A stretch of 64,000 nucleotides of DNA from Halorubrum persicum (lineage in GTDB: Archaea > Halobacteriota > Halobacteria > Halobacteriales > Haloferacaceae), in NCBI RefSeq assembly GCF_002727125.1, contig NZ_NHOA01000043.1, forward strand, positions 1-64,000. Reading direction: 5' to 3'. Shown one piece after another: positions 1-64,000 of the stretch (within the stretch, counting starts at the first letter, position 1; each line of letters begins with the position of its first letter). The notes under the pieces were generated by a model. The model ran no database searches, was not told the origin of the DNA, and saw only the letters and a list, made by a program, of their open reading frames with translations. The position numbers were made by a program, and so were the translations under genes.

Positions 1-46
1 CGTTTTATCTACTCCCCCCAAAACCGACCCATGGAGACGACCCGCC

Positions 47-589
47 TCACTCGTCCGTGGTCGGCGCCAGCACCACGAGCGCCGCGGCGTCCTCGGTCGC
101 GGTCGGCTCGACCGCCGTCTCACCGTCGAATCGGACGATCTCGCCGGCCTCGACGGCGTGTTGTTCGCCGTCGAGTCGGAGCGCGAACGCCCCGCTCAAC
201 GCGTGGAACAGCACCGTCCGGTCGGGATGGGTGTGCTCGGGGACGCTCTCTCCGGCGTCCAGCGACAGCCGAACCGTCTTCGGCTCGCGTCCCGGGAAGA
301 CCGCCGCGTGCGGCTCGCCGTCGAGGCCCGCGAGCCGCACGGTCTCCGGACCGGACGCGGGCTCGACCTTCGGGAACTCGGCGACGAACCGAGACGCCTC
401 CTCGCGCTCGACCGCGTAGCCGTCCGCGTCGAACGCGGGTTCCTCCGCCGCCAGCTCGCGGTAGAGCGGCGTCGGCTCGTGGTCGTTGACGACGGTGAGC
501 GTCTCGCCGGGATCGAGGTCAGCAAACGCGGTGCGTATCCGGTCGTGTCGCTCGCTCGGCGGGAGCTGCCTGACATCGAGTTCGGACAT
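47..589 (-). CDS. DUF2249 plus cupin domain protein
   Basis: 180-aa soluble protein of two parts. Residues ~5-75 have the DUF2249 pattern (LDVRQLPPSERH, then LDPGETLTVVNDHEPTPLY), a small fold often found with redox or nitric-oxide related proteins. Residues ~95-175 form a single cupin with the metal-binding PEHTHP stretch and the closing turn at GEIVRF. ATG at 589 is preferred over the GTG one codon upstream. The gene ends 46 bp from the window edge and converges on nothing visible. A metal-dependent binding or sensing role is likely from the fold; the substrate cannot be inferred. Confidence 0.8.
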   Translation of the reverse strand: MSELDVRQLPPSERHDRIRTAFADLDPGETLTVVNDHEPTPLYRELAAEEPAFDADGYAVEREEASRFVAEFPKVEPASGPETVRLAGLDGEPHAAVFPGREPKTVRLSLDAGESVPEHTHPDRTVLFHALSGAFALRLDGEQHAVEAGEIVRFDGETAVEPTATEDAAALVVLAPTTDE

Positions 590-660
590 CACGCGTCACT
601 CGCCGTCCGGGGACGATGGGTCGTGTCGCGAACACGTTCGGCTCTCCCGCTCTCCGGCTC

Positions 661-1374
661 TCAGTCGTGGACGGCGGAGCTATCGCCGTCGTCGCCGTCA
701 CCGTCGACCAGCGCCGCGATCCGGTCGCCGATCCGCGCCATGGTCGCGTCCGAGAGCCCGTGGCCGTCGCCCTCGTCGATCCGGAGATCGACCGCCGCGC
801 CGCCCCGGCGGAACGCCGCCGCGGTCGCGCGAACGCGCTCGGGCGGGACGTACGGGTCGCCCTCGCTGCTGTCGATCGCGACCGGCGTTCCCGCGAGCCC
901 CCCGTTCTCCCCGTCGTCGGCCACCGAGCACGGGATCAGGTCGCCTCCCGGGAGCGCCGCGGAAACGACGAACGCGCCGCCGTACCGCCGCGGACGACGG
1001 CGGAGGAACTCGCTCGCGACGGCGCCGCCCTGCGAGACGCCGACGAGCACGACGCGCTCGGGCGGGATCCCGATCTCGGCGGCGGCGTCGACGGCCGCGG
1101 CGACGCAGTCGACCGCCGAGGTCAACGCCGGCTCGTTGGCGGCGATCGGTGCCTCATGGCCCGCCGGGAACCAGTTCGAGCGGACCGCGTTCGGGGCGAT
1201 CAGCGCCGCGCCCGGCCGGTAGAACTCGTCGGCGAGGCGGAGCAGCCCGTCGGCGGTCCCGCCGCGACCGTGGACGAGCACGACCGCGACCGACGCGGCC
1301 GCGGCCGGGGCGCCGCCCGTCTCCAGCGTGGCGTCAGCGTGGGGGCCCTCGACGCCGGAGAGCGCCCGCGTCAT
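661..1374 (-). CDS. Alpha/beta hydrolase, phospholipase/carboxylesterase (MhqD-like)
   Basis: 237-aa serine hydrolase of the phospholipase/carboxylesterase (YpfH/MhqD) group. Visible are the oxyanion region VLVHGRGG (~residues 32-39), the nucleophile elbow GVSQGG (~132-137), an acid in SSEGDPYVP and the catalytic His in GDGHGLS near the end. Length is normal for the family apart from an acidic tail. Its ATG overlaps the stop of the upstream glyoxalase-family gene (ATGA), so the two are probably translationally coupled. In Bacillus, MhqD hydrolases and MhqO glyoxalases belong to the same quinone/catechol detoxification regulon, and the pairing here suggests the same kind of job. The substrate is inferred. 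Confidence 0.85.
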   Translation of the reverse strand: MTRALSGVEGPHADATLETGGAPAAAASVAVVLVHGRGGTADGLLRLADEFYRPGAALIAPNAVRSNWFPAGHEAPIAANEPALTSAVDCVAAAVDAAAEIGIPPERVVLVGVSQGGAVASEFLRRRPRRYGGAFVVSAALPGGDLIPCSVADDGENGGLAGTPVAIDSSEGDPYVPPERVRATAAAFRRGGAAVDLRIDEGDGHGLSDATMARIGDRIAALVDGDGDDGDSSAVHD

Positions 1375-2369
1375 CGTGGTCGGGAACGGTCGCCTTCGAT
1401 GTCGAAGTCGGGGAGCTGGCTCTCGATGAGCTCGCGGTCGTCCTCGAACCGCGGCGGGAGGTACAGCTCCGTCGCGTGACCGGTCGCGTCGGGGTCGGCG
1501 AGCCCGGGACCCCGCGGCCCGTCGGGCGTCGGCGCCTCCGTCGCGAGCTCGACGAGGAGCCCGCCGGGGCCGCGCACGTACAGCGAGTGGAAGAAGTGGC
1601 GGTCCTTCACCCGCGACACGTCGTAGCCGCGCTCGCGGAAGAGGTCGTGCCAGTCGAGCAGCGCCTCGCGGTCGGGGACGCGCACCGCGGCGTGATGGAG
1701 CGCGCCCGGCCCCTCGCGGAGGTACGGCGCGTCCCGGTCGAGGAGGTCGACGACCGTCGCGCGGTCGCCCGGGGCGCGGTAGCGGATCCGGTCGCCGGCC
1801 TCCGCCTCGTACTCGAAGCCGAGCGTGTCGAGGACGCTCGCCGTCCCGTACGGGTCGGCGGGGAGCGCCGTGACGCCGTACAGCCCGCGGATCGCGGCCG
1901 ATTCGGGGACCGAGTCGGCGTCCGCGGCCGCCTCCTCATCGCCGAGCCACGGGTCGCCGCCCGCGTCGCTCTCGACCAGTTCGACGCGGGTACCGGAAGG
2001 GTCGGCGACCGAGAGCGCGGCGTCGCCGAACCGATCGGACGCCGGGAGGTCCTCGACCGCGACACCCCGATCGGTCAGTCGGTCGCGCCAGTAGCCGAGC
2101 GAGTCGGGCGGGACCGCGAAGGCGACGGCGGCGTACCCGGGCTTCCCGGCGCGTCCGGAGTCGCCGTGAGGGTCCGGGAAGACGGTGAACACGGAGCCGG
2201 GCGAGCCCGTCGCGTCGCCGAAGTAGAGGTGGTGTTGGTGGATATCCTCGTAGTTCACGGTCCGGCGGAGCAGCCGGAGTCCGAGGGTCTCAGCGTAGAA
2301 CGAGGCGTGAGCGCCGGCGTCGCCGACGATCCCCGTCACGTGGTGGAGGCCCGGGGTGTCCGAGAGCAT
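1371..2369 (-). CDS. VOC-family ring-cleaving dioxygenase (MhqO-like)
   Basis: 332-aa protein of two tandem vicinal-oxygen-chelate modules, one from GLHHVTGIV at the N-terminus and one from about residue 165. Candidate metal ligands are the His of LHHVT, the His of ALHHAAVRV (~225) and the Glu of GLLVELAT (~285), the spacing expected for glyoxalase/bleomycin-resistance/extradiol dioxygenase proteins. Length matches MhqO-type enzymes (~310-330 aa). First gene of a two-gene operon with the overlapping hydrolase. Likely acts on quinone- or catechol-like electrophiles. True ring cleavage versus thiol-adduct processing cannot be decided from sequence. Confidence 0.82.
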   Translation of the reverse strand: MLSDTPGLHHVTGIVGDAGAHASFYAETLGLRLLRRTVNYEDIHQHHLYFGDATGSPGSVFTVFPDPHGDSGRAGKPGYAAVAFAVPPDSLGYWRDRLTDRGVAVEDLPASDRFGDAALSVADPSGTRVELVESDAGGDPWLGDEEAAADADSVPESAAIRGLYGVTALPADPYGTASVLDTLGFEYEAEAGDRIRYRAPGDRATVVDLLDRDAPYLREGPGALHHAAVRVPDREALLDWHDLFRERGYDVSRVKDRHFFHSLYVRGPGGLLVELATEAPTPDGPRGPGLADPDATGHATELYLPPRFEDDRELIESQLPDFDIEGDRSRPR

Positions 2370-2432
2370 GCCCGAACATGATCGCGCCGACGCAAACCGA
2401 TGTCGGTGGGGACAGTCCGGGGTCGCGACGAC

Positions 2433-2798
2433 TCACGCCATCAGCAGGAGCCGCATATTGCTCGCGGTGAGGTAGGTGCCGACGATCGTCAGCAGCACCG
2501 GCGGGAAGTAGTAGAGGAGACCGTCGCCATCGCGGGCGCCGCTGACGCTGATCCAGAGCATGACCAGGTAGACGGCGATCTTCAGGGCGACGAGGCCGCC
2601 GAGCCCGAACGAATCGAGCGCGAACGCGACCACCGGATTCGCCTCTTGAATCGTCGGCACGTACTCCAAGAAGGCGATCGTCGAGACCACGTCGCCGACG
2701 CCGTACGTCGCCGTCGCGGCGATCCACAGCCAGTAGAACTCCTGTGGCCGCTGGAGGTAGGCCGGGCGTCGGCGCCGTCGGTTTCGGGACCGGGACAC
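2433..2798 (-). CDS. Small membrane protein, DUF5658-like
   Basis: 121-aa protein with a basic N-terminus (RNRRRRRP) and about four hydrophobic segments, at roughly residues 22-45, 52-75, 80-95 and 98-118. The sequence YGVGDVVSTIAFLEY...EANPVVAF resembles small DUF5658-type membrane proteins, but I hold that family name loosely. The start is a GTG at 2798. A perfect 16-bp palindrome ends two bases upstream of it, which could be an operator or could mean the start is misplaced. It is divergent from endonuclease III. Function unknown. Confidence 0.65.
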   Translation of the reverse strand: MSRSRNRRRRRPAYLQRPQEFYWLWIAATATYGVGDVVSTIAFLEYVPTIQEANPVVAFALDSFGLGGLVALKIAVYLVMLWISVSGARDGDGLLYYFPPVLLTIVGTYLTASNMRLLLMA

Positions 2799-2799
2799 G

Positions 2800-2815
2800 C
2801 CTCGACATGTCGAGG
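2800..2815. promoter_or_regulatory. Perfect 16-bp palindrome, candidate operator
   Basis: CCTCGACATGTCGAGG is a perfect inverted repeat with no spacer. It lies between the divergent genes for the small membrane protein (GTG at 2798) and endonuclease III (ATG at 2910). A dimeric regulator site is one reading. As a transcript it could fold only poorly, because there is no loop. No family-specific operator is recognised. Confidence 0.4.
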
Positions 2816-2909
2816 AGACGACCTGAATCTATCGGTTCGAAACGGGGGCGCGGGCCGAGAAGCGCGTCGTTTCCGGATCGTTCAATGGCGCCCGCGCGGA
2901 GGGATCGCT

Positions 2910-3593
2910 ATGGGCACGCCACTGGAGCCGCGGGAGGAGCAGGTCGAGGAGGTCCTCGACCGGCTCTACGAGGAGTACCCCGATTCGACCATCTCGCTGA
3001 ACTACTCGAACCGGCTTGAGCTGCTCATCGCCGTGATCCTCTCCGCGCAGTGCACGGACGAGCGCGTGAACGAGGTGTGCGCCGACCTGTTCGAGACGTA
3101 CGAGACGCCCGAGGAGTACGCGAACGCGCCACAGGAGGAGCTCGCGGAGGCGATCAACTCGATCACCTACTACAACAGCAAGGCGGAGTACATCCGGTCG
3201 TCCTGCGCCGACATCGCCGAGAAGCACGGCGGCGAGGTTCCGGACACGATGTCGGCGCTGACCGATCTGGCGGGCGTCGGCCGGAAGACCGCCAACGTCG
3301 TGCTCCAGCACGGCCACGACGTTGTCGAGGGGATCGTCGTCGACACTCACGTCCAGCGGCTCACTCGCCGACTCGCGATCACGGAAGAGGAGAGTCCGAC
3401 GAAGATCGAACAGGACCTCCTCGACGTGGTCCCCGAAGACGACTGGCAGCAGTTCACGCACCTCATGATCGACCACGGCCGCGCGACGTGCACCGCGATC
3501 AACCCGGACTGCGGCGACTGCGTGCTCGCGGACATCTGTCCCTCGGAGAAGGGCGACGGCGACGTGGACCTGGCGAGCGGCGAGGCGTGGTGA
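2910..3593 (+). CDS. nth: Endonuclease III, DNA glycosylase/AP lyase
   Basis: 227-aa base-excision-repair enzyme that removes oxidised pyrimidines and nicks abasic sites. The helix-hairpin-helix LAGVGRKTANVV (~115-126) carries the catalytic Lys, and the catalytic Asp follows in VVDTHVQRL (~143). The C-terminal 4Fe-4S loop is CTAINPDCGDCVLADIC, giving the C-x6-C-x2-C-x5-C spacing. SAQCTD near residue 46 is also typical. ATG at 2910 gives the usual length; longer in-frame upstream sequence is not conserved-looking. It stands alone, divergent from the small membrane gene. Confidence 0.97.
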   Translation: MGTPLEPREEQVEEVLDRLYEEYPDSTISLNYSNRLELLIAVILSAQCTDERVNEVCADLFETYETPEEYANAPQEELAEAINSITYYNSKAEYIRSSCADIAEKHGGEVPDTMSALTDLAGVGRKTANVVLQHGHDVVEGIVVDTHVQRLTRRLAITEEESPTKIEQDLLDVVPEDDWQQFTHLMIDHGRATCTAINPDCGDCVLADICPSEKGDGDVDLASGEAW

Positions 3594-3693
3594 AACGGGC
3601 GACGCACGGGCAGCGTGGCCGAGAAGCGACGAGACGCGACGGTTCGGCTGAGTGGAGTATTTAAAGACCCAACCGACCGGGGGAAGTCGCCGA

Positions 3694-3713
3694 TCCCTTC
3701 CACCGGAAAGGGA
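3694..3713 (+). promoter_or_regulatory. Leader hairpin upstream of doxX
   Basis: TCCCTT and AAGGGA form a 6-bp stem with an 8-nt loop, about 60 nt upstream of the DoxX start. A TATA-like TATTTAAAG lies at about 3658-3666, so this hairpin would be in a leader of about 80 nt. A second TATA-like element (GTTTAT, ~3726-3731) downstream of it could give a short leader instead. The start at 3770 has a Shine-Dalgarno-like AGGAG at 3758-3762, unusual in a window of mostly leaderless genes. Confidence 0.35.
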
Positions 3714-3769
3714 ACTCGCTTCCGTGTTTATCACTGCAACCGGTGTATCCGTAAGTGAGGAGAAACACA

Positions 3770-4327
3770 ATGTCCACAAAAACCACAAACGAGTTCGGCG
3801 GAGAGATCGGCGGCGTCACGCTTCTGGGCAAGGCCCACTCGCTGTCGGCGCTGTTCATCGTCATGCTCCGGGCGACGATCGGCGGGATGATCCTGTTTGC
3901 CGGACTCGGGAAGATCACCGGGGAGGCGTTCGACGCGAGCGGCTACCTCGTCCACGGCGTCGACGCGGCGAGCCCGGTGAGCGGGCTGTACGCCGCCATG
4001 GGCTCGACGGCGTGGTTCGTCGAGTTCGCGAACGTCTTCGTCCCGGCCACGCAGCTGCTCATCGGCATGGCGCTCATCGCCGGGGCGTTCGTCCGGCTGG
4101 CCGCGCTCGGCGGCGCGATGCAGATGACGCTGTTCTACCTCGGCGGGTGGAGCGGCGACGCGCTCGCGCTGTTCGACTCGACGCTGGTGTACGCGGTCGT
4201 GTTCCTCACGGTCGCCGCGTTCGGCGCTGGCCGCGTCCTCGGCCTCGACGCCTACATCGAGCGGCTCGAGGTGGGCGGGCAGGCGCTGGTCGAGAAGTTC
4301 CCGGTGCTCCGCTACGTCCTCGGGTGA
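3770..4327 (+). CDS. DoxX family membrane protein
   Basis: 185-aa integral membrane protein with four predicted helices (about residues 28-50, 80-100, 105-125, 135-160). DoxX hallmarks are the first-helix RATIGGMILFAGLGKI stretch and the later FLTVAAFGAGRVLGLD. DoxX proteins include thiosulfate:quinone oxidoreductase subunits, the bacterial DoxX-SodA-SseA redox complex, and MhqP of the quinone-resistance operon. ATG at 3770 is chosen over a GTG at 3755 because AGGAG sits 7 nt upstream of the ATG. Role unproven; redox stress at the membrane is plausible given the nearby MhqO/MhqD-like pair. Confidence 0.88.
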   Translation: MSTKTTNEFGGEIGGVTLLGKAHSLSALFIVMLRATIGGMILFAGLGKITGEAFDASGYLVHGVDAASPVSGLYAAMGSTAWFVEFANVFVPATQLLIGMALIAGAFVRLAALGGAMQMTLFYLGGWSGDALALFDSTLVYAVVFLTVAAFGAGRVLGLDAYIERLEVGGQALVEKFPVLRYVLG

Positions 4328-4373
4328 ACTGAGGCGCGTCGCGAGGGCGTCTGACAAGTGACCGCTCGTCGCC

Positions 4374-4470
4374 GGCTCGGTTTTCGCTACCTGTTGCGGG
4401 CTCGTTTTTCGCTGTCTGTCGTCAGCTCGCTTTTGCGCTGCCTGTCGTCAGTTCGTGTTCGGCTACCGCC
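4374..4470. repeat. Degenerate 25-bp tandem repeat, about 3.8 copies
   Basis: The 312-bp gap between doxX and the DUF2391 gene holds units starting at 4374, 4399, 4424 and 4450 with consensus RGCTCGNTTTTCGCTNCCTGT plus a few bases. The units diverge by several substitutions and one inserted base. No coding sequence is convincing here, and the T-runs could also act as oligo-T termination signals for doxX. The rest of the gap holds only a weak promoter-like stretch. Confidence 0.6.
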
Positions 4471-4639
4471 TCCAGCCAGCCACCTCGCGCAGACACGGAT
4501 TCGGTTCGGCGTGTCTGCCGAACCGGTCAACGGGCCGCAGCCGTCGACTCCGAGCGCGCCGGGTCACGGGCCGCGGCCCGTCGTCGACGTCGAGAGCGAC
4601 AGGTAGGCACATAACCCGAGAGGCAGACGGGACGAGGTG

Positions 4640-5209
4640 ATGACCCGCACTGAATCGCCCGGGGGCGATCGGAACGCCGACATCGATGACGTGCTGACCG
4701 AGTTGGACGAACTGGAGGAGATGGTCGACAAAGACGAGGAGTTACAGCAGGTCCGAGAGACCATGCGGACCGCGCGAAAGGTCCGTCCGAGCGGCGTCAT
4801 CGGCCGATTCCGGACGCAGTTCGGCCTCCGTGACGCCGGCGAAGCGCTGGTGGGAAGTTTCGTCTTCGGCCTGCCGATGATCGTCGAGGACGGCGCGCTC
4901 GACATCGGCCGGTTCATCGCCGAGCGGCCGCTGGCTCTCGCCCTCACGCTCCTGTTCGGCGGGGCGGTCGTCTTCGGGATACTGCGCGCCGGCGAGTTCG
5001 AGCGCGTCGTCGAAGACCGGATCGGGGGCGTCGTTCCCCTGCGACCCGTCGCGATCGTTACCATCGCGAGCGGGTTGGCCGTCGCGTTGATGACCGGTTG
5101 GGGCCGGGTCTCGTGGAGCGAGCCGACGGTCGCGGGCGCACAGACGCTGCTGATCGCCATCGTGATGAGCGTCGGCGCCTCCGTCGGCGACATCCTCCCG
5201 GAGAACTAA
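4640..5209 (+). CDS. DUF2391 family integral membrane protein
   Basis: 189-aa protein whose N-terminal third (~1-60) is hydrophilic, acidic and coiled-coil-like (VLTELDELEEMVDKDEELQQV). Four hydrophobic segments follow, at ~75-90, 98-120, 133-155 and 162-182. This architecture and the DILPEN ending match the archaeal DUF2391 (TIGR02587-type) membrane family. ATG at 4640 is preferred to the adjacent GTG at 4637. It stands alone on this strand. No biochemical role is known; the coiled coil suggests oligomerisation or a cytosolic partner. Confidence 0.75.
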   Translation: MTRTESPGGDRNADIDDVLTELDELEEMVDKDEELQQVRETMRTARKVRPSGVIGRFRTQFGLRDAGEALVGSFVFGLPMIVEDGALDIGRFIAERPLALALTLLFGGAVVFGILRAGEFERVVEDRIGGVVPLRPVAIVTIASGLAVALMTGWGRVSWSEPTVAGAQTLLIAIVMSVGASVGDILPEN

Positions 5210-5285
5210 CTGCGGCGGGCCGGGGTGGCCGACCTCGGAGGCGTCCGCGCGGAGTGGGTGGAGTATCGCGGGACGGAGCGAAGGG

Positions 5286-5348
5286 GCGTGAAACGGCACA
5301 GAGCGAACGGGAGTGAAACGGAACAGAAGGGTGTGAAGTGGCGCAGAT
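5286..5348. repeat. Three degenerate copies of GNGTGAARYGGNNCAGA
   Basis: Units start at 5286, 5311 and 5331 in the gap upstream of the glutamate-cysteine ligase gene. Spacing is uneven (25 and 20 bp) and the third copy is diverged. Possibly remnants of slippage; could also be repeated regulator sites, although they lie 60 bp or more upstream of the TATA box. Confidence 0.35.
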
Positions 5349-5404
5349 CTGCGGACCGTTTCGCGTTCGACGACGGCGTCACCGCGCCGCTTTCGGGTTC
5401 CAAT

Positions 5405-5413
5405 CCATATAAG
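5405..5413 (+). promoter_or_regulatory. TATA box of glutamate-cysteine ligase gene
   Basis: CCATATAAG is centred about 30 bp upstream of the ATG at 5439, so transcription should begin within a few bases of the start codon, giving a leaderless mRNA as is usual in haloarchaea. This supports the chosen start. Confidence 0.6.
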
Positions 5414-5438
5414 ACCGCGCGGCCGGTACGGAGCGGTA

Positions 5439-6518
5439 ATGGAACTCGGTTCGCGGGACGCGTTCGCTCGGATGGGGACCCTCGGCATCGAGGAGGAGTT
5501 CTACATCGTCGATGCCGACGGCCGCCCGACCTCGGGGACCGACGATCTCGTCTACGGCCGCGATCCGCCGGCTGCGGTGCCGGAGGGGTTCGACCACGAG
5601 CTGTTCAAATGCACCATCGAGGCGCAGACGGAACTGATCGAGGATCCGTCGAACGCGGGCGACGCCCTCTCGACGGTGCGGGAGGCGCTCGTCGACCACG
5701 CCGCCGCCGACGGCTACCGGATCGCGGCGGCGGGCCTCCATCCGGCGGCGAAGTGGCGCGAGCTGGATCACGCCGAGAAGCCGCGCTACCAGGCGCAGTT
5801 GGACCGGATCCAGTACCCGCAACACCGCAACACCACGGCGGGGCTCCACGTCCACGTCGGCGTCGACGACGCGGACAAGGCGGTGTGGATCGCCAACCGG
5901 CTCCGGTGGCACTCACCGATTCTGCTCGCGCTCTCGGCGAACTCACCGTTCTGGAACGGCTTCGACACCGGGCTCGCCTCGGCTCGGGCGAAGATCTTCG
6001 AGAACCTCCCGAACACGGGGATCCCGTCCGCGTTCGACGACTTCGACGCCTTCCAGCGCTACGAGCGCCGGATGGTCGAACGGGGCGCCATCTCCGACCG
6101 CGGCGAGCTCTGGTTCGACGTGCGCCCCCACACCGGCCACGGCACGGTCGAAGTGCGCGCGCCCGACGCCCAGCGCGACCCGGCGGTCACCCTCGCGATG
6201 GTCGAGTACGTCCACGCCCTCGTCGTCGACTACGCCGAGCGCTACGCGGACGGCGAGTCCCCGCCGACGCTCCGCCGAGAACTGTTAGACGAGAACAAGT
6301 GGCGGGCGATTCGGCGCGGCCACGACGCCTCCTTCATCACCCGAGACGGCGAGGAGACGGTCTCGCTTGGCGACGTGGTCGCCACCGAGTGCGATCGGCT
6401 CGGGATCGACGGGATCCGCGCGGTGTACGACGCCGAGAGCGGCAGTCGGCGCCAGCGCCGGCTCCGCGACGAGAGGGGCCTCGACGCGCTCTGCGAGGAT
6501 CTCGTGTTGTCGCCGTAA
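5439..6518 (+). CDS. gshA: Glutamate-cysteine ligase (haloarchaeal, YbdK-like)
   Basis: 359-aa ATP-grasp-like carboxylate-amine ligase. The opening [11 protein letters not shown] is the family's ATP/Mg and glutamate-binding signature. Further marks are [11 protein letters not shown] (~58-68), [11 protein letters not shown] (~130-140), and ELWFDVRPH...GTVEVRAPD (~225-250), which carries active-site acids. Haloarchaea make gamma-glutamylcysteine rather than glutathione as their main small thiol, using this enzyme. Length is normal. A TATA box places transcription start close to the ATG. CoaD and a CoA-disulfide-reductase-like flavoprotein lie within the next 4 kb, giving a thiol-metabolism neighbourhood. 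Confidence 0.88.
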
Positions 6519-6623
6519 GCGGGAGGGCAGGACGCGGTTCGTGTGAGCGGGAAGCCGGGACGCGTTCCGTTGGAACCGAAACGACGAGAAACGCTTTTGG
6601 GCGCGCGGACCCCAAATTCCGGT

Positions 6624-7217
6624 ATGACTACAGACGATCACGGCGACGGCGCCGACGACGAGTCGCCGACCGATCGAACCCGCGAGGAGCTCCGGAAGAC
6701 CAAGGAACGGCTCGGAGAGGGCGCGGACAAGGCCGTCAAGGGGTTCGACGACAACGTCGTCGACCTCCTGTCGTGGCTGCTCGACACCGAGACGCGCGCG
6801 CGGATCTACGTCTTCCTCCGCGACAACCCAAACAGCACGAGCGACGAGGTCGCCGACGGCACCGGCCTCTACCCGAGCACGGTCCGCGAGGCGCTCGCGG
6901 AGCTCCACGACGAGGGAACCGTCGAACGCGACAAGCGCGAGGCCAGCGGCGCCGGCAACAACCCCTACGAGTACGAGGCGATCGCCCCGAGCGAGCTGGT
7001 ACAGGGCGTCGTCGGCGACGTGCAGCGGGAGCTCAACGCCGTGTTCAACCTCGATCGGCGGCTCGGCGGCGAGTCGCCCGACGGCGACGCGGAGCCGGTC
7101 CAGATATCTGTCGACGGCGACGACGGCGAAGTAGACGGCGACGGCGACGACGGCGAAGTAGACGGCAACGCCGACAGCGACGACGGCGAAGGAGACGCCG
7201 ACAGCGACGACCGGTAG
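6624..7217 (+). CDS. Winged-helix transcriptional regulator with acidic repeat tail
   Basis: 197-aa protein. Residues ~1-45 are charged and probably helical; ~48-120 form a winged helix (LLDTETRARIYVFLRDNP, then the recognition helix YPSTVREALAELHDEGTVERD and a wing). The last ~45 residues are Asp/Gly/Glu repeats (DDGEVDGDG units) encoded by a 21-24 bp DNA repeat at ~7100-7205. ArsR/TrmB-like haloarchaeal regulators share this core. No ligand-binding domain is seen, so the signal is unknown. Not obviously in an operon: coaD follows after 60 bp with its own TATA box. Confidence 0.82.
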   Translation: MTTDDHGDGADDESPTDRTREELRKTKERLGEGADKAVKGFDDNVVDLLSWLLDTETRARIYVFLRDNPNSTSDEVADGTGLYPSTVREALAELHDEGTVERDKREASGAGNNPYEYEAIAPSELVQGVVGDVQRELNAVFNLDRRLGGESPDGDAEPVQISVDGDDGEVDGDGDDGEVDGNADSDDGEGDADSDDR

Positions 7218-7277
7218 GGCGCACTCGTTCGCTCCCGCTTCGAGACGTTTTAAGTCCCGTCCGCGCAATCAGTGTGC

Positions 7278-7772
7278 ATGAACGTCGCGCTGGGTGGTAC
7301 GTTCGATCCCGTTCACGACGGCCACCGGAAGCTGTTCGAACGGGCGTTCGAGCTGGGTGACGTGACCGTCGGACTCACGTCGGACGAGCTCGCGCCGAAG
7401 ACCCGCCACGTCGAGCGGTACGTCCGCCCGTACGACCGGCGCAAGCGCGACCTCGAAGCCGAGCTGTCCGGGCTCGCCGACGAACACGACCGCGAGTTCG
7501 AGGTCCGCAAGCTGACGGATCCGACCGGCATCGCGGTCGAGCCCGAGTTCGACGCGCTGATCGTGTCCCCGGAGACGAGAGACGGCGGCGACCAGATCAA
7601 CGAGATCCGCCGAGAGCGCGGCCACGACCCCCTCGAACTCGTCGTGGTCGACCACGTCCCGGCCGAGGACGGCGAACGCATCTCCTCGACCCGGATCGTC
7701 GCCGGCGAGATCGACGAACACGGCAACCTCACCCCCGAACGGGAGGGGCGGGGCGCGACTCGCCTGGAATGA
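7278..7772 (+). CDS. coaD: Phosphopantetheine adenylyltransferase, archaeal type
   Basis: 164-aa nucleotidyltransferase of the cytidylyltransferase-like superfamily that makes dephospho-CoA from 4'-phosphopantetheine and ATP. The nucleotide-binding motif GGTFDPVHDGH is at residues 6-16, and the second signature ISSTRI is at ~138-143. ATG at 7278 is chosen over GTG at 7272 because the TATA element GTTTTAAG at 7246-7253 predicts transcription start near 7275. The last codons overlap the start of the next gene (ATGA). CoA biosynthesis is the firm role. Confidence 0.93.
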   Translation: MNVALGGTFDPVHDGHRKLFERAFELGDVTVGLTSDELAPKTRHVERYVRPYDRRKRDLEAELSGLADEHDREFEVRKLTDPTGIAVEPEFDALIVSPETRDGGDQINEIRRERGHDPLELVVVDHVPAEDGERISSTRIVAGEIDEHGNLTPEREGRGATRLE

Positions 7773-8290
7773 CGACGGACGACGGATCCGGGCGCCGCGC
7801 CGCCCGCGTCGCGCTCGGTGAGACGGGGTTCGAACGCGCCGCCGTCTGGAGCGCGGTCGGCTTCGCGGTCTCCTACGTCGCCTTCGACGCGGTCTCGATC
7901 GCCACCGCGGCGGCGGCCTCGCTCGGTGCGACGGGCGTCCCGCAGAGCCTCGCCGCTCCCGTCGCCGGGGGGATAGCGGTCCTGACCGCGATCGGCGTCG
8001 CCGCCTTCGCCGCGGTCGGCGGGGGCGTGCTCCCCGCGGCCCTCCTCGCGTACGGCCCCTTTGCAGCGGTCCTCCTGCGGACGGTCGGCCCGGCGCCGTA
8101 CACGCTCCCGTTCGCCGACCCCGTCCCCTTCCTCGCAGCGCTGATCGAGCCGCTGGGCGTCGCCTCGGCAGGCGCGGTCGCGGTCGGCGCCGCCGGCTAC
8201 GCGGTCGGGCGCGTCGTCAGCGGAATCGGCGACGGTCCGACCGGGAGCGATTCGTCCCCCGCCGACGGAAGCGCAGGCGCGGACGACTGA
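7769..8290 (+). CDS. Conserved haloarchaeal membrane protein, unknown
   Basis: 173-aa Ala-rich protein with about four predicted membrane helices between residues ~28 and ~150 and an acidic, Ser-rich C-terminal tail. Its ATG overlaps the coaD stop codon by 4 nt, so the two are likely translationally coupled. I recognise no family motif. Coupling to coaD hints at, but does not show, a role in pantothenate/CoA traffic or a purely positional link. Confidence 0.7.
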   Translation: MTTDDGSGRRAARVALGETGFERAAVWSAVGFAVSYVAFDAVSIATAAAASLGATGVPQSLAAPVAGGIAVLTAIGVAAFAAVGGGVLPAALLAYGPFAAVLLRTVGPAPYTLPFADPVPFLAALIEPLGVASAGAVAVGAAGYAVGRVVSGIGDGPTGSDSSPADGSAGADD

Positions 8291-8299
8291 GTCGCACCG

Positions 8300-9742
8300 T
8301 CAGTCGTCGTCGAGCGCGCCGTTGAGCACCTTCGCAGCGACGAGGATCGGGTCCCACACCGGCGAGAACGGGGGCGCGTACGCGAGGTCCAACCGCTCGA
8401 CCTCCGGAACGGTCATGTCCGCCTCCAGCGCGGTCGCGAGCGTGTCGATCCGGATCGCGGCGCGGTCGGGGCCGACGATGCTCCCGCCGATGAGCCGCCC
8501 CGTGTCGCGGTCGGCGACGAGCGTCACGTCGGTCGGCGCCGCGCCGGGGTAGTAGCCGGAGCGCGAGCCGGCAGTCACCGTCTCGCGGACCGGGTCGAAC
8601 CCCGCTTCGCGGGCCGCCGCCGCGTCGATCAGACCGACTCGGCCCGCCTCCATGTCGAACGCCTTCACGGCCGCGGTGCTGGCGATCTCACCCACCGGCG
8701 AGGGGTCGCCGGCGACCGTGGCACCGACCGCTCGGCCGGCCCGGTTGGCGGTGAGCCCGAGCGGCATCCACGCCTCCTCGCCCGTGACGGCGTGGATCGC
8801 GGTCGCGCAGTCGCCCGCGGCGTACACGTCGGGGAGGCTGGTCCGGCCGTACTCGTCGGTGCGGATCGCGCCGCCGGCGCCCAGGTCGACTCCCGTCCCG
8901 TTGAGGAGTTCGGTGTTCGGTTGGATCCCGACGCCGACGACCGCGAAGTCGACCGGGAGCGTCTCCACACCGTCCGCGCCGTCGAAGGCGATGCCCTCGA
9001 TCCGGTCGTCGCCGACGAGCCCGTCGACGGGGGCGTCCGTGCGGACCGTCACGCCCTTCTCCGTCAGTTCGGTCTCGACGCGCTCGCCGACGGCTTCGCC
9101 GAAGTCCGAGAGGAGGTGTCCGGAGCGGTGGAAGAGATGTACGTCGAGCCCGCGCCCGACGAGCGCCTCGGCCATCTCGATCCCGACGTAGCCGCCGCCG
9201 ACGATCGCCGCCGTTTCGGGGGCGGGCATCGAGGCGTTGCGGTCGACGCGCTCGCGGTCGACCGCGCTCACGTCGGCGCGGGCGGGGTCGTAGGCCTCCG
9301 GCTCGGCGATGTACGCGTCGATCGCGGCCGCGGCGTCCATGCTGTGGAGCGTGAAGGCGCCGTCGAGCCCGCGCACGTCGAAGGCGCCGGTCGACGCGCG
9401 GCCGCCCGTGGCGACGAGCAGGTCGCCGTAGCTCTGTTCAAGAGTGTCGCCCGCGGCGGTCTCGACGGTGACCGTGTTCGCGTCCGGATCGACGCCGACG
9501 ACCTCGTGGCCGCGCCGGAGGTCGATCCCGCGCTCGTCGACCTCGCTCGGCGAGAGCGAGAGGAGGTTCGACATGCGCTCGATGAGCCCCTCGATGAAGT
9601 ACGGCATTCCGCAGTAGGCGTACGAGATCCATCGTCCCTTCTCGAAGACGACGACCTCGCGGTCGGGCGCTTCGCGGCGACACTTGCTGGCCGCGCTCAG
9701 CCCGGCGGCGTCCGCACCGACGACGACGAACGGGTCGCTCAT
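8300..9742 (-). CDS. CoA-disulfide reductase-type FAD/NAD(P)H oxidoreductase
   Basis: 480-aa flavoprotein. Residues ~4-30 bind FAD (VVVGADAAGLSAASK), and the single redox Cys sits in SYAYCGMPYF (~40-50), the hallmark of the CoA-disulfide reductase/NADH oxidase/persulfide reductase branch. A NAD(P)H-binding GGGYVGIEMAEAL lies at ~180-192. FAD contact VYAAGDCA is at ~305-312, followed by a dimerisation domain. The first glycine motif reads GADAAG rather than GGxAAG. Probable reaction: NAD(P)H reduction of CoA disulfide or a related disulfide/persulfide. Convergent with the coaD operon. The exact substrate is inferred from family. Confidence 0.85.
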   Translation of the reverse strand: MSDPFVVVGADAAGLSAASKCRREAPDREVVVFEKGRWISYAYCGMPYFIEGLIERMSNLLSLSPSEVDERGIDLRRGHEVVGVDPDANTVTVETAAGDTLEQSYGDLLVATGGRASTGAFDVRGLDGAFTLHSMDAAAAIDAYIAEPEAYDPARADVSAVDRERVDRNASMPAPETAAIVGGGYVGIEMAEALVGRGLDVHLFHRSGHLLSDFGEAVGERVETELTEKGVTVRTDAPVDGLVGDDRIEGIAFDGADGVETLPVDFAVVGVGIQPNTELLNGTGVDLGAGGAIRTDEYGRTSLPDVYAAGDCATAIHAVTGEEAWMPLGLTANRAGRAVGATVAGDPSPVGEIASTAAVKAFDMEAGRVGLIDAAAAREAGFDPVRETVTAGSRSGYYPGAAPTDVTLVADRDTGRLIGGSIVGPDRAAIRIDTLATALEADMTVPEVERLDLAYAPPFSPVWDPILVAAKVLNGALDDD

Positions 9743-9822
9743 GGACGGGTCGACGGTAGGCGATGATAAAAATCCACGCCGACGGGGCGACGGGGGAACT
9801 CGGCTACCTGTGAGGAGCCCGG

Positions 9823-10263
9823 CTACGTGTCGTCGTCCCGCAGTCGCGACAGCGTCTCTCGGGCGTTCTCGACGGCGGCCTCCTTCTTCGCCGGGTACGC
9901 CTCGACCTTCGCGCGGACGGTGACTCCGGGGCCGAGCCGGACCTCGCCGCGAAACGCGGCCTGCTTGTCGACGCGGAGGAACAGCGCGCAGTTGTCGTCG
10001 ACCCGCTGGTCGAGCTCGTCGATCACGCGGTCGACCTCGTCGAGCTCGGAGAGTCGGTCGAGGACGTGACGCATTCCGTCGGCGTTCTCGATGCGAGCCG
10101 AGAGCACGGCGATCCGGTCGCCGTGGTGACCGACGTTCTCGACGCGGTCCAGCTCGACGTCTTCGGGGAGGAACGTCCGGAGGGCGTCCGCGACCCGCTT
10201 TTCGTCCTCGGTGGCGTACGCGAACGCCCGGAGGTCGACGTAGTGGAAGGGGACTTTGGCCAT
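9823..10263 (-). CDS. RNA-binding protein, COG1325 family
   Basis: 146-aa archaeal protein beginning PFHYVDLRAFAYATEDE and ending in a charged tail. The HH-G-RI segment (NVGHHGDRIAVLSARIEN, split across ~42-60) and FLRVDKQAAFRGE (~95-107) match the COG1325/PF01877 group, often annotated as an exosome-associated or ribosomal L5-like RNA-binding protein. The small gene at 10282-10470 lies 18 bp upstream on the same strand and probably shares a transcript. It sits near Rpp21, Trm112-like and Trm5 genes, consistent with RNA metabolism. Confidence 0.8.
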   Translation of the reverse strand: MAKVPFHYVDLRAFAYATEDEKRVADALRTFLPEDVELDRVENVGHHGDRIAVLSARIENADGMRHVLDRLSELDEVDRVIDELDQRVDDNCALFLRVDKQAAFRGEVRLGPGVTVRAKVEAYPAKKEAAVENARETLSRLRDDDT

Positions 10264-10281
10264 GCGGGTCGGGAAAAGGAG

Positions 10282-10470
10282 TTACTCCTCGCTCTCGACG
10301 GCGTCGAGGGCGTCCTCGGGGACGCCGGTCTCCTGCCCGTCCTCGAAGCTGACCGTGTAGGTCGCGTCGCCGAACATCGTCTCCATCACCTGCGTGATCG
10401 TGCCCGCCTCACCGTCGTAGTCGCTGTGTTTGTCGTGGAGGACGACCTCGTCTTCCTTCTCGAAGCTCAT
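10282..10470 (-). CDS. Small beta-barrel-like hypothetical protein
   Basis: 62-aa acidic protein (MSFEKEDEVVLHDKHSDY onward) with alternating hydrophobic residues and a glycine-containing turn (DGEAGTITQV). It looks like a KOW/SH3-like or DUF1918-like small barrel, but no family is certain. ATG at 10470 is preceded by the TATA-like TTTTAA at about 10494-10499, supporting a short leaderless gene. It precedes the COG1325 gene with an 18-bp gap. Function unknown. Confidence 0.7.
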   Translation of the reverse strand: MSFEKEDEVVLHDKHSDYDGEAGTITQVMETMFGDATYTVSFEDGQETGVPEDALDAVESEE

Positions 10471-10571
10471 GCGCGATCGTTCCGCTGGCACGGTTAAAAG
10501 CGCCCGGATTCGCGGCGATCGGCGGGAGCGGTCGGCGGCGAGGAGAACGCCACACCACCCGCCCGCTCCCG

Positions 10572-11153
10572 TCACCACGCCGCCAGAAGCACCGTTCCGA
10601 TCGACACCATCAGCACGATGGCGACGACCGCGGTGACGATCGCACTGTCGAGCGCGAGCGCGACGGCGACGCCCGCGGCCAGCGCGAGGAACGCGGCGAT
10701 CGCCCCGGGAACGCCGCCGCGCTCGATCAGCCGGTCGACCGCGTTCGCCGCGCGCTGCGAGGGCGGGACCTCCGGCGGGCGCTCCGGGGGTTTCGTGAAC
10801 GCATCGTCGACCACGACCTCCTCGGGGACGGTCTCTTCGGGCGGTTCGAGCCGAAGGTCCACGTACCGGGTCTCCGAGCCGTAGCCGGTGACGATCTTCA
10901 GCTTTCCCCGAACCGGCTCCGACGCGTCGTCGACGGAGACGTGGACGTGTTTCGTGGCCTCGTCGTCGACGAAGTGGTTCGTCTCAGTCACCGAAGCGAC
11001 CCGGTCGAGGTCGTCGTCGAAGTGCAGGTGGACGTGCGTAGAGCGGCCCGCGTTCTCGAGCGCGACGGCGAACGGGCCGGTCGTTTCGAACCGAGCGGGC
11101 GCCCGGATCGAGTGGACCGCGTCCCCGTTCAGTTCGACGGAGAGTGTCGACAC
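10572..11153 (-). CDS. Membrane-anchored beta-rich protein, haloarchaeal
   Basis: 193-aa protein. Residues ~1-105 are beta-rich with several His (STHVHLHFDDDL, TKHVHVSVDD). A Pro/Glu-rich linker follows (~108-130), then two hydrophobic helices (~147-165, 168-190) at the C-terminus. This resembles a haloarchaeal-only DUF family (DUF7524-like; name not certain). A T-rich TATA-like element at ~11174-11182 on this strand fits a leaderless start. Topology suggests an N-terminal domain held at the membrane by a C-terminal hairpin. Function unknown. Confidence 0.72.
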   Translation of the reverse strand: MSTLSVELNGDAVHSIRAPARFETTGPFAVALENAGRSTHVHLHFDDDLDRVASVTETNHFVDDEATKHVHVSVDDASEPVRGKLKIVTGYGSETRYVDLRLEPPEETVPEEVVVDDAFTKPPERPPEVPPSQRAANAVDRLIERGGVPGAIAAFLALAAGVAVALALDSAIVTAVVAIVLMVSIGTVLLAAW

Positions 11154-11237
11154 GCTCGGGTCGACGCACTCACACTAAAAAAAGATGCAGTACGGAACGG
11201 GCGGTCGGCAGCCGGGGACGGGAGCGGCGTCTGCGCC

Positions 11238-11432
11238 CTACGCCGTCGCCTCCTCGCGCATGTCCGGCGGGAGGAGGTTCGGGATGCCGTCCTCGATCGG
11301 GTAGGCCTCGCCGCACTCGGTGCAGGTGAGCGTCCCCGCGAGGATCTCCTCGCCGTCCCGATCGTCGACGTCGAGGTCCAAGTCGGCCTTGTCGAGCGGG
11401 CAGCAGACGACGTCCATCAGGGATTCCTTCAT
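11238..11432 (-). CDS. Trm112-like zinc protein, methyltransferase activator
   Basis: 64-aa protein with MDVVCCPLDKADL at the N-terminus and LTCTECGEAYPIEDGIPNLLPP near the end, the C-P...C-x2-C pattern of the Trm112/UPF0434 (YcaR) family. In archaea and eukaryotes Trm112 binds and activates several SAM-dependent methyltransferases acting on tRNA, rRNA and release factor. It is divergent from Rpp21, and the Trm5 gene lies downstream of that. Trm5 itself is not known to need Trm112, so the partner is not established. Confidence 0.85.
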   Translation of the reverse strand: MKESLMDVVCCPLDKADLDLDVDDRDGEEILAGTLTCTECGEAYPIEDGIPNLLPPDMREEATA

Positions 11433-11565
11433 GGCGCGTCGTTCGCGCGGACCGATAAAAAAGCGTGCGGGTTGGGGAGCGCGGCGACGGGGCGCGTTCC
11501 AGTCGCGTCCGGAGCGACGCTCCTCGATGGCAACGACTTTGCCGGTCGGTCACCCCCGGCGAGGT

Positions 11566-11844
11566 ATGGGGATCCCGTCGGAACGGATCGACCGGCTGTT
11601 GACGCTCGCCCGCGAAGCCGTCGTCGACGGCGAATACGACCGCGCGCGGGAGTACGTCGCGCTCGCGCGGCGGATCGCGGAGCGGAACCGCTGTGGCGTC
11701 CCGGCCGAGTTCTCCCGGAAGACCTGCGACGACTGCGGCGTCTACCTCCGACCGGGGAAGACGAGCCGGGTCCGGCTCCGACCCGGCCGGGTGGTCGTCC
11801 GCTGTCGCGAGTGCGGAGCGACCGCGCGATACCCGTTCGACTGA
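11566..11844 (+). CDS. rnp4: Ribonuclease P protein component 4 (Rpp21/Rpr2)
   Basis: 92-aa protein, a subunit of archaeal RNase P that helps the catalytic RNA trim tRNA 5' leaders. An N-terminal helical region (RIDRLLTLAREAV, then YDRAREYVALARRIAERN) is followed by a zinc ribbon (CDDCGVYLRPG ... VRCRECGATARYP) with four Cys. Length matches archaeal Rpp21. ATG at 11566 begins the conserved part. A SAM-dependent tRNA methyltransferase (Trm5) follows 110 bp later with its own TATA element. Confidence 0.9.
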   Translation: MGIPSERIDRLLTLAREAVVDGEYDRAREYVALARRIAERNRCGVPAEFSRKTCDDCGVYLRPGKTSRVRLRPGRVVVRCRECGATARYPFD

Positions 11845-11954
11845 TTCGGCCCGACCTCGCGAAGCGCCTCCGGCCCCGAAGCGTCCTCGGCCACCGAAGG
11901 GCCACCGACCGCCAAAGCGTCAGCGTTTATGGCTCCCCCCGCGTTCCCGCGACA

Positions 11955-12944
11955 ATGAGCGTTCCCTGCGTCGCGGTCGAGCGCGAGCGCGGCGAGACGG
12001 TCCGCGAGCGGCTCGCCGACGCCGACGCCCTCGACGGCGACCACGAGATCGCGGTCGACGGCGACACGATCTACATCCCCGTCACGGACCCCGACGCGGC
12101 TCCCGCCGACCTCGCCGCGACGATCGTCGAGCGCGACGCCGCCGAGCGCGACCGCCCGCGGACACCCGCCTCGATCCTCGGCTACGAGCCCTCGCTGGAG
12201 CGGCTCGGCGACATCGTCATCGTCGACGAGGACGACGACGAGCGCGCCCGCGAGATCGCCGAGGCGGTGATGGCCTCCGACGTGCCCTGCGAGACGGTGC
12301 TCAACCGGGCCTCCCCGATCGAGGGCGAACTGCGCGTCCGGCGCTGGGACGTGCTGGCGGGGAACGGCACCGAGACGGTCCACCGCGAGTACGGCCACGA
12401 GTTCCTGCTGGACGTGGCTGAGGTGTACTTCTCGCCGCGGCTCGCCACCGAGCGCCACCGCGTGATCGAGCAGGTCGGCTCCGACGAGACCGTCGTCGAC
12501 ATGTTCGCCGGCGTCGGGCCCTACGCCGTCCCGATGGCCGCCCGCGGCGCCGACGTAGTCGCCTGTGACCTCAACGAGCACGCGATCGAGTACCTCCGGG
12601 AGAACGCCGAGCGCAACGGGGTGGCGGACCGCGTGACCGCGATCGCCGGCGACGTGCGGGAGATCGCCGACGACCACGCCGGGAGCGCCGACCGACTCGT
12701 GATGAATCTCCCGCACTCCGCCGACGAGTTCCTCGACGCCGCCGTCCGGCTGGCGGGCGACGACTGTGTCGTCCACTACTACGACATCCAACACGAGGAC
12801 GACCCGTTCGGCCCCGGTACGCGGGCGATCCGCGCGGTCGCCGGCGATGCGTACGACGTGACCGTCGAGACCGAACACGTCGTCCGGTCGTACGCCCCCC
12901 ACGAGTACAACGTGTGTCTAGACGTCAGGCTGACGCGAGCCTGA
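11955..12944 (+). CDS. trm5: tRNA (guanine37-N1)-methyltransferase Trm5
   Basis: 329-aa enzyme that methylates G37 next to the anticodon, preventing frameshifting. An N-terminal D1/D2 region (to ~145) precedes a Rossmann methyltransferase domain: SAM motif VDMFAGVGPYAVP (~181-193), the acidic CDLNEHAIEYL (~204-214) and the catalytic NLPHSA (251-256), the NPPY-like motif of Trm5. Strongly acidic throughout. A TATA-like GCGTTTATGG at ~11924-11933 fits a leaderless start at 11955. Confidence 0.92.
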   Translation: MSVPCVAVERERGETVRERLADADALDGDHEIAVDGDTIYIPVTDPDAAPADLAATIVERDAAERDRPRTPASILGYEPSLERLGDIVIVDEDDDERAREIAEAVMASDVPCETVLNRASPIEGELRVRRWDVLAGNGTETVHREYGHEFLLDVAEVYFSPRLATERHRVIEQVGSDETVVDMFAGVGPYAVPMAARGADVVACDLNEHAIEYLRENAERNGVADRVTAIAGDVREIADDHAGSADRLVMNLPHSADEFLDAAVRLAGDDCVVHYYDIQHEDDPFGPGTRAIRAVAGDAYDVTVETEHVVRSYAPHEYNVCLDVRLTRA

Positions 12945-13101
12945 AGCGCCGCCCCGCCGGTGTGCACTCCACCGTCGCCCGCACCTGCGAACAGTCACCG
13001 AACACCTCGAGAATCCGTGCGTCGGTGGTCCGTAAGGAGTGGCACGGGTGTAGTTTTGATAGAGTGACATCTTTATGCGACTGCAACCCGTGGTATCGTG
13101 T

Positions 13102-13323
13102 ATGAGTGATAGCGCGGACCCCGAAGAGCGCATCGACGAGACGACGACGTGGCCGGACCTCGCCATCGGCCTCTACGATCGGCTGACGGGCCGCAACGCC
13201 GAGATCGTCTACGAGTTCGAGGAGATGACCGTCGATGTCCCGAGCGGCACCGGCGACGACGTCGAACACGCCAACTGGCGCCTCGACGGCACCGTTCGGG
13301 TCACGACCCGTGAACGAGACTGA
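13102..13323 (+). CDS. Small acidic conserved protein, unknown
   Basis: 73-aa acidic protein (LAIGLYDRLTGRNAEIVYEF, then a beta-rich tail ending TVRVTTRERD). A TATA-like CTTTATGC at ~13070-13077 predicts a leaderless start at the ATG. It overlaps the next gene by 14 nt in a different frame, so the two form a two-gene unit. No motif recognised. The repeated use of hydrophobic/charged alternation suggests a compact beta fold. Confidence 0.7.
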   Translation: MSDSADPEERIDETTTWPDLAIGLYDRLTGRNAEIVYEFEEMTVDVPSGTGDDVEHANWRLDGTVRVTTRERD

Positions 13324-13696
13324 CGCGCGGGCACCGCTCTCAGTTACCACGGAGGACCTGACGCTTACCGTCGAGGGCGTCGATCTCGACGTTCGATCGA
13401 CTGGAGACCGCCTGTTCGTCGAGGTGCAGACGGTCCGCGACGCGATCCGGGTCGCTCGGAGCCTGCCGGACGACGCTGACGCCGGTGGCTTCGCCGCGTT
13501 GTTGACCGGGACGGACCTCACCGCCGAGATCCGCGTCCGGGGGCGAACGGTCGCGCTCGTCGGCGCCGACGCCCGCCCAGGAGCGGTCTCCCGCGAGCTC
13601 GGGACCGCGCCGGCGGAGGTTCGACTCGCCGGAGGGTTCGGAGCCGCGGTGAGCGGGCTCTCGGCGGTCGTGAGCGCGCTCCGGCGGCGCTTCTAG
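13310..13696 (+). CDS. Conserved hypothetical protein, partner of 13102 gene
   Basis: 128-aa protein starting at GTG 13310 inside the end of the preceding gene (14-nt overlap). It is beta-rich (LSVTTEDLTLTVEGVDLDVR) with an Ala/Gly-rich C-terminal helical part (GGFGAAVSGLSAVVSALRRRF) that could be amphipathic or weakly membrane associated. No known family is recognised. The start is chosen for the overlap and because upstream sequence in this frame is out-of-frame coding sequence of the first gene. Confidence 0.6.
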   Translation: MNETDARAPLSVTTEDLTLTVEGVDLDVRSTGDRLFVEVQTVRDAIRVARSLPDDADAGGFAALLTGTDLTAEIRVRGRTVALVGADARPGAVSRELGTAPAEVRLAGGFGAAVSGLSAVVSALRRRF

Positions 13697-14305
13697 GCGG
13701 GAGAACGCCTCGGCGGACTCTCCGCCTGATTCGGACGCCCCGCTCGCCGGCGACCGCTGGCGAGGTGGCGCGTCGGCATCGACAGCATGACCGCCGTCCC
13801 GACCCGGCAGCGGGTCGAGACGGCTACGGGCCCGTCACATGACAAGAGTCTACGGCCGTGGGGGGGTCGGGGCCAGAGGCGATTTCGCGCTTGGCACGTC
13901 GGAGACGTGAGGTACACGTCGGCCGTGTCGGATCACTGATAGTGGTGACAGTCGCGCCGGGTCGCGGTGGGGGTCGCGACCGGCGGGACGAGCGACGCCC
14001 GGTACGGGCTCCGACCGGGCAGACACCGTCGGGGGAGTTGATCCCCGCCATCACGGCACACGATCGGTGTGATCACGTCTCAGATGAAGTACGAACAAGT
14101 ATATATGCTTTTTCCTTATATTCCTGTGGCGATCGCTTACTATGCACCGTATTCCAACCGATAACCAGTGTATTTCAAAACGAACGCGAACTCTGGTCCG
14201 GTCGCGATCGACGGGCCGGAACCGGGAGATGTCGCGTGATCTCGCGGACCGTGGCGTCGCGGTTTCGGAACCCTTATTTTTCCGTTCGGGAATGGTTAGA
14301 TGCGC
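13697..14305. other. Gene-free stretch with AT-rich patch upstream of tRNA-Thr
   Basis: About 600 bp without a convincing gene. The first ~380 bp are GC-rich. From about 14080 to 14180 the composition drops sharply (runs such as AAGTATATATGC and CCTTATATTCC), unlike the neighbours. TTATTTTTCC at ~14275-14284 is a plausible tRNA promoter. Long open frames crossing it have Arg-rich, non-halophilic composition and are not called. The patch may be a promoter or a foreign remnant. Confidence 0.5.
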
Positions 14306-14378
14306 GCCGGGGTAGCTCAGCTGGCAGAGCGATTCCTTCGTAAGGAATAGGTCGAGGGTTCAAATCCCTCCTCCGGCT
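14306..14378 (+). tRNA. tRNA-Thr (anticodon CGT)
   Basis: 73-nt cloverleaf read directly. The acceptor GCCGGGG pairs with CTCCGGC (one G-U), the D stem is GCTC/GAGC, the anticodon stem is ATTCC/GGAAT around loop TTCGTAA with anticodon CGT (ACG codons), and the T stem GAGGG/CCCTC encloses TTCAAAT. Discriminator T73, as expected for haloarchaeal tRNA-Thr. CCA is not encoded and there is no intron. Confidence 0.96.
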
Positions 14379-14501
14379 TTTCTGTCCGGTTCGCGTCTCT
14401 CGCCGAACCGATCGTTCGTTCACAGAGCGTCCGGTGTCTGATTATACTCTGTAAAGAATATTAGGGTCGTTTCTATGACACTCGGTATCGTATGTCATCA
14501 T

Positions 14502-14633
14502 ATGCGACCAGAACCAGAGGTGAGCGGTCAAGAACTGTACGAGTGTTTCAAATGCGGTGCGCGCTCGGAGACGAGCGGCACCTGTGAGTGCGGCGGCGAC
14601 CTCCAACATCTCGGGCGGTCACGAGATCTGTAA
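14502..14633 (+). CDS. 43-aa rubrerythrin-like zinc ribbon protein
   Basis: Tiny protein MRPEPEVSGQELYECFKCG, followed by a second Cys pair CECG and a short tail. The C-x2-C ... C-x-C arrangement matches the short haloarchaeal 'rubrerythrin-like domain' (DUF7129-type) zinc ribbons, of which haloarchaea carry many. It sits behind an AT-rich segment with the TATA-like GATTATACT (~14438-14446), and its stop is 8 bp from the convergent winged-helix gene. Binding of zinc or iron is expected; partner unknown. Confidence 0.75.
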   Translation: MRPEPEVSGQELYECFKCGARSETSGTCECGGDLQHLGRSRDL

Positions 14634-14641
14634 CGAGAGCG

Positions 14642-15877
14642 CTACTCCTCGTCGTCGTCGCTCTCGGTCTCCTCGCCGGCGTCCGCCGCCGCGTCGTAGT
14701 CGGGGAGCGAGAGAACGTTCTCTCGCCCGAGCCGGAACCCGTCGAGGTCGTCCTCGTCGCGGAGCCCCGTCACCACCTGGCTCGTCTTGGCGGCGGTCCA
14801 GTCGAGCTCCTCGGCGACCTGCTTCTGTTTCATCCGCCCGCCGTTGGCTTCGATGAGCCGGAGCACCTGCTCCTCGTTGCTCAACAGGTTGTCGTTGATC
14901 GGCGGCGCCGAGTCGGCGTCGGCCTCGCCTTCAGCCCCGCTCTCGTCGCGCTCGGTTCCATCCTCGGAGCCGTCGTCTCCGCCGGCATCGGTCGCGGCCG
15001 TCGCGGCCGCCGCGCCCTCGGAGGCCTCCGCGTCGTGCTCGTCGCCCGAATCGGTCGCCGCCGAGTCAGCCGTCGCGGTCGGCGCGTCCGACGAGCGTTC
15101 GGGCTCCGACCCGCCCCACGGTCGGCGCCGGTAGCCGACGACCGCGACGACCGCCGCGAGGAGTCCGACCGCGGCGAAGACGAGCGGGCCGGCGGCGCGG
15201 CCCTCCGGCTCGATCGCCACGCGCGGCTGGCCTTCCGTGAAGTCGACCGGCCCCTGCCAGACGACCGCGCTGTCGCGGGTCTCGGTCGGCGTTGGCGACG
15301 CGTCGCCGAGCCGGTAGCCCTCCTCCCACGAGACGATGAGCGACGTGGTTTCGTCGAGGAACAGCGCGTCGATCGCGTCGCCGACGACGAGTCGGTCCCC
15401 GTCGACGGCCGCGAAGTTGCTCCACTCGAACCGGTACGTGAGCACGCCGTACGACTGCGGGAGTTCGCGCCGCTCGGCGGTCACCGTGACGTTCGTGACG
15501 TTCATCTCCCGGCCCGTCGCGTTCTCGGCGGTGGCGGCCGTCGCGCGCATGCGCTCGCCGAACCGCCCCGTGTACGCGTCCGGGTCCGACTCCACGTCCG
15601 TTCGGAGTTCCTCGAAGGCCTGCTCTTCGTCGTCGTTCGCGAGCCGGACGCGGTACTGCGTCTCCCAGACGGCGTCGCCGTCGGGTTCGACGGTGGCCTC
15701 GATCAGGATGTCGTCCGGGCTGACATCCATCTGTCCGAAGCCGCCGGCGGGGACACCGGCCCCGCTCTGTGCGGCTCCGATCGACGCGAAGCCCGCGCAG
15801 GCGACGACCGCGACGACGAGGAGCACCGTTCGCTGCACGGACGGATAGTTACGAGGCTCCGATAAATCGCTTCCCAT
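14642..15877 (-). CDS. Membrane-anchored winged-helix protein with extracellular sensor domain
   Basis: 411 aa. A signal/anchor segment lies at ~15-36 (TVLLVVAVVACAGFASIGAAQ). An extracellular beta-rich domain (~45-215) contains N-glycosylation sequons such as NATG and NVTV. One TM helix at ~225-245 (PLVFAAVGLLAAVVAVVGYRRR) and an acidic low-complexity linker (~250-320) follow. A cytosolic winged helix at ~330-395 reads MKQKQVAEELDWTAAKTSQVV with a wing to FRLGRENVLSLP. This is the haloarchaeal DUF7345/DUF7343-like architecture. It could pass an external signal straight to DNA. Likely co-transcribed with the secreted protein upstream (15994-17265). Confidence 0.82.
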   Translation of the reverse strand: MGSDLSEPRNYPSVQRTVLLVVAVVACAGFASIGAAQSGAGVPAGGFGQMDVSPDDILIEATVEPDGDAVWETQYRVRLANDDEEQAFEELRTDVESDPDAYTGRFGERMRATAATAENATGREMNVTNVTVTAERRELPQSYGVLTYRFEWSNFAAVDGDRLVVGDAIDALFLDETTSLIVSWEEGYRLGDASPTPTETRDSAVVWQGPVDFTEGQPRVAIEPEGRAAGPLVFAAVGLLAAVVAVVGYRRRPWGGSEPERSSDAPTATADSAATDSGDEHDAEASEGAAAATAATDAGGDDGSEDGTERDESGAEGEADADSAPPINDNLLSNEEQVLRLIEANGGRMKQKQVAEELDWTAAKTSQVVTGLRDEDDLDGFRLGRENVLSLPDYDAAADAGEETESDDDEE

Positions 15878-15993
15878 CTCAGGAGTGCGGACGGTCGTGA
15901 GGCCGGCCCCCGCGCGATCCTCCGATTGGGCGCGGGTGACTGCCGATTCGCTCGCTCGCGGTCATCCCGCGGCGGGACCCGATCGACCCGCGC

Positions 15994-17265
15994 CTATCCA
16001 TCGATACCGACGACGCGTCTGAGGAAGTCCGCCCCGTCCGTCAGCGGCCCGGCGAGACGCTCTGTGACCGGACCGACGGCGATCACGGTGTCGGTGCCGG
16101 AGTCCCGTCCGTTGCCGCCTGATCGGTCGCTGCCGTCAGCGCCGGGACCGTTCCCGGTACCGCCCGATCGGTCGCCGCCGTCAGCACTGGGACCGTCCCC
16201 GGTACCGCCCGATCGGTCGCCGCCGTCAGCGCCGGGGGTGCTCTCGCTCCCACTCGGTCCGTCCTCGCCGTCGCCGCCGTTAGCGCCGTCTCCGCCATCA
16301 GCGCCGTCTCCGCCATCAGCGCCGTCTCCGCCATCAGCGCCGTCCCCGCCGGGCGCGGACGGGTCGTCGCGCGGGCTCGTCGCGTTCCCGTCACCGCTTC
16401 CGACCCCCTGACCGGCGCCGCTGCGCCCGTTCGCGCCGTCTCCGTCCTCGCCCGTCGGATTCCGGACCGCATTCGTCGAGTCGTCGGTGGCGTTGCCGTC
16501 GGCGTCAGTCCCGTTGCCGCGGTCCCCCGGTCCGTTGCCGGCTCCCGGTCCGTCGCCTGGACCCGAACGGTCGTCAGCTCCCGGTCCGCCCCCGCGCTGG
16601 GGGCCCTCACCGGCGCCCGCGCCGTCCGGCGGACCGCGTCGGTCGGACGCCAGCGGACCGCCCACGCCGTTGCCGGCGACGCCGCGAGCGATGGCCGCGA
16701 CCTCGGGGCCGCTCGCCTCGCTCGCCCGCTCGCGGAGCTCAGTGATCCGCTCCTCGTTGAGCCCGCGGTTCGCTCTCGCCGCCTCCGGGAGGTCGCGGGC
16801 GACAACGGCGCTCCGGTTCGCCTCGCGCTTGATCGTCTCGGCCCGAGCGCTCGTCTCCGCCATGCGGGCGGCGAACGCGCCCTGACTCAGCTCGCCGGCC
16901 TCGCGGCGGTCGCGGAGCTCCCGCTGGCGCCGCTCGATTTCGGACAACCGCTCCGCCGTTCCGTTCAGCCGCCCGGCGACCAGCGCGGCCCGCTCGTCGG
17001 GCGCCTCCGTCCGGTTGAGCGCGACCTCGAACGCGCGGGAATCGACCTCGCCCGAGATCTCGGCCTGCTGGACCCCGATCACGCCGGAGAACCGCTCTCC
17101 GGGGCTGATGTCGGTCCCGTTCGCCGTCTCGTTGCCCCCGTCCGTCCCGTTCGTCGCCACCGGGTCGTCCTGCGCGACTGCGGTCCCGACCGGACCGGCT
17201 GCGGCGAGTCCGGCCACGCCGACCAGCACGACCGCGACGGCGACGAGCGCGATCCTCCGATTCAT
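15994..17265 (-). CDS. Secreted or surface protein with Gly/Asp repeats
   Basis: 423 aa. Signal peptide MNRRIALVAVAVVLVGVAG to about AVAQ, then a Thr/Asn-rich segment with sequons (NGTD, NETA). A helical, Arg/Glu-rich region (~70-195) contains coiled-coil stretches such as SEIERRQRELRDRR. From ~215 to 395 it is Gly/Asp/Ser low complexity with two DNA-level repeats (6-aa GADGGD units and 15-aa GGDRSGGTGDGPSAD units). The C-terminus (VTERLAGPLTDGADFLRRVVGIDG) is non-repetitive and may anchor it. Resembles haloarchaeal DUF7096-type proteins (name uncertain). ATG at 17265 begins a textbook signal peptide. Upstream of, and probably with, the membrane winged-helix gene. Confidence 0.78.
   Translation of the reverse strand: MNRRIALVAVAVVLVGVAGLAAAGPVGTAVAQDDPVATNGTDGGNETANGTDISPGERFSGVIGVQQAEISGEVDSRAFEVALNRTEAPDERAALVAGRLNGTAERLSEIERRQRELRDRREAGELSQGAFAARMAETSARAETIKREANRSAVVARDLPEAARANRGLNEERITELRERASEASGPEVAAIARGVAGNGVGGPLASDRRGPPDGAGAGEGPQRGGGPGADDRSGPGDGPGAGNGPGDRGNGTDADGNATDDSTNAVRNPTGEDGDGANGRSGAGQGVGSGDGNATSPRDDPSAPGGDGADGGDGADGGDGADGGDGANGGDGEDGPSGSESTPGADGGDRSGGTGDGPSADGGDRSGGTGNGPGADGSDRSGGNGRDSGTDTVIAVGPVTERLAGPLTDGADFLRRVVGIDG
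16118..16344. repeat. Coding tandem repeats: 45-bp and 18-bp units
   Basis: Within the secreted-protein gene, about 2.5 copies of a 45-bp unit (each containing CCCGATCGGTCGC and GTCCCCGGTACC) lie at ~16118-16235. Three near-identical 18-bp units GCGCCGTCTCCGCCATCA lie at ~16283-16336, followed by diverging copies. Low divergence implies recent slippage, so length probably varies between strains. Confidence 0.75.
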
Positions 17266-17369
17266 TACCTGACGGTACGCGACGTATCCGTATATATACC
17301 CATCTCCGTTAAGCCGGATCAACGCGGATTAAACGCGAGACTGCGAGGGGGAGGCTCTCCCGCCCGGCG

Positions 17370-18845
17370 TCAGTACGACTTCGCGAAGTACGCCGTCCGC
17401 TCGGCGTCGTCGTCGCAGATCGCGCAGGTCTCGTCGTGGTCTCCCTCGGCGAGGGGGTCCTCCTCGTCGAACGGGACCATCACGATCTCGGCGGCCATCG
17501 GCTCCTTGATCGGCTCTTCGCAGTCCTCGTCGCCGCACCACGGCGCCTTCACGTAGCCGCCGTGCTGGCCCAGCGTACCGAGGATGTCGGCGCGGTCGTC
17601 GGCCTCCCGCACCTCGCCGTCGAGGGTCTCCTCGGCGGCGGCGTACAGCTTCGCGTACACCTCGTCGAAGTGGTCGTGGACCGTCTCGACGACCCCGTCG
17701 CGCTCCTCGACGACGCTCTCACCGTCGGGACGGTGGACGAGGGTGAGCTCGCCGTCCTCCACCTCGTGGGGACCGATCTCGATCCGGAGCGGGACGCCGT
17801 TGAGCTCGTGTTCGTTGAACTTGAAGCCGGGGTTGCGCTCGTCGCGGTCGTCGAGTTCGACGCGGATCCCCGCGTCGTCGAGGTCGTCGGCGACGCCCTG
17901 AGCGTACTCCAGCACGTCGTCTTTCGTGTCCTCCTGCCAGATCGGGACGACGACGACCTGCTCGGGGGCGACGCCGGGCGGGAGCACGAGCCCCTGCTCG
18001 TCGGAGTGCGTCATGATCAGCGCGCCGAGCGCGCGCCACGAGAGCCCCCACGAGGTGGTGTGAGCGAGCCGCTCTTCCTCGTCCTCGTCGGAGAAGGTGA
18101 TGTCGAACGCCTCGGCGAACGACTGCCCGAGGTGGTGGGAGGTACCCGCCTGCACCGACTTCCCGTCGGGCATCAGCGCCTCGACGGTCGTGGTCGTCTC
18201 CGCGCCGGGGAACTTGTCGTGGTCGGGCTTTTGGCCCTTCAGCACGGGCATCGCCAGGAGGTCCTCGTAGACGGAGGCGTACTGGTCGAGCCGCGTCATC
18301 GTCTCCTCCCAGGCGTCTTCGGCGCTCGCGTGGGCTGTGTGGCCCTCCTGCCAGAGGAACTCCTTCGTGCGGAAGAACGGCTTCGTCTCCGTCGCCTCCC
18401 AGCGCACGACCGAGCACCACTGGTTCACGCGCAGCGGGAGGTCGCGGTGGCTCCGGACCCACTGGCTGATGTACGGGGTGATGATCGACTCGGAGGTCGG
18501 GCGGACCGCGAGCCGCTCGTCGAGCTCCTTGTTGCCCGCCTCGGTCACCCACGCGACCTCGGGGTCGAACCCTTCGACGATGTCCTTCTCCCGTTCGAGG
18601 TACGACTCGGGGATGAACATCGGGAAGTAGGCGTTCTGGACGCCCGTGTCCTTGAACTTCGCGTCGAGGAACCCCTGCAGTCGCTCCCACACGGCGTACG
18701 CGCGCGGACGGGTGACGATGAAGCCGCTCATCCCCTCGGGGCCGTAGTCCGCCAGCCCCGCCTTCTGTACGACCTCGGCGTACCACTCGCCGGTGTTGTG
18801 TGACTTGGACTCGGTGATCCCGAGCTCCTGGTCGTCGTCGCTCAT
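17370..18845 (-). CDS. proS: Prolyl-tRNA synthetase, archaeal/eukaryotic type
   Basis: 491-aa class II synthetase. Motif 1/2 region: RPTSESIITPYISQWVRSH (~115-133), then VVRWEATETKPFFRTKEFLWQ. Motif 3 includes SWGLSWRALGALIM with the downstream GLVLPPGVAPEQV. An anticodon-binding domain (~290-390) and a zinc-like C-terminal domain with Cys pairs (WCGDEDCEEP, CAICDDD) end in the invariant Tyr (FAKSY) typical of archaeal ProRS. A TATA element TTTTAAGC at ~18870-18877 fits a leaderless start. Divergent from the Nudix gene. Confidence 0.97.
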   Translation of the reverse strand: MSDDDQELGITESKSHNTGEWYAEVVQKAGLADYGPEGMSGFIVTRPRAYAVWERLQGFLDAKFKDTGVQNAYFPMFIPESYLEREKDIVEGFDPEVAWVTEAGNKELDERLAVRPTSESIITPYISQWVRSHRDLPLRVNQWCSVVRWEATETKPFFRTKEFLWQEGHTAHASAEDAWEETMTRLDQYASVYEDLLAMPVLKGQKPDHDKFPGAETTTTVEALMPDGKSVQAGTSHHLGQSFAEAFDITFSDEDEEERLAHTTSWGLSWRALGALIMTHSDEQGLVLPPGVAPEQVVVVPIWQEDTKDDVLEYAQGVADDLDDAGIRVELDDRDERNPGFKFNEHELNGVPLRIEIGPHEVEDGELTLVHRPDGESVVEERDGVVETVHDHFDEVYAKLYAAAEETLDGEVREADDRADILGTLGQHGGYVKAPWCGDEDCEEPIKEPMAAEIVMVPFDEEDPLAEGDHDETCAICDDDAERTAYFAKSY

Positions 18846-18975
18846 TGTCCAGTGAAGGGTGGGTCGCGTGCTTAAAACGTCCGAAGCCGCGCGGCCGGGG
18901 GACGCCCTCGACGGGTCGTTTCAGACCGCCGGAACACGGAGAAACGTTAACCCCGCCCGAGCGCCTACGGCCGAC

Positions 18976-19578
18976 ATGGACCTGACGGGGCTCCGCCGAC
19001 ACACGCCCAACGAGGTGACCCGAGCGCGTCGCGAGGCGGCCGTGCTGGCACCGGTCATCAAGCGGGGCGGCGAGGCCCACATGCTGTTCACCAAGCGCGC
19101 GGCCCACCTTGGGAGACACCCCGGACAGATGAGCTTCCCCGGCGGCGGCCGCGAGCCGATCGACCGCACCCTGACGGACACCGCGCTCCGCGAGGCCAAC
19201 GAGGAGGTCGGCATGCGGGCCGACGAGGTCGACGTCGTTGGGCGGCTCGACGACACCCGGACCTCCTCCGCCTACCGGATCCGCCCCTTCGTCGGAGTCG
19301 CGCCCGACCGCGAGTACGTCCCCGACGAGTCGGAGGTCGCCGAGGTGGCCGTGCTGCCCGTCAGCGGGCTGACCGACCCCGCGAACTACGAGACGGAGCG
19401 TCGCACGGGTCACCCGGAGTACGGCGATCACCGCATCCACTTCTTCCACGTCGACGGCTACACCGTCTGGGGCGCGACCGGCCAGATGGTCGTGCAGCTG
19501 CTGGAACGGACGACCGACTGGCGCGCGCCCGAGGAGGTCGATCGCGTGGTCGGCGCAGACGCGGAGCTTCCGATCTGA
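18976..19578 (+). CDS. Nudix hydrolase, CoA pyrophosphatase type
   Basis: 200-aa protein. The CoA-specific motif upstream of the Nudix box is clear (LFTKRAAHLGRHPGQMSFPG, ~37-56), followed by the Nudix box ending LREANEEVGM (~76-85), with Asp replacing the first Glu as in many CoAses. This NuDT7/YeaB-like subgroup cleaves CoA or acyl-CoA to 3',5'-ADP and phosphopantetheines. TATA-like ACGTTAACC at ~18941-18949 supports the ATG. Together with coaD at 7.3 kb it implies CoA turnover, but the genes are not linked. Confidence 0.88.
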   Translation: MDLTGLRRHTPNEVTRARREAAVLAPVIKRGGEAHMLFTKRAAHLGRHPGQMSFPGGGREPIDRTLTDTALREANEEVGMRADEVDVVGRLDDTRTSSAYRIRPFVGVAPDREYVPDESEVAEVAVLPVSGLTDPANYETERRTGHPEYGDHRIHFFHVDGYTVWGATGQMVVQLLERTTDWRAPEEVDRVVGADAELPI

Positions 19579-19602
19579 GACCGAGAGCGGCGTCCCGCCC
19601 GG

Positions 19603-20130
19603 TCAGTCGGCGGACTCGACTGCCAGCCGCAGCGCGACCGGCGCGCCCTCGGCGAGCGCGGCCACGAGGTCCCGGTCGAGATCCGCGGCGGCGCCGTCGC
19701 CGTCGACGAAGATCGTGCGCTCGTCGTCGGTGTAGTCGCTGGTCCGCCCGACCATCGACCGATCGTCGAGGAGCGTGAGGTCGGGGTCGCCGCGGCCGAC
19801 GATCTCGTCGACGTGGGCGGGGGAATCGATGTCGACCGCGTCGTCGGTCGGCTCGCCGACGGCGACCGTCGCCGTGATCGTCGCGGTCGCGTCCCGACAC
19901 GCGTCGCGGAACGCGGCGGAGAACTCGCGCGGCGTGCGGTCGGCCTCGACGCCGACGATGCAGTCGCCGGCGGGGGTGAGCCAGTCGTCGGTCGTGAGCT
20001 CGAGGGTGCTCGCGTGCTCGGCCGTGACGTGCTCGTGGCCGACGGCGCGGACGACCTCGACGAGAGCGTCGTCGCCGGGGTCGCCCGCGGACTCGGCGTC
20101 GTTCGGACCGGCGTTCTCGGCGTCGCTCAT
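19603..20130 (-). CDS. DUF371 family protein
   Basis: 175 aa. After an acidic tail (~1-25), the conserved part GHEHVTAEHASTLELTT ... AGDCIVGVEADR (~31-65) is diagnostic of the archaeal DUF371 family. The remainder is beta-rich and acidic. No function is established for the family; conserved His and Cys suggest metal or ligand binding. It lies 40 bp downstream of the amidohydrolase gene on the same strand and is probably in its transcript. Confidence 0.82.
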   Translation of the reverse strand: MSDAENAGPNDAESAGDPGDDALVEVVRAVGHEHVTAEHASTLELTTDDWLTPAGDCIVGVEADRTPREFSAAFRDACRDATATITATVAVGEPTDDAVDIDSPAHVDEIVGRGDPDLTLLDDRSMVGRTSDYTDDERTIFVDGDGAAADLDRDLVAALAEGAPVALRLAVESAD

Positions 20131-20170
20131 GCAACCTCGGTCCGCGACCCCGCGCCAAGTGCCCGTCGCT

Positions 20171-21001
20171 TCAGACGTCGGCCCCCTCGGCGAGCGCGGG
20201 GATCAGCCGGGCGGGGTTCTTCGCGAACACGCGGCGCATCAGATCCTCGGAGACGTCGAGGGTGAGCACCTCCATCACGCCGACGTTCGGATGCACGTCG
20301 GGCGCGCCGGAGCCGAAGAGGACGCGGTCGGGGTGTTCCAAAACTCCCCGCTCGAGCACCTCCCGATACCGCACGGCGCTTGTCTCGACGTACAGTCGGT
20401 CGTACTCCGCCAACAGGTCGAGGGTCTCGTTCATCAGGTCGGCGTCAAGGGGGTAGCCGCCGAAGCTGGCGAGCACGATCGATATGTCGTAGTCGAGCAG
20501 TTCGCGCTCGACCGCCGCGGGCGGGAACTCCGTGCCGGCGTGGACGATCACCGGGAGATCCGCGGCCTCCAGCCGGGTGAGCACGTCCTCGTTCGGGAGC
20601 CCGTCGACGTGCGGGACGAGGGTGAACCCGTGGAAGCGGTCGTCGTAGGAGTACTGCTCGACATCGTCCGGGCGCGCGTGGTGGTCGTCGCGCTCGGCGC
20701 GGAGGTTCCTGACCGCGGAAACGGGACCGCTTCCCGGATCTCGAGGGCCGTTGAGCCGCGCGAACGCGACGAACGGCCGGTCGATCGAGAGCCGCGCGAC
20801 GGCGTTGTTCGCCCGGAGGTAGCTCTGTTCGGGCGCGCGCCGCCCCGGGCTCGCGACCGCGCGGACGACGCCGGCCTGCAGCATCTCACGTTCCAGCAGC
20901 TCGGGAGAGATGTCCCGCCCGTGGGTCGCTACCGACGACTCGTCGGGGTCGAGCGTCGCGCGGGTGTCGACGATCCGGAAGTCGTGCTCCAGCCCGAGCA
21001 T
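20171..21001 (-). CDS. Amidohydrolase-family TIM-barrel hydrolase
   Basis: 276-aa amidohydrolase_2-like protein. It opens with FRIVDTRATLDPDE instead of the usual DxHxH metal pair, so one typical metal motif appears altered. Later family features remain: HGFTLVPHVDGLP (~123-135), LPVIVHAG (~148-155), YVETSAVRY (~204-212) and VLFGSGAPDVHPN (~225-237) near the catalytic Asp. Such proteins hydrolyse or decarboxylate small cyclic or acid substrates; the substrate is unknown and the metal content questionable. Upstream of DUF371 on the same strand. Confidence 0.75.
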   Translation of the reverse strand: MLGLEHDFRIVDTRATLDPDESSVATHGRDISPELLEREMLQAGVVRAVASPGRRAPEQSYLRANNAVARLSIDRPFVAFARLNGPRDPGSGPVSAVRNLRAERDDHHARPDDVEQYSYDDRFHGFTLVPHVDGLPNEDVLTRLEAADLPVIVHAGTEFPPAAVERELLDYDISIVLASFGGYPLDADLMNETLDLLAEYDRLYVETSAVRYREVLERGVLEHPDRVLFGSGAPDVHPNVGVMEVLTLDVSEDLMRRVFAKNPARLIPALAEGADV

Positions 21002-21029
21002 CTACCGGCCAGTCTCGGGCGATCCGCAT

Positions 21030-21200
21030 GTGCCTGTCGGTCGCACGGCGGTCGTCGAACGGGTCGAAGAGCTGGCCCGCGAGGCCGACCGTGACTCCCT
21101 CACCGCCTCCTGCGAGTGGCGCAACGACGGCGCGCGACGCTTCTACCGCGGCGCGGGCTTCGAGCCGAAGCCGGTGACGTACGCGCGACCGCCGGAGTGA
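21030..21200 (+). pseudogene. C-terminal fragment of a GNAT acetyltransferase
   Basis: About 56 codons read VGRTAVVERVEELAREAD, then ASCEWRNDGARRFYRGAGFE to the stop at 21200. This is the acetyl-CoA-binding helix and final strands of a GNAT N-acetyltransferase. The N-terminal ~90 residues and the R/Q-x-x-G-x-G/A loop are missing; upstream sequence runs directly into the start of the divergent amidohydrolase. It is a truncated remnant, unlikely to be active. Confidence 0.75.
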
Positions 21201-21239
21201 GTCGGGGTCCGCCGACGGCGACACCCGCCGCAGCCCCGA

Positions 21240-22427
21240 TTACGGCCCCGCGGTCGAGACGATCTTCACCACGTCGCCCTCCGAGAGCTCGTGCCCTTCG
21301 CCGATCCGGCGCGAGGAGCGGGCGTCGACCGCGTGGAGGTACCCCTCACCGATGTCGGTGTGGACCGCGTACGCCAGGTCGGGCGGCGTCGCGCCCGACG
21401 GGAGGAGAAACGCGTCCGGGAGGACGTTTCCGGTCCCGTCCGTCCACTTGGAGGCGTCCTGCACCGGGTAGACGGTGATCCGGTCGAGCAGGTCGTACAC
21501 CGCCGCGTTCAGCGCGGTCTGGACCCCGGTGCCGCCGTGGTCAGTCATCGCGCCGCGGATCGCCTCTAACCCCTCGCGCTGGCCGTCCGAGACGTCGCCG
21601 ACCACGTCGAACCCGTCGTCGCCCGGATCGTAGTCGACGACGCCGGCCTCAGCGGCGCGGCGCAGGCCGAGCTCCCCGTCGGCCGTGGCCGGCACCACCG
21701 GCTTGTCCGTCCCCTCGCGGAGCCGGTCGATCGCCCCCTCGGGCGCGGCGTCGACCTTGTTGGCGACGACGACGATGGGTTTGGTCCGGCGCCGGATCGC
21801 CCGCGCGAGGTCTTCGCGGTCGTCGTCGGTCCACTGCTTCGGGTCGTCGGGGTACTCCAGTCCGCGGAGGACCGCCGTCACGTCGTGTTCGGTGGCGCCG
21901 AACCCCGTGAGCAGATCGGTGACCGCCGCCTCGAGATCGAAGTCGGGCGAGCGCGACTGGCGCTCGACGCCCTCCCAGTTGCGGTCGACGATCCCCGCGA
22001 GCCACAGGTCCATCTCCTCCTCGATGAAGTCCACGTCGTCGAGGGGGTCGTGCGCGCCGACCGCCACGGGCTCGCCCTCCGCGTCGGTCGCCCCCGAGGC
22101 GTCGACGACGTTCAACACCACGTCCGCGTTCGTCAGCTCGTCGAGGAACTGGTTACCGAGGCCCTTCCCCTCGTGGGCGCCCGGAACGAGCCCGGCCACG
22201 TCGAGGAGTTCGACGGGGACGTACCGCTTCCCGGCCCGGCAGTTCTCGTTGCCGCAGCGCTCGTCGCGGTCGAGACAGGGGCACTCGGTGCGGACGTGAG
22301 TCACTCCGCGGTTGGCGTCGATCGTCGTGAACGGGTAGTTCGCCACGTCGACGTCGGCCATCGTGGCGGCGGTGTAGAAGGTGGACTTGCCGGCGTTCGG
22401 CTTGCCCGCCAGCGCGACCGTGATCAT
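21240..22427 (-). CDS. YchF/OLA1-related archaeal GTP-binding protein with TGS domain
   Basis: 395-aa P-loop GTPase of the Obg group. G1 GKPNAGKST (~8-16), G2/switch YPFTTIDAN, a Cys-rich insertion (ECPCLDRDERCGNENC, ~48-63) typical of archaeal members, G3 DVAGLVPGAHEGKGLGN (~77-93). G4 is NKVD, so GTP preference is expected rather than the ATP preference of bacterial YchF with NxxE. A TGS domain closes the protein (DAFLLPSGATPPDLA onward). Probable ribosome-associated or translation stress role. A second Obg-family GTPase lies just upstream on the same strand. Confidence 0.9.
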   Translation of the reverse strand: MITVALAGKPNAGKSTFYTAATMADVDVANYPFTTIDANRGVTHVRTECPCLDRDERCGNENCRAGKRYVPVELLDVAGLVPGAHEGKGLGNQFLDELTNADVVLNVVDASGATDAEGEPVAVGAHDPLDDVDFIEEEMDLWLAGIVDRNWEGVERQSRSPDFDLEAAVTDLLTGFGATEHDVTAVLRGLEYPDDPKQWTDDDREDLARAIRRRTKPIVVVANKVDAAPEGAIDRLREGTDKPVVPATADGELGLRRAAEAGVVDYDPGDDGFDVVGDVSDGQREGLEAIRGAMTDHGGTGVQTALNAAVYDLLDRITVYPVQDASKWTDGTGNVLPDAFLLPSGATPPDLAYAVHTDIGEGYLHAVDARSSRRIGEGHELSEGDVVKIVSTAGP

Positions 22428-22524
22428 GGTGGTGCGTCGCGGCCGCGCGAAAAGCGCCTTTCGGTCGGGCCTCGCGGTGACCGACCGTGTCCGACCGAGC
22501 TCGGTTACTTCGGACCGAACCCGG

Positions 22525-23634
22525 TTACTTCCGCGCGACGATGCGGAGCACGTCCTCGTCGGCCAGTTCGTGTCCCTTGCCGACCTGCTGGTCGTCGTGT
22601 TTCGCGCTGGGGCCGGAGACGCGGGCGAACTTGAACCGGTCGTCGAACTCCCCGCCGATCTTCGCGCAGGCGTCGCCGACCGTGTCGCCCTCGAAGAGGA
22701 CCAGCGGCTCCTCGTAGTCCACGCCGCGGCCCGGCTTGTCCATGTAGATCCGGATGAGACCGAGCTCCTCCCAGAGCCGCTCTTTGAGCCCGTCGAGCCC
22801 GCGCTCCTTCGCGGCGGAGATGAAGATCACGTCGTCGGGGTCGAGTCCGCGCTCGCGGAGCTCCGCCTCGACCGTCGGGAGGTACTCCTTGTCGATGAGG
22901 TCGGCCTTGTTGACGGTGACCATCGAGGGGAGGTACTCGCGGTTGTCCATCACGGCGTCGACCAGCTCGTCGATCGTGAGGTCGTGGGGGATCGTCACCT
23001 TGGCGTTGACGTAGCCGTACTCGCGGAGCACCTGTTTGACGGTGTTCTCGTCGAGGCTCACGTCGTCGCTCATCGTCACCCCGATCCCGTCCTTGTGGGT
23101 CTTCCGGATGTTGATGTTGGGCGGCTCCGTGTCGAGGCGGATGTTGGTGTTGTACAGCTCCTCGCTCAGCCGGTCGTACTGCTCGATCTCGAACACGGAG
23201 AGGACGTACACCACGAGGTCCGCGGTCCGGACGACGGAGAGCACCTCCTTGCCGCCCCCGCGTCCCCCCGCGGCGCCCTCGATCAGCCCCGGCACGTCGA
23301 GGATCTGAATGTTCGCGCCGCGGTACTGCAGCATGCCGGGGTTGACGTCGAGGGTCGTGAACTCGTAGGAGCCCACCTCGCTGTCGGCGTTGGTGAGGGC
23401 GTTGATCAGGGTGGACTTCCCCACGCTCGGGAACCCGACGAGCGCGACCGTGGCGTCCCCGTGTTTCTCGACCGCGTACCCGTGGCCGCCGCCGGCGGAG
23501 GACTGGTTCTCCAGTTTCTCCTTTTTCTCCGCGAGCTTCGCCTTCAGCCGCCCGATGTGTGCCTCGGTGGACTTGTTGTAGGGCGTCTCGGCGATCTCCT
23601 CGCGGAGGTCCTCCATCTCATCCTCCAGTCCCAT
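22525..23634 (-). CDS. DRG-family GTP-binding protein
   Basis: 369-aa archaeal homologue of eukaryotic DRG1. N-terminal helical region with coiled coil (ETPYNKSTEAHIGRLKAKLA, ~16-35). G domain: G1 GFPSVGKST (~67-75), switch EFTTLDVNPG, G3 DVPGLIEGAAGGRGGG (~113-128), G4 NKAD (~240), G5 SAAKERG. A C-terminal TGS domain (~295-367) contains the GKGHELADEDVLRIV ending shared with YchF. DRGs bind translating ribosomes with partner proteins. No partner gene is seen nearby. Confidence 0.94.
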   Translation of the reverse strand: MGLEDEMEDLREEIAETPYNKSTEAHIGRLKAKLAEKKEKLENQSSAGGGHGYAVEKHGDATVALVGFPSVGKSTLINALTNADSEVGSYEFTTLDVNPGMLQYRGANIQILDVPGLIEGAAGGRGGGKEVLSVVRTADLVVYVLSVFEIEQYDRLSEELYNTNIRLDTEPPNINIRKTHKDGIGVTMSDDVSLDENTVKQVLREYGYVNAKVTIPHDLTIDELVDAVMDNREYLPSMVTVNKADLIDKEYLPTVEAELRERGLDPDDVIFISAAKERGLDGLKERLWEELGLIRIYMDKPGRGVDYEEPLVLFEGDTVGDACAKIGGEFDDRFKFARVSGPSAKHDDQQVGKGHELADEDVLRIVARK

Positions 23635-23845
23635 TGACCTACAGTCGGCCGTTCGACTCGTTAAAGGTGTTCTTTCCGCCTCACGATCGCGTCGCCCGCC
23701 CTCGGTGGCGTGATTTTCGGCGGACGCCCTCGCGCCCGGACCGCGACCGCCCCACTGCGACCGGATCCGCCGGCGGCGGGCCGGCGTCGATTCGGCAATC
23801 TTTCGACACGATTATACCGGTTTACTGCGACGGACGACACGTCGA

Positions 23846-24046
23846 ATGCCCGATCCGTCGAGTCTCCGTGACAGCACGCAGATCGTCCTCCCGCGTCGCG
23901 CGCTCGACGGGCTGCGGGGCGGCATCTGCGATCGGTTCACCGTGACGGTGGTCGAAGGCGACGACCACTACCGGATCATCGGGAGCCCCGTCGAGATCAA
24001 GGCCGCGAGCGACTTCCTCGCCCGGAACGGCGTCGCGGTCGCCTGA
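23846..24046 (+). CDS. Small conserved protein, VNG_1110C-like
   Basis: 66-aa protein MPDPSSLRDSTQIVLPRRAL ... RIIGSPVEIKAASDFLARNG. From memory it matches the haloarchaeal VNG_1110C family of short proteins of unknown function; the resemblance rests on the opening and closing segments. A TATA-like ATTATACCGG at ~23810-23819 implies a nearly leaderless start. It stands alone between the DRG gene and the cox region. Confidence 0.75.
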   Translation: MPDPSSLRDSTQIVLPRRALDGLRGGICDRFTVTVVEGDDHYRIIGSPVEIKAASDFLARNGVAVA

Positions 24047-24214
24047 TCACAGCGGTTCGTGACGGGCGCTTCGAGAAAGCAGACTCGAGAGAGCGGACTG
24101 TTCCAGCGGACGGCGGTCCGGCTCGAAGTCGGTCGTCCCTGTTCGGATCCGGGAGTCCCCGCTCGGATCCCGACCGCCGCCTGACCAGCTATCCGGAGAT
24201 TTCGGTCCGACCGC

Positions 24215-24667
24215 CTAGCCGAAGAGACCGATGAGCAGTTCGGCCGCGATGAGCACGAGAAACACGAGCCCCGACGCGAACGACCCGGCGGCGACGCCGT
24301 GGGCGTTGCCGAGGCCGCGACCGCGAGCGCCGAAGTAGGCGCCGAGGAAGACGAATCCGGTCAGCAGGATCCCGACAGCGACGTACACGAGGGTGAGGAG
24401 GCTGCCGGACAACCCTTCCGGCAGTCCGAAGTTCCCGACCGCGAGGAGCGCGACCGCGCCGATCCCGACGGTGATGGCGACGAAGGAGACGGCCCACGTC
24501 ACCGGCTTTCGGGCGATATCGCCGAGGACGCCGGTTATCGCGTCGTACCTGCTGACTGACTCGGCACCGGGAGCGGTGCGTTTCCCGCCGATCTGTGCGA
24601 CGGCGACGAAGGTGCTCACGACGAGCAGCCCCATCAGTGCCGTGCTCAAGAGCGTGAGTGAGACCAT
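24215..24667 (-). CDS. Four-helix membrane protein next to cox genes
   Basis: 150-aa protein with predicted helices at ~3-25, 53-80, 85-112 and 120-148, and a short cytosolic loop (GGKRTAPGAESVSRYDAI). Divergent from coxB, with a shared 270-bp intergenic region. Haloarchaeal oxidase loci carry several such small membrane proteins, some of them assembly factors, but I recognise no specific family. Role in oxidase biogenesis is inferred only from position. Confidence 0.65.
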   Translation of the reverse strand: MVSLTLLSTALMGLLVVSTFVAVAQIGGKRTAPGAESVSRYDAITGVLGDIARKPVTWAVSFVAITVGIGAVALLAVGNFGLPEGLSGSLLTLVYVAVGILLTGFVFLGAYFGARGRGLGNAHGVAAGSFASGLVFLVLIAAELLIGLFG

Positions 24668-24939
24668 GGTGAGTTCGTTGTTAGGCGGTCCGTTCCCGCG
24701 TACAAATAGCCTTCGTATGTTCCGCCGATTCGTGTGTTTCGCCGAGCGACTCTCCAGCCCCGTCTCGTCGACCCGTTCGATCACCCGGTCAAGCGTCCCG
24801 TCCCGACACGTCGTGACCGCGGGTCTCTTCCCCCGAGCACTGCCGTCCTTCCGACGGCCAAGCGGTTCGCCGCTCGGTCGGTTCACACAAGAGTTAACTG
24901 CGCCTTCGCTAAGGGACGTACAAGAGCAGAGAGACGAAC

Positions 24940-25728
24940 ATGATAGATTCACTCATCCTGCAACAGGGGAGCGACTGGCGCGCACAGGCGGAGGTCTTTG
25001 ACGAGATCTTCTTCGTCTTCCTCGCGTTAGGGACCCTCATCGGAACCATCGTCGTCGCGTACACGCTGTGGAACGTGTACAAGTACCGCGACGACGGCGG
25101 CGAGCCGAAGGAGGACTTCGACGCGCCGGAGGTCGGCGAGCTCCCGACGGGACAGGGCGGTCCGAAAGCAAAGAAGCTCTTCCTATCGTTTGGGTTGAGC
25201 GCGATCGTGGTGATCAGTCTCGTTGTGTACGCGTACGGGATACTCCTCTACGTCGAGGAGGGGCCCGACTCTCCCGAAGAGAACATCGAGATCATGGTCG
25301 AGGGGTACCAGTACGGCTGGGATTACGAGTACCCGAACGGTCACACCGAGAGTGGTGAGATGGTCGTTCCCGCCGACACGCGGATCGACATCACGGTGAC
25401 CTCACGGGACGTGTGGCACAACTTCGGATCGTCGGAGCTACGGATAAAATCCGACGCCATTCCCGGAGACACCAACGAGAACTGGTTCTCTGTGAGCTCC
25501 GAAGAGGTCCAGGCGCAGGGCGGCGAGGCGACGTTCATGGTCGAGTGCTTCGAACTCTGCGGCCCCGGTCACTCGGCGATGAAGAGCCAGATCACCGTCA
25601 TCCCCGAAGACGAGTGGGAGACGTGGTACGAGGGGACCGGCGGTAACTCCTCCAGCGTCGAGGGCGGCGTGACCGCCGACGGCGCCGCAAGCATTAACGC
25701 CGCCGCCATCGGAGGTGTGAGTGCATGA
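24940..25728 (+). CDS. coxB: Cytochrome c oxidase subunit II (CuA)
   Basis: 262 aa with two N-terminal helices (~22-47 and ~82-105) and an extracellular cupredoxin domain. All CuA ligands are present: His160, Cys203, Glu205 (backbone), Cys207, His211 and Met214 within [13 protein letters not shown] Gly/Ser/Ala tail follows the domain. The ATG is preceded by a TATA-like GAGTTAACT ending near 24899. Stop overlaps the coxAC start (ATGA), so the two subunits are coupled. Accepts electrons from a small copper protein, probably the halocyanin encoded at 32 kb, since haloarchaea mostly lack soluble cytochrome c. Confidence 0.96.
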
Positions 25729-28223
25729 GCGAGCTTCCGCCGACGACCTCGGTCAAGCGCTGGTTCGTCACCACGAATCACAAGGACATCGGGATCCTGT
25801 ACACGATCACCGCGCTGTTCTTCCTGCTGTTCGGGGGGGTGCTCGCGCTGCTGATCCGGATGCAGCTGTGGGACCCGACGAGCCAGATCCTCTCCGGGCT
25901 GGCGTACAACGAGGCCGTCACCGCACACGGGCTGATCATGGTGTTCTGGTTCCTCTCGCCGTTCGGATTCGGCTTCGCGAACTACTTCGTGCCGCTCCAG
26001 ATCGGCGCTGACGACCTCGCGTTCCCGCGTCTGAACGCGCTCTCCTACTGGATGTACCTCTTCTCGGGCATCCTGCTGGGAATCAGCTTCTTCCAGGGCG
26101 GAACGCTCAGCGCCGGGTGGACGATGTACGCCCCGCTCAACATCCCGATGTATACGCCAAGCATCGGGTCGACCGGGGCGGTGCTCGCGCTGTTCATGTT
26201 CGTCGTCGGCATCACGGCGTCGACGGTGAACTTCCTCACGTCCATTCACCACTCGCGCGCTGAAGGGATGGGGATCATGGACATGCCGATGTTCACCTGG
26301 TCCATCCTCGCGACGGTGTGGATGATGCTGTTCGCGTTCGCGGCGCTGCTGGCGGTCGGACTCATCCTCGCGTCCGACCGCGTGCTCGGGAGTGTGTACT
26401 TCTCCGCGACCGAAGGGGGATCCCTGCTGTGGGGCCACCTCTTCTGGTTCTTCGGTCACCCCGAGGTGTACATCGTCTTCTTCCCGGCGCTCGGCGTGAT
26501 GTTGGAGCTGTTCCAGACGTTCTCCGGGCGGCGGCTCGTCGGCCGGAAGTGGGTGATCATCTCCATCTGTCTGATCTCGGTCCAGTCGTTCCTCGTCTGG
26601 ATGCACCACATGTTCCTGACGACGATCAACCTCGAGATCAAGACGCTCATGATGGCGACCACCATCGGGATCTCGCTACCGTTCGACCTCGTGGTGTTCT
26701 CGCTGATCTACACGCTGATCAAGGGGCGCATCCAGTTCACGACGCCGTTCCTCTTCGCGTTCGGGGCGCTGCTGCTGTTCATCCTCGGCGGCATCACCGG
26801 GGTGTTCCTCGGCGCGATCGTGCTCGACTACGAGTTCCGCGGCACCTACTGGGTGGTCGCGCACTTCCACTACGTGATGTTCGGCGGTGCGACGGCGCTG
26901 TTCGGCGGGGCCTACTACTGGTTCCCGAAAGTGACCGGGAAGATGTACGACGAGCTGCTCGGGAAGATCCACTTCGTGATCTTCTTCATCAGCTTCAACA
27001 TGGTCTACTTCTCCATGTTCCTCGGCTGGGAGACCCCCCGCCGGGTGTTCGAGTACAACCCCGAGTTCCAGATCTACCATCAGTTCGGGACGATCGGCGC
27101 GTTCGTGCTCGGACTGTCCTTCTTCATCATGTTCTACAACTTCGCGAAGTCCTACGTCTCCGGCGAGCCCGCCGGGGACAACCCGTGGGACTACTCGCGG
27201 ACCGCGGAGTGGGCGGTCTCCTCGCCCCCGCCGCTGGAGAACTGGCCCAACCGCCCCTCGTACGCCTCGGGCAAGCTGGAGTTCGTGAAGGATTACGTGC
27301 CTGACGGCGGCCCGGCGGTGAAGGCCGACGCCGAGGGCAACGCCGCGACGGACGGCGGCGACAACCATGAAGAGCACATCTCGGAGTACCCGTACTGGGA
27401 TAAACACCCGAGCCACGCGAGCATCTGGCCGTTCGCGATCTCGCTGGCGCTCGGGACCGTGCTGCTCGGCCTCTCCGGGTTCAGCGAGTCGCTGTCGTTC
27501 GTCCTCGGCGACTCGATAGCGAGCACCACGCTCAACGTCTCGAACCCCGTGTACCCGATACTCGTCGTCGTCGGACTGGTCGGAATGGTCTGGTCCGGCG
27601 TGAAGTGGGGGCTGCAGGACTTCTACGCCCCGCCGAGCGAGTTCGCCGAGCGGTGGCCCTTCGAGGGCGTCGAGAAGGTGAAGCTGGGGATGTGGTTCTT
27701 CCTCGCGTCGGACGTGATCGTCTTCGGCGCGTTCCTCTCCGCGGCCATCTTCGTCCGGTACAACGCCGGCTGGATGACGTGGGAGCCGCTGACGGAGTCC
27801 CTCCCCGGCCTCATCAACACGTTCGTGCTGATCACCTCGTCGTTCACCGTGATCCTCGCGCTGGTGGCGGCTCACCGTAAGAGCCGGCAGGGGCTCCTCG
27901 CCTCGCTCGGCGCGACGATCGCGTTCGGCTTCGTGTTCCTCGCGATCAAGCTGTGGGAGTGGAACCACGAGATCTTCGACCGCGGCGTGACGATCAACGC
28001 CAACGCCCACGGCGATCCGGTCCAAGCGTCGATCTACTACGTGACGACGGGGCTCCACGGGATCCACGTGGTGATCGGCCTCCTGATCGCCATCTACCTG
28101 TTCGTCCGGGCGTATCAGGGCCACTACCTGGACGACGAGCGGCCGATCGAGTACTTCGGCCTCTACTGGCACTTTGTCGACATCGTCTGGGTGTTCATCT
28201 TCCCGCTGTTCTACCTCTTCTGA
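25725..28223 (+). CDS. coxAC: Cytochrome c oxidase subunit I-III fusion
   Basis: 832-aa fusion. Residues ~1-520 are the 12-helix heme-copper subunit I: low-spin heme His68 (AHG), D-channel Asp97 and Asn104, CuB/active-site HPEVY at 245-249 (Glu247 and cross-linked Tyr249), His294-His295, and heme ligands His380 and His382. A hydrophilic linker (~520-575) joins a 7-helix subunit III (~580-832) ending in [23 protein letters not shown] fusions occur in several archaea and bacteria. The position equivalent to the K-channel lysine is Val323 (gap-free spacing between His295 and His380). Translationally coupled to coxB. Confidence 0.96.
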
Positions 28224-28249
28224 GGAGACGGCGGACGCCACGGCCCGGC

Positions 28250-28256
28250 TTTTTTT
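28250..28256 (+). terminator. Oligo-T termination signal after coxAC
   Basis: A run of seven T follows GGCCCGGC 26 bp after the coxAC stop, in the 44-bp gap before the convergent zinc-ribbon membrane gene. Archaeal RNA polymerase terminates on such U-tracts without a required hairpin. Confidence 0.55.
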
Positions 28257-28267
28257 CGACGACGCTG

Positions 28268-28741
28268 TTACGGCTCCAGCGGATCCGCACACCACTGACA
28301 GAAGTCCAGCTTTGCGTCCGTGTCGCGGCCGCAGTGGGGACACGAGACGGTCGAATCACCCGGTCCGGACGAGTCGGGCTCGTCGCCGTCCTGCGTCGCT
28401 TCGTCTCGGCTGGACTCGGACGCGTCCGGGGCGGCGTCAGTCGACGCCGACTGGCGCTCGCGAGCGGGGTTGTTCCGGACGGCGAGGACGTACGCGTCGA
28501 CGACGCTGGCGCCGACAGCGACGAGCGCCGGGGCGAGCGCACCGATCGGCGGACGGTCGCCGGCGACGAGCTGATCGATCGCCCCGTCGGGGACGAGGAA
28601 CACGAGCGTCGCTGTGACTACCGCGTACCACCCGAAGGCCCGCGCCCACCGGCGGAGGTAGGCGTGACCGAGTCCGGACACCAGAAGCGCCAGCGCCGCC
28701 GCGAGCCACGGTCGACGCCGGCTGATATCGGGATCGCTCAT
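28268..28741 (-). CDS. Membrane protein with C-terminal zinc ribbon (DUF7575-like)
   Basis: 157 aa. About three hydrophobic segments (~10-28, 33-50, 65-88), an acidic Ser/Asp linker, and a C-terminal double zinc knuckle CPHCGRDTDAKLDFCQWC (C-x2-C-x10-C-x2-C). LVSGLGHAYLRRWARAFGW resembles membrane TM2-like proteins. This architecture is common in haloarchaea (DUF7575-type) with unknown function. Convergent with coxAC. Confidence 0.75.
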   Translation of the reverse strand: MSDPDISRRRPWLAAALALLVSGLGHAYLRRWARAFGWYAVVTATLVFLVPDGAIDQLVAGDRPPIGALAPALVAVGASVVDAYVLAVRNNPARERQSASTDAAPDASESSRDEATQDGDEPDSSGPGDSTVSCPHCGRDTDAKLDFCQWCADPLEP

Positions 28742-28820
28742 GTCGTCGCGGACGAGCGCCAGCGCCGAGAAACTACCCCTCCCTCGGAGCGTTTATGTGG
28801 CCGAGACGCCGAAGGTGGGT

Positions 28821-29003
28821 ATGTTCGGCGTGCCGACCGGAGAGTTCCTCATCGGGATCGGGTTCGCGGTCGCCGGGGTCGGGACCTGGTTTGTCGGGCT
28901 CGGCGTCGCATACCTCCTGTACCGGCGGTGGCGCGGTGACGGGCCGCGCGCTGACGGCGAAGACGGCGGGACGGCCGACGACGAGCCGCGACCGGAGAAC
29001 TGA
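28821..29003 (+). CDS. 60-aa single-pass membrane protein
   Basis: Short protein with one helix (~8-38, GEFLIGIGFAVAGVGTWFVG onward), then RRWRGDG and an acidic tail. A TATA-like GTTTATG lies ~25-30 bp upstream. ATG at 28821 is the first codon that starts the helix sensibly. No family recognised. It lies inside the oxidase region and could be a small accessory subunit, but there is no direct evidence. Confidence 0.6.
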   Translation: MFGVPTGEFLIGIGFAVAGVGTWFVGLGVAYLLYRRWRGDGPRADGEDGGTADDEPRPEN

Positions 29004-29055
29004 TCGCCCGCTTCGGTTCGGGCACGCTTTTGAGTCTGCTTCCCGGAGGATCTGT

Positions 29056-30048
29056 ATGACCGACACGGCGCTCGTCATCGGTGGGACGCGATTCATCGGT
29101 CGGCACACCGTATCCGATCTGCTCGCGAACGGCTACGAGGTCGGGATGCTGAACCGGGGGACCCACGAGAACCCGTTTGCCGACGACGATCGGGTGACAC
29201 ACGTCGAGGGCGACCGGAAGAACGAGCGGGACCTCCGGACCGCGAATCTCTCCGTCGACCCAGATATCGTGATCGACTGCGTCGCCTACCAGCCGGGCGA
29301 CGTGGAGACGGCCACGGAGGTGTTCGCCGACGTTGAGGGGTACGTGTACATCTCCTCGGGCGACAGCTACGCGACCGAGGAGATCCCCAAGCGCGAAGGA
29401 GAGACCCCGCTTCGCCCGTGTACGCCCGAGCAGGCGACCGACGACGAGCCGGACACCTACGGGAATCGGAAAGCCGAGGGCGACCGTGCCGTGTTCGCAG
29501 CCGCCGAGGAAGGGGTCAACGCGATGGCGGTGCGCCCGTGTATCGTCTACGGGCCGAACGACTACACGGAGCGGCTCGACTACTGGATCGATCGGGTGCT
29601 CTCTCACGACCGCGTCGTCGTCCCCGGCGACGGGCAGAACCTCTGGCACCGCGCGTACGTCGAAGACGTCGCGAGCGCGCTCCGGATCGTCGCCGAGCGC
29701 GGCGAGGCGGGACGGGCGTACAACGTGGGCGACCGCCGGGCCCTCACGCTCGAAGAGACGCTGGAGACGATCGCCGACGCGGCCGGCGTCGACTGCGATG
29801 TCGTCACGGCGAGCGACGACGCGCTGGCGGCCGGCGGTCTCGAGCCGGACGACTTCGTGTTGTACCGGGAGTATCCGCACCTGCTCGACACATGCGCGCT
29901 CGCCGCCCTCGGGTGGGAGTCGACGCCGGTCGAGGAGGCGATGGCGCGGACCGTCGCCGAGCACCGTGACGCCGATCGCGACGGGAGCGAGTGGGATCCG
30001 GGACGAGAGGCCGAGGAGCGCGTGCTGGGCGTGAAAGAGACGCTGTAG
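29056..30048 (+). CDS. NAD-dependent epimerase/dehydratase, extended SDR
   Basis: 330 aa. N-terminal cofactor motif VIGGTRFIGRH (~7-17, a GxxxxxG variant), SSGDSYA (~103-109) with the catalytic Ser region, and active-site Tyr/Lys in YGNRK (~138-142). A substrate domain reads VRPCIVYGPNDYTERLDYW and then LWHRAYVEDVA (~200-210). It resembles the atypical SDR5-like RNA-binding/epimerase branch more than classic GalE. Reaction not assignable. Independent transcription unit inside the oxidase region. Confidence 0.85.
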   Translation: MTDTALVIGGTRFIGRHTVSDLLANGYEVGMLNRGTHENPFADDDRVTHVEGDRKNERDLRTANLSVDPDIVIDCVAYQPGDVETATEVFADVEGYVYISSGDSYATEEIPKREGETPLRPCTPEQATDDEPDTYGNRKAEGDRAVFAAAEEGVNAMAVRPCIVYGPNDYTERLDYWIDRVLSHDRVVVPGDGQNLWHRAYVEDVASALRIVAERGEAGRAYNVGDRRALTLEETLETIADAAGVDCDVVTASDDALAAGGLEPDDFVLYREYPHLLDTCALAALGWESTPVEEAMARTVAEHRDADRDGSEWDPGREAEERVLGVKETL

Positions 30049-30068
30049 CTCGGACCGGGAGGCGCGCG

Positions 30069-30818
30069 TCAGTACGCCGCGTCCCATCGGGCCGGCTTGC
30101 GCCGGTTCCCGCAGTCGCGGCACTCCATCCGGTCCATCGTGTCGATGGCGACGTTCGTCCCCTCGCAGTTCCCGCAGAGGTAGCCGTAACGCTGCGACAG
30201 TTCGGCGTCGGCGTACGCCACGTAGAACGGGGCGTGGGAGCCGCGGTCGCTCTCGTCGAAGGCGACGTGGACGGTCTCGCCGTCGTCCGTCTCGTACGTG
30301 CCCTCGGAGATGCCGGTCAGCCGTCCGATCTGTTTGCGGTACTCCCGCTCGTCGAACGTCTCGTCGCCGACCTCCACCGACCGCTCGCCGTCGAGGTCGT
30401 ACCCCTCGCGCTCGTAGAACGCCGTTCCCGCCTCGTTGGCGACGAGGACGCGCGCTTCGATGCGGTCGACATCCGCCGCGCGCAGGTCCGACTCCACCTC
30501 CTCGAGGAGCGCGGACCCGATCCCCGACTCGCGGTGGTCCGGGTGGACGTGGAGCCAGTCGATCTCGCCCACGCGCTCGCGCCGACCGACGACGTAGCTC
30601 TCGGCGAAGCCGACGACCGACCCGTCGACGACGGCGACGGGGAACACCGTGTCTTCGTCGCCGATGTCCGCCCCGAGGTCGTCGGGGTCGTACCACTCGT
30701 CGACCGCCTCCGCGAGCAGGGTCTCGTCGACCGCGTGACCGTAGGAAGCGACCAGCGATTCGCGCGCGACCGTCCGGATCGCGTCGATGTCGTCGAGCGT
30801 TGCCGTTCGAGTATCCAT
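30069..30818 (-). CDS. GNAT acetyltransferase fused to zinc-ribbon domain
   Basis: 249 aa. Residues ~1-150 form a GNAT domain with the acetyl-CoA loop HPDHRESGIGSALL (~91-104) and the closing NEAGTAFYEREGYD. Residues ~155-249 add a DUF5816-like domain with the zinc pair CGNC ... CRDC and an aromatic-rich centre (HAPFYVAYADAELSQRYGY). The acceptor substrate is unknown. The zinc ribbon could recognise protein or RNA. Convergent with the epimerase. Confidence 0.85.
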   Translation of the reverse strand: MDTRTATLDDIDAIRTVARESLVASYGHAVDETLLAEAVDEWYDPDDLGADIGDEDTVFPVAVVDGSVVGFAESYVVGRRERVGEIDWLHVHPDHRESGIGSALLEEVESDLRAADVDRIEARVLVANEAGTAFYEREGYDLDGERSVEVGDETFDEREYRKQIGRLTGISEGTYETDDGETVHVAFDESDRGSHAPFYVAYADAELSQRYGYLCGNCEGTNVAIDTMDRMECRDCGNRRKPARWDAAY

Positions 30819-30948
30819 ACCAGTTCATTCGCGCGGGGCCACAAAAAACACACAGGCGGGACGGGTCGAGAACGGAGAGGGGGGTCGAGGTCGAAATCGG
30901 AACGAGAACGGACAGAGACGCGAGGGCGCCGGAGCGCCGCGAGCCGGT

Positions 30949-31224
30949 CTACGAGATGGAGTACGTCGCCGCGGCCATCAGCAGCATGGTAAGCGCGAGG
31001 GCGAGCGACATCACGTAGGTGAGCGAGCGGTTCTCCCACCGGAGGTGCTGGAAGTAGGCGACGATGAGCAGCGTCTTGACCGTCGCGATCACCAGCGTTC
31101 CGCCGAGCGCCTGGGCGTAGGTGAAGTTGAGGAACTCGGCCTCGAAGAGGACGAAGTTGAGCGACGCCGCGACCAGGAGCGCGACGTAGATCGCCGTGTA
31201 CAGTTTGAGCGAGTCGTCCGACAT
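30949..31224 (-). CDS. Cytochrome c oxidase subunit IV-like protein
   Basis: 91 aa with three predicted helices (~7-27, 38-60, 67-90). VIATVKTLLIVAYFQHLRWE is the conserved signature of prokaryotic COX4/CyoD subunits, which help CuB and heme assembly in subunit I. It is 2.7 kb from coxAC on the other strand, so expressed separately. TATA-like elements occur in the 31.25-kb AT-richer leader. Confidence 0.87.
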   Translation of the reverse strand: MSDDSLKLYTAIYVALLVAASLNFVLFEAEFLNFTYAQALGGTLVIATVKTLLIVAYFQHLRWENRSLTYVMSLALALTMLLMAAATYSIS

Positions 31225-31389
31225 TGCTTGCCTTCGCCTTCGTCCGTACGCTTAAAGAATTAACCATCCGGGGGGCGTTACCGCGCCGGCCACGCCGGCC
31301 ACACCGACCGTGCCGGCTTCGGCTCCCGAAACGCCTATCCGCGCGACGCACCCACCTCACACCGGTCGCAGTTGCCGACCGGTATCATC

Positions 31390-31908
31390 GTGGACCCGCT
31401 CGAACCGACGGACGATCTGCTCGAATCGCTGTACGTCGTCAACAAGGTCGCAAAGCAGTTCGCCGACGAGGCGAGCGCCGCCTACGAGCGCGGCGATCTC
31501 ACCGAAAGCAACGTCCGGTCGGCCCGCAAAGACGCCCTCTACCGAACGAAGACGGCCGTCCTCTCTCGCGTCGTCGCCCACGATCCGTCACGCGTTTCCG
31601 GGGAGTACCACGCGATCAACGGCGACGTGTGGCTCTTTCTCGACGTCGACGGGTGGAAGTTCCATCAGCCGGCGTACGCGATCGGCGGCGAGCTCACGGA
31701 CGCGATCGACATCGCGAACGCCCGGTCGGACCCCCTCGACGCGCCGTACGTCCGCGATTCGGCCGTCGAGCGCTCGGACCGCACGCTGGCGGAGGCCCTG
31801 TCGCGGCTGGCCGACGCCGGCGTCAACGCGAACGACCACCTCGCGCGCCCGACGGTCACGAGCGAGCACGACCGGATCGTCGACGTGCGGTGGTCGTTCC
31901 TCCCGTAG
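31390..31908 (+). CDS. Conserved haloarchaeal protein, YkyB-like N-terminus
   Basis: 172 aa from a GTG at 31390 (a TTG at 31372 would add six residues). The helical N-terminal third (LLESLYVVNKVAKQFADEA, ~8-26; ARKDALYRTKTAVLSRVV) loosely recalls Bacillus YkyB. The middle (EYHAINGDVWLFLDVDGWKFHQP) is beta-rich and contains His/Trp residues. Function unknown; start uncertain by a few codons. Confidence 0.68.
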   Translation: MDPLEPTDDLLESLYVVNKVAKQFADEASAAYERGDLTESNVRSARKDALYRTKTAVLSRVVAHDPSRVSGEYHAINGDVWLFLDVDGWKFHQPAYAIGGELTDAIDIANARSDPLDAPYVRDSAVERSDRTLAEALSRLADAGVNANDHLARPTVTSEHDRIVDVRWSFLP

Positions 31909-32009
31909 CCGTCCTCTTTCTCAGCCGGGCGGCGCTGGCGTCCGACCCGAGAACGGTCGCACCGCTGCCGGACCGGCGCGCCGTAAAAATCGAACCGCAG
32001 TCAGGGGCG

Positions 32010-32582
32010 TTACGCCTCGACGACTTCGATGGCGCCGAGCATCCCGACCGCTTCGTGGGGGGTGCAGTAGTAGAGCTGAATCCCGGTGTTGTCGAACGAC
32101 TGCTCGAAGGTATTGCCTTCCTCGCTCACGGCGTCGCCGCTCTCGAAGTCGGACTCGGAATCCTCGGCAGAGGCCACGTTGTGCGCGCCGCCCTGTCCCG
32201 TCCACTCCCAGACGACGGTCGTGCTGGAGTCGATCCGGATCGCGGGCGGCTCGAACGCCAATCCGTCGCTGCCGCCGCCGACCGCGACGGTGACCTCGTC
32301 CTGTCCGGTGTAGTCCATGATCTGGCCCTCGTACAGCCGGGCGTCGGCGAGGTACTCGTCGATCTCGCTCGGGACGTCGTCGGACGCGGAGCCGCCGCCG
32401 TCGGATCCGTCCGAACCATCAGAACCGTCGGATCCGTCCGAACCGTCGGATCCGTCCGAACCGTCCGAACCGTCCGAACCGTCACCGCCGTCCCCGCCGC
32501 CGGAACAGCCGGCGAGCGTTCCCAGGGTCAGCGCGGCTCCGGTTCCGGCGACGTACCGCCGTCTAGACAGTCTATTAGACAT
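32010..32582 (-). CDS. Halocyanin-like blue copper lipoprotein
   Basis: 190 aa. Twin-arginine signal (SRRRYVAGTGAALTLG) with lipobox LAGC; Cys26 would be lipidated after Tat export. A Ser-Gly-Asp repeat linker (~27-65) holds the domain off the membrane. The plastocyanin-like domain (~75-190) has type-1 copper ligands: His in GGAHNV, Cys and His in YYCTPHEAVGM, and Met. Haloarchaeal halocyanins carry electrons to the terminal oxidase; proximity to coxB/coxAC fits. ATG 32582 is preferred to the adjacent GTG. Confidence 0.92.
   Translation of the reverse strand: MSNRLSRRRYVAGTGAALTLGTLAGCSGGGDGGDGSDGSDGSDGSDGSDGSDGSDGSDGSDGGGSASDDVPSEIDEYLADARLYEGQIMDYTGQDEVTVAVGGGSDGLAFEPPAIRIDSSTTVVWEWTGQGGAHNVASAEDSESDFESGDAVSEEGNTFEQSFDNTGIQLYYCTPHEAVGMLGAIEVVEA
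32395..32478. repeat. Short coding repeats of the halocyanin linker
   Basis: TCCGAACCGTCGGATCCG-type units built from 9-bp modules encode Gly-Ser-Asp triplets. Copies are near identical, indicating recent slippage and probable length variation of the linker between strains. Confidence 0.7.
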
Positions 32583-32717
32583 CACTATTCGGTAGGGGTT
32601 GGAGCCTTACAAACCCCTTGATGCGCCTCACCGTTCGGGAACTGAGCGACGGTTCTTGAGCGGGAGAAACGGCCCGCCGTCGGCGGCTTTATTCGCTGTC
32701 GCCTCCGAGGTCGGTCC

Positions 32718-33317
32718 ATGCGGGAGGACGAGCTGGCGACGCGCGTGGTCGACCACTACGCCGCGGTCCACGACGACCCCGAGATCCGGTTGGAGGAGCC
32801 GTACGACGCGGAGGGTCGTCGCGGGGTCGTCGACGTGTACGTCCGGGTTCGCACGCCCGAGCGCGTCGACCACGTCATCGAGCTCAAGGGCGACGCCGCC
32901 GTGCGGGGCGCGACCGGCGCCAACGAGGTCCTCCGGCAGTACCGCCGGATGGAGCGGTACTTCCACGCCGACGCGAGCCACGCGCTCCGCCCGAAGCTCG
33001 GGCGCACCGAGCCGGGCGCGCGGTTCCTGCTCTGTTTCGCGCCGACTCCCACGTGCGTCTATCACGTCGCGACCCACCGGTCGCTCTACGGCACCGTGGA
33101 CCAGGCGGGGCGGGTCGACGACGTACCCGCGGTGCGGACGGTCGCATTCCTCACGGGGCTCGACGACGACCCCGCCGACCTCGGCATGGTGTCGGTCAAC
33201 GCGGACGCGCCGTTCGGTTCCGCGGCGTTTCTCAGCGCCGTGCCGGACGGCTCGCGGCTGGCGGAAAGCATCCGACGGGTCGACGACGACGTGATCGACC
33301 CGGAGAACGAGAAATAG
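32718..33317 (+). CDS. Possible PD-(D/E)XK nuclease-fold protein
   Basis: 199-aa protein of no firm family. Near the N-terminus are an early Glu/Asp (IRLEEPYD), then VVDVYVRV (~39-46) and VIELKGDAA (~56-64), a D...(E)xK arrangement, followed by a helix with GANEVLRQYRRME (~69-81). This order (acid, D, ExK, Q-x-x-R helix) is what PD-(D/E)XK nucleases such as Holliday-junction or restriction-like endonucleases show. A beta-rich C-terminal part (~95-190) follows (FLLCFAPT, TVAFLTGLDDD). Not adjacent to methylase or transposon genes. Nuclease activity is an inference. Confidence 0.6.
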   Translation: MREDELATRVVDHYAAVHDDPEIRLEEPYDAEGRRGVVDVYVRVRTPERVDHVIELKGDAAVRGATGANEVLRQYRRMERYFHADASHALRPKLGRTEPGARFLLCFAPTPTCVYHVATHRSLYGTVDQAGRVDDVPAVRTVAFLTGLDDDPADLGMVSVNADAPFGSAAFLSAVPDGSRLAESIRRVDDDVIDPENEK

Positions 33318-33328
33318 CGGCCGGAGGC

Positions 33329-33682
33329 TCAGTACTCTTCGTACGCGAGGTTCATCATCCACTGCGAGAAGGCGTCAGCCTGCGCGTCGACCTCTTCCTC
33401 GCCGATGAACGGCGACAGCATGTCGCCGGCCATGAGCAGGGAGAAGTCGAGGTCGCGGGGCGCGGGTTCGAGGTAGTAGGTGTTGTGGCCGTCGTAGACG
33501 GTGTCGGACCGCTGGATGAGCCCGGACTCCTCTAACGCCTCCGCGATCCGGCTCCCCTTCCGCGAGGAGACGTCGAGTTCCTTCCAGAAGTCGCTCTGGT
33601 GGATGCCACCGGTCTCGCGGATGAGTTCGAGGCCGGCGCGTTCGTCCTCGGAGAGGTCGGCCTCGAGTTCGGACACACTCAT
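33329..33682 (-). CDS. Winged-helix DNA-binding protein
   Basis: 117-aa protein. LSEDERAGLELIRETGGIHQSDFWKEL ... SSRKGSRIAEALEESGLIQR (~9-58) is a winged helix, and the wing includes YDGHNTYYLEP. A C-terminal helix (ADAFSQWMMNLAYEEY) may dimerise it. ATG at 33682 is chosen because it starts just ahead of the fold. It converges on the 32718 gene. Archaeal regulator or chromatin-like protein; targets unknown. Confidence 0.8.
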   Translation of the reverse strand: MSVSELEADLSEDERAGLELIRETGGIHQSDFWKELDVSSRKGSRIAEALEESGLIQRSDTVYDGHNTYYLEPAPRDLDFSLLMAGDMLSPFIGEEEVDAQADAFSQWMMNLAYEEY

Positions 33683-33818
33683 ATCATACAGGGCGCCCGC
33701 GAGTCGCTTAAAACTGGCTTTCCGCGCCGTCGCCGTCGCTGCGGCGATCCATCCGATCCGCTCGGTGGCTCCGCTCCGTCGGATCCGCCGGCTCGTAGCT
33801 TCCGCCCGCTCGGCTTCC

Positions 33819-34643
33819 CTACCGGCTCTCGCCCGACCCGAATCCCGCCGGCAGCGGCACCGTCTCCGCGGGCGTCTCGCAGGGCGGGCCGGCGGCGTAC
33901 GCGAACTCAGGGGAGGCCTCGGAGGCGGAGGTGGAAGCGGTCCGAACACGGGTGAACGACCGCGTTCCGAAGCCGTCGCCGTGCAGGCAGGCCCCGTACT
34001 CGTGGTCCGCGAGCACGGCGCTCGCGCGGTCGAGCCACGCCTCGCCGAACTCGCCGGGCTCGGGCGCCAGCGCGGCCGCGACCGCCCGGGCGCTGTCGGC
34101 GCGCTCCGCGCCGAACTCCCGTCGCCGGTCCGGGATCGCGAAGCGCTCGACGCCGTTGACAACGCCGCCGACGTTGCCGACGACGTGGACGCCGGGATCC
34201 AGCCGGGTGATCGCCAGCCCGCCGTCGTACGAGAGGAGGAAGGCGGCGATCTCGTCGGCGAGCACCAGGTTGAACCCGTCGTACGACCGGGTTTCGAGGT
34301 CGCGCTCGACGGCACGCACCGCGGCCTCGGCCGAGTCCGCGGTCAGGCAGTCTCGCACGAGGAGTCCTCTGGAGCGGTCACGCTCGCGGTCGGCGTCGAG
34401 CCAGCGGTTCGTGACCGCGGCGACGACCCCCGACTCGGCGAGCCCGATCCACGTCCCGCCGGCGTCGGCGTCGCGGGGAGCGACGTACCTCGCGTCGCCG
34501 CTGCCGTCGCTGTCGCCGTCGAATTCGCCGTCGCCGCGGAGGGTCGGCGGCTCGGACGGCCGGTCCAGCGCCTCGTCGCGGTTCGCGGCGAGCGCGATCG
34601 GCGCGTCACCGAACGTCCGCCACGCGAGTGTGAGCGTGCACAC
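33819..34643 (-). CDS. NRDE (TANGO2) family protein
   Basis: 274 aa beginning MCTLTLAWRT with the name-giving ANRDEALDRPSEPP (~20-33), then GGTWIGLAESGVVAAVTNR (~62-80), and later GNVGG and NLVLAD. The N-terminal Cys2 is conserved in the family and suggests an Ntn-hydrolase-like fold. Implicated in heme and lipid handling in other organisms; no firm reaction. Divergent from gdh, with about 107 bp between starts, so the two promoters are close. Confidence 0.88.
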   Translation of the reverse strand: MCTLTLAWRTFGDAPIALAANRDEALDRPSEPPTLRGDGEFDGDSDGSGDARYVAPRDADAGGTWIGLAESGVVAAVTNRWLDADRERDRSRGLLVRDCLTADSAEAAVRAVERDLETRSYDGFNLVLADEIAAFLLSYDGGLAITRLDPGVHVVGNVGGVVNGVERFAIPDRRREFGAERADSARAVAAALAPEPGEFGEAWLDRASAVLADHEYGACLHGDGFGTRSFTRVRTASTSASEASPEFAYAAGPPCETPAETVPLPAGFGSGESR

Positions 34644-34711
34644 GGCGGTGGTCCGGGGGCCGACGAGGAAAAACCCGCGGTCGGGAGAGGCGGAGATTCT
34701 TTACTCATAAT

Positions 34712-34725
34712 AAAAGAAATCTTTT
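34712..34725. promoter_or_regulatory. Palindrome AAAAGAAATCTTTT in gdh promoter
   Basis: 6-bp arms with a 2-bp spacer, 26-39 bp upstream of the gdh ATG (34751), where the TATA/BRE region should be for a leaderless transcript. The neighbouring ACTCATAATAAAAG is AT-rich. A regulator binding here would act on promoter access. Because the next gene is gfcR, autoregulation through this site is an attractive hypothesis; it has not been matched to the published GfcR motif. Confidence 0.5.
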
Positions 34726-34750
34726 GGTGGCTGACCGTCAAAGCAGTTTC

Positions 34751-35821
34751 ATGAAAGCGATCGCCGTGTACGACGGGACGGACGAACCGGTCGTGACAGA
34801 GAAGCCGCGACCGGACCCGGCACCCGGGGAGGCGCTCGTCAGGACCCTCCGGGTCGGCGTCGACGGGACGGACCACGAGGTCATCTCCGGAAGCCACGGC
34901 GGCTCTCCCGAGGGCGAGGACCACCTCGTGTTGGGCCACGAGGCGGTCGGCGTGGTCGTGGAGCCGAACGACACGCCCTTCGACGCCGGCGATATCGTCG
35001 TGCCGACTGTCCGGCGACCGCCCAACGGGGCGAACGAGTACTTCGCGCGCGGCGAGCCCGACATGGCGCCGGACGGCCAGTATCACGAGCGCGGCATCGT
35101 CGGCGCCCACGGGTTCATGGCGGAGTATTTCACCAGCCCGGCGGAGTTCCTCGTCGAAATCCCGCCGGCGCTGGCCGAGTGGGGGTTCCTCGTCGAGCCC
35201 GTCTCGATCGCGGAGAAGGCGATCGAGCACGCCTACGCCAGTCGGTCGGCGTTCGACTGGGAGCCCGAGTCGGCGCTGATACTGGGTAACGGCTCGCTCG
35301 GGCTCCTGACGATCGCGACCCTCGACGAAGAGTTCGACCGGATCTACTGTCTCGGCCGCCGCGAGCGCCCGGATCCGACGATTGACATCATCGAGTTCCT
35401 CGACGCGACGTACGTCAACTCCAACGAGACGCCGGTGCCGGCGGTGCCGGCGGCTCACGAGCCGATGGATCTCGTCTTCGAGGCGACCGGCTACGCGCCG
35501 CACGCCTTCGAGACGATCGAGGCGCTCGCGCCGAACGGCGTCGGCGCGCTGCTCGGGGTCCCGGGGGACTGGGAGTTCGAGGTCGACGGCGGGCGGCTCC
35601 ACCGCGAGTTCGTCCTCCACAACAAGGCGCTCGTCGGCAGCGTCAACTCCGGCTACGAACACTTCGAGGCCGCCGTCGACTCGCTGTCGGGCTTTTCGGA
35701 CGCCTTCCTCACCGATCTCGTCACGGGCGTGCACGGGCTCGACGACTTCGAGGCCGCGTTCGCGGATGACGACACGACTATTAAAACGGCGGTCGAATTC
35801 AGCGCATATGAAGAACGTTGA
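34751..35821 (+). CDS. gdh: Glucose 1-dehydrogenase, zinc medium-chain type
   Basis: 356-aa enzyme oxidising glucose to gluconolactone with NADP(H), first step of the haloarchaeal semi-phosphorylative Entner-Doudoroff pathway. Catalytic zinc residues Asp38 (GVDGTDHEV), His63 and Glu64 (LGHEAVG) are in place, with Asp38 replacing Cys as in Haloferax mediterranei GDH. RPPNGANEYF and ERGIVGAHGFMAEYF (~96-130) are family hallmarks, and LILGNGSLGLL (~175-185) binds the nucleotide. Length equals the known enzyme. Its last 14 nt overlap gfcR. Confidence 0.94.
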   Translation: MKAIAVYDGTDEPVVTEKPRPDPAPGEALVRTLRVGVDGTDHEVISGSHGGSPEGEDHLVLGHEAVGVVVEPNDTPFDAGDIVVPTVRRPPNGANEYFARGEPDMAPDGQYHERGIVGAHGFMAEYFTSPAEFLVEIPPALAEWGFLVEPVSIAEKAIEHAYASRSAFDWEPESALILGNGSLGLLTIATLDEEFDRIYCLGRRERPDPTIDIIEFLDATYVNSNETPVPAVPAAHEPMDLVFEATGYAPHAFETIEALAPNGVGALLGVPGDWEFEVDGGRLHREFVLHNKALVGSVNSGYEHFEAAVDSLSGFSDAFLTDLVTGVHGLDDFEAAFADDDTTIKTAVEFSAYEER

Positions 35822-36443
35822 CGACCTGATAGACAGCGCAGCCGAGCTCGCGGAACACGGGCTCTCGAAGGGCGAAATCGCCGACGAGCTGAACGTCTCC
35901 CGAGAGACTGCCAGCTGGCTCGTCGAGCGCGGCGGCGGCAACAGCTCGAGCGGCGAGGTCGCGGCGACGACCTCGACGGCGGACATCCACGTCGATTGGT
36001 CGGCGCTGGGGCGCGACTCGACGCGGCTCCAGTACGCCGCGAGCGCGATGGCGGACCTGCTCGCCAAGCAGGGGGAGAACGTCGACCTGACGGTCGGCGT
36101 CGAGAAGGCCGGCGCGCCGCTCGCGACCGCGGTCGCGAATAAGCTCGACACGGATCTGGGCACGTACGCGCCCGCGAAACACCAGTGGGACGAGGGCGAC
36201 ATCGACGAGCAGGGCGGCGGCTTCTCCCGGAACTTCGCCGCCATCCGCGACCGCGACTGCTACGTCGTCGACGACATCATCACCTCGGGGACGACGATGC
36301 GCGAGTCGATCGACGCGATCCGCGAGCAGGGCGGCGAGCCCGTCGCGTGCGTCGTGCTCGTCGACAAGCGCGGCTACAACGAGATCGACGGCGTCCCGGT
36401 GTACTCGCTCGTCGACGTGGTCCGGGTCGACCGCGAAGAGTAA
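35808..36443 (+). CDS. gfcR: GfcR, PRTase-like transcriptional regulator of sugar catabolism
   Basis: 211 aa. N-terminal helix-turn-helix (AELAEHGLSKGEIADELNVS, ~11-30, recognition helix RETASWLVERGG). C-terminal phosphoribosyltransferase fold with VGVEKAGAPLATAVA (~98-112) and the PRPP loop CYVVDDIITSGTTMRES (~146-162). This is the orotate-PRTase-like protein shown in Haloferax volcanii to activate glucose and fructose degradation genes; older annotations call it pyrE2. The overlap with gdh couples regulator and target. Ligand unknown, but the PRTase site suggests a sugar-phosphate or PRPP-like effector. Confidence 0.92.
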   Translation: MKNVDDLIDSAAELAEHGLSKGEIADELNVSRETASWLVERGGGNSSSGEVAATTSTADIHVDWSALGRDSTRLQYAASAMADLLAKQGENVDLTVGVEKAGAPLATAVANKLDTDLGTYAPAKHQWDEGDIDEQGGGFSRNFAAIRDRDCYVVDDIITSGTTMRESIDAIREQGGEPVACVVLVDKRGYNEIDGVPVYSLVDVVRVDREE

Positions 36444-36552
36444 CCCGCGCGTCGCGCCCCCGCAGAACGCGGGCTGGAAACACCGATCCCGTGCGAGGCG
36501 AACGCCGATCCCGTGCGGAACCCATTTGCATCGCCGGCGCATACCGGCCGTC

Positions 36553-36897
36553 ATGACGTTCCAACCCGAGACCGACGCCGAGCCCGACGAGATCGCGGCC
36601 CGAGTCGAGGAGACGATCGCCGACAACGACGTGGTGCTGTTCATGAAGGGGAACCGCCTGATGCCGCAGTGCGGCTACTCGAAGCGCGCCGTCGAGCTGA
36701 TCGGCCAGCACGTCGAGGAGTTCGAGACGGTCGACGTGCTGCCGGCGCTGCCGCACTACCGCGAGGCGCTGGAGTCTCACAGCGGTTGGGAGACGATCCC
36801 GCAGACGTTCGTCGACGGCGAGTTCGTCGGCGGGAGCGACGTGCTCGCGGAGCTCGACGAGCGCGGCGAGCTGGCCGCTGAGCTGGGCGCCGAGTAA
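36553..36897 (+). CDS. Monothiol glutaredoxin family protein
   Basis: 114 aa with a thioredoxin fold: VVLFMKGNRLMPQCGYSKRA (~27-46) has the CGYS monothiol site (CGFS-type variant), then the cis-Pro in ETIPQTFVDG (~80-89) and GGSDVL (~92-97). CGFS-class proteins usually carry or insert Fe-S clusters rather than reduce disulfides. In haloarchaea, gamma-glutamylcysteine would replace glutathione as the ligand. A TATA-like element precedes a nearly leaderless ATG. Confidence 0.9.
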   Translation: MTFQPETDAEPDEIAARVEETIADNDVVLFMKGNRLMPQCGYSKRAVELIGQHVEEFETVDVLPALPHYREALESHSGWETIPQTFVDGEFVGGSDVLAELDERGELAAELGAE

Positions 36898-37072
36898 CCA
36901 GAGCCGAACACCCGGAGCCGATCGTCTCGCGTCCCGATTTTTCCCGGATGTCACCGATCTACCTCGACTCCGTCAAACGGGTCCCGATCCGTCGAAACGA
37001 CGCTCGCGGCGGAGCCGACGCCGCCGGCACGTCGGCGTGTGCCGTGTTCGATCTTCGAAAGTCGAAGGGCAG

Positions 37073-37081
37073 GCGATATAA
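37073..37081 (+). promoter_or_regulatory. TATA box of 37166 gene with about 60-nt leader
   Basis: GATATAAAC is a good TATA element but sits 85-93 bp upstream of the ATG at 37166, predicting a leader of about 60 nt. No nearer TATA is seen. Confidence 0.5.
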
Positions 37082-37107
37082 ACCCACGGACCGTAAGTAG
37101 GGTAGGT

Positions 37108-37124
37108 GCAGCAGTCGTTGCTGC
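37108..37124 (+). promoter_or_regulatory. Leader stem-loop GCAGCA-GTCGT-TGCTGC
   Basis: A perfect 6-bp stem with a 5-nt loop lies in the predicted leader of the 37166 gene, about 5-10 nt after the expected transcription start. Long structured leaders are rare in this window. A post-transcriptional control element is possible. Confidence 0.4.
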
Positions 37125-37165
37125 CGCCGTGGCGATCGGTTCGACCCCACCTCACCCAACTAACA

Positions 37166-37735
37166 ATGACAGGCCGCGTGTTCAGACTTCATTCGACGCT
37201 CGAACTGCCACTCGAAGACGTGGAGACGTACTTCGAAGAAGATCCCGACCTCCCGCCGGAGATCGACGACATCGACATCACGCGTCGAAACAACACCCTC
37301 ATCATCAAGGCCCTGTCCGACGACGAGAGCATTAGTAAGTACACGCCGACCGCCCAGCTGAAGGCGTCGGTCACCGAGACGCGCGTGTGGGAGGAAGAGC
37401 CCCCGCGCGCCGGCGGTCCCCAGTGGATGGACGACGAGGAGGAGGAGATCCCCTCCGAGCTCGTCGAGTTCGCCTGCTTCAAGGGCGATCGCGAGACCGT
37501 CCTGCAGAACTCCGCGCTCCAGTACCCGATGTTCCTGGTGCTTCGGAAGATCGCGACCCTCTCCGAGAAGGGGACGCTCACCGCGATCACCGAGGAGGAC
37601 GGCGAGCTGGAGGCGACCCGCATCGTCGAGGGCGAACCGCGCCCCGCGAGCATCGAGGTCGTCGAGAGCCCACAGGGGGCGGGCGACGGCGACGGCGGCG
37701 TCAACTGGCGCGACAACGAGTTCATCTCGGACTGA
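37166..37735 (+). CDS. Conserved haloarchaeal protein (DUF7110-like)
   Basis: 189-aa acidic protein, RVFRLHSTLELPLEDVETYF then a beta-rich region ITRRNNTLIIKALSDDESIS. An acidic loop (PQWMDDEEEEIPSELVEFACFKG) carries its only Cys, and a tail ends NWRDNEFISD. Family recall is DUF7110-like and not certain. Compact, soluble and probably cytosolic. Unusually for this window, it has a structured leader. Function unknown. Confidence 0.72.
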   Translation: MTGRVFRLHSTLELPLEDVETYFEEDPDLPPEIDDIDITRRNNTLIIKALSDDESISKYTPTAQLKASVTETRVWEEEPPRAGGPQWMDDEEEEIPSELVEFACFKGDRETVLQNSALQYPMFLVLRKIATLSEKGTLTAITEEDGELEATRIVEGEPRPASIEVVESPQGAGDGDGGVNWRDNEFISD

Positions 37736-37871
37736 GACCCGGTTCGGAGCGGACGATTCGTCGGCCCGACCCAGATGCTTACCGTTTTCCTCCGCTGTTC
37801 CGCCGTTCACCGCCCCAGCGACGGCGTCGCGGACCGCCGACGCTTTAGGCGCGCCGAGCGTTCTCCCGCCA

Positions 37872-38588
37872 ATGACCGACGACTGGGTGAGTCTCTTCTC
37901 GGGCGGGAAAGACTCCTCGTGGGCGCTGTACCGCGCGCTGGAGGCGGGCCTCGACGTCTCGCGACTTCTGACGGTTCACCCCGCAGGCGACTCGTACATG
38001 TATCACACGCCGGCGACCGAGCTCGCCGAACTCGCCGCCGAGAGCGTCGGGATCGACCTCGTCGAGGTGTCGCCCGATGACTTCAGCGCCGACGACGTCG
38101 ACGACGCGGGCGCGCAGGGAGACGCCGAGCTGGAGCCGATGGAGGCGGCGCTTCGCGAGATCGCCGCGGGAGACGACATCGACCTCGCGGGCGTCACCGC
38201 CGGCGCGGTCGAGAGCGAGTATCAGACGAGCCGTATTCAGGGAATGTGCGACCGGCTCGGGATCGACCTGTTCGCGCCGCTGTGGCAGGAGGACCCGGTC
38301 GAGCTCGCCGAGGCGATGTTCGAGGCGGGGTTCGAGATCCGGATCGTGCAGGTGGCCGCCTACGGGCTCGACGAGTCGTGGCTCGGCCGACGCTACGACG
38401 CGGCGGCGCTCGCCGAGCTCGTCGATCTCAGCGAGGAGTACGGGGTCCATCCGCTGGGCGAGGGCGGCGAGTTCGAGACGTACGTCGTCGACGGGCCGCA
38501 TATGGACCGGCGGATCGACATCGAGTACGACGCGGTCTGGGAGGGCGACCGCGGCCACATCGAGATTCGGGACGCGCGGCTGGAGTAG
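37872..38588 (+). CDS. dph6: Diphthine-ammonia ligase
   Basis: 238-aa PP-loop ATPase that amidates diphthine on elongation factor 2, the last step of diphthamide synthesis. PP-loop SGGKDSSWALY at ~9-19. Family-specific SRIQGMCDRLGIDLFAPLW (~121-139) and GEGGEFETYVVDGP (~196-209) are unmistakable. Length matches archaeal Dph6. The first-step enzyme Dph2 is encoded 9 kb away on the same strand. Confidence 0.93.
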   Translation: MTDDWVSLFSGGKDSSWALYRALEAGLDVSRLLTVHPAGDSYMYHTPATELAELAAESVGIDLVEVSPDDFSADDVDDAGAQGDAELEPMEAALREIAAGDDIDLAGVTAGAVESEYQTSRIQGMCDRLGIDLFAPLWQEDPVELAEAMFEAGFEIRIVQVAAYGLDESWLGRRYDAAALAELVDLSEEYGVHPLGEGGEFETYVVDGPHMDRRIDIEYDAVWEGDRGHIEIRDARLE

Positions 38589-38609
38589 ACTCCTTCTCGA
38601 AGGGCCGGA

Positions 38610-39863
38610 CTACGGCCAGTTGCCGGCCTGTTCGGAGGCGTCGACGATCCGACTGATCGCGACGACGTACGCCGCGGTCCGGAGGTTCGGCGCCTCGGTG
38701 GCGTCGAAGGTGTCGACGATTCCGTCGAACGCCTCGGTGATAACGCGCTCTAGCTCCTCGTTCACCCGCTCTTCCGTCCAGTGGAACCGCTGCCGGTTCT
38801 GGACCCACTCGAAGTACGAGACGGTGACGCCGCCGGCGTTCGCGAGGATGTCGGGGACGACGTACACGTCCTTCTCGGCGAGCACGTCGTCGGCGGTGGG
38901 GGTGAGCGGTCCGTTCGCGGCCTCGACGATCACGTCGGCGCGCACGTCGGCGGCGAGGTCGCCGTCGATCGCGTTCTCCAGCGCGGCCGGCACGAGGAGG
39001 TCGACATCGAGCGTCAGGAGCTCCTCGTTCGTGATCGGCTCCGCGTCGCCGTACCCGCTGATGCTCCCCGTCTCGGCCTTGTGGTCCTTCGCCGCGCGCG
39101 GGTCGAGTCCGTCGGGCACGCGGATGCCACCCGAGGAGTCGGAGGCCGCGACCACGTCGGCACCGAGGTCGTCGAGCAGCGCGGCGGCGATCGAGCCCGC
39201 GTTCCCGTACCCCTGAACCGCGACCGTCGCACCCTCGATGTCGCGGTCGAGCCAGTCGAACGCCTCCCGTGCCGCGAGCGCGACGGAGCGACCGGTCGCC
39301 TCGACGCGCCCCTCGCTGCCGCCCGAATCGAGCGCTTTCCCGGTGATGACGCCGGGAGCGGTCGTGTTCTCTAACGTCTCGTAGGTGTCTTTGATCCAGT
39401 TCATCTCCCGCTGTCCGGTGTTGACGTCAGGTGCGGGGATGTCGCGGTCCTCGCCGATCAGCGGGCGGAGCTCGGTCGCGAACGCGCGGGTGAGCCGCTC
39501 CAGTTCGCTCTCGGAGTAGGTGGCGGGATCGATCGCGATCCCCCCCTTGCCGCCGCCGTACGGGATGTCGACGACGGCGCACTTGTACGCCATCCACCCC
39601 GACAGCGCCTTTACCTCGTCGCGGGTCACGCCCGGGTGATACCGGATCCCGCCCTTGTACGGGCCGCGGTCGCCGTTGAACTGCGACCGGTACGCGCGGA
39701 CGGTCTCGAGCGAGCCGTCGTCGAGCTCGAAGGTGAGGTTCGTCTCCAACACCCGCTCGGGGTTCTTCAGGCGGGTGACTACACCGGACGGCGCGTCGAG
39801 GAAAGACACGGCGTCGTCGACTTGTTCTTTGAGGCTCTCAAAGGGATTAGCTTGACCGTCCAT
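38610..39863 (-). CDS. gdhB: Glutamate dehydrogenase (Glu/Leu/Phe/Val family)
   Basis: 417-aa hexameric-type dehydrogenase interconverting glutamate and 2-oxoglutarate plus ammonia. Dimer/substrate region: [13 protein letters not shown] (~67-79), [23 protein letters not shown] (~87-109, catalytic Lys). [13 protein letters not shown] (~142-154), nucleotide-binding [11 protein letters not shown] (~216-226), later [11 protein letters not shown] (~303-313). No insertion or truncation. Cofactor preference is not decidable. Standalone, convergent with dph6. Confidence 0.95.
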
Positions 39864-39918
39864 ACTTCTGTCTCCCTGCGGATTGTGGTTAACTGTGACG
39901 AACGGTTCGGTTCTTGAC

Positions 39919-40812
39919 TCAACCGGAGCCCTCCGAACCGCCCGCGGCGGCCCGCTCGACGATCCGCTCCGCCTGCGCGATCAGGGGTGCGTCGATCATC
40001 TCGCCGTCGACTTGGAAGACGGCCCGCCCCTCGCGATCCGCGGCGTCGCGGGCGCTGAGCACCGTCTCGGCCCACTCGACCGCCTCGGCGTCCGGCGTGA
40101 ACGCCGCGTTGATCGGGTCGACCTGAGCCGGGTGGATCGCGAGCTTCCCGTCGTAGCCGAGCGTGAGCGCGAACGCGGCCTCCTCGCTGAGCCCTTCGGT
40201 GTCAGAGAAGTCGGTGTACACCGTGTCGATCGCGTCGACGTCGGCGGCGCCGGCCGCGAGGACGACGTGCTCGCGGGCGTACAACACTTCGGTCCCGTCG
40301 TCGGTACGGGTGGCGCCCACGTCGGCCGCGAGGTCTTCGGCGCCGAAGACGAGCGCGTCGGTCGCCGGGGCGGCCGCGATCGACTCCGCCGAGAGGACCC
40401 CCGACGCGGTCTCGACGAGCGCGAACACCGCCGGGTCGAGTCCGCGTTCCGCACAGAGCGCCGCGGCGTCTTCGACGCGATCCGGCGACTCCACCTTGGG
40501 GAGCATGACCGCGTCGAGCCGCAACGATCCGTCGGGATCGCCCGAGTCGCCGCCGTCCGCGGGTCCCGAACCACACAGCGCGTCGAGGTCGGCAACCGGG
40601 TCGGCGGCCGTGATCCGGACGCACACCTCCGCGTCGGGGTCGAAGTCGGGGTCGGTGAGCACCGCGCGGACCGATTCGCGGGCCTCCGCCTTCCGATCGG
40701 GCGCGACCGCGTCTTCGAGGTCGAAGCAGATCACGTCGGCGCCGGCGCCGGGTGCCTTGCGCATGAGCTCCGGGCGGTCGCCCGGCGAGAACAGCAGGCT
40801 TCGTCGTGCCAT
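39919..40812 (-). CDS. HpcH/HpaI aldolase, citrate lyase beta-like (CitE-like)
   Basis: 297-aa TIM-barrel lyase. [15 protein letters not shown] (~3-17) and [13 protein letters not shown] (~29-41) hold substrate and Mg-binding acids. [10 protein letters not shown] (~100-109) and [11 protein letters not shown] (~130-140) are the CoA-thioester/Mg region, and [15 protein letters not shown] (~224-238) is the family's C-terminal signature. Members cleave malyl-CoA, methylmalyl-CoA or citramalyl-CoA. Divergent from a MaoC-domain gene 87 bp away, a typical CoA-thioester pairing. Confidence 0.88.
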
Positions 40813-40898
40813 GTCGCCCGGTCCGCACGCATCGACATAAATCGTCCCGACGCCGGGAGAGCGGTAGCGATTTGACCCCGCCCGCCGACGGTGGCGCC

Positions 40899-41366
40899 AT
40901 GTCCGGACGCTACTACGAGGAGTTCGCGGTCGGTGAGACGATCGAGCACGCGAAGCGGCGAACGATAAGCGAGGCCGACAACCAGCGGTTCTGCGACATG
41001 ACGATGAACCAGCAGCCGCTGCACCTCGACGCGGAGTTCGCCGAGGAGACGCAGTTCGGCGACCGGCTGGTCAACGGGCTCTACACCATGTCGCTCGCCG
41101 TGGGGGTGTCGATCCCGGAGACGACCGACGGCACCATCGTCGCGAACCTCTCGTACGACAGCGTCGAACACCCGAATCCGGTGTTCCACGGCGACACGAT
41201 CCGCGCGCGATCGACCGTCACGGACAAGCGGGAGACGAGCGACGGCGAACGCGGCGTCGTGACGATGCACGTGGAGGCGTTCAAGATCGACGAGGGCGAC
41301 GACGTGCTCGTCTGCGAGTTCGACCGGACCGTGCTCTCGGAGAAGCGGCCCGACGGCGAGGAGTAG
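40899..41366 (+). CDS. MaoC-domain hydratase
   Basis: 155-aa hot-dog-fold protein. YYEEFAVGETIEHAKRRTIS (~5-24), then DNQRFCDMTMNQQPLHLDAEFAE (~27-49) with the Asn/His hydratase dyad region in the order typical of R-specific enoyl-CoA hydratases. Later DRLVNGLYTMSLAVG (~55-69) and ANLSYDSVEHPNPVFHGDTI (~81-100). Probable substrate is an enoyl- or mesaconyl-like CoA ester. Shares a divergent promoter with the CitE-like lyase, suggesting one pathway. Confidence 0.88.
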   Translation: MSGRYYEEFAVGETIEHAKRRTISEADNQRFCDMTMNQQPLHLDAEFAEETQFGDRLVNGLYTMSLAVGVSIPETTDGTIVANLSYDSVEHPNPVFHGDTIRARSTVTDKRETSDGERGVVTMHVEAFKIDEGDDVLVCEFDRTVLSEKRPDGEE

Positions 41367-41399
41367 CCGGCCGTCGGGAACCCGCCGTCGGGCGCCGGC

Positions 41400-41996
41400 T
41401 CAGTCGTCCCGCTCGCCGTCGGCCAGCAACAGCCCGAGATACGACGTGCGGACCTGCGAGTCGCCGTCGAGCCCGAGCCGGTCGAGGGCCGCCAGCGCCT
41501 CGTCGCGGGTGGCCTCGATCGCCCCCTCGTCGCCGATCTCGCGCTCGATCTCGACGAACTCGCCGACGCCGTCGACCGCGTCGAGAGTGACGGTGAACCC
41601 TTCGAACGACCAGAACTCGCGGCGCTTCTCGACGACCGCGGCCGGGTCGAATCCGAGTTCGGAGAGCACGCCGGCCATCGCCTCGCCGTCGTCGACGGCG
41701 GTCTCGTGTTCCACGCGCGTCTTCGACTCCCGGTCGAGGCGGGGCCCCTTGTACGTGAGTTTGGTCGTCTCCGCGGACGAGTCCGCCGACGACCGGGGCT
41801 CTCCGTCGATCCCGTCCGAGAGGGGGACCTCCCGTCTGACCCGAAGCGCCTCGTCCGTCTCGGCGAAGTCCCGGTGGGGGGCGTCGTAGTACGCGTCCCG
41901 CTGGCGCCGGGCGTCGACGCGCTCGGCGCCGGCCTCCCGCAGTCGCTCTCGAACGACACCGACGTCCGCCGGGACCTTGATCTCGACCTCGTACAT
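41400..41996 (-). CDS. CYTH-domain protein, class IV adenylyl cyclase CyaB-like
   Basis: 198-aa triphosphate-tunnel protein beginning MYEVEIKVPAD, the ExExK signature (EVEIK) that names the fold. Basic residues line the strands (LRVRRE, KLTYKGP, KTRVEHE), and DEVxEIE-like GEFVEIEREIG (~150-160) follows. The archaeal CyaB/thiamine-triphosphatase-like group binds triphosphates; cyclase activity is not assured. It converges on maoC. Confidence 0.88.
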   Translation of the reverse strand: MYEVEIKVPADVGVVRERLREAGAERVDARRQRDAYYDAPHRDFAETDEALRVRREVPLSDGIDGEPRSSADSSAETTKLTYKGPRLDRESKTRVEHETAVDDGEAMAGVLSELGFDPAAVVEKRREFWSFEGFTVTLDAVDGVGEFVEIEREIGDEGAIEATRDEALAALDRLGLDGDSQVRTSYLGLLLADGERDD

Positions 41997-42157
41997 ACCC
42001 GGACTCCGCCGGCGCGGTTGTTAAGCGCGATGGGACGCGCTCGCTGGGAAGGCCCGTTCTCGCGGCCGTTCGCTCCGTTTCGACGGGAGCGTCGTGAGCC
42101 GCTGCGACGCCGGGTCGAACCGTGCGCCTTAAGGGTGTAACAAGAGACGTTCAGGGT

Positions 42158-43075
42158 ATGAGCGATCAGGAGCAAGCGGACGCGGCCGAAGACGCCGACG
42201 AGGCCGAGACCGAGGGACTCGCCGACGGCGACTTCGTGCGCGTCGCGTACACGATCCGAACGGCCGACGACGGCCGCGTCATCGACACGACCGACGAGGA
42301 GACCGCCGAAGAGGCCGAGATCGACACCGAAGAACACGAGTTCGAGCCGCGCATCATCGCGCTGGGCGCGGGTCACGTGTTCCCGTCCGTCGAGGAGGCC
42401 TTCATCGGCGCCGCGGTCGGCGACGAGGGCGTCGTCGACGTGCCCGCCGAGGACGCCTTCGGCGCGTACGACCCCGAGGAGGTCGAGACGGTCAAGGCCG
42501 ACAAGATCCCCGAAGACAGCCGCTACCCCGGCGCACAGGTCCAGATCGACAACCAACAGGGCTACCTCGAGACGATCATCGGCGGCCGCGCTCGCGTCGA
42601 CTTCAACCACCCGCTGGCCGGCGAGGATCTCGAGTACGAGTACGAGATCTTAGAGCAGATCGACGACCGCGAGCAGCAGGCGTCCGGTATGCTCGGGATG
42701 TACCTCCAGGAGGCGCCCGAGGTCCGCATCGAGACGGTCACCGAAGAGGAGGAGAGCGTCACCGAGGACGACGACGGCGAGGAAGTCGTCGAGACCGAGG
42801 AGGTCGAGAAGGACGTGCTCTACGTGACGGCGACGCAGGCGATGCAGATGAACCAGCAGTGGATGTTCCAGAAACAGCAGATCGCGCAGGACCTCATGAG
42901 CCGACTCGACCTCGACCGCGTCGTCGTCGAGGAGGTCATTGAGGGCGGCGGCATGGGCGGTCTCGGCGGTATGATGGGCGGCATGGGCGGCGCCGGTGCG
43001 GGCGACATCGAGGAGGCGCTCGAAGACGTCGACGTCGACGCCGACGAGATCGTCGACGAGATCGACGAGGAGTAA
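42158..43075 (+). CDS. FKBP-type peptidyl-prolyl isomerase, SlyD-like
   Basis: 305 aa. An acidic N-terminus precedes the FKBP domain (~22-115), split by an IF chaperone insert: DFVRVAYTIRTADDGRVIDTT, then IIALGAGHVFPSVEEAFIGAAVGDEG, and GRARVDFNHPLAGEDLEYEY (~146-165), the SlyD hallmark. A C-terminal extension (~175-305) is acidic and helical with a Gly-Met-rich tract GGMGGLGGMMGGMGG (~268-283) and acidic end. The tract recalls the GGM tails of GroEL-type chaperonins. Length is longer than usual archaeal SlyD-like FKBPs. Likely folding helper in the cytosol. Confidence 0.9.
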   Translation: MSDQEQADAAEDADEAETEGLADGDFVRVAYTIRTADDGRVIDTTDEETAEEAEIDTEEHEFEPRIIALGAGHVFPSVEEAFIGAAVGDEGVVDVPAEDAFGAYDPEEVETVKADKIPEDSRYPGAQVQIDNQQGYLETIIGGRARVDFNHPLAGEDLEYEYEILEQIDDREQQASGMLGMYLQEAPEVRIETVTEEEESVTEDDDGEEVVETEEVEKDVLYVTATQAMQMNQQWMFQKQQIAQDLMSRLDLDRVVVEEVIEGGGMGGLGGMMGGMGGAGAGDIEEALEDVDVDADEIVDEIDEE

Positions 43076-43176
43076 CTCCGACCCCGGTCGAATACATCGG
43101 ACCGGCCGGATCGGCCGAACCGTTCGTGCGACCGCGAACCGATCCCTTTTGAACTGCGGTCGACCCACGGAGAGAC

Positions 43177-43440
43177 ATGGAAATCGAACGTGCGCGCGAC
43201 GACCTCGTCGTCGCCGCGAGCGCCGGGGGTACGACGATCGCGATCGCCCTGCTGTCCGGCGTCGCCGGCGTCGTCGAGGTGTCCACCGTGCCGACGCTGG
43301 CGCCGCTCCTCGTCTATGCGGGGTACCTCTTCTCGCGGAAGGGCGGGCCGTACGGCTCGCTCGACCGCCCGCGGAACTGGGCGGCGACAGCGGTGCTCGT
43401 GGGCAGTATCGTCGTCGCGGCGTCGATGCTATCGGGGTGA
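43177..43440 (+). CDS. Small membrane protein, unknown
   Basis: 87 aa with helices at about residues 9-30, 33-52 (split by STVPTL) and 66-85, and a cytosolic KGGPYGSLDRPRNW loop. TATA-like CCTTTTGAAC lies 25-30 bp upstream. No family recognised. Follows the FKBP gene by 100 bp as a separate unit. Confidence 0.6.
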   Translation: MEIERARDDLVVAASAGGTTIAIALLSGVAGVVEVSTVPTLAPLLVYAGYLFSRKGGPYGSLDRPRNWAATAVLVGSIVVAASMLSG

Positions 43441-43459
43441 CGCCGGCCCGCGCGCCGGC

Positions 43460-44113
43460 TCAGGCGATGTCTCGACTCGTGTCAACCGACACGGTGTCGG
43501 TGAGTTTCAGTTTGAGGGGCTCCTCGAGGGCCGCGCCGCCGCGGAACTTCGGCACGATCAGGCGATTCACGATCTCCGTGCCGGTGACCGTCGTCCGGAG
43601 GTCGAAGACCACGTCCGCGATCTGCTCAGTGACGGTCCGGTTTTGTCCGTTCTCCCCCTTGAGTGCGTGTATCACCGCGATTCCCCCCGACTCGGCGACG
43701 TGGCCGCGAAGGTCGGTGAGAAACGACCCGTATCGCGATCGGTCGGCCGCCTCCAACGGCTCGACGGAATCGACGACGAGCGTCGCGCGTTCCGGGAGAT
43801 CCGCGGCGGCCGCCAACACGTCGTCGATCGGGTCCTCGCGGTCCGTTTCCTCGACGACCGTGTCCCCGTCGTCTCCTTCCGTCCCGTCGCCGTTATCTCC
43901 CTCTCTCTCCTCGTCGAGGACGAGGGACGCTTCGACCGCGTCGGCCGAGCGCACCGTCGTGAGGTAGCGACACTCTCGCGGGCGCGAGAACCGGTCGACA
44001 ATCAGCTCCGACTGGCTTGCGGGGTCCGCCTTCAACACGACGAGGCTGCCGCTCGGGAGTCCGCCGCCGAACTCCCTGTCCAGCACGGAGATCCCAGTCG
44101 GGAGCGTCTCCAT
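43460..44113 (-). CDS. RecA/KaiC/RadA-like protein with degenerate P-loop
   Basis: 217 aa starting METLPTGISVLDREFGGGLP, the usual entry of RadA/KaiC-type ATPase domains. The Walker A position reads GSLVVLKADPASQSEL, lacking GKT/S, so canonical ATP hydrolysis is unlikely. A Walker B-like ATLVVDSVEPL (~115-125) remains, then HALKGENGQNRTVTEQIADVVFDL and RLIVPKFRGGAAL. Haloarchaeal DUF7125-like. A GTG at 44191 would add 26 unconserved residues but overlaps the MinD stop (GTGA), so coupling is possible. Probably co-transcribed with the MinD-like gene just upstream. Confidence 0.75.
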   Translation of the reverse strand: METLPTGISVLDREFGGGLPSGSLVVLKADPASQSELIVDRFSRPRECRYLTTVRSADAVEASLVLDEEREGDNGDGTEGDDGDTVVEETDREDPIDDVLAAAADLPERATLVVDSVEPLEAADRSRYGSFLTDLRGHVAESGGIAVIHALKGENGQNRTVTEQIADVVFDLRTTVTGTEIVNRLIVPKFRGGAALEEPLKLKLTDTVSVDTSRDIA

Positions 44114-44187
44114 ACCCTCGCTGCCGGCTCTGGAGGTTTGGCTCTGTCGATGGGGGACGAGCGCCCGACCTGAACCGGGTGCGGGGC

Positions 44188-44862
44188 TCACGCGACCCGC
44201 CAGCGCTCCGCCCCGTGTGCGTCGGCGAGGCGGCGAGCCAGGTCGTCGTACGCCGCTCGCACCGACGAGTCGGACAGCGGCTCCGGTTCGGCCCGCGGGA
44301 CACGCCCGAGCACCTGACAGCCGAGCAGGTCGCTCACTCCCGCCGGGACCGACTCGGCCCGGACGGCGACGACGCCGATCGGAGCGCAGTCCAGTCGACG
44401 CGCGAGCGCAGCGGTCTTCGCGGCGTCTCGGAGCGCCGCCCGCCGAAGCGGCGTGACGAGGAGAGATCTGTCGGCAGCTCGGAGCGGGGCCGCGGCGTCG
44501 GGCGACGCTCCCGCGGGACAGTCGACGAGAGTCGGCGAGTCGTCGGGAACCGCCGCTGACAGCGCTCCGAGGGCTCGCCTTGCATCGGCATCCGCGGGCG
44601 CGTCCGGCGGCGAAAGCACCGTCGGCGCCCGGCGGTCCGGGGAGATTTCTCTCTCGCCCCGGACCGCGTCGAGCACGGTCGGCGCGTCCGCGGCGGACTC
44701 GCGGTCCGCACCGGTCGCGCTCGCCAGCCGTGCGAGGTTCGGGAGGTCCCAGTCGGCGTCGGCGGCGACGACGGGGGCGCCCCGCCGCGACAGCGCCCGC
44801 GCGAGCCCCAGCGTGGTGGTCGTTTTCCCGCTTCCGCCCTTACCGCCGGCCACAGCTATCAC
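44188..44862 (-). CDS. MinD/ParA-like deviant Walker ATPase
   Basis: 224 aa from GTG 44862. Deviant Walker A GGKGGSGKTT (~6-15) with the signature Lys8, VVAADADWDLPNLARL (~31-46) like the MinD/Soj switch, and a Walker B-like TLVDCPAGASPDAA (~108-121). The C-terminal membrane-targeting helix of bacterial MinD is not evident. Haloarchaeal MinD paralogues position archaella and chemosensory arrays. Its neighbour is the degenerate KaiC-like protein, which may be its regulator or adaptor. Confidence 0.85.
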   Translation of the reverse strand: MIAVAGGKGGSGKTTTTLGLARALSRRGAPVVAADADWDLPNLARLASATGADRESAADAPTVLDAVRGEREISPDRRAPTVLSPPDAPADADARRALGALSAAVPDDSPTLVDCPAGASPDAAAPLRAADRSLLVTPLRRAALRDAAKTAALARRLDCAPIGVVAVRAESVPAGVSDLLGCQVLGRVPRAEPEPLSDSSVRAAYDDLARRLADAHGAERWRVA

Positions 44863-44944
44863 GGGGTGTGTGCGGCGGGATCGCCGATAAAATACGGGAG
44901 AGGAACAGGGAGGGTCGGGGGGAGGCGGGTGAGGTCGGAACGAC

Positions 44945-45337
44945 TCAGTCCTGACAGCAGCCGCCGGCCTCGCCGCCGAAGTCGACCGCGAGCGGCCCCG
45001 AGATGGCCTCGTTCACGGCCTCGAGAGTGTCGGTCAGCTCCGCCTGGGCGTCGAGGAACTCGCTCATGACGGGCATCGAGTGAAGCTCGTCTTGGGCCGC
45101 TTGGACCTTCTGGAGCCCGGAGTTCGTCGCCTGTCCGGTTTCGCGAGCCTGCATGAACTCCGCGCGGAGCTGCTCGAACTCGTCGATCTTCGCCTGGACT
45201 TCCTCGTCGCGCTGGACCGCTTCGCGAGCCGACTCGAACCGCTCGTACTCCTGCGTTCGGGCGATTCGCTCGCCGAGCTCGCGACCGAGGTCCTCGATGG
45301 TGGCCTGTTCGTCCGGAGAGGCCTGTTCGACGCTCAT
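44945..45337 (-). CDS. YlbF/YmcA family protein
   Basis: 130-aa helical protein. EDLGRELGERIARTQEYERFESAREAV and DEEVQAKIDEFEQLRAEFMQ (~15-65) match the Com_YlbF fold; MPVMSEFLDAQAELTDTLEAVNE is the third helix. In Bacillus YlbF-YmcA-YaaT bind Fe-S clusters and guide RNase Y. Here the C-terminus ends GGEAGGCCQD, a Cys pair that could bind a metal or cluster. Partners absent nearby. Start at 45337 chosen because upstream sequence is non-conserved. Confidence 0.85.
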   Translation of the reverse strand: MSVEQASPDEQATIEDLGRELGERIARTQEYERFESAREAVQRDEEVQAKIDEFEQLRAEFMQARETGQATNSGLQKVQAAQDELHSMPVMSEFLDAQAELTDTLEAVNEAISGPLAVDFGGEAGGCCQD

Positions 45338-45435
45338 ACCCGATCCTCGGGACGGATCGGTTTCAACCTGCCGGAGCCGGGGGTGTCTGGGTGCGTCGGT
45401 CGGGACGCCGACGAGCCGCCGTTTCGGCCGTCCGG

Positions 45436-46098
45436 TCACTCGGCTCCCGCGACCTGCGACTCCACGAACGCCACGACATCGCTCAGCTCCCGTTGGCCGA
45501 TACCGTGACCGCCCGGGTAGCTCCCCCGCGTCACGGCGGCGCCGACCTCGGCGAACCGGTCGGCCGCGGCGGCCGACCGCGACTCCGGAATCACGCGGTC
45601 CCCCGCCCCGGCGCCGACGAACACCGGCTTTCCCTCGATCCCGTCCGGCTCGAGGTCGCCGTGCGCGTCCGCGAGGTAGCCGTGGAGCGCGGCGACCCAC
45701 GCGTAGCGGTCCGGGTCCTCCAACAGGAGCGAGAGGCTCGTGATCGCCCCCTGGCTGAATCCGAGCAGGCCGATCCGGTCGGCGTCGAGGCCGTACTCGT
45801 CGACCGCGGCGTCGACGCTGTCGGCGACCAGGTCGAGGCTCCGTCGGAAGCCCGCCGCGTCCGGCTGGCTCGCTTCGAGGCCCCCGGCGGAGAGGTCGAG
45901 CTCGTACCACGTGTACCCGCCCTGCAGCGGGTCGGGCGCGCGCAGGCTCACGACGTGAAGCCGGTCGGGGAGGCGCTGCGCCACCGGCAGCAGGTCCTCC
46001 TCGTCGGCCCCGCGGCCGTGGAGCACGAAGACGCCGGGGGCGTTCTCGGGGTCGTCGTCGGGCGCGACGTGAACGTGTTCGAGGGGAAGGTCGGCCAT
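45436..46098 (-). CDS. Phospholipase/carboxylesterase-family hydrolase
   Basis: 220-aa serine hydrolase with FVLHGRGADEEDLL (~23-36), nucleophile elbow GLLGFSQGAI (~112-121), acid in FVGAGAGDRVIP (~160-171) and catalytic His in SYPGGHGIGQREL (~191-203). Close in type to the hydrolase at 661-1374 but clearly a distinct gene. Esterase or acyl-protein thioesterase-like; substrate unknown. Divergent from the secreted-protein gene at 46289. Confidence 0.87.
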   Translation of the reverse strand: MADLPLEHVHVAPDDDPENAPGVFVLHGRGADEEDLLPVAQRLPDRLHVVSLRAPDPLQGGYTWYELDLSAGGLEASQPDAAGFRRSLDLVADSVDAAVDEYGLDADRIGLLGFSQGAITSLSLLLEDPDRYAWVAALHGYLADAHGDLEPDGIEGKPVFVGAGAGDRVIPESRSAAAADRFAEVGAAVTRGSYPGGHGIGQRELSDVVAFVESQVAGAE

Positions 46099-46288
46099 GT
46101 GTCCCGCGTTCGTCGGCTCGGGGGTTGTATCCGTCGGCCGCGGCAGCGATCGGGCAGGCAGAGAGGTGGACCCGAAACCGGACCAAGTGGGTGGATCGGA
46201 CGGCGAGTCGGGGGCCAATCAGACGGCGGCCGCGATCCGCGACGATCCGCGCGTGACCTATTTGTGGGTCGCGTCGGGAGTGCACATC

Positions 46289-46990
46289 ATGGATCCCCGC
46301 ACCACCGCCGCCGTAACCGCGACCCTCCTCCTCGTGGCCGGAATCGCCGCCGCCCCGATGGCCGACGCGCGCGCACCGCCAACGCCGATATGCGGCGTCT
46401 GTGACCTCGATCGGACGGCGCCGGACGGAACGAAAGTGACCGCCGGCGAGAGCTCCCTGACCGTTACGCTCCACGGGAACGGGTCGACGACGTGGGAGGC
46501 GCGGGCCGATCTCGCGGCCGGCAGCGACGCGCTCACGGCGAACGAGTCGCTCCGACGAACGGTCGTCGCCGAGGCGGTTCGCGACGGGATCGCGGAACCG
46601 AGGGACGTCGACGCCCGCATCGACGGAGACACGCTCTCGGTCGAGTATCGCGATCCGAACGTCACGGAACGCCACTTCGGCGTCGTGGTGTTCACGCCTC
46701 TGACGCCGGCATCCCCCTCGGGTCTACTCGTCGCCGGTGGCGAGGGGCCGCGGTACCTCGGCGCCGATCGGCTGACCGTCCGCGGGGCACCCGGCTGGGA
46801 GGTCCGCGGCAACGCGAGCGCGAGCCGTTCCGACGGGCGTCTCGTCTGGACCGACGACGCCGGCGAACCCGACGATCGGGGGCGGGTCTTCGTCGGCGTG
46901 GAGCAGGACCCGGTCGCCGTCGAGGAGCGTGCGATACTCCCCGGCCCGCGGGCGTGGATCGGGCGGCTGCTCACGAGCAACACCCTCTGA
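46289..46990 (+). CDS. Secreted haloarchaeal protein, DUF7345-like
   Basis: 233 aa with signal peptide (TTAAVTATLLLVAGIAAAPMADA), a CGVCD pair just after cleavage, then a beta-rich domain with N-glycosylation sequons (NGST, NVTE, NESL). LTVTLHGNGSTTWEARADLA resembles the start of the extracellular domain in the membrane winged-helix protein at 14.6 kb, but no TM or HTH follows. The C-terminus ends RAWIGRLLTSNTL. It may be a free form of that sensor domain. Function unknown. Confidence 0.68.
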   Translation: MDPRTTAAVTATLLLVAGIAAAPMADARAPPTPICGVCDLDRTAPDGTKVTAGESSLTVTLHGNGSTTWEARADLAAGSDALTANESLRRTVVAEAVRDGIAEPRDVDARIDGDTLSVEYRDPNVTERHFGVVVFTPLTPASPSGLLVAGGEGPRYLGADRLTVRGAPGWEVRGNASASRSDGRLVWTDDAGEPDDRGRVFVGVEQDPVAVEERAILPGPRAWIGRLLTSNTL

Positions 46991-47086
46991 GGTCGTGCGC
47001 ACCGCTCTGGAACGTTCACGAACGTCTCGGACGGAACTCACGGTCGAGCGCGCCGTTTAACCGTCCTGCCGCACAATTCGTTCGAC

Positions 47087-48130
47087 ATGAGCGGCTCCAC
47101 GGAGGGCGACCTCACCAAGACGGGGATGGCCCTGAAACACGATCGCGAGTGGGACTACGAACTCGACCGGATCGTCGAAGCCATCGAAGAGCGCGACGCC
47201 TCCAAGGTCGGCCTCCAGTTCCCCGAGGGACTCAAGCGCCGCGGCCCGAAGGTCGCCGACGACCTCCGCGAGGTGGCGCCGGACGACGTCACCTTCATGC
47301 TGTCCGGGCAGCCCTGTTACGGCGCCTGCGACCTCGACACGTACCTGATGCGCCGGACGGACGTGTTCGTCCACTTCGGCCACACGCCGATGAAGGAGTC
47401 CGACAGCATCGTCTACGTCCCGCTGTTCTCGAACGTCGACCCGTTCTCGATCATGGAGGACGCGCTGGAGGAGGAGCTCGCGCCGCCCGAAGAGGACGCC
47501 GACGTGGGGCTCGTCACGACTGCCCAGCATATGAACCGGTTCGAGGAGATGACCGACTGGCTGGAGGAGCGCGGCTACGAGGTCCACACCCGCCGGGGCG
47601 ACGACCGACTCACGAAGGAGGGGCAGGTGCTCGGCTGTAACTACGCCTCCGCGGACATCGACGCCGAGCAGGTGTTGTACGTCGGCGGCGGGAAGTTCCA
47701 CCCGGTCGGGCTCGCGATGGAGCACCCCGACAAGCGGGTCGTCATCGCCGACCCCGTCAACAACGCGGTGTCGGTCGCCGAGCACGACCAGTTCCTCAAG
47801 CAGCGCTACGCCTCGGTTCACAAGGCGATGGGCGCCGAGAAGTGGGGCGTCATCTTCTGTACGAAGATCGGCCAGGGCCGCTGGGAGAAGGCCCAGGAGA
47901 TCGTCGAGAACAACGAGAACGCCTACCTGATCACGATGGACGAGGTGACGCCGGACCGCCTCCGCAACTTCGACATGGACGCGTTCGTCAACACCGGCTG
48001 TCCCCGGATCACGACCGACGACGGCCCGCGGTTCCACAAGCCGATGTTGACGCCCGGCGAGTACGAGGCCGCGATCGGCGAGAAGCCGCTCGACTCGATC
48101 GAGTTCGACACGTTCCACGACACCTGGTAG
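47087..48130 (+). CDS. dph2: Diphthamide biosynthesis enzyme Dph2, 4Fe-4S radical type
   Basis: 347-aa enzyme that transfers the 3-amino-3-carboxypropyl group of SAM to His of elongation factor 2. GLQFPEGLKRRGPKVADDL (~45-63) and the three cluster Cys are evident: Cys in SGQPCYGACDLDTY (~78-91, second Cys), in VLGCNYASADI (~186-196) and in NTGCPRITTDDGP (~303-315). FHPVGLAMEH (~212-221) is also typical. Length normal. Together with dph6 at 37.9 kb, most of the pathway except the dphB methyltransferase is in this window. Confidence 0.94.
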   Translation: MSGSTEGDLTKTGMALKHDREWDYELDRIVEAIEERDASKVGLQFPEGLKRRGPKVADDLREVAPDDVTFMLSGQPCYGACDLDTYLMRRTDVFVHFGHTPMKESDSIVYVPLFSNVDPFSIMEDALEEELAPPEEDADVGLVTTAQHMNRFEEMTDWLEERGYEVHTRRGDDRLTKEGQVLGCNYASADIDAEQVLYVGGGKFHPVGLAMEHPDKRVVIADPVNNAVSVAEHDQFLKQRYASVHKAMGAEKWGVIFCTKIGQGRWEKAQEIVENNENAYLITMDEVTPDRLRNFDMDAFVNTGCPRITTDDGPRFHKPMLTPGEYEAAIGEKPLDSIEFDTFHDTW

Positions 48131-48346
48131 GCCCGCGGGACGCCACGGCTCGCCGTGCCGCCGGCTAGGCCCCTTCGCCGTACCGCCGGTTGACCCCCAT
48201 TCGCCATTTCGTCGGTTGACGCACTTTCGCCGTGCCACAGTAGCGGCGTCGGCCGTGGATCGCAGTTCTTCCTCGGGCACCGGCTCCGAGTCAGCGCCAA
48301 TACTTATACCGTGAGCGACCGCGGGATCAGTACACGGGTTAGCGAA

Positions 48347-49423
48347 ATGGCATCGGCCGGCAACTCCGTCACCGTCGCCCTCGCCGCGAGAACGCCGAAG
48401 CGAGCGGCAGCGATGGCGACATCGCTGGAACGCACGGACGGTCGCTTCGTGGTCGAGCCGGTGTCGGGAACCGACGCAGCGCTGAGCATGCTCGAAAACT
48501 CGGCGGTGGACTGCGTGGTCGCCGTGGGCGACCCCGCCGGCGCGACCGGGGTTCGGTTCGTTGAATCGGTCCGGGACCGGCACCCGACGCTCCCGATCGT
48601 GTTCTGTCCCGGCGGAGCGCGCGAGCCGGAAGCCGTAATTGAGGCGTTCGAGGCGGGCGCGACCGATGTCGCGCGAGCGTGCGGAGAACCGAACTGGACG
48701 CCCGTTCTCCGACGCCGGATATCGAACGCCGTCGCGTCCGCCCGCGCCATCGCCGAGGCCGAGCGACACCGCAAGCGCCTCGAAGCGTTCGTGAACGGGG
48801 TGTCACACGACCTTCGGAACCCGCTCAACGTCGCGCAGGGGCGGCTCGACCTCGTGCAGCGCGAGGGCGACCTCGAACACGTCGACGACGCGGCGGCCGC
48901 GGTCGATCGGACGCTCGAACTGATAACTGACCTGCTGACCCTCGCGAAGCAGGGGGAGCGACCGGAGGAGCTGGAGTCGATCGAGCTGTCCGAACTCGCC
49001 GACCGCTGTTGGGGGAACGTCGCGACCGGCGACGCGACGCTCGTCGTCGACAGCGACCGGACGGTGGTTGCGCATCCGAGCCGGCTGAAACAGCTGTTGG
49101 AGAACCTGTTCCGGAACAGCGTGGAACACGGCGGAGACGACGTGACCGTCACCGTGGGGGACATCTCACCGATGTACACCACGACGCGCGCCGAGGCCGT
49201 CCTTCCCTCTGGATTTTTCATCGAGGACGACGGACCGGGCATCCCCCCCGCCGACCGCGAACGCATCTTCGAGGTGGGGTACACGACGGACGAGAACGGC
49301 ACGGGGTTCGGCCTCAACATCGTTAGCGAAGTCGCCAGCGCCCACGGGTGGAACATCGAGGTGTCCGAAGGGACCCGCGGAGGCGCCCGGTTCGAGATCA
49401 CGGGCGTCGAGAGCGGCGGCTGA
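48347..49423 (+). CDS. Histidine kinase with pseudo-receiver N-terminal domain
   Basis: 358 aa. Residues ~8-110 look like a response-regulator receiver fold, but the phosphoacceptor stretch reads VDCVVAVGDPAG where active receivers have an Asp (VVxDxxMP), so it is probably a pseudo-receiver. HisKA follows with VSHDLRNPLNVAQGRLDL (~160-177; phospho-His in SHDLRNP). The HATPase_c domain has LLENLFRNSVEHGG (N box), IEDDGPGIP (G1) and GTGFGLNIV (G2). No TM, so cytosolic. Start ATG 48347 is preferred to GTG 48311 because a TATA-like TACTTATA at 48301-48308 would place transcription start downstream of that GTG. Confidence 0.88.
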   Translation: MASAGNSVTVALAARTPKRAAAMATSLERTDGRFVVEPVSGTDAALSMLENSAVDCVVAVGDPAGATGVRFVESVRDRHPTLPIVFCPGGAREPEAVIEAFEAGATDVARACGEPNWTPVLRRRISNAVASARAIAEAERHRKRLEAFVNGVSHDLRNPLNVAQGRLDLVQREGDLEHVDDAAAAVDRTLELITDLLTLAKQGERPEELESIELSELADRCWGNVATGDATLVVDSDRTVVAHPSRLKQLLENLFRNSVEHGGDDVTVTVGDISPMYTTTRAEAVLPSGFFIEDDGPGIPPADRERIFEVGYTTDENGTGFGLNIVSEVASAHGWNIEVSEGTRGGARFEITGVESGG

Positions 49424-49434
49424 TCGCCGGGCTG

Positions 49435-49884
49435 TCAGTCCGTTCTCGCGGCGCGCTCGACGTATGCCACCGCGTCGCTCGGCGATCCGACCGCTTCCAC
49501 GCCGGCGACGTCGTGCGTGTCGAGCCCGGCGACGGCGCGTCCGTGCGCGAGCGCCAGCCCGATCTCCGAGAGCGTGCCGTGTGCCCCGTCGACCGCGATC
49601 GCGGCGTCTCCGTTCAACACGACCAGCGCGTTCCGGGCGTGGCCGAGGCCCGTCGCGATCGGGACGGTGACGTGGGGGTTCGCGTCCGCGCGGCTGTCGG
49701 TCGGCAGGATGCCGATCGTCTCCCCGCCGGCGTTTGCGGCGCCCCGGCAAACGGCCGCCATCACCCCGCCGAGCCCGCCGCAGACGACCGTGTGACCACG
49801 GTTCGCGAGCCGTTCGCCCAGCTCTTCGGCGACCGCCGCCGTCTCGGGCGGAACCGAGCTCCCGCCGATGACGCTGACGCGCAT
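49435..49884 (-). CDS. TIGR00725/LOG-like nucleotide-binding protein
   Basis: 149-aa Rossmann-like protein, VSVIGGSSVPPETAAVAEEL (~3-22), CGGLGGVMAAVCRGAANAGG (~35-54) and a GAHGTLSEIGLALAHG (~100-115) stretch corresponding to the PGGxGTxxE motif of LOG proteins (the first PGG is GAHG here). LOG enzymes hydrolyse cytokinin-like or other nucleoside monophosphates; many archaeal members are of unknown substrate. Convergent with the histidine kinase. Confidence 0.85.
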   Translation of the reverse strand: MRVSVIGGSSVPPETAAVAEELGERLANRGHTVVCGGLGGVMAAVCRGAANAGGETIGILPTDSRADANPHVTVPIATGLGHARNALVVLNGDAAIAVDGAHGTLSEIGLALAHGRAVAGLDTHDVAGVEAVGSPSDAVAYVERAARTD

Positions 49885-49977
49885 ACTCCGGGTCGGGGGA
49901 CGGGAGTATATAAACGAACGCCGTATCCGCCGTGGGATTGGTGAAACCCTTTTAAGTGCTGAGCGTCGATGGTTCCT

Positions 49978-50634
49978 ATGACGTACGATACCGTCGTGTT
50001 CGACAACGACGGTGTCCTCGTAGGCCGCACGCGCTTCGACGTGCTCCGGGATGCGACCCGGGACGCGTTCGAGGAGTGCGGCGTCGAGGAGCCCGATCCG
50101 GACGACGTAGAGCGCATGACCATCGGTGCGACCCCCGGCAGCGTGGGGACCGTCTGCCAGACGTACGACCTCGATCCGGGGTCGTTCTGGCGGACTCGCG
50201 ACGACGTGGTCTCGAAGGCCCAACAGCAGGAGGCGCGCGAGGGACGCAAGACGCCCTACGACGACCTCAACGAGCTACAGAGCCTCGACGTGGAGATGGG
50301 AATCGTCTCCTCAAACCAACAGGCGACCGTCGACTTCCTCGTGAACCACTTCGACGGATTCGACCGATTCGGCGCCGCATACGGCCGAGAGCCCACGATC
50401 CACTCGCTCCAGCTCCGTAAGCCGAACCCTCACTACATCGAACAGGCGCTCGGCGACCTCGACGCCGGGAACGCCCTGTTCGTCGGCGACAACGAGTCCG
50501 ACGTGCGCGCCGCCGAGAACGCGGGCATCGACTCCGCGTTCATCCGCCGGCCCCACCGGCGCGACTGGGAGCTGAACGTCTGGCCGACGTGGGAGATCGA
50601 TCGGCTCTCGGACCTCCACGACATCGTCGGCTAG
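49978..50634 (+). CDS. HAD-family phosphatase (phosphoglycolate phosphatase-like)
   Basis: 218 aa. HAD motif I VFDNDGVLVGRT (~7-18, nucleophile Asp in DxD), motif II MGIVSSNQQ (~103-111), motif III Lys in RKPNPHYIEQAL (~142-153), motif IV FVGDNESDVRAAENAG (~163-178). Helical cap type 1 between motifs I and II. ATG 49978 is chosen over 49969 because TTTTAAGTG at 49950-49958 predicts a leaderless transcript. Substrate unknown; small phosphorylated metabolites are usual. Confidence 0.9.
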   Translation: MTYDTVVFDNDGVLVGRTRFDVLRDATRDAFEECGVEEPDPDDVERMTIGATPGSVGTVCQTYDLDPGSFWRTRDDVVSKAQQQEAREGRKTPYDDLNELQSLDVEMGIVSSNQQATVDFLVNHFDGFDRFGAAYGREPTIHSLQLRKPNPHYIEQALGDLDAGNALFVGDNESDVRAAENAGIDSAFIRRPHRRDWELNVWPTWEIDRLSDLHDIVG

Positions 50635-50699
50635 GACGACCTCGCCGGTCGGCACCGTTCTCTCAAGCTTTAACTCCGGTCGGGAGCAACGCCGCCACA

Positions 50700-53072
50700 G
50701 TGACAGACGCCCCCCCGTGGACCGACTTCTTCGGCCACGAAGAGCCGTATCCGGAGCAGGCCGACGGGATCGACGCGGCGATCGACGCCGCCGAGGACGG
50801 CGGCTTCCTCGCGCTCGAGGGCGCGTGCGGGACGGGGAAGACGATGCTCGCGCTCACCGCCGGGATCGACCGCGTCCGAGACCCCGACTCCGACTTCGAG
50901 CGCGTTCTCGTCCTCACGAGCGTCAAACAGCAGCTCCGCCAGTTCGAGACGGACCTGGAGACGGTCAACGCGAACCTCCCCGACGGCTACGACCCGGTCT
51001 CCGGACTCACCTTGGTCGGGAAGGCCGACGTGTGTCCGTACGCCCGCGAGAACCGCGGCGGGATCGACCGCGAGAACGTGTACGAGCGCTGTGAGGGCCT
51101 CCGCGAGCGCACCCGCAACCTGGTCGGCGATGGCGGCGCGACGACGACCTCGAACCTCGTGAGCGAGGCGCGGAACCAACAGGTCGGGCTGCTGGACTCC
51201 GGGACCGCAACCGCCTCGACCGGCGACGGAGGCGGCGGCTCCGGCGCCGCCGACTACCTCGCCGTCGACGGCGAACCCACTCCGTACAGGCCGGACACCG
51301 AGGAGTTCGAGGGCACCGAGTTCTGCCCCTTCTACGCCGGCTTCCTCGACGACCTCCCGGAGGACGGCGACCCCGCGGAGGCGGTCCCGTTCGACGTGAC
51401 CGAACTCGGCCACGTCGGGCCGGCGGAGCTGGTCCGGCTCGCCGCCGGCCACGGCACCTGCCCCCACTCGATCATGGGCGCGCTCGTCCCCGAGGTCGAG
51501 GTCGTGATCGGCAACTACTACCACGCGTTCGACCCCGTGACGACGGGAACGTTCACGGGCGCGCTGCTCGACGACTCGACGTACGTCGTCTGTGACGAGG
51601 CCCACATGCTCGAACCGCGCGTGCGCGACCTCGTGAGCGACCGGGTCGCCGACGCCAGCCTCCGGGACGCCGAGAACGAACTCACGCGCGTCGTCCAGCC
51701 GCTTTCCTTCGAGACGGCGGGCGCGGAGTCTGACGACGCCGCGCTGGTCCGCGGCGAACTGGAGGACGCCGACGTAAGCGTCGACGAGATCCAAGCGGTT
51801 CGGGAGTTTTACGCCGATCTTCGCGGCGAGCTCGATCGCCGGGTTACCGAACGACTCGACCGCGAGCGTCCGGACTGGCGGGCGTCGATGCGCGATCTCG
51901 ACGACGATGAGATCGCGCTCCGCGACCCCGAAGAGCCGGCCGAAGACGATATCACGACGTGGGCGAAGCGGGAGGGGTACGCAGACCGCGTCTGGGCCCG
52001 CGCCGAGCAGGTCGGGGCGGTCGTCAAGCGCGTGCTCGACTCGCTGGAGGAGGAGGACAAGAAGCGCGCCGCGCCGGGTGTCGGTCGCACCCTCAACGCG
52101 TGGTACCGCGAGGACCACGAGGAGTTCTTCCGCGCGATCGACTTGGAGCGGACGTGGGACGAGACTGCGCCGCCCGACTCGTGGCGGCGCGCGTACAACG
52201 CCGGCCTCGCGCTGTACAACTGCCTGCCGAGCGAGCCGATCGGCGACCGGCTCGCGGAGTTCGGCGGCGGCGTGTTGATGAGCGCGACGCTGGAGCCGAT
52301 GGACGTGTTTCGCGAGGTCACCGGACTCGATCACCTCGAAGACCGTGGGCGGCCCGTCGTCGAGCGCACCTACGGGCTCTCGTTCCCGGAAGCGAACCGC
52401 GCGAGCCTCGCGGTCGACGCGCCGAAGTTCACCCATCAGAACCGCGGTGCGCCCGGGGAGGAGAACGACACGCGCCTCGCGCACCTCGACGCGACCGCGG
52501 CGGTGGCGAGCCGCGAGGGGAACGTGCTCGTCGGGATGCCGAGCTACGCGGAGGCGACGTGGATGGCGGAGTCGCTCTCGGAGCGGCTCGACAAGCCGGT
52601 GTTGCTCGACGAGTCGTCGGGCGACCGCGCCACGGAGTCCCTGAAGGACGACTTCTTCTCCGGAGCGGGGAAGGTGCTCGTGACGAGCCTCCGGGGGACG
52701 CTCACCGAGGGCGTGGATTACCGCGGCGATCGCCTGTCGGCCGCCGTGGTCTGCGGCGTCCCGATAATCAACACCGCGCGACCCCGGACGCGGGCGGTGA
52801 TCACGGCGTACGACAGGCGGTTCGAATCGGGGTTCGAGACCGCGCTCACCGTTCCGGCGGTCCGGAAGGCCCGTCAGGCGGTCGGTCGCGTCATCCGCGG
52901 TCCGGACGAGCGGGGGGTCCGCGTCCTCCTCGACGCGCGGTACGCCCGCGAGTCGTGGAACAGCGTCCGCGAGTACCTCCCGGCGCACGAGCGCGAGGAG
53001 TACCAGCCGGTGAGCCCGGACATGCTCGGGCTCGCGCTCGATCGGTTCGAGCGGCGGGTCGGCGGCGACTGA
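50700..53072 (+). CDS. XPD/Rad3-like superfamily 2 DNA helicase
   Basis: 790 aa from GTG 50700, with GCTTTAA at ~50668-50674 giving a leaderless transcript. Walker A GACGTGKT (~41-48), VLTSVKQQLRQF, the four iron-sulfur Cys (ADVCPYAREN, VYERCEGL, EFCPFYAGF, GTCPHSIM across ~103-260), DEAH box VVCDEAHML (~297-305), motif III LMSATLEPMD (~525-534), motifs V-VI RGTLTEGVDYRG and AVGRVIRGPDERGV. An insertion rich in Gly/Ser between the first two Cys pairs is longer than in canonical XPD. Archaeal XPD unwinds damaged DNA; true XPD versus DinG-like orthology cannot be settled by eye. Confidence 0.92.
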   Translation: MTDAPPWTDFFGHEEPYPEQADGIDAAIDAAEDGGFLALEGACGTGKTMLALTAGIDRVRDPDSDFERVLVLTSVKQQLRQFETDLETVNANLPDGYDPVSGLTLVGKADVCPYARENRGGIDRENVYERCEGLRERTRNLVGDGGATTTSNLVSEARNQQVGLLDSGTATASTGDGGGGSGAADYLAVDGEPTPYRPDTEEFEGTEFCPFYAGFLDDLPEDGDPAEAVPFDVTELGHVGPAELVRLAAGHGTCPHSIMGALVPEVEVVIGNYYHAFDPVTTGTFTGALLDDSTYVVCDEAHMLEPRVRDLVSDRVADASLRDAENELTRVVQPLSFETAGAESDDAALVRGELEDADVSVDEIQAVREFYADLRGELDRRVTERLDRERPDWRASMRDLDDDEIALRDPEEPAEDDITTWAKREGYADRVWARAEQVGAVVKRVLDSLEEEDKKRAAPGVGRTLNAWYREDHEEFFRAIDLERTWDETAPPDSWRRAYNAGLALYNCLPSEPIGDRLAEFGGGVLMSATLEPMDVFREVTGLDHLEDRGRPVVERTYGLSFPEANRASLAVDAPKFTHQNRGAPGEENDTRLAHLDATAAVASREGNVLVGMPSYAEATWMAESLSERLDKPVLLDESSGDRATESLKDDFFSGAGKVLVTSLRGTLTEGVDYRGDRLSAAVVCGVPIINTARPRTRAVITAYDRRFESGFETALTVPAVRKARQAVGRVIRGPDERGVRVLLDARYARESWNSVREYLPAHEREEYQPVSPDMLGLALDRFERRVGGD

Positions 53073-53211
53073 GGCGTCGGGCGGTGAGCCGCTGGCGGCG
53101 GCTGAACCGACCGCGTATCGCGGGCGGTCCGCTGAAGTTACCACTCACGTAACGCCCCGTTCGACGGGGGTATCGGCCTCGTAACTAACCCCTCGGGGCG
53201 CCCAGAAGGCC

Positions 53212-53367
53212 ATGATGAATCATTCGGGATCAAAACGGCGATACCACGTGGTCTGCAGAGAGTGTCGGCTCGAACGGCTGTTCAACATCGTCGACGACGC
53301 GGACAGCCTCGAACGCGAACACGTCTTGGAGACCGGCCATCGAGTCGCAGTCGAGCGGATCTGCTAA
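53212..53367 (+). CDS. 51-aa CxxC protein
   Basis: Short protein beginning MMNHSGSKRRYHVVCRECRL (a second ATG is next codon), then LFNIVDDADSLEREHVLETG and ending RVAVERIC. One Cys pair C-x2-C, a terminal Cys and two His could build a zinc site. The TGHRVAVERI ending recurs in haloarchaeal small CxxC proteins. Coding is supported by codon pattern and halophilic composition. Lies between the helicase and aIF2-beta. Function unknown. Confidence 0.72.
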   Translation: MMNHSGSKRRYHVVCRECRLERLFNIVDDADSLEREHVLETGHRVAVERIC

Positions 53368-53422
53368 CTCACGCCCTGAACGGGGCCGCTGCGGCGCGCG
53401 GTTCGAAAGCGGACGGAGAAGA

Positions 53423-54034
53423 TCAGTTCTCGCGGCGGGCGAACGCGAGGTTTCCGGAGACGTTCTTGATGTAGGCCGTGACCGTTTCGCCTTCCTGCGC
53501 CCCGGGGACGAACACCGTGTACTCGCCGCGCTCGGCGACGCCGTCACCCTTGCGTCCGGTGCCGACGATCTCGAGCTCGTACGTGTTGCCCGACTCGATC
53601 GCCTCCTCCTGGCGCTGCGTGTTCGAGGTGTTCTGCTTGGCGACGGGCCGGAACGCCCCGCAGGCCTCACAGCGGAGCATCGGCGTGCGGTTCTCGGTCT
53701 CCAGCCGCGTGTCCGGGAGGCCGCACTCAGAGCAGGTGACGAACGACTCGATGTACGAGTCGATCGCGGCCTGGAAGTCGCGCTCACGGAAGTTCCCGCT
53801 GTAGCGGGCCCGCCCGTCCTCGTACTGGCCAGCGGTACCGAGCTCCTGCTGGATCTTCGAGTGGACGTGTTCGGGGTCACGGCTCAACGCGTCGGCGATC
53901 GCGGAGAGATTCGTTAGTCGGGTGAACGCGCCGTCCTTCTGCGCCTCCGGGTCCGGGACCGACAGCCGCTCGTCGGAGCCGCCGAGGTCCGGTACCTCCT
54001 CCATCGCACGGTCGAGGCTCGATTCGTAGTCCAT
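53423..54034 (-). CDS. Translation initiation factor aIF2 subunit beta with TRAM domain
   Basis: 203 aa. The aIF2-beta core spans ~1-135: helix with DYESSLDRAMEEVP, FTRLTNLSAIADALSRDPEHVHSK (~37-60), GNFRERDFQAAIDSYIESF, and the zinc ribbon TCSECGLPDTRLET ... LRCEACGAFRPV. After a Gln/Asn-rich hinge comes a TRAM domain (YELEIVGTGRKGDGVAERG ... ETVTAYIKNV, ~148-200), an extension seen in haloarchaeal aIF2-beta. TRAM binds RNA. The factor forms part of the ternary complex with GTP and initiator tRNA, whose gene lies 160 bp upstream on the same strand. ATG 54034 chosen as the conserved start. Confidence 0.93.
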   Translation of the reverse strand: MDYESSLDRAMEEVPDLGGSDERLSVPDPEAQKDGAFTRLTNLSAIADALSRDPEHVHSKIQQELGTAGQYEDGRARYSGNFRERDFQAAIDSYIESFVTCSECGLPDTRLETENRTPMLRCEACGAFRPVAKQNTSNTQRQEEAIESGNTYELEIVGTGRKGDGVAERGEYTVFVPGAQEGETVTAYIKNVSGNLAFARREN

Positions 54035-54193
54035 ACCGGACGGAACGGCGGCGCGACGGAAATCGCTTCCGGGTTCGGAATCGATCGACGGCGACACCGC
54101 TACGCGGCGGGAGATACGAGCCGAATCGGACGAGAATCGATGAAACGAGGGGGAACCGAACGCGCGACTCAGCGTGTGGCGTTCGTCCAGAAG

Positions 54194-54268
54194 TAGCGGG
54201 AGGTAGATTTGAACTACCGATCTCCGGGTTATGAGCCCGGCGGAATCTCCTGGCTATCCCATCCCGCT
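54194..54268 (-). tRNA. Initiator tRNA-Met (anticodon CAT)
   Basis: On the minus strand the 75-nt cloverleaf is AGCGGGA/TCCCGCT in the acceptor with an A1-U72 pair, anticodon stem CCGGG/CCCGG with three G-C pairs below loop CTCATAA, T arm GGTAG/CTACC around TTCAAAT, and A73. The A1-U72 pair plus the GGG:CCC anticodon-stem pairs identify the initiator rather than elongator. CCA not encoded, no intron seen. Confidence 0.95.
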
Positions 54269-54374
54269 ATCGTATCAAAACCGCGTGCGACTGTTAAGGG
54301 TTCTGATCCCGTCGCCGTGTGCGATTCCCCCACGATGCGTTTAAGTACCGATCGGCGGCGGTTGCAGCCGGTGA

Positions 54375-54623
54375 TCAGCGCGCCTCGTCGTCGGCGGCAA
54401 CGTCGTCCGAGTCAGCGCTCGCGGCCGCGTGCCGCTGGCTGAGCCGAAGCGCGGCGAGCGCACCGATGGCGAATCCGATCGGTAACAGGGCCTGGGCGGG
54501 CTCACCCGAGAGCGCCCGCGGGGCAGTCAGTCCGGCCATCACGGCGAAACACAGCGCTATCAGCCCGGCGATCGGGACCACGTAGCCGTCGGTGATCGGC
54601 GATCGGTCGGAGTCGTCGCTCAT
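54375..54623 (-). CDS. Small two-helix membrane protein
   Basis: 82 aa: DDSDRSPITDGYVVPIAGLI, then two helices (~14-33 and ~38-60) and a tail AADSDDVAADDEAR. ATG 54623 begins a typical acidic haloarchaeal N-terminus. No family recognised. Sits between the initiator tRNA and the divergent acyl-CoA ligase. Confidence 0.6.
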   Translation of the reverse strand: MSDDSDRSPITDGYVVPIAGLIALCFAVMAGLTAPRALSGEPAQALLPIGFAIGALAALRLSQRHAAASADSDDVAADDEAR

Positions 54624-54782
54624 ACGGGTGTCTCCGGGTGGCCGGAGTAAAAACCCGGGGCGGACGCGACGGGGGTCGCGGTCGAGCCGGCTCCGAACGG
54701 GCCTCCTCGAGCCGAACCGATCGCGGCGTCCGTCTTGCTTCGGCCACAAACGCTATTATGAATCATAGATAGTTATAAATTG

Positions 54783-56399
54783 ATGCGAAAACCGCTACTG
54801 ACGACGGACTTCCTAGACCGGGCGCGGCGCCACTACGCCGACGAGGAGGCTGTCCTCGCCGTGGACGGAACGCGATACACCTACGCCGAGTTGGGCGAGC
54901 GCGCGGATCGGTTCTCCGCTGCCCTGCAGGAGCGCGGGATCGAGAAGGGTGACCGCGTCGCGGTGTTGGACCCGAACACCCACTACCACCTGGAGGCCGC
55001 TTACGGCGCGATGCAGACCGGCGCGATCCACACTCCGCTGAACTACCGACTCACGCCAGGCGACTTCTCGTACATGCTCTCCGATGCCGGCGTCGACGCC
55101 ATCTACGCGGACGCCGAGTACGCCGCGAACGTCGAAGCGGTCCGCGACGAGGTGCCGACCGAGACGTTCCTCACGAACGACGCCGACGCGGTCGAAGGCG
55201 ACTGGGAGTCGTTCGACGAGGTGCTCGACGACGCGGACCCCGACGCCTACGAGCGCCCGGAGATGGACGAAGACGACGTGATCACGATCAACTACACCTC
55301 CGGGACCACCGGCGATCCGAAGGGGGTCTGTCGCACCCACCGCTCCGAGACGCTGCACGCCTACCTGATCACGATCCATCAGGAGATCACCGACGACGAC
55401 GTGTACCTCTGGACGCTGCCGATGTTCCACGTCAACGGCTGGGGGCACATCTACGCGATCACGGGGATGGGCGCCCGCCACATCTGCACCCGCGGCGTCG
55501 ACGTCGCCGAGACGTTCGACCGGATCCGGACCGAGGACGTGTCGTACTTCTGTGCGGCGCCGACCGTCCTCAACATGCTCGGCGACCACTACGCCGAGCA
55601 CGGCGGCGCGACGACCGGCAACAACGACGTGCGGGTCGCCACCGCGGGCGCGGCGCCGCCGGAGACGACGATCCGCACCGTCGAAGAGGAGTTCGGCTGG
55701 GGGCTCAAACACGTGTACGGCGCGACCGAGACGGGGCCGCTCGTGACGACATCGGACGCCAAGCGACACTACGACGCCGACTCCGACGACCGGTTCGCGA
55801 TCAAGAAGACGCAGGGGATCGGCTACCTCGGCACGGACGTGCGCGTGGTCGACGAGGACGGCGAGGACGTGGCCGCCGACGGAGAGACGATCGGCGAGAT
55901 CGTCGTCCGCGGCAACCAGGTGATGGACCGCTACTGGAACAAGCCCGAGGCCACCGAGTCGGCGTTCTCCGAGCGACTGGAGGGGTATTACCACATGGGA
56001 GATCTGGCCGTCGTCGACGAGGACGGCTTCGTCTCGATCCAGGATCGCAAAAAGGACATCATCATCTCCGGGGGCGAGAACATCTCCTCGATCGAGTTGG
56101 AGGACACCCTCTTCGAGCACGATGTCGTCTCCGACGTTGCCGTCATCCCCGCCCCCGACGAGCGGTGGGGCGAGACCCCGAAGGCGTTCGTCGTCCCCGA
56201 GAGCGGCGATCCCGACGACCCGGGCGCGACGCCCGAAGAGCTCACCGCGTTCGTCCGCGATCGCGTCGCCGACTACAAGACGCCCGGCGAGGTGGAGTTC
56301 GTCGCCGAGCTACCGACGACGGCGACCGGGAAGATCCAGAAGTACGAGCTGCGCGAGCGCGAGTGGGACGAGGAGGACCGGATGGTCGGGGAGGGATAA
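54783..56399 (+). CDS. Acyl-CoA synthetase, AMP-forming
   Basis: 538 aa of the adenylate-forming superfamily. P-loop-like YTSGTTGDPKGVCRTHR (~172-188), motif YGATETGPL (~315-323), YHMGDLAVVDEDG (~400-412), IQDRKKDIIISGGENISSIELE (~420-441), and the catalytic Lys in TATGKIQKYELR (~518-529). Activates a carboxylic acid (medium/long-chain or aryl) to its CoA ester; chain specificity not visible. AT-rich DNA just upstream offers TATA candidates, one only 4-10 bp before the ATG. Confidence 0.93.
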   Translation: MRKPLLTTDFLDRARRHYADEEAVLAVDGTRYTYAELGERADRFSAALQERGIEKGDRVAVLDPNTHYHLEAAYGAMQTGAIHTPLNYRLTPGDFSYMLSDAGVDAIYADAEYAANVEAVRDEVPTETFLTNDADAVEGDWESFDEVLDDADPDAYERPEMDEDDVITINYTSGTTGDPKGVCRTHRSETLHAYLITIHQEITDDDVYLWTLPMFHVNGWGHIYAITGMGARHICTRGVDVAETFDRIRTEDVSYFCAAPTVLNMLGDHYAEHGGATTGNNDVRVATAGAAPPETTIRTVEEEFGWGLKHVYGATETGPLVTTSDAKRHYDADSDDRFAIKKTQGIGYLGTDVRVVDEDGEDVAADGETIGEIVVRGNQVMDRYWNKPEATESAFSERLEGYYHMGDLAVVDEDGFVSIQDRKKDIIISGGENISSIELEDTLFEHDVVSDVAVIPAPDERWGETPKAFVVPESGDPDDPGATPEELTAFVRDRVADYKTPGEVEFVAELPTTATGKIQKYELREREWDEEDRMVGEG

Positions 56400-56447
56400 G
56401 AGCCGACGGCGGAAGAAGAGCGGTCGCCTGGTCCGGCTCTCGCCGAA

Positions 56448-57551
56448 TCAGTCCTCGCCGAGGAGGCTCTCGACGAGCTCCTCGGGCTCGAACAGGGTGA
56501 GGTCGTCGTACCCCTGCCCGGTCCCCAGGAAGAGGATCGGCTTCCCCGTGACGTACGCGACGGAGATGGCGGCGCCGCCGGAGGAGTCGGCGTCGGCCTT
56601 CGTGAGGATCGCGCCGTCGATCTCGGCGGCGTCGTTGAACTCCTTCGCGCGGTTCACGGCGTCCTGCCCCGCGACCGCCTCGTCGACGAACAGCGTCATG
56701 TCCGGGTCGACGACGCGGTCGATCTTCTCCAGCTGGGCCATCAGGTCGTCGCTCGTGTGGAGCCGGCCCGCGGTGTCGCCGAGGACCACGTCGATGTCGT
56801 TCGCCTCGGCGTACTCGACGCCGTCGTAGATCACCGCCGCGGGGTCGCCGCCCTGATCGTGGGAGATGAGCTCCCGATCGAGCCGGTCGGCGTGCTCCTG
56901 TATCTGCTCGTTGGCGCCCGCGCGGTACGTGTCGCCGTTCGCCATCACGGACGAGTAGCCGCGGTCGGCGAGCCATTCAGAGAGCTTCGCGATGCTCGTC
57001 GTCTTCCCGACGCCGTTGACGCCGGTGAAGACGATCGTGACGGGTTTGTCCGCCTCGGCGATCCGCTCTTCGAAGTCGAACTGCCCGACGGCGATCACGT
57101 CGAGGAGGGCGTCGTGAAGCGCCGATTCGACGAGCTCGCCGGTCGTCTCGACCTGTTTGCGCGACTCGCCGAGCATCTTCTCTCGAACGGTGTCCAGGAT
57201 GCGCTCGGCGACGCTCATCTCCACGTCGCTCTCCAGGAGGGCCATCTCCAGGTCCCACAGCGGCTGCTCTAGGTCCTCCTCTTCGATGATGATCCGACCG
57301 GTCGCGAACGCCTTCGCCCGCTGGAAGGTGCTCGGCTCGTTGTCGCCGTCCTCGTCGTCAGCGGCGGCGTCCTCGGCCGGCGATCCAGCGGGGGCGGTTT
57401 CGCTCGCCGCGGGCTGCTCGCCCCCGGAATCCTCGGGGGCTGCGCTCTCGTCCGCCGCTGCCTCGTCCCGCTCTGCGGGCTCCTCGACCTCGGCGTTCTC
57501 CTCGACGTCCTCCCGGAACCCGGAGAGCTTGTCTTTCAGTCCGTCAAACAC
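56448..57551 (-). CDS. ftsY: Signal recognition particle receptor FtsY
   Basis: 367-aa SRP-GTPase at the membrane that receives ribosome-nascent chain complexes. Acidic N-terminal A region (~1-75, Glu/Ala/Asp-rich), N domain (~80-150), G domain with G1 FTGVNGVGKTTSIAKL (~173-188), NGDTYRAGANEQ (~206-217), G3 DTAGRLHTSDDLM (~261-273), G4 TKADADSSGG (~317-326) and closing GTGQGYDDL (~344-352). Last gene of the rpl39e-to-ftsY cluster, 9 bp after pfdA. Confidence 0.96.
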   Translation of the reverse strand: MFDGLKDKLSGFREDVEENAEVEEPAERDEAAADESAAPEDSGGEQPAASETAPAGSPAEDAAADDEDGDNEPSTFQRAKAFATGRIIIEEEDLEQPLWDLEMALLESDVEMSVAERILDTVREKMLGESRKQVETTGELVESALHDALLDVIAVGQFDFEERIAEADKPVTIVFTGVNGVGKTTSIAKLSEWLADRGYSSVMANGDTYRAGANEQIQEHADRLDRELISHDQGGDPAAVIYDGVEYAEANDIDVVLGDTAGRLHTSDDLMAQLEKIDRVVDPDMTLFVDEAVAGQDAVNRAKEFNDAAEIDGAILTKADADSSGGAAISVAYVTGKPILFLGTGQGYDDLTLFEPEELVESLLGED

Positions 57552-57560
57552 GGTCGGTCG

Positions 57561-58019
57561 TTACTCCTCGTCGCCCTGGCCCTGCTGCATCTGCTGCATC
57601 TGCTGTTGCTGCATCTGCTGTTGCATCTGCTGGGCCTGCTGTTCGAGCTCGTCGCTCTCGTCTTCGAGCTCGTCGACCTCCTCCTCCGTCTCTTCGATGC
57701 GGTCGTTGAGCGCCTCCTGCTTCCGTCGGAGCACGTCGATGGCGTCCTCCTCGCTCTGCTCGGCCGAGTAGTTGCCGCCGAGCGAGACGATGATCTCGTC
57801 GATGTCCTGAACCTCGGCGCGGACGTAGGCGCCGCCGCCGAGCGGAACCTGCACCGTCGAGCCCGAGTCGAGGGTCTCGATCGCCTCGACCGCGTCGTCG
57901 ATGTCGGACTGCTCCTCGCGGTAGTCGGCGATCTCGGCTTCGAGCGCCTCGATCTCCTCGTCGAGCGCCTGCAGCTCCTGGGAGAGCTGCTGGAGCTGCT
58001 GTTGCCCGCCGCCCATCAT
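57561..58019 (-). CDS. pfdA: Prefoldin subunit alpha
   Basis: 152-aa prefoldin subunit: two coiled-coil helices (LQQLSQELQALDEEIEALEA and DRIEETEEEVDELEDESDEL) around a beta hairpin (STVQVPLGGGAYVRAEVQDIDEIIVSLGGNY). Jellyfish-like hexamer that hands nascent proteins to the thermosome. Unusual Gln/Met-rich tail (QMQQQMQQQQMQQMQQGQ) extends the second helix. Its ATG overlaps the rpl18a stop (ATGA). Confidence 0.95.
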   Translation of the reverse strand: MMGGGQQQLQQLSQELQALDEEIEALEAEIADYREEQSDIDDAVEAIETLDSGSTVQVPLGGGAYVRAEVQDIDEIIVSLGGNYSAEQSEEDAIDVLRRKQEALNDRIEETEEEVDELEDESDELEQQAQQMQQQMQQQQMQQMQQGQGDEE

Positions 58020-58192
58020 GCCGCGGACACCTCCTCGATCTCGATCTGGGTGCGCTTCCGGCTGTGCTGGCTCCCGACCGTCGTGTAGATGCGCTCGCGG
58101 GCGAGGTCCTCGTTCTCCGCCTCGACGTCCTTGGTGAACGGCTGGAAGCCGTCTCGACTCTGGAACCGTCCACTCACCGTGTAGGTACTCAT
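58016..58192 (-). CDS. rpl18a: Ribosomal protein L18Ae (LX)
   Basis: 58-aa large-subunit protein with GRFQSRDGFQPFTKDVEAEN (~8-27) and ARERIYTTVGSQHSRKRTQI (~31-50), the archaeal LX signature. ATG 58192 is preceded by a TATA-like TTTTTAGGAAG about 35-40 bp upstream on this strand, so it has its own promoter despite cluster membership. Overlaps pfdA by 4 nt. Confidence 0.95.
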   Translation of the reverse strand: MSTYTVSGRFQSRDGFQPFTKDVEAENEDLARERIYTTVGSQHSRKRTQIEIEEVSAA

Positions 58193-58556
58193 GTTCACCG
58201 ATCCGGCAGGGACAGGGAAGTATCTTCCTAAAAAGCGAGACGCGAACGCGCACGGCCGAACCAACCTGAGCGCCACACAGCGGCCCACGTAGTCCGAAAT
58301 TCGACACCACCGACTGGCAGCATCCGTCTCCCTGTGACGCACGGCCGCAGAGCGCGATCGGCCTGCCGGAACCGGGGGCCCGGAGTCGTCTCGCCGGCGG
58401 CCACCGTCGGGAATCGATCTCTCGTCGGGAACCGACATTCGATAGCGGACACCCAGTACGGACAGACACCCGCCACTCTGCGGCGCGTTGAAACGAGGGA
58501 CAGAACCGCCGGAAAAGGCGCGGTCGGAGCGGCTGAGTGTGAAGGGCGTGCCGGCC
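58193..58556. other. Gene-free 364-bp gap inside the ribosomal cluster
   Basis: Separates eif6 from rpl18a, which usually follow each other closely. The part next to rpl18a carries its TATA element. The rest is GC-rich with no codon-pattern support on either strand; the longest frames are Arg-rich. No repeat or tRNA is evident. Confidence 0.55.
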
Positions 58557-59222
58557 TCAGTCGATGAAGCCGAGCGTCTCCTCGATCCGGCCCAGTTCGG
58601 GACCGGTCGTCTCCTCGCCGACGACATATCCGTCGTCGGTGGCGACGAGCCCGGAGCCGACGAGCGGCGCGCCGTAGTTGATCGTTCCGAGGTCGGCGCG
58701 GACGTCGAGCGCCTCCTCGACGGCCTGCAGCTCCGATTCGGTCGATTGGGGGTGACAGAGCACGCCGGTGTTGTTAGCGACCGCGGCGGTGCCGACCGTT
58801 CGCACGTCGCCGAGGTCGCCGCGGACCACGGGGACGTCGAGGGTCTCTCTGATCGTCACGATCGACTCGCGCGGCAGGTCCGGGTGGACGTAGGCGCCGT
58901 AGTCGTTCGCGAGGACGACGTTCCCGGCCGCGTTGATCTCACCGGGGAGCTCCCCGACCTCGCGGTCGGCGGCCTCGGCGATTCGCGACTGCTCCCGTTC
59001 GGTCGCCCTCGCGGAGACGAGCACGCCGTTCTCGTTGCCCGTCGCGAGGGAGCCGACGGTGTTGGCGCCACCGACGGTCGTGAGGAGGGGATCGGCGCCC
59101 AGTTCCTCGCCGAGCGCGTCGGCGAGGTCCTCGTCGACGTCCGGCCGGACCAACAGGAGGTCGTCGATCGCGCGGGCGAACACGCCCACGTACGACGAGC
59201 CGGTGAAAGTCGCCCGTAACAC
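58557..59222 (-). CDS. eif6: Translation initiation factor 6 (aIF6)
   Basis: 221-aa beta-propeller (pentein) factor binding the 50S subunit and preventing premature joining. Five pseudo-repeats are readable by their [52 protein letters not shown], and [24 protein letters not shown] blocks. Starts [15 protein letters not shown] as usual. One base separates it from rpl31e. Confidence 0.96.
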
Positions 59223-59223
59223 G

Positions 59224-59502
59224 TTACTCGGCGTGCTCGGCTTCGACGACGGGCTCGCCGTCCTCGACGAACCGGGCCGCGCGGACGCGGACCTTGCTCG
59301 GCGGGTTCTGGCGCCCGTTCGCCCAGACGACCTCGTTGACCGAGGTGTCGAGGACGACCTCCTCCTCGTCGACGGAGAAGTGCTGCGCGAGGTGTTCGCG
59401 GACGATCTTCATCGCGAAGTCGGCGCGTTCCTGGACCGGCTTGTCGTTGGCGTCGCGGAGCGGGACGGTGACGACGCGCTCCTCGAAATCACTCGTCGAC
59501 AT
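59224..59502 (-). CDS. rpl31e: Ribosomal protein L31e
   Basis: 92-aa large-subunit protein located near the exit tunnel. [20 protein letters not shown] (~6-25), [20 protein letters not shown] (~27-46) and [21 protein letters not shown] (split 53-73) are conserved. Acidic tail VVEAEHAE is a halophilic adaptation. Abuts rpl39e upstream. Confidence 0.96.
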
Positions 59503-59655
59503 TTACTCGTCCAGGTCGTTCCGGCGCCAGTTGCGCCGCTTGGGGTTTCGCGTCACGTTCATGTCGGTCTTCATCATGACCCACGCGGGGACGCGGGTGT
59601 TCTGGCGTTCCGCCTTCGCCAGACGCTTCTTTTGAGCCTTCGACTTGTCTCCCAT
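59503..59655 (-). CDS. rpl39e: Ribosomal protein L39e
   Basis: 50-aa basic protein ([40 protein letters not shown]) that lines the exit tunnel. First gene of the L39e-L31e-aIF6 operon. ATG 59655; a TATA-like TTTTATGCGCC lies just upstream on this strand. Confidence 0.96.
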
Positions 59656-59751
59656 AGTGGCGCACACTTCCCCCGGGGCGCATAAAACCCCTTCCATACC
59701 GCGTCGCTCGGTGGGATCGAGCGTCGCGCGGCGCACCGCGTCGCGGCCGGG

Positions 59752-60870
59752 TCAGAACGCCCGCTCGCCGAGGGTCTCGTAGATCCGGTAGCAGCGCTCC
59801 AGCACGTCGACCGCGACGCTCTCCGACTCGGTGTGCGCCTCGCCCGGCTCGGAGGCTCCACAGACGACGCAGTCGGTGCCGGCCTCGGCCAGCCAGCCCG
59901 CGTCGGTGGCGTGGGGTTTGACGACGTGTTCGGGCGCGTCGAGCCCCAGTTCGTCGTGCACCTCGCTGGCGGCCGCGAGCGCGGCGTCCGCGAACGTGTC
60001 GTCGCCGCAGGCCATCGGCGGCAGGTCCTGATCGATCTCCCAGTCGACGCCGTCGACCGCCTCGGCGGCGCGAGCGAGGTCGGCGCGATCGCCGGGGACC
60101 GTGCGCTCGTCGATCGTCACCTCGCAGCGCTCGGGGATCACGTTCCACGTCTCGCCGCCGTGGACCATCGTCACCGCGAGCGATCCGGTGACGCGCTCGC
60201 CGAAGACGGTCGCCGACGGCGCGGCGAGCCCTCGCACCTCGTCGATCGCGTCGCTCGCGCGGTAGATCGCGTTCTCGCCGGCCTCGGGCTCGGAGGCGTG
60301 CGCCGCGACGCCGCTCGCGACGAGCGTCGAGGCGCGCCGGCCCTTGTGCGCGACGGCGATGTCGGTGACGCCCGGCTTCGAGTACTCCGTCGACCCCTCG
60401 GCCACGACCGCGTAGTCGGGGGCGAACCCCTCCTCGATCGCGTGGCGCGCGCCGGTCCCGCCGACCTCCTCGCCGACGAACGAGGCGACCGCGAGCTCGC
60501 GGCCGGCCGGCGGTTCGGCCTCCCGGAACGCGAGCAGACAGGCCGCGACCGCGCCCTTCATGTCCGCCGCGCCGCGGCCGTAGATCCGCCCCTCGCGGCG
60601 CTCGACGACGTAGTCGCCCGCGTTGCCTTCGCCGGTCGTCTGGCGGTCCGCCGGCGGCACCACGTCGTGATGGCCGACGAGCGCGAGGGTGTCGGCGTCG
60701 GGGTCGTCCGTCGCGCCTTTGTACGCGAGCACGTTGCCCGCGTCGTCGCGCTCGATCCGCGCGTCGGTCTCGTCGCGCAGCCACGCCTCGATCGCGTCGC
60801 CGGCGGCGGTCTCGTCCTCGTGGGACGGTATGGCGACCAACTCCTCGGTCAGGTCCGCGAGTTCGCGCAT
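59752..60870 (-). CDS. M20-family metallopeptidase (ArgE/DapE-like)
   Basis: 372-aa di-zinc amidohydrolase. VGHHDVVPP (His68), GRGAADMKGAVAACLL (Asp103), VGEEVGGTG (Glu134/Glu135), AVVAEGSTEYSKP (~163-175) and His in VVKPHATDAGWLAEAG (~325-339). Dimerisation domain inserted at ~185-290 (HKGRRASTLVASGVAAHASEPEAG). ArgE/DapE-like by order, but whether acetylornithine, succinyl-DAP or dipeptides are the substrate cannot be told. Not in an amino-acid operon. Confidence 0.9.
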   Translation of the reverse strand: MRELADLTEELVAIPSHEDETAAGDAIEAWLRDETDARIERDDAGNVLAYKGATDDPDADTLALVGHHDVVPPADRQTTGEGNAGDYVVERREGRIYGRGAADMKGAVAACLLAFREAEPPAGRELAVASFVGEEVGGTGARHAIEEGFAPDYAVVAEGSTEYSKPGVTDIAVAHKGRRASTLVASGVAAHASEPEAGENAIYRASDAIDEVRGLAAPSATVFGERVTGSLAVTMVHGGETWNVIPERCEVTIDERTVPGDRADLARAAEAVDGVDWEIDQDLPPMACGDDTFADAALAAASEVHDELGLDAPEHVVKPHATDAGWLAEAGTDCVVCGASEPGEAHTESESVAVDVLERCYRIYETLGERAF

Positions 60871-60978
60871 ACGGTCGGGTCGGCGCTCAGCCGCTTAAAA
60901 ACTGAGTGTGCGGAGACGGTCGCACCCCGGTCGCGGTGGCGCGGGCCATTAATACGTCTCCGAGCCCTTGCTCCCAGT

Positions 60979-61515
60979 ATGTCCGATCAGCTCGAAACCG
61001 CGACGCTCGGCGGCGGCTGCTTCTGGTGTGTCGAGGCGGCGCTCGAACAGCTCGCCGGCGTCGAGTCGGTCACGTCCGGCTACGCCGGGGGCCACGTCGA
61101 CGACCCGACGTACAAGCAGGTCTGCTCCGGGAACACCGGTCACGCCGAAGTCGTGCAGGTCGAGTTCGACCCCGACGTGATCGCCTACGACGAGGTGCTC
61201 GAAGCGTTCTTCGAGATCCACGATCCGACCCAGCTCAACCGGCAGGGGCCCGACGTTGGCTCCCAGTACCGCTCGATCGTCCTCTATCACGACGAGGACC
61301 AGCGCGCGGTCGCCGAGGCGTACATCGACGCGCTCGACGAGGAGTACGACGACGACGTGGTGACGGAGCTCGAGCGGCTGGAGACGTTCTACCGCGCCGA
61401 GGAGCACCACCAGGACTACTTCGCGAAGAACCCCGACGACGCCTACTGCACCTTCCACGCGAAGCCGAAGATGGAGAAGGTGCGCGAGAAGTTCGAGGCG
61501 AAGGTCGCGAAGTGA
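60979..61515 (+). CDS. msrA: Peptide methionine-S-sulfoxide reductase
   Basis: 178 aa with the catalytic GGGCFWCVEA (Cys14, Cys17) followed by GYAGGHVDDPTYKQVCSGNTGHAE (~33-56), FFEIHDPTQLNRQGPDVGSQYRSI (~77-100) and YFAKNPDDAYC near the end. Reduces S-epimer methionine sulfoxide. Resolving Cys are probably Cys48/Cys157-equivalents. TATA-like CATTAATACG (~60946-60955) gives a short leader. Confidence 0.95.
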   Translation: MSDQLETATLGGGCFWCVEAALEQLAGVESVTSGYAGGHVDDPTYKQVCSGNTGHAEVVQVEFDPDVIAYDEVLEAFFEIHDPTQLNRQGPDVGSQYRSIVLYHDEDQRAVAEAYIDALDEEYDDDVVTELERLETFYRAEEHHQDYFAKNPDDAYCTFHAKPKMEKVREKFEAKVAK

Positions 61516-61573
61516 GACGGTTCCGAGCTCGAAGGCTCGAACGACTGTTTATCCGCGACCGTCGAGCGTTCGT

Positions 61574-61965
61574 CAGTGAACTCCTCGAAAGCTCCAGCCG
61601 CTCGTTTTTGAGTGGTTGACGGCAGCGCCGCGGTGAACACCGCCAAAGCCCCAGCCGCTCGGCTGTACAAAATCATTGACACCGCGAACACCGCCAAAGC
61701 CCCAGCCGCGAGGACTCGTGCGGCTCGCTGCGCGCTTCAGTCGCTCGCGGTGCTCGCTCCTTCCAGTGCTTGTGTCGCCGAGCTTCGCCCTCGCGACTGC
61801 CCCTTTGAGTCCCTCCCTACACACTGTAACCGCAGCCTCACGCCTCCCCAGCCTCGTCGGTCGTCCTCCGCGTTGCTTCGGACGACCGACTCCCTCGCAC
61901 GCGCTCCTCGCGGCCGTTGGCCGCTCGGAGGCGCGCGCCACCGCGACCGAGGATTTATAAGAACA
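61574..61965. repeat. Repeat and hairpin-rich noncoding region
   Basis: The 541-bp gap between msrA and ribH. Three copies of a ~29-bp core GTGAACACCGCCAAAGCCCC + AGCCGCTCG lie at 61576-61604 (diverged), 61633-61661 and 61684-61709; the first two end 16-19 bp later in TTGAC. From 61710 the sequence is built of GCTCGC/CGCTCGC words. A perfect 11-bp inverted repeat (GTCGGTCGTCC/GGACGACCGAC, 61856-61866/61880-61890) and GCGGCC-GTT-GGCCGC (61910-61924) form strong hairpins. TTTATAAG at ~61954-61961 could drive ribH with a ~75-nt leader. Such repeats resemble Halorubrum intergenic elements as I remember them. Confidence 0.7.
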
Positions 61966-62056
61966 TAGCAGCGCATCGTCCGCGACCCGATCGCGTTCGC
62001 CCGGCAACCCTCCTCCGGAACGGTAGACCTTTGGCGCCGCCGGTGCGAGCGAGCGT

Positions 62057-62461
62057 ATGGTCTCGCTGGGACTGGTGGTGGCGCGGTTCAACGACTCCGT
62101 CACGGAGCCGATGGCCGAGGCCGCCCGGGAGGCGGCCGCCGACCGCGACGCCGTCGTCGTCGACGAACTGAGCGTGCCGGGAGCGTACGACAGCCCGCTG
62201 GCCGCCGACCGCCTCGCACGCCGAGACGACGTCGACGCCGTCGCGGTGATCGGCGCCATCGTCACCGGCGACACCGACCACGACCACGTGATCGCGAGCG
62301 CGACCGCCGAGAAGCTCACGCAGGTGAGCCTCGACCGTGACACCCCCGTCACGTTCGGCGTGAGCGGTCCGGGAATGTCCGGCGCGGAGGCGCGCGAGCG
62401 CATCGACAAGGGCGCAGACGCGGCGGACAGCGCGATCGACCTCGTGGAGGAGCTCGAATGA
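62057..62461 (+). CDS. ribH: 6,7-Dimethyl-8-ribityllumazine synthase
   Basis: 134-aa riboflavin-pathway enzyme joining 5-amino-6-ribitylaminouracil and dihydroxybutanone phosphate. LGLVVARFNDSVTEPM (~4-19), ELSVPGAYDSPLAADRLARR (~38-57), VIGAIVTGDTDHDHVIASAT (~65-84, catalytic His), and PVTFGVSGPGMSGAEAR (~97-113) are canonical. Followed 31 bp later by an aminotransferase; co-transcription likely. Confidence 0.94.
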   Translation: MVSLGLVVARFNDSVTEPMAEAAREAAADRDAVVVDELSVPGAYDSPLAADRLARRDDVDAVAVIGAIVTGDTDHDHVIASATAEKLTQVSLDRDTPVTFGVSGPGMSGAEARERIDKGADAADSAIDLVEELE

Positions 62462-62492
62462 CGGGCGCGCGGTCAGCACGGAGGACACCACA

Positions 62493-63647
62493 ATGAGCGA
62501 CGCATACGACTTTTCAGAGCGGATCGGACGCGTAGAGCCCAGCGCCACGCTGGCGATATCGAACCTCGCTGCGGAGAAGGAAGCCGAGGGCGCCGACATC
62601 GTCGACCTCTCGGTCGGCGAGCCCGACTTCGACACGCCGGCGAACATCGTCGAGGCGGGCAAAGCGGCCCTCGACGCCGGCCACACGGGCTACACCTCCT
62701 CGAACGGGATCCCGCAGCTCAAGGAGGCGATCGCGGCGAAGCTCCGCGGCACCGGCGTCGACGCCGACGCCGACGAAGTGATCGTCACGCCCGGCGGCAA
62801 GCAGGCCCTGTACGAGACGTTCCAGACGCTGATCGACGACGGGGACGAGGTCGTCCTGCTCGACCCCGCGTGGGTCTCCTACGAGGCGATGGCGAAGCTC
62901 GCCGGCGCCGACCTCTCGCGGGTCGATCTGGCGCCGCACGGGTTCCAGCTGGAGCCGGCGCTCGACGCGCTCGCGGAGACGGTCTCGGACGAGACCGAAC
63001 TGCTCGTCGTCAACTCCCCGTCGAACCCCACGGGCGCGGTCTTCTCGGAGACCGCCTTGGAGGGCGTCCGCGACCTCGCGGTCGAACACGACATCGCCGT
63101 GATCTCCGACGAGATCTACGAGCAGATCACGTACGACGCCGACCACGTCTCGCTCGCGAGCCTCGAGGGGATGGCCGATCGGACCGTGACGATCAACGGC
63201 TTCTCGAAGGCGTACTCGATGACCGGCTGGCGGCTCGGCTACCTCCACGCGACCGACGAGTTCGTCGGGCAGGCCGGCAAGCTCCACTCCCACTCCGTCT
63301 CGTGCGCGGTCAACTTCGTCCAGCGCGCGGGCGTCGAGGCGCTGGAGAACACCGACGAGTCGGTCACGGAGATGCGGGACGCGTTCCGCGACCGCCGCGA
63401 CCTCCTCGTCGACCTGTTCGACGAGCACGGCGTCGACGTCGACGTGGGCGACGGCGCCTTCTACATGATGATCCCCGTCGACGACGACGATCAGGCGTGG
63501 TGCGAGGCCGCCATCGAAGAGGCGTCCGTCGCCTGCGTCCCCGGCGGTGCGTTCAACGCGCCCGGGTACGCCCGGATCTCGTACGCCGCGAGCGAACAGC
63601 GCCTGCGCGAGGCGGTCGATCGGCTCGTCTCGAACGACCTACTGTAG
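62493..63647 (+). CDS. Class I/II aminotransferase (aspartate aminotransferase-like)
   Basis: 384-aa PLP enzyme. VDLSVGEPDFDTPANI (~38-53), GHTGYTSSNGIPQLKEAI (~66-83), TPGGKQALYET (~97-107), NSPSNPTGAVF (~173-183, Asn-PLP), ISDEIYEQITYD (~207-218), catalytic Lys in INGFSKAYSMTGWRLGYL (~231-248), and Arg in GYARISYAA near the end. Aspartate or broad aminotransferase; specificity unclear. ATG 62493 and the short gap suggest an operon with ribH. Confidence 0.92.
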   Translation: MSDAYDFSERIGRVEPSATLAISNLAAEKEAEGADIVDLSVGEPDFDTPANIVEAGKAALDAGHTGYTSSNGIPQLKEAIAAKLRGTGVDADADEVIVTPGGKQALYETFQTLIDDGDEVVLLDPAWVSYEAMAKLAGADLSRVDLAPHGFQLEPALDALAETVSDETELLVVNSPSNPTGAVFSETALEGVRDLAVEHDIAVISDEIYEQITYDADHVSLASLEGMADRTVTINGFSKAYSMTGWRLGYLHATDEFVGQAGKLHSHSVSCAVNFVQRAGVEALENTDESVTEMRDAFRDRRDLLVDLFDEHGVDVDVGDGAFYMMIPVDDDDQAWCEAAIEEASVACVPGGAFNAPGYARISYAASEQRLREAVDRLVSNDLL

Positions 63648-63775
63648 GCCAGCGGGCCGGCGGCCGCTCTCCGCGACGGGGAGCCGACGACTCTCTGTCC
63701 GAAGCAGAACCGGCGTGAGAGGGAATCTGCGCTGCGTTTTTATATCTCCTATCCGAAACTTCTGCCGCTGATAAC

Positions 63776-64000
63776 ATGTACGACAACATACTATACCCAA
63801 CGGACGGGAGCGCTGGGTCAGAAGCGGCGGCGGCGCACGTGGGGACGCTCGCGGCGACGTTCGACGCGACCGTGCACGTGTTGCACGTCGTCGACACCCG
63901 CGAGGGGGGGTTGGGCCTGAGCGGGGCGTTCCTCGACGAGGAGAGCCAAGCGATGAGCGGCCGAACGCCCGACGAGGGGTACATCGGTCGGCACGAGGAC
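63776..64000 (+). CDS. Universal stress protein UspA family, 5' part
   Basis: First 75 codons of a UspA-like protein, running off the window: MYDNILYPTDGSAGSEAAAA and the strand VHVLHVVDTRE are the N-terminal ATP-binding fold of the family. The remaining GxxG(x9)GS nucleotide loop would lie beyond the edge. TATA-like TTTTATATC at ~63738-63746 predicts transcription start just before the ATG. Confidence 0.85.
   Translation, partial: MYDNILYPTDGSAGSEAAAAHVGTLAATFDATVHVLHVVDTREGGLGLSGAFLDEESQAMSGRTPDEGYIGRHED

Follow-up and report, generated by a model that had tools for sequence, protein, structure and literature searches.

A MinD3-type ATPase gene next to DUF7125, a KaiC/RadA-like protein with a replaced P-loop, in Halorubrum persicum and other Halobacteria

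Two adjacent genes on the minus strand

The window, which is the whole 64,000-nucleotide stretch of Halorubrum persicum DNA that was analyzed, carries a pair of genes on its minus strand. The upstream gene (44188..44862; GTG start, TGA stop) translates as IAVAGGKGGSGKTTTT and was assigned to the MinD/ParA ATPases of MinD3 type by a Pfam CbiA match of 54.9 bits (cut-off 25.4) and by BLASTP. The ORF downstream of it translates as METLPTGISVLDREFGGGLPSGSLVVLKADPASQSEL; residues 27-243 of this long ORF match DUF7125 (PF23442) with an E value of 1.7e-58 and 197.6 bits (gathering cut-off 29.1), covering profile positions 1-207 of 207, and the KaiC 'ATPase' family PF06745 is matched with 30.6 bits (cut-off 26.6). 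We place the DUF7125 gene at 43460..44113, with the ATG at 44113 as its probable start; it would extend to 44191 if a GTG start were used. The preliminary description of this DNA had read a deviant Walker lysine and a GKT in the upstream protein and, in the downstream one, a KaiC/RadA-like start, a Walker B-like strand and ADPASQSEL in place of GKT. All of these are present in the translations, the Walker B-like strand as LVVDSVEPLE. No inverted repeats of note were found around the pair.

Translational coupling through a GTGA overlap had also been proposed. The string is indeed present at 44188..44191 (minus strand), but its GTG is probably not the start that is used and coupling is doubtful, as the conserved start is the ATG at 44113: all 17 aligned Halorubrum-group sequences, that of the window among them, have this Met, the PF23442 family begins at it, and the 26-residue stretch that precedes it from the GTG is variable except for one block conserved at the nucleotide level. 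The block spans 34 bases (44119..44152, minus strand), just upstream of the ATG, and has hardly changed among 11 Halorubrum sequences, one of them from the window, whereas the rest of the leader varies, which makes coupling unlikely. DUF7125 itself shows synonymous differences of 28-48 percent, so the block resembles a nucleotide signal more closely than a run of codons and is a possible regulatory element. The frame from the GTG is open in all 11 sequences with no change in length, the codon being GTG in 10 and CTG in one, and translation of DUF7125 from 44191 may therefore occur.

The DUF7125 gene is the product of neither chance nor decay. A match is present in 36 of 39 genomes (source genome included), and the best match is free of stop codons in 35 of these 36, the exception having one TAA. 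In 10 Halorubrum comparisons dN was 0.06-0.17 and dS 0.36-0.75. Decay to a pseudogene in sister species, raised earlier as a way in which the pairing could fail, is ruled out by the dN/dS values together with class-wide conservation. In one distant genome (G139, locus L152) DUF7125 is split over two frames. A known anti-phage defense system was also considered and set aside: no PADLOC model matched DUF7125, and the MinD gave a single 14.7-bit match (E 0.003) over 42 residues, which does not amount to membership.

The deviant Walker A motif of the MinD-like protein, KGGSGKT, lies at 44821..44841 (minus strand) and includes the signature lysine K8 and the P-loop lysine K13. Both lysines of the KGGxGKT pattern, as well as the Walker B residue Asp114 (VDCPAG; 44521..44523, minus strand), are invariant in an alignment of 47 of the 49 MinD3 sequences prepared, from which L066 and L054, a frame lacking Walker A, were left out. 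The protein scores 72.5 bits with the archaeal MinD model TIGR01969, short of the curated cut-off of 201.75, so by that model it is MinD-like and not a member. The deviant Walker A and Walker B are shared with MinD4 and bacterial MinD. No membrane-targeting helix was evident by eye in the C-termini of MinD3, whereas a Haloferax MinD4 (L219) ends in KKKGFFSRFLG, which by eye resembles the membrane helix of bacterial MinD.

Haloferax has four MinD paralogs, and in BLASTP the window protein matched the MinD3 type best (1e-25, against 1e-14 or weaker for the others). The genus in our sample (g22) was taken as Haloferax because the PCNA of one of its genomes is identical at 245 of 247 residues to PDB 3hi8/3ifv, which we take to be the PCNA of H. 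volcanii; MinD1 was placed by its distance from PCNA in gene numbers. Three of these genomes encode a 257-residue MinD with K16 and D117, a paralog other than the one paired with DUF7125; MinD4, read in one of the genomes, also has K16 and D117 along with a long tail, and the DUF7125-paired MinD has K8/K13 and D103 or D96. K16 and D117 are the residues mutated in the MinD2 work, according to the available text of PMC11588486 and PMC11621097. By exclusion, the MinD paired with DUF7125 is of the MinD3 type, HVO_1634. The published MinD2/HVO_0596 pair of H. volcanii has the same architecture, a haloarchaeal MinD paralog followed by a conserved gene of unknown function that is its suspected partner, and in the available text of PMC11588486 HVO_0596 is described as having no phenotype and a predicted contact with MinD2. 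That the window pair is this one is next to impossible: the K16/D117 fingerprint marks a different MinD paralog in three Haloferax genomes, and the protein encoded after MinD2, read in two Haloferax genomes, has no sequence relationship to DUF7125. Provided that the residue numbers in the papers refer to this MinD, the identity is thus ruled out, and the published work on HVO_0596 does not concern MinD3 and DUF7125. The gene at the HVO_0596 position (L221, L223) begins MRIPRGELRRSRVV.

The P-loop region and retained motifs of DUF7125

We collected 166 DUF7125 hits from fetched loci, skipping loci that repeated the same genes; 80 of the regions were picked for genus spread from the listed matches of a class-wide search, and collapsing six identical sequences left 160 distinct ones. 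In the window protein, the segment in place of the P-loop reads KADPASQSEL (44003..44032, minus strand), with S33, Q34 and E36 conserved. Across the nine columns ADPASQSEL, GK[ST] occurs in none of the 160 sequences (one row is gapped there), and consequently none has the Walker A pattern GxxxxGK[TS]; within the six columns PASQSE, lysine is likewise found in 0 of 160 (again with one gapped row). What occupies the loop is strongly conserved: SQ is found in 157 of 160 sequences, with S, A, G, V or T as the next residue, and 99 percent keep the Glu of SQxE. In a separate alignment of 58 of the 78 prepared references, which contained no fusions, the S, Q and E are invariant (58/58).

Other motifs of the fold have been retained. 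The Walker B-like strand TLVVDSVEPLE (43751..43783, minus strand) keeps its Asp (D115) and the Glu six residues on (E121) in 159 of 160 sequences. The K-x-R motif (K189-F-R191; 43541..43549, minus strand), which aligns with the K-x-R of the KaiC family, is likewise kept in 159 of 160. For all three the exception is the split gene at L152, one end of which is out of frame. The C-terminal tail DTSRDIA (43463..43483, minus strand) is found exactly in 99 of 101 sequences encoded downstream of a MinD3, in 42 of 45 encoded without one and in 3 of 14 fused to one.

When a profile of the 58 aligned sequences was searched against the sequences of the PDB, archaeal KaiC-like proteins, KaiC, RadA and ArlH were matched, with SSO2452 giving the best E value (4.7e-7), followed by KaiC (1.6e-6) and PH0284 (2.4e-5). 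PF06745 and these profile matches place DUF7125 with the RecA/KaiC group by sequence. In the alignments with KaiC-family chains, which presumably carry a P-loop GKT/S themselves, the rebuilt loop coincides with the P-loop region, and the K-x-R of DUF7125 with that of the family; ArlH, SSO2452 and PH0284 also share the Walker B Asp. DUF7125 differs from them in lacking the P-loop GKT/S, and with the ArlH equivalog model NF052589 it scores 30.5 bits, far under the cut-off of 215. In the SSO2452 alignment, the second glutamate of TTEES pairs with an arginine present in every one of the 58 DUF7125 sequences. We take the TTEES glutamates to be the counterparts of E77/E78 of KaiC, the KaiC alignment being shifted by one there. 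As for the K-x-R, the available text of PMC2777353 describes K224, R226, K457 and R459 of KaiC subunit n+1 as holding the phosphates of the neighbor's ATP. An AlphaFold2 model computed from 17 Halorubrum-group sequences was unusable (mean pLDDT 51). Read from the aligned sequences, the P-loop of DUF7125 is replaced and not eroded, and the change is old and conserved; DUF7125 is very probably not an ATPase.

Neighborhood, fusions and presence across Halobacteria

The preliminary description had named conservation of the two genes as neighbors as a check on the pairing, and the genomes bear it out. MinD3 precedes DUF7125 on the same strand in 107 of the 166 hits (with the split gene at L152 counted twice); 14 hits are fused to MinD3 and 45 stand alone. 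By genus, with 10 named loci that lack a genome handle left out, 34 of 69 have paired copies only, two paired and solo, 10 fused and solo, one fused only and 22 solo only, so that the two genes adjoin in 36 of the 69 sampled genera and are fused in 11. Fusions were searched for in 48 genomes, which makes their number a lower bound; the class-wide MinD search listed additional matches in frames 435-489 residues long. Paired MinD3 proteins have GKT in 99 of 101 cases, the remaining two being broken or partial frames, and the MinD half of the 14 fusions has GKT in 12, GKS in one and GTS in one. The last of these (L165) reads KGGCGTS and so lacks the P-loop lysine. At L013, L054, L124 and L145 the frame of the partner MinD is broken or masked; at L013, L054 and L145 the MinD3 frame is seemingly broken or partial and the DUF7125 downstream is intact. 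Either sequencing error or decay may account for these frames and for the split gene at L152.

In the fetched stretches, pyrB and an FKBP gene on the opposite strand both flank 19 of 100 paired rows, 21 of 44 solo rows and all three of the fused rows that bear the DTSRDIA tail. These common flanks mark one locus at which MinD is present, absent or fused. The other 11 fusions lie elsewhere, form one clade (support 96) and lack DTSRDIA. On a tree of 159 of the 160 rows (the row left out has fewer than 150 residues and is half of the split gene at L152), all fusions fall within one part of 38 rows, and the fusion label must change three times, two of the changes being forced by well-supported branches; the tree program warns of long branches among the fusions. 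The tree does not uphold a minimum of three separate fusions. Between one and three origins are allowed, and there may have been a single gain with later loss of the MinD half.

Class-wide, 235 of 242 Halobacteria genomes have a DUF7125 match at E 1e-3, and in 233 it is over the cut-off; the same search gave matches in two of 14 named control genomes (Corynebacterium glutamicum and Haloferax volcanii), one of them over the cut-off. MinD3 was called where the best E value was under 1e-45, with three linked cases that were masked, broken or weak (G069, G232, G233) added; because this threshold is our own and MinD paralogs also match, the MinD3 counts are approximate. By these calls MinD3 is present in 181 of 242 genomes, and four of the 181 are without DUF7125 (G031, G046, G149 and G195), G031 being a borderline carrier of MinD3 (4e-48). 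Conversely, DUF7125 is found over the cut-off in 56 of the 61 genomes without MinD3. The near-universal presence of DUF7125 leaves the association between the two weak (Fisher p 0.047), and the asymmetry is plain: DUF7125 often occurs without MinD3, and MinD3 rarely without DUF7125. In G149 and G195, which belong to one genus (L188, L193), the MinD3 has lost its P-loop lysine (KGGTGTT). G046 (L187/L254), which also lacks ArlH, has an intact MinD3 Walker A (KGGCGKT) near an FKBP gene.

Possible roles of the pair

A switch ATPase joined to a RecA-fold partner without an ATP site had been suggested for these genes, and the altered P-loop, the conserved neighborhood, the fusions in 11 genera and the asymmetric retention support such a module. 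As neighboring genes that are fused in some species, MinD3 and DUF7125 probably form one switch-and-adaptor unit, and physical contact between their products is likely. MinD3 would be an ATP-driven switch of the MinD/ParA kind, dimerizing as its family suggests, and DUF7125 a partner of KaiC/RadA fold without an ATP site of its own that serves as adaptor or effector; the two would touch, and the nucleotide state of MinD3 would set whether, where and with whom DUF7125 assembles. Since DUF7125 appears able to act without MinD3, it would be the core part and MinD3 its regulator. We favor this two-part module, in which MinD3 acts on a nucleotide-free RecA-fold adaptor, only tentatively, at a little under an even chance. 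The lost P-loop lysine in the MinD half of the L165 fusion, the intact MinD3 Walker A of G046 and the weak statistical association speak against it.

The solo copies are an argument for a different reading, in which the two genes are independent members of a shared operon, DUF7125 being a stand-alone adaptor of another system and MinD3 a mere frequent neighbor. The motifs, and mostly the tail, are intact in the 45 of 160 sequences that are solo, so that MinD3 is not needed for the upkeep of those copies; DUF7125 is also kept in 56 of 61 MinD3-less genomes, and the fusions may trace to as few as one event. Fusion has nonetheless been maintained in 11 genera, and the MinD3 P-loop lysine is lost in two DUF7125-less genomes of one genus; we regard independence as rather unlikely, although with an appreciable chance. 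The invariance of S, Q and E in 58 aligned sequences, a degree of conservation beyond what mere loss of function would leave, would also suit a rebuilt P-loop that binds another ligand, a different nucleotide or a metabolite, and makes DUF7125 a sensor with MinD3 as its output switch. The six loop columns, however, hold no lysine with which to grip a phosphate, and such a sensor seems distinctly unlikely.

A specific role in archaella or chemoreceptor positioning, which had been envisaged for the pair, fares worse. MinD3 would place the motility machinery by way of DUF7125, in keeping with the effects of MinD2 and MinD4 on motility positioning in Haloferax volcanii (available text of PMC11588486 and PMC11621097) and with the weak similarity of DUF7125 to ArlH. 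Yet when the DUF7125 and ArlH genome tables were compared by eye, DUF7125 was over its cut-off in 48 of 51 ArlH-less genomes and in 185 of 191 ArlH-bearing ones (Fisher p 0.40), and of the 20 ArlH-less genomes listed out of the 51, 14 have a MinD3 by the E threshold. A quadruple minD deletion of H. volcanii, moreover, swims like the minD2/4 deletion in the available text of PMC11621097. This explanation is accordingly improbable, and the pair may have a positioning or signaling role of another kind. MinD3 (HVO_1634) is named in published work, and the available text of the haloarchaeal MinD papers PMC11588486 and PMC11621097 reports no role for it. Our literature search found neither DUF7125 by name nor publications on HVO_1632, HVO_1633 or HVO_1635-1638.

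The retained K-x-R allows a more specific and frankly speculative version of the module, which we consider unlikely. DUF7125 would be a pseudo-ATPase with its own ATP site rebuilt into SQxE, whose K-x-R still reaches into a neighboring RecA-fold ATPase, so that it caps or inserts into an active assembly and completes the neighbor's site, and the ATP cycle of MinD3 would load or remove it. If true, this would be a clutch between two classes of ATPase, nearly universal in haloarchaea, of a kind that we did not find described in the literature.

Among inactivated or degenerate RecA-type proteins, the literature search yielded one useful parallel, BcsE of enterobacterial cellulose secretion, which with BcsQ is the closest known arrangement that we found. 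Like MinD3 and DUF7125, BcsQ and BcsE combine an NTPase of the MinD/BioD superfamily (SIMIBI) with a partner that has a RecA/KaiC-like domain, and in BcsE the Walker A of this N-terminal domain is severely diverged and the domain was judged unable to bind ATP (available text of PMC7439463). According to the same text, it is the degenerate GGDEF domain of BcsE, not the RecA-like one, that BcsQ binds. BcsQ also works with BcsR, and DUF7125 is a single RecA-like domain and archaeal; the likeness is one of arrangement. The archaeal pair would stand beside BcsQ-BcsE as a MinD-type NTPase working with a protein that carries a dead RecA-like domain. DUF7125 is a near-universal haloarchaeal protein (235/242) that is unnamed in the literature found, and its MinD partner has no role reported in the text available; the fusions point to that partner and the conserved motifs to residues for mutation, in organisms with good genetics.

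The tail offers a further hint. Solo copies keep it, yet 11 of 14 fusions do not have it, and it may thus serve a third protein. At eight of 10 loci with wide flanks (L242-L248 and L250), a MinD1-type gene, 41-52 percent identical to Haloferax MinD1, lies within a few kilobases of the tail-less fusion. By BLAST, a DUF7857-like ORF clusters with the MinD1-type gene at the same eight loci; Pfam confirmed it in both loci examined, and such an ORF is also present at the MinD1 locus of Haloferax (1.5e-9). These neighbors are a hint that the MinD paralogs are connected.

Follow-up and report, generated by a model that had tools for sequence, protein, structure and literature searches.

High-copy palindromic repeats of the REP/BIME kind, which are GTAG- or CGTC-tagged, lie between genes as tens to hundreds of hairpin copies built from mosaic modules, favour sites between convergent and unidirectional genes, and fold as single strands (PMC3733652; PMC2817692). 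Archaeal MITEs, such as the Sulfolobus SM families and those of Haloquadratum, are short, non-coding and multicopy (PMC10969869); candidate structured RNA motifs known from comparative genomic searches (PMC2864571), like Rfam families, combine conserved unpaired nucleotides with covarying stems, and CRISPR arrays consist of spaced repeated cores. The gap between msrA and ribH in the window, the whole stretch of 64,000 nucleotides analysed here, is occupied by one copy of a dispersed non-coding element (about 61548–61961, minus strand) to which each of these systems bears some likeness.

As in REP/BIME sequences, the copies are numerous, intergenic and palindromic, with a structured single strand. 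However, at ~260–400 bp, with three hairpins and tandem units, the element is far larger than the 20–40 bp REP unit, has the feet GGGTGGGACTG and GGGGCTTTCGAGGTGTT in place of a GTAG/CGTC foot, contains a module, M3, with conserved internal loops and cross-genus covariation, and has no adjoining tyrosine transposase. An IS200/IS605 or RAYT partner was rejected, because no PF01797 match (RAYT, HUH Y1 transposase) was present in its own genome and none of 30 Y1 loci from the genus carried the element. Unlike archaeal MITEs, it keeps a fixed position across species and shows neither target duplication nor recent bursts of near-identical copies, nor a partner transposase in a search that covered the IS200 type only. 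Since it departs from REP sequences in unit size, foot and RAYT, and from MITEs in target duplication and recent copies, it was classed in neither family. M3 covaries beyond controls, as a structured non-coding RNA would, but the element differs from the described RNA motifs and Rfam families in its massive amplification in one genus, and M3 in other genera lacks a promoter and a constant gene context. In contrast to CRISPR arrays, in which unique spacers split identical repeats, whole 57-bp units repeat here, with no unique spacers and embedded in a larger element. We file the element as a variant of the "intergenic mosaic palindromic element" kind. None of the haloarchaeal genera looked for is named in PMC2864571, and no description of the element was found in the open-access literature; the subscription literature may hold one.

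Architecture of the element in the msrA–ribH gap

In the R orientation, which is the minus strand of the window, the element runs from a TATA-like hexamer through hairpins H1 and H2 and the ~117-nt module M3 to at least one 57-bp right unit. The parts of the copy in the gap are as follows.

61548–61961, minus strand: whole element copy, right units through left TATA-like hexamer
61955–61960, no strand: TTATAA, left boundary; in relatives 12–16 bp outside GCGGTGGCGCG, before gene starts and stops alike
61934–61944, minus strand: left-end box GCGGTGGCGCG
61897–61938, minus strand: hairpin H1; its outer stem is followed by a bulged C and a mid stem, then by the invariant tandem GA/GA and an inner stem that varies
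61891–61898, minus strand: constant GCGAGGGA, joining H1 and H2
61856–61890, minus strand: hairpin H2, hypervariable in sequence, palindromic in nearly all copies
61836–61855, minus strand: constant box GAGGCTGGGGAGGCGTGAGG
61695–61811, minus strand: module M3, whose structure covaries throughout the order (109.2 bits and E 9e-23 with model R1)
61684–61712, minus strand: right unit 3, overlapping the M3 3′ end (GGGGCTTTGG)
61633–61661, minus strand: right unit 2
61576–61604, minus strand: right unit 1, outermost
61548–61554, no strand: TTTATCC, a degenerate version of the consensus TATA-like word, belonging to the outermost right unit

A profile of 116 copies reads, from the left, TTATAA, 12–16 bp, GCGGTGGCGCG, H1, GCGAGGGA, H2, GAGGCTGGGGAGGCGTGAGG and a variable linker, followed by GGGACTCAAAGGGGC, M3, GGGGCTTTGGAGGTGTTCACCG and then ...CCACTTATAA, so that the left and right ends differ from each other. 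The 57-bp repeatable unit spans GGGGCTTTGG to TTATAA; the window copy has two extra right units, and one copy in a relative (G026) has five further units in exactly 57-bp steps. The three 29-nt cores that the initial annotation had described, 57 and 51 bp apart, are exact, lie at 61576, 61633 and 61684 and correspond to the right units, and both of its perfect hairpins (11-bp arms at 61856–61866/61880–61890, and GCGGCC/GGCCGC at 61910–61924) are exact as well. It rightly set the cores apart from a CRISPR array, but the irregular spacing that it saw resolves into a true tandem unit of period 57, repeated exactly in the relative. The TTGAC that ends the first two cores is present and proved to be a degenerate spacer word between units, and the feature first delimited at 61574–61965 is real with revised, longer boundaries, from the degenerate TATA at 61548 to the TTATAA at 61955–61960. 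With two mismatches allowed, the motif AAAGCCCCAGCCGCG occurs three times in the window, always in the msrA–ribH gap, against 0.21 expected and with 0 of 100 shuffles reaching three. The gap had been judged non-coding, and this judgement holds: no more than 93 of 169 copies open the candidate leaderless frame with GTG, the frame is interrupted at many different lengths, and a leaderless protein from GTGAACACC was rejected, as its frame is not conserved.

Solo or degenerate right-unit pairs lacking the main body were observed at two loci (L024, at G000:C87:20126-20210, and L071), so the units can stand alone or persist as remnants. Some copies (L006, L084, L168, L420 and in G026) have a small double-hairpin module, for example CGCCGGCGCTACGCGCCGGCTGCCAGAG..CTCGCTGG, inserted in H2 or M3; this module resembles a nested smaller repeat.

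Distribution among the Halobacteriales

The first reading had taken repeats of this type to be dispersed in Halorubrum and had named uniqueness to this locus as the outcome that would tell against it. A search with the segment found 27 places in its own genome, and all 35 Halorubrum genomes searched (its own and 34 relatives) carry the element. The exact 23-base core was present in at least 120 stretches, and among the 80 matches listed all were from Halorubrum save one uncultured archaeon. Using model R1 on six Halorubrum genomes of 2–3 contigs each, we counted at least 101, 96, 92, 59, 48 and 10 copies of M3, which among the matches listed lay on one contig per genome; in PLSDB, only one Halorubrum plasmid gave a match, a partial one. 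A consensus query matched 141 of 195 Halobacteriales genomes and 51 of 66 genera, outside Halorubrum mostly through M3, and the full H1-H2-M3 architecture occurs in other genera too. No match to model R1 was found outside the Halobacteriales among 148 sampled genomes of the phylum. In 400 kb stretches, one M3 copy was present in each of two other genera, compared with 15 matches in G026. These results demonstrated that the element is an ancient intergenic mosaic, present mostly in tens to >100 copies per Halorubrum chromosome, and that M3 is common to the Halobacteriales. Phage records held no match to the element, and a 15-base pattern scan of viral contigs gave 25 matches that may be chance.

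In one further genus (g35; three genomes), M3 often stands in inverted 5′–5′ pairs, ~33–130 bp apart, with no H1 or H2 between them. Eight contigs of the window's own genome start or finish within or beside the element, indicating that it breaks short-read assemblies.

Covariation and the folding strand

In 28 cross-genus M3 sequences with equal arms, 98.6% of the 784 stem cells pair. Compensatory double changes were found in 19 of 28 pairs (12.2 in shuffles and at most 8 in slid structures), and 145 cells carry them (mean of 37 when shuffled, at most 22 when slid); the outer helix, for example, switches from GAAAG/CTTTC to GGAAG/CTTCC and GCAAG/CTTGC. Across 48 cross-genus sequences, 21 of 24 predicted pairs showed such double changes. 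The GGG tracts flanking the C-G pair of M3 are unpaired and conserved; a G-quadruplex contact in molar K+ is conceivable, as speculation. The tandem GA/GA of H1 is present in 56 of 56 distinct copies and its stems covary. H2 differs in sequence between almost all copies and is still palindromic, 97% of 186 copies beating their shuffles by >5 kcal/mol. The initial annotation had considered a structured RNA just upstream of ribH, to be abandoned if neither a transcript nor covariation in the hairpins was found; compensatory changes across genera uphold the structure, but the tie to ribH was lost, as the element is not bound to that gene.

On the R strand, G.T exceeded A.C in stem P1 by 15:3 across genera and 55:12 in Halorubrum (9:3 and 14:7 by distinct contexts), in a test that is alignment-sensitive and whose restriction to P1, which excludes constant mismatches, was partly chosen after a first-pass count over whole hairpins had come out near even by distinct contexts, with no strand bias. 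In H1, R-strand G.U to A.C was 28:9. This preference of G-U over A-C, about 3–5 to 1, indicates that the minus (R) strand is the folding one, and it is as expected for a single-strand fold, whether of RNA or of single-stranded DNA, which it does not tell apart. Fold z-scores of the whole element favour the other strand (plus −4.25, minus −1.31); the minus value is weaker because that strand is G-rich and its shuffles fold well too.

A known Rfam RNA was rejected: no family matched the element down to permissive thresholds, and the sub-threshold matches were to human lncRNA or microRNA models only. One of these, to mir-4433 at L336:251-319, scored 38.9 bits against a gathering score of 77 and appears to be an artefact of the G-rich base composition. 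Collectively, these tests established the element as a dispersed, non-coding, covarying and single-strand-folding mosaic. Haloarchaea serve as models in archaeal genetics, yet this element, which ranks among the most abundant non-coding sequences in a well-sequenced genus, matches no Rfam family. For compensatory mutation to maintain a fold across a whole order, something must bind it or some process must read it, and this partner or process, once found, would open either archaeal REP/BIME counterparts or a new RNA class.

Position among genes

Using gene calls from a home-made script, both neighbours were called for 118 copies: convergent genes flank 50 of them, tandem genes 49 and divergent genes 19, compared with 88, 287 and 166 among the background gaps of ≥60 bp in the same DNA; none of the 118 overlaps a called gene. 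Between tandem genes, the R strand is sense in 22 cases and antisense in 27, so a strand-specific cis role is not apparent.

The explanation that we favour, and to which this analysis gives about an even chance, is that the element is an archaeal counterpart of the bacterial REP/BIME mosaics, acting in a similar way behind genes and maintained by gene conversion. The minus (R) strand would fold into three stable hairpins, either as nascent RNA or as single-stranded DNA; lying mostly behind genes and in gaps where two genes converge, these may block read-through or protect transcript ends, and the copies would stay put while their hairpins are swapped by ectopic gene conversion, not by transposition. 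What counts against this explanation is the TTATAA built in at both ends whatever gene ends adjoin, which a pure read-through block would not need.

The TTATAA word at the element ends

A TTATAA no more than 24 bp beyond the left end was found in 20 of 46 copies facing a gene start and 28 of 63 facing a stop, that is ~44% compared with 3% of background windows. Its equal frequency before starts and stops indicates that it is part of the element, and its reading as the promoter of a neighbouring gene was rejected on the same ground. The left motif is CGAYYRY-TTATAA, with a CGA-like word upstream; haloarchaeal promoters have a TATA of the form TTWT with an upstream BRE, CGAAA (PMC4983044), and the left motif fits a putative R-directed promoter starting near H1.

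This bears on a second reading, possible but rather unlikely, that the element is a dispersed ncRNA gene: from the left TATA near H1, an R-strand H1-H2-M3 RNA would be transcribed to act in trans, perhaps by protein binding, and Halorubrum would have amplified an RNA kept at few copies in most haloarchaea. The frequent TTATAA 12–16 bp outside the left end, the BRE-like word upstream of it, the RNA-type covariation and conserved internal loops of M3, and the few M3 copies in other genera are consistent with such a gene; however, over half of the copies have no TTATAA at the left end, the word is palindromic and hence ambiguous in direction, and ahead of M3 the other genera show neither such a signal in a fixed position nor an A+T peak. 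To judge from these sequences, we likewise regard it only as a tentative proposal that M3 is an uncatalogued structured RNA of the Halobacteriales and, in Halorubrum, a promoter-bearing RNA gene at ~100 chromosomal loci in several species, with fixed loci and hairpins swapped by gene conversion.

The same word could be the target site of a MITE-like, non-autonomous transposon family that is mostly inactive now. The many intergenic copies, the existence of empty orthologous sites and the difference in copy number between species (at least 10 to at least 101) would suit such a family, but the comparison of orthologous sites, which had been suggested as a check for presence, absence and duplication, did not: the two flanks of a copy resemble each other no more than flanks of different copies do, and truly empty sites have no TTATAA, the only sites keeping it being those with element remnants. 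TTATAA as a target-site duplication was rejected on these two grounds. Together with the missing Y1 link, the one-contig pattern among the matches listed and a share of at most 2% of within-genome pairs reaching 95% identity in any module, this makes the transposon family improbable, and the non-autonomous mobile element of the initial annotation, in the usual sense, is not supported, given that neither a duplication nor an IS200-type transposase link was found and that position and orientation are fixed.

Locus history and module exchange

The element was recognised upstream of ribH in most of 30 Halorubrum species, in both major clades, and at syntenic loci its orientation is the same in 272 of 276 comparisons; the choice of many such loci for carrying the element biases presence and not orientation. 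Core identity was 0.847 between orthologous copies and 0.843 between random pairs, within-genome copies are no closer than between-genome copies, and the modules behave independently. One orthologous pair shows 100% identity over H2, the linker and M3 but differs in H1, and at the contig ends of one genome (G060) two loci have 186 identical bp in common inside otherwise different elements. From this pattern we infer that sequence is replaced through ectopic gene conversion in copies that are also strongly constrained; saturated divergence, which could mimic it, is the weaker alternative. A fixed position combined with free exchange of hairpins makes these loci a natural gauge of ectopic gene conversion. 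Polyploidy has been shown for other haloarchaea, and Halorubrum is probably polyploid.

At the msrA–ribH loci of 30 Halorubrum genomes, the orientation of msrA relative to ribH is reversed in a single clade (10 of 24), and two inverted copies of the element often flank msrA. Exchange of msrA as a cassette was rejected, as both trees give a single clade-level inversion. These observations touch the least probable of the readings considered, a quite unlikely one, in which the element is a site of DNA-level recombination or chromosome organisation, whose extruded hairpins would promote exchange between copies and shuffle genes such as msrA. The inverted copies around msrA in many species and its differing orientation between two clades speak for it, as do module exchange between copies and the single-replicon pattern among the matches listed; against it, the inversion was one event, two flipped species have no copy there, the G.U excess indicates a single strand, and high copy number alone would passively yield the same exchange. 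A second ribH homologue, 58% identical, was observed in one Halorubrum genome (G012:C16:75002-75400).
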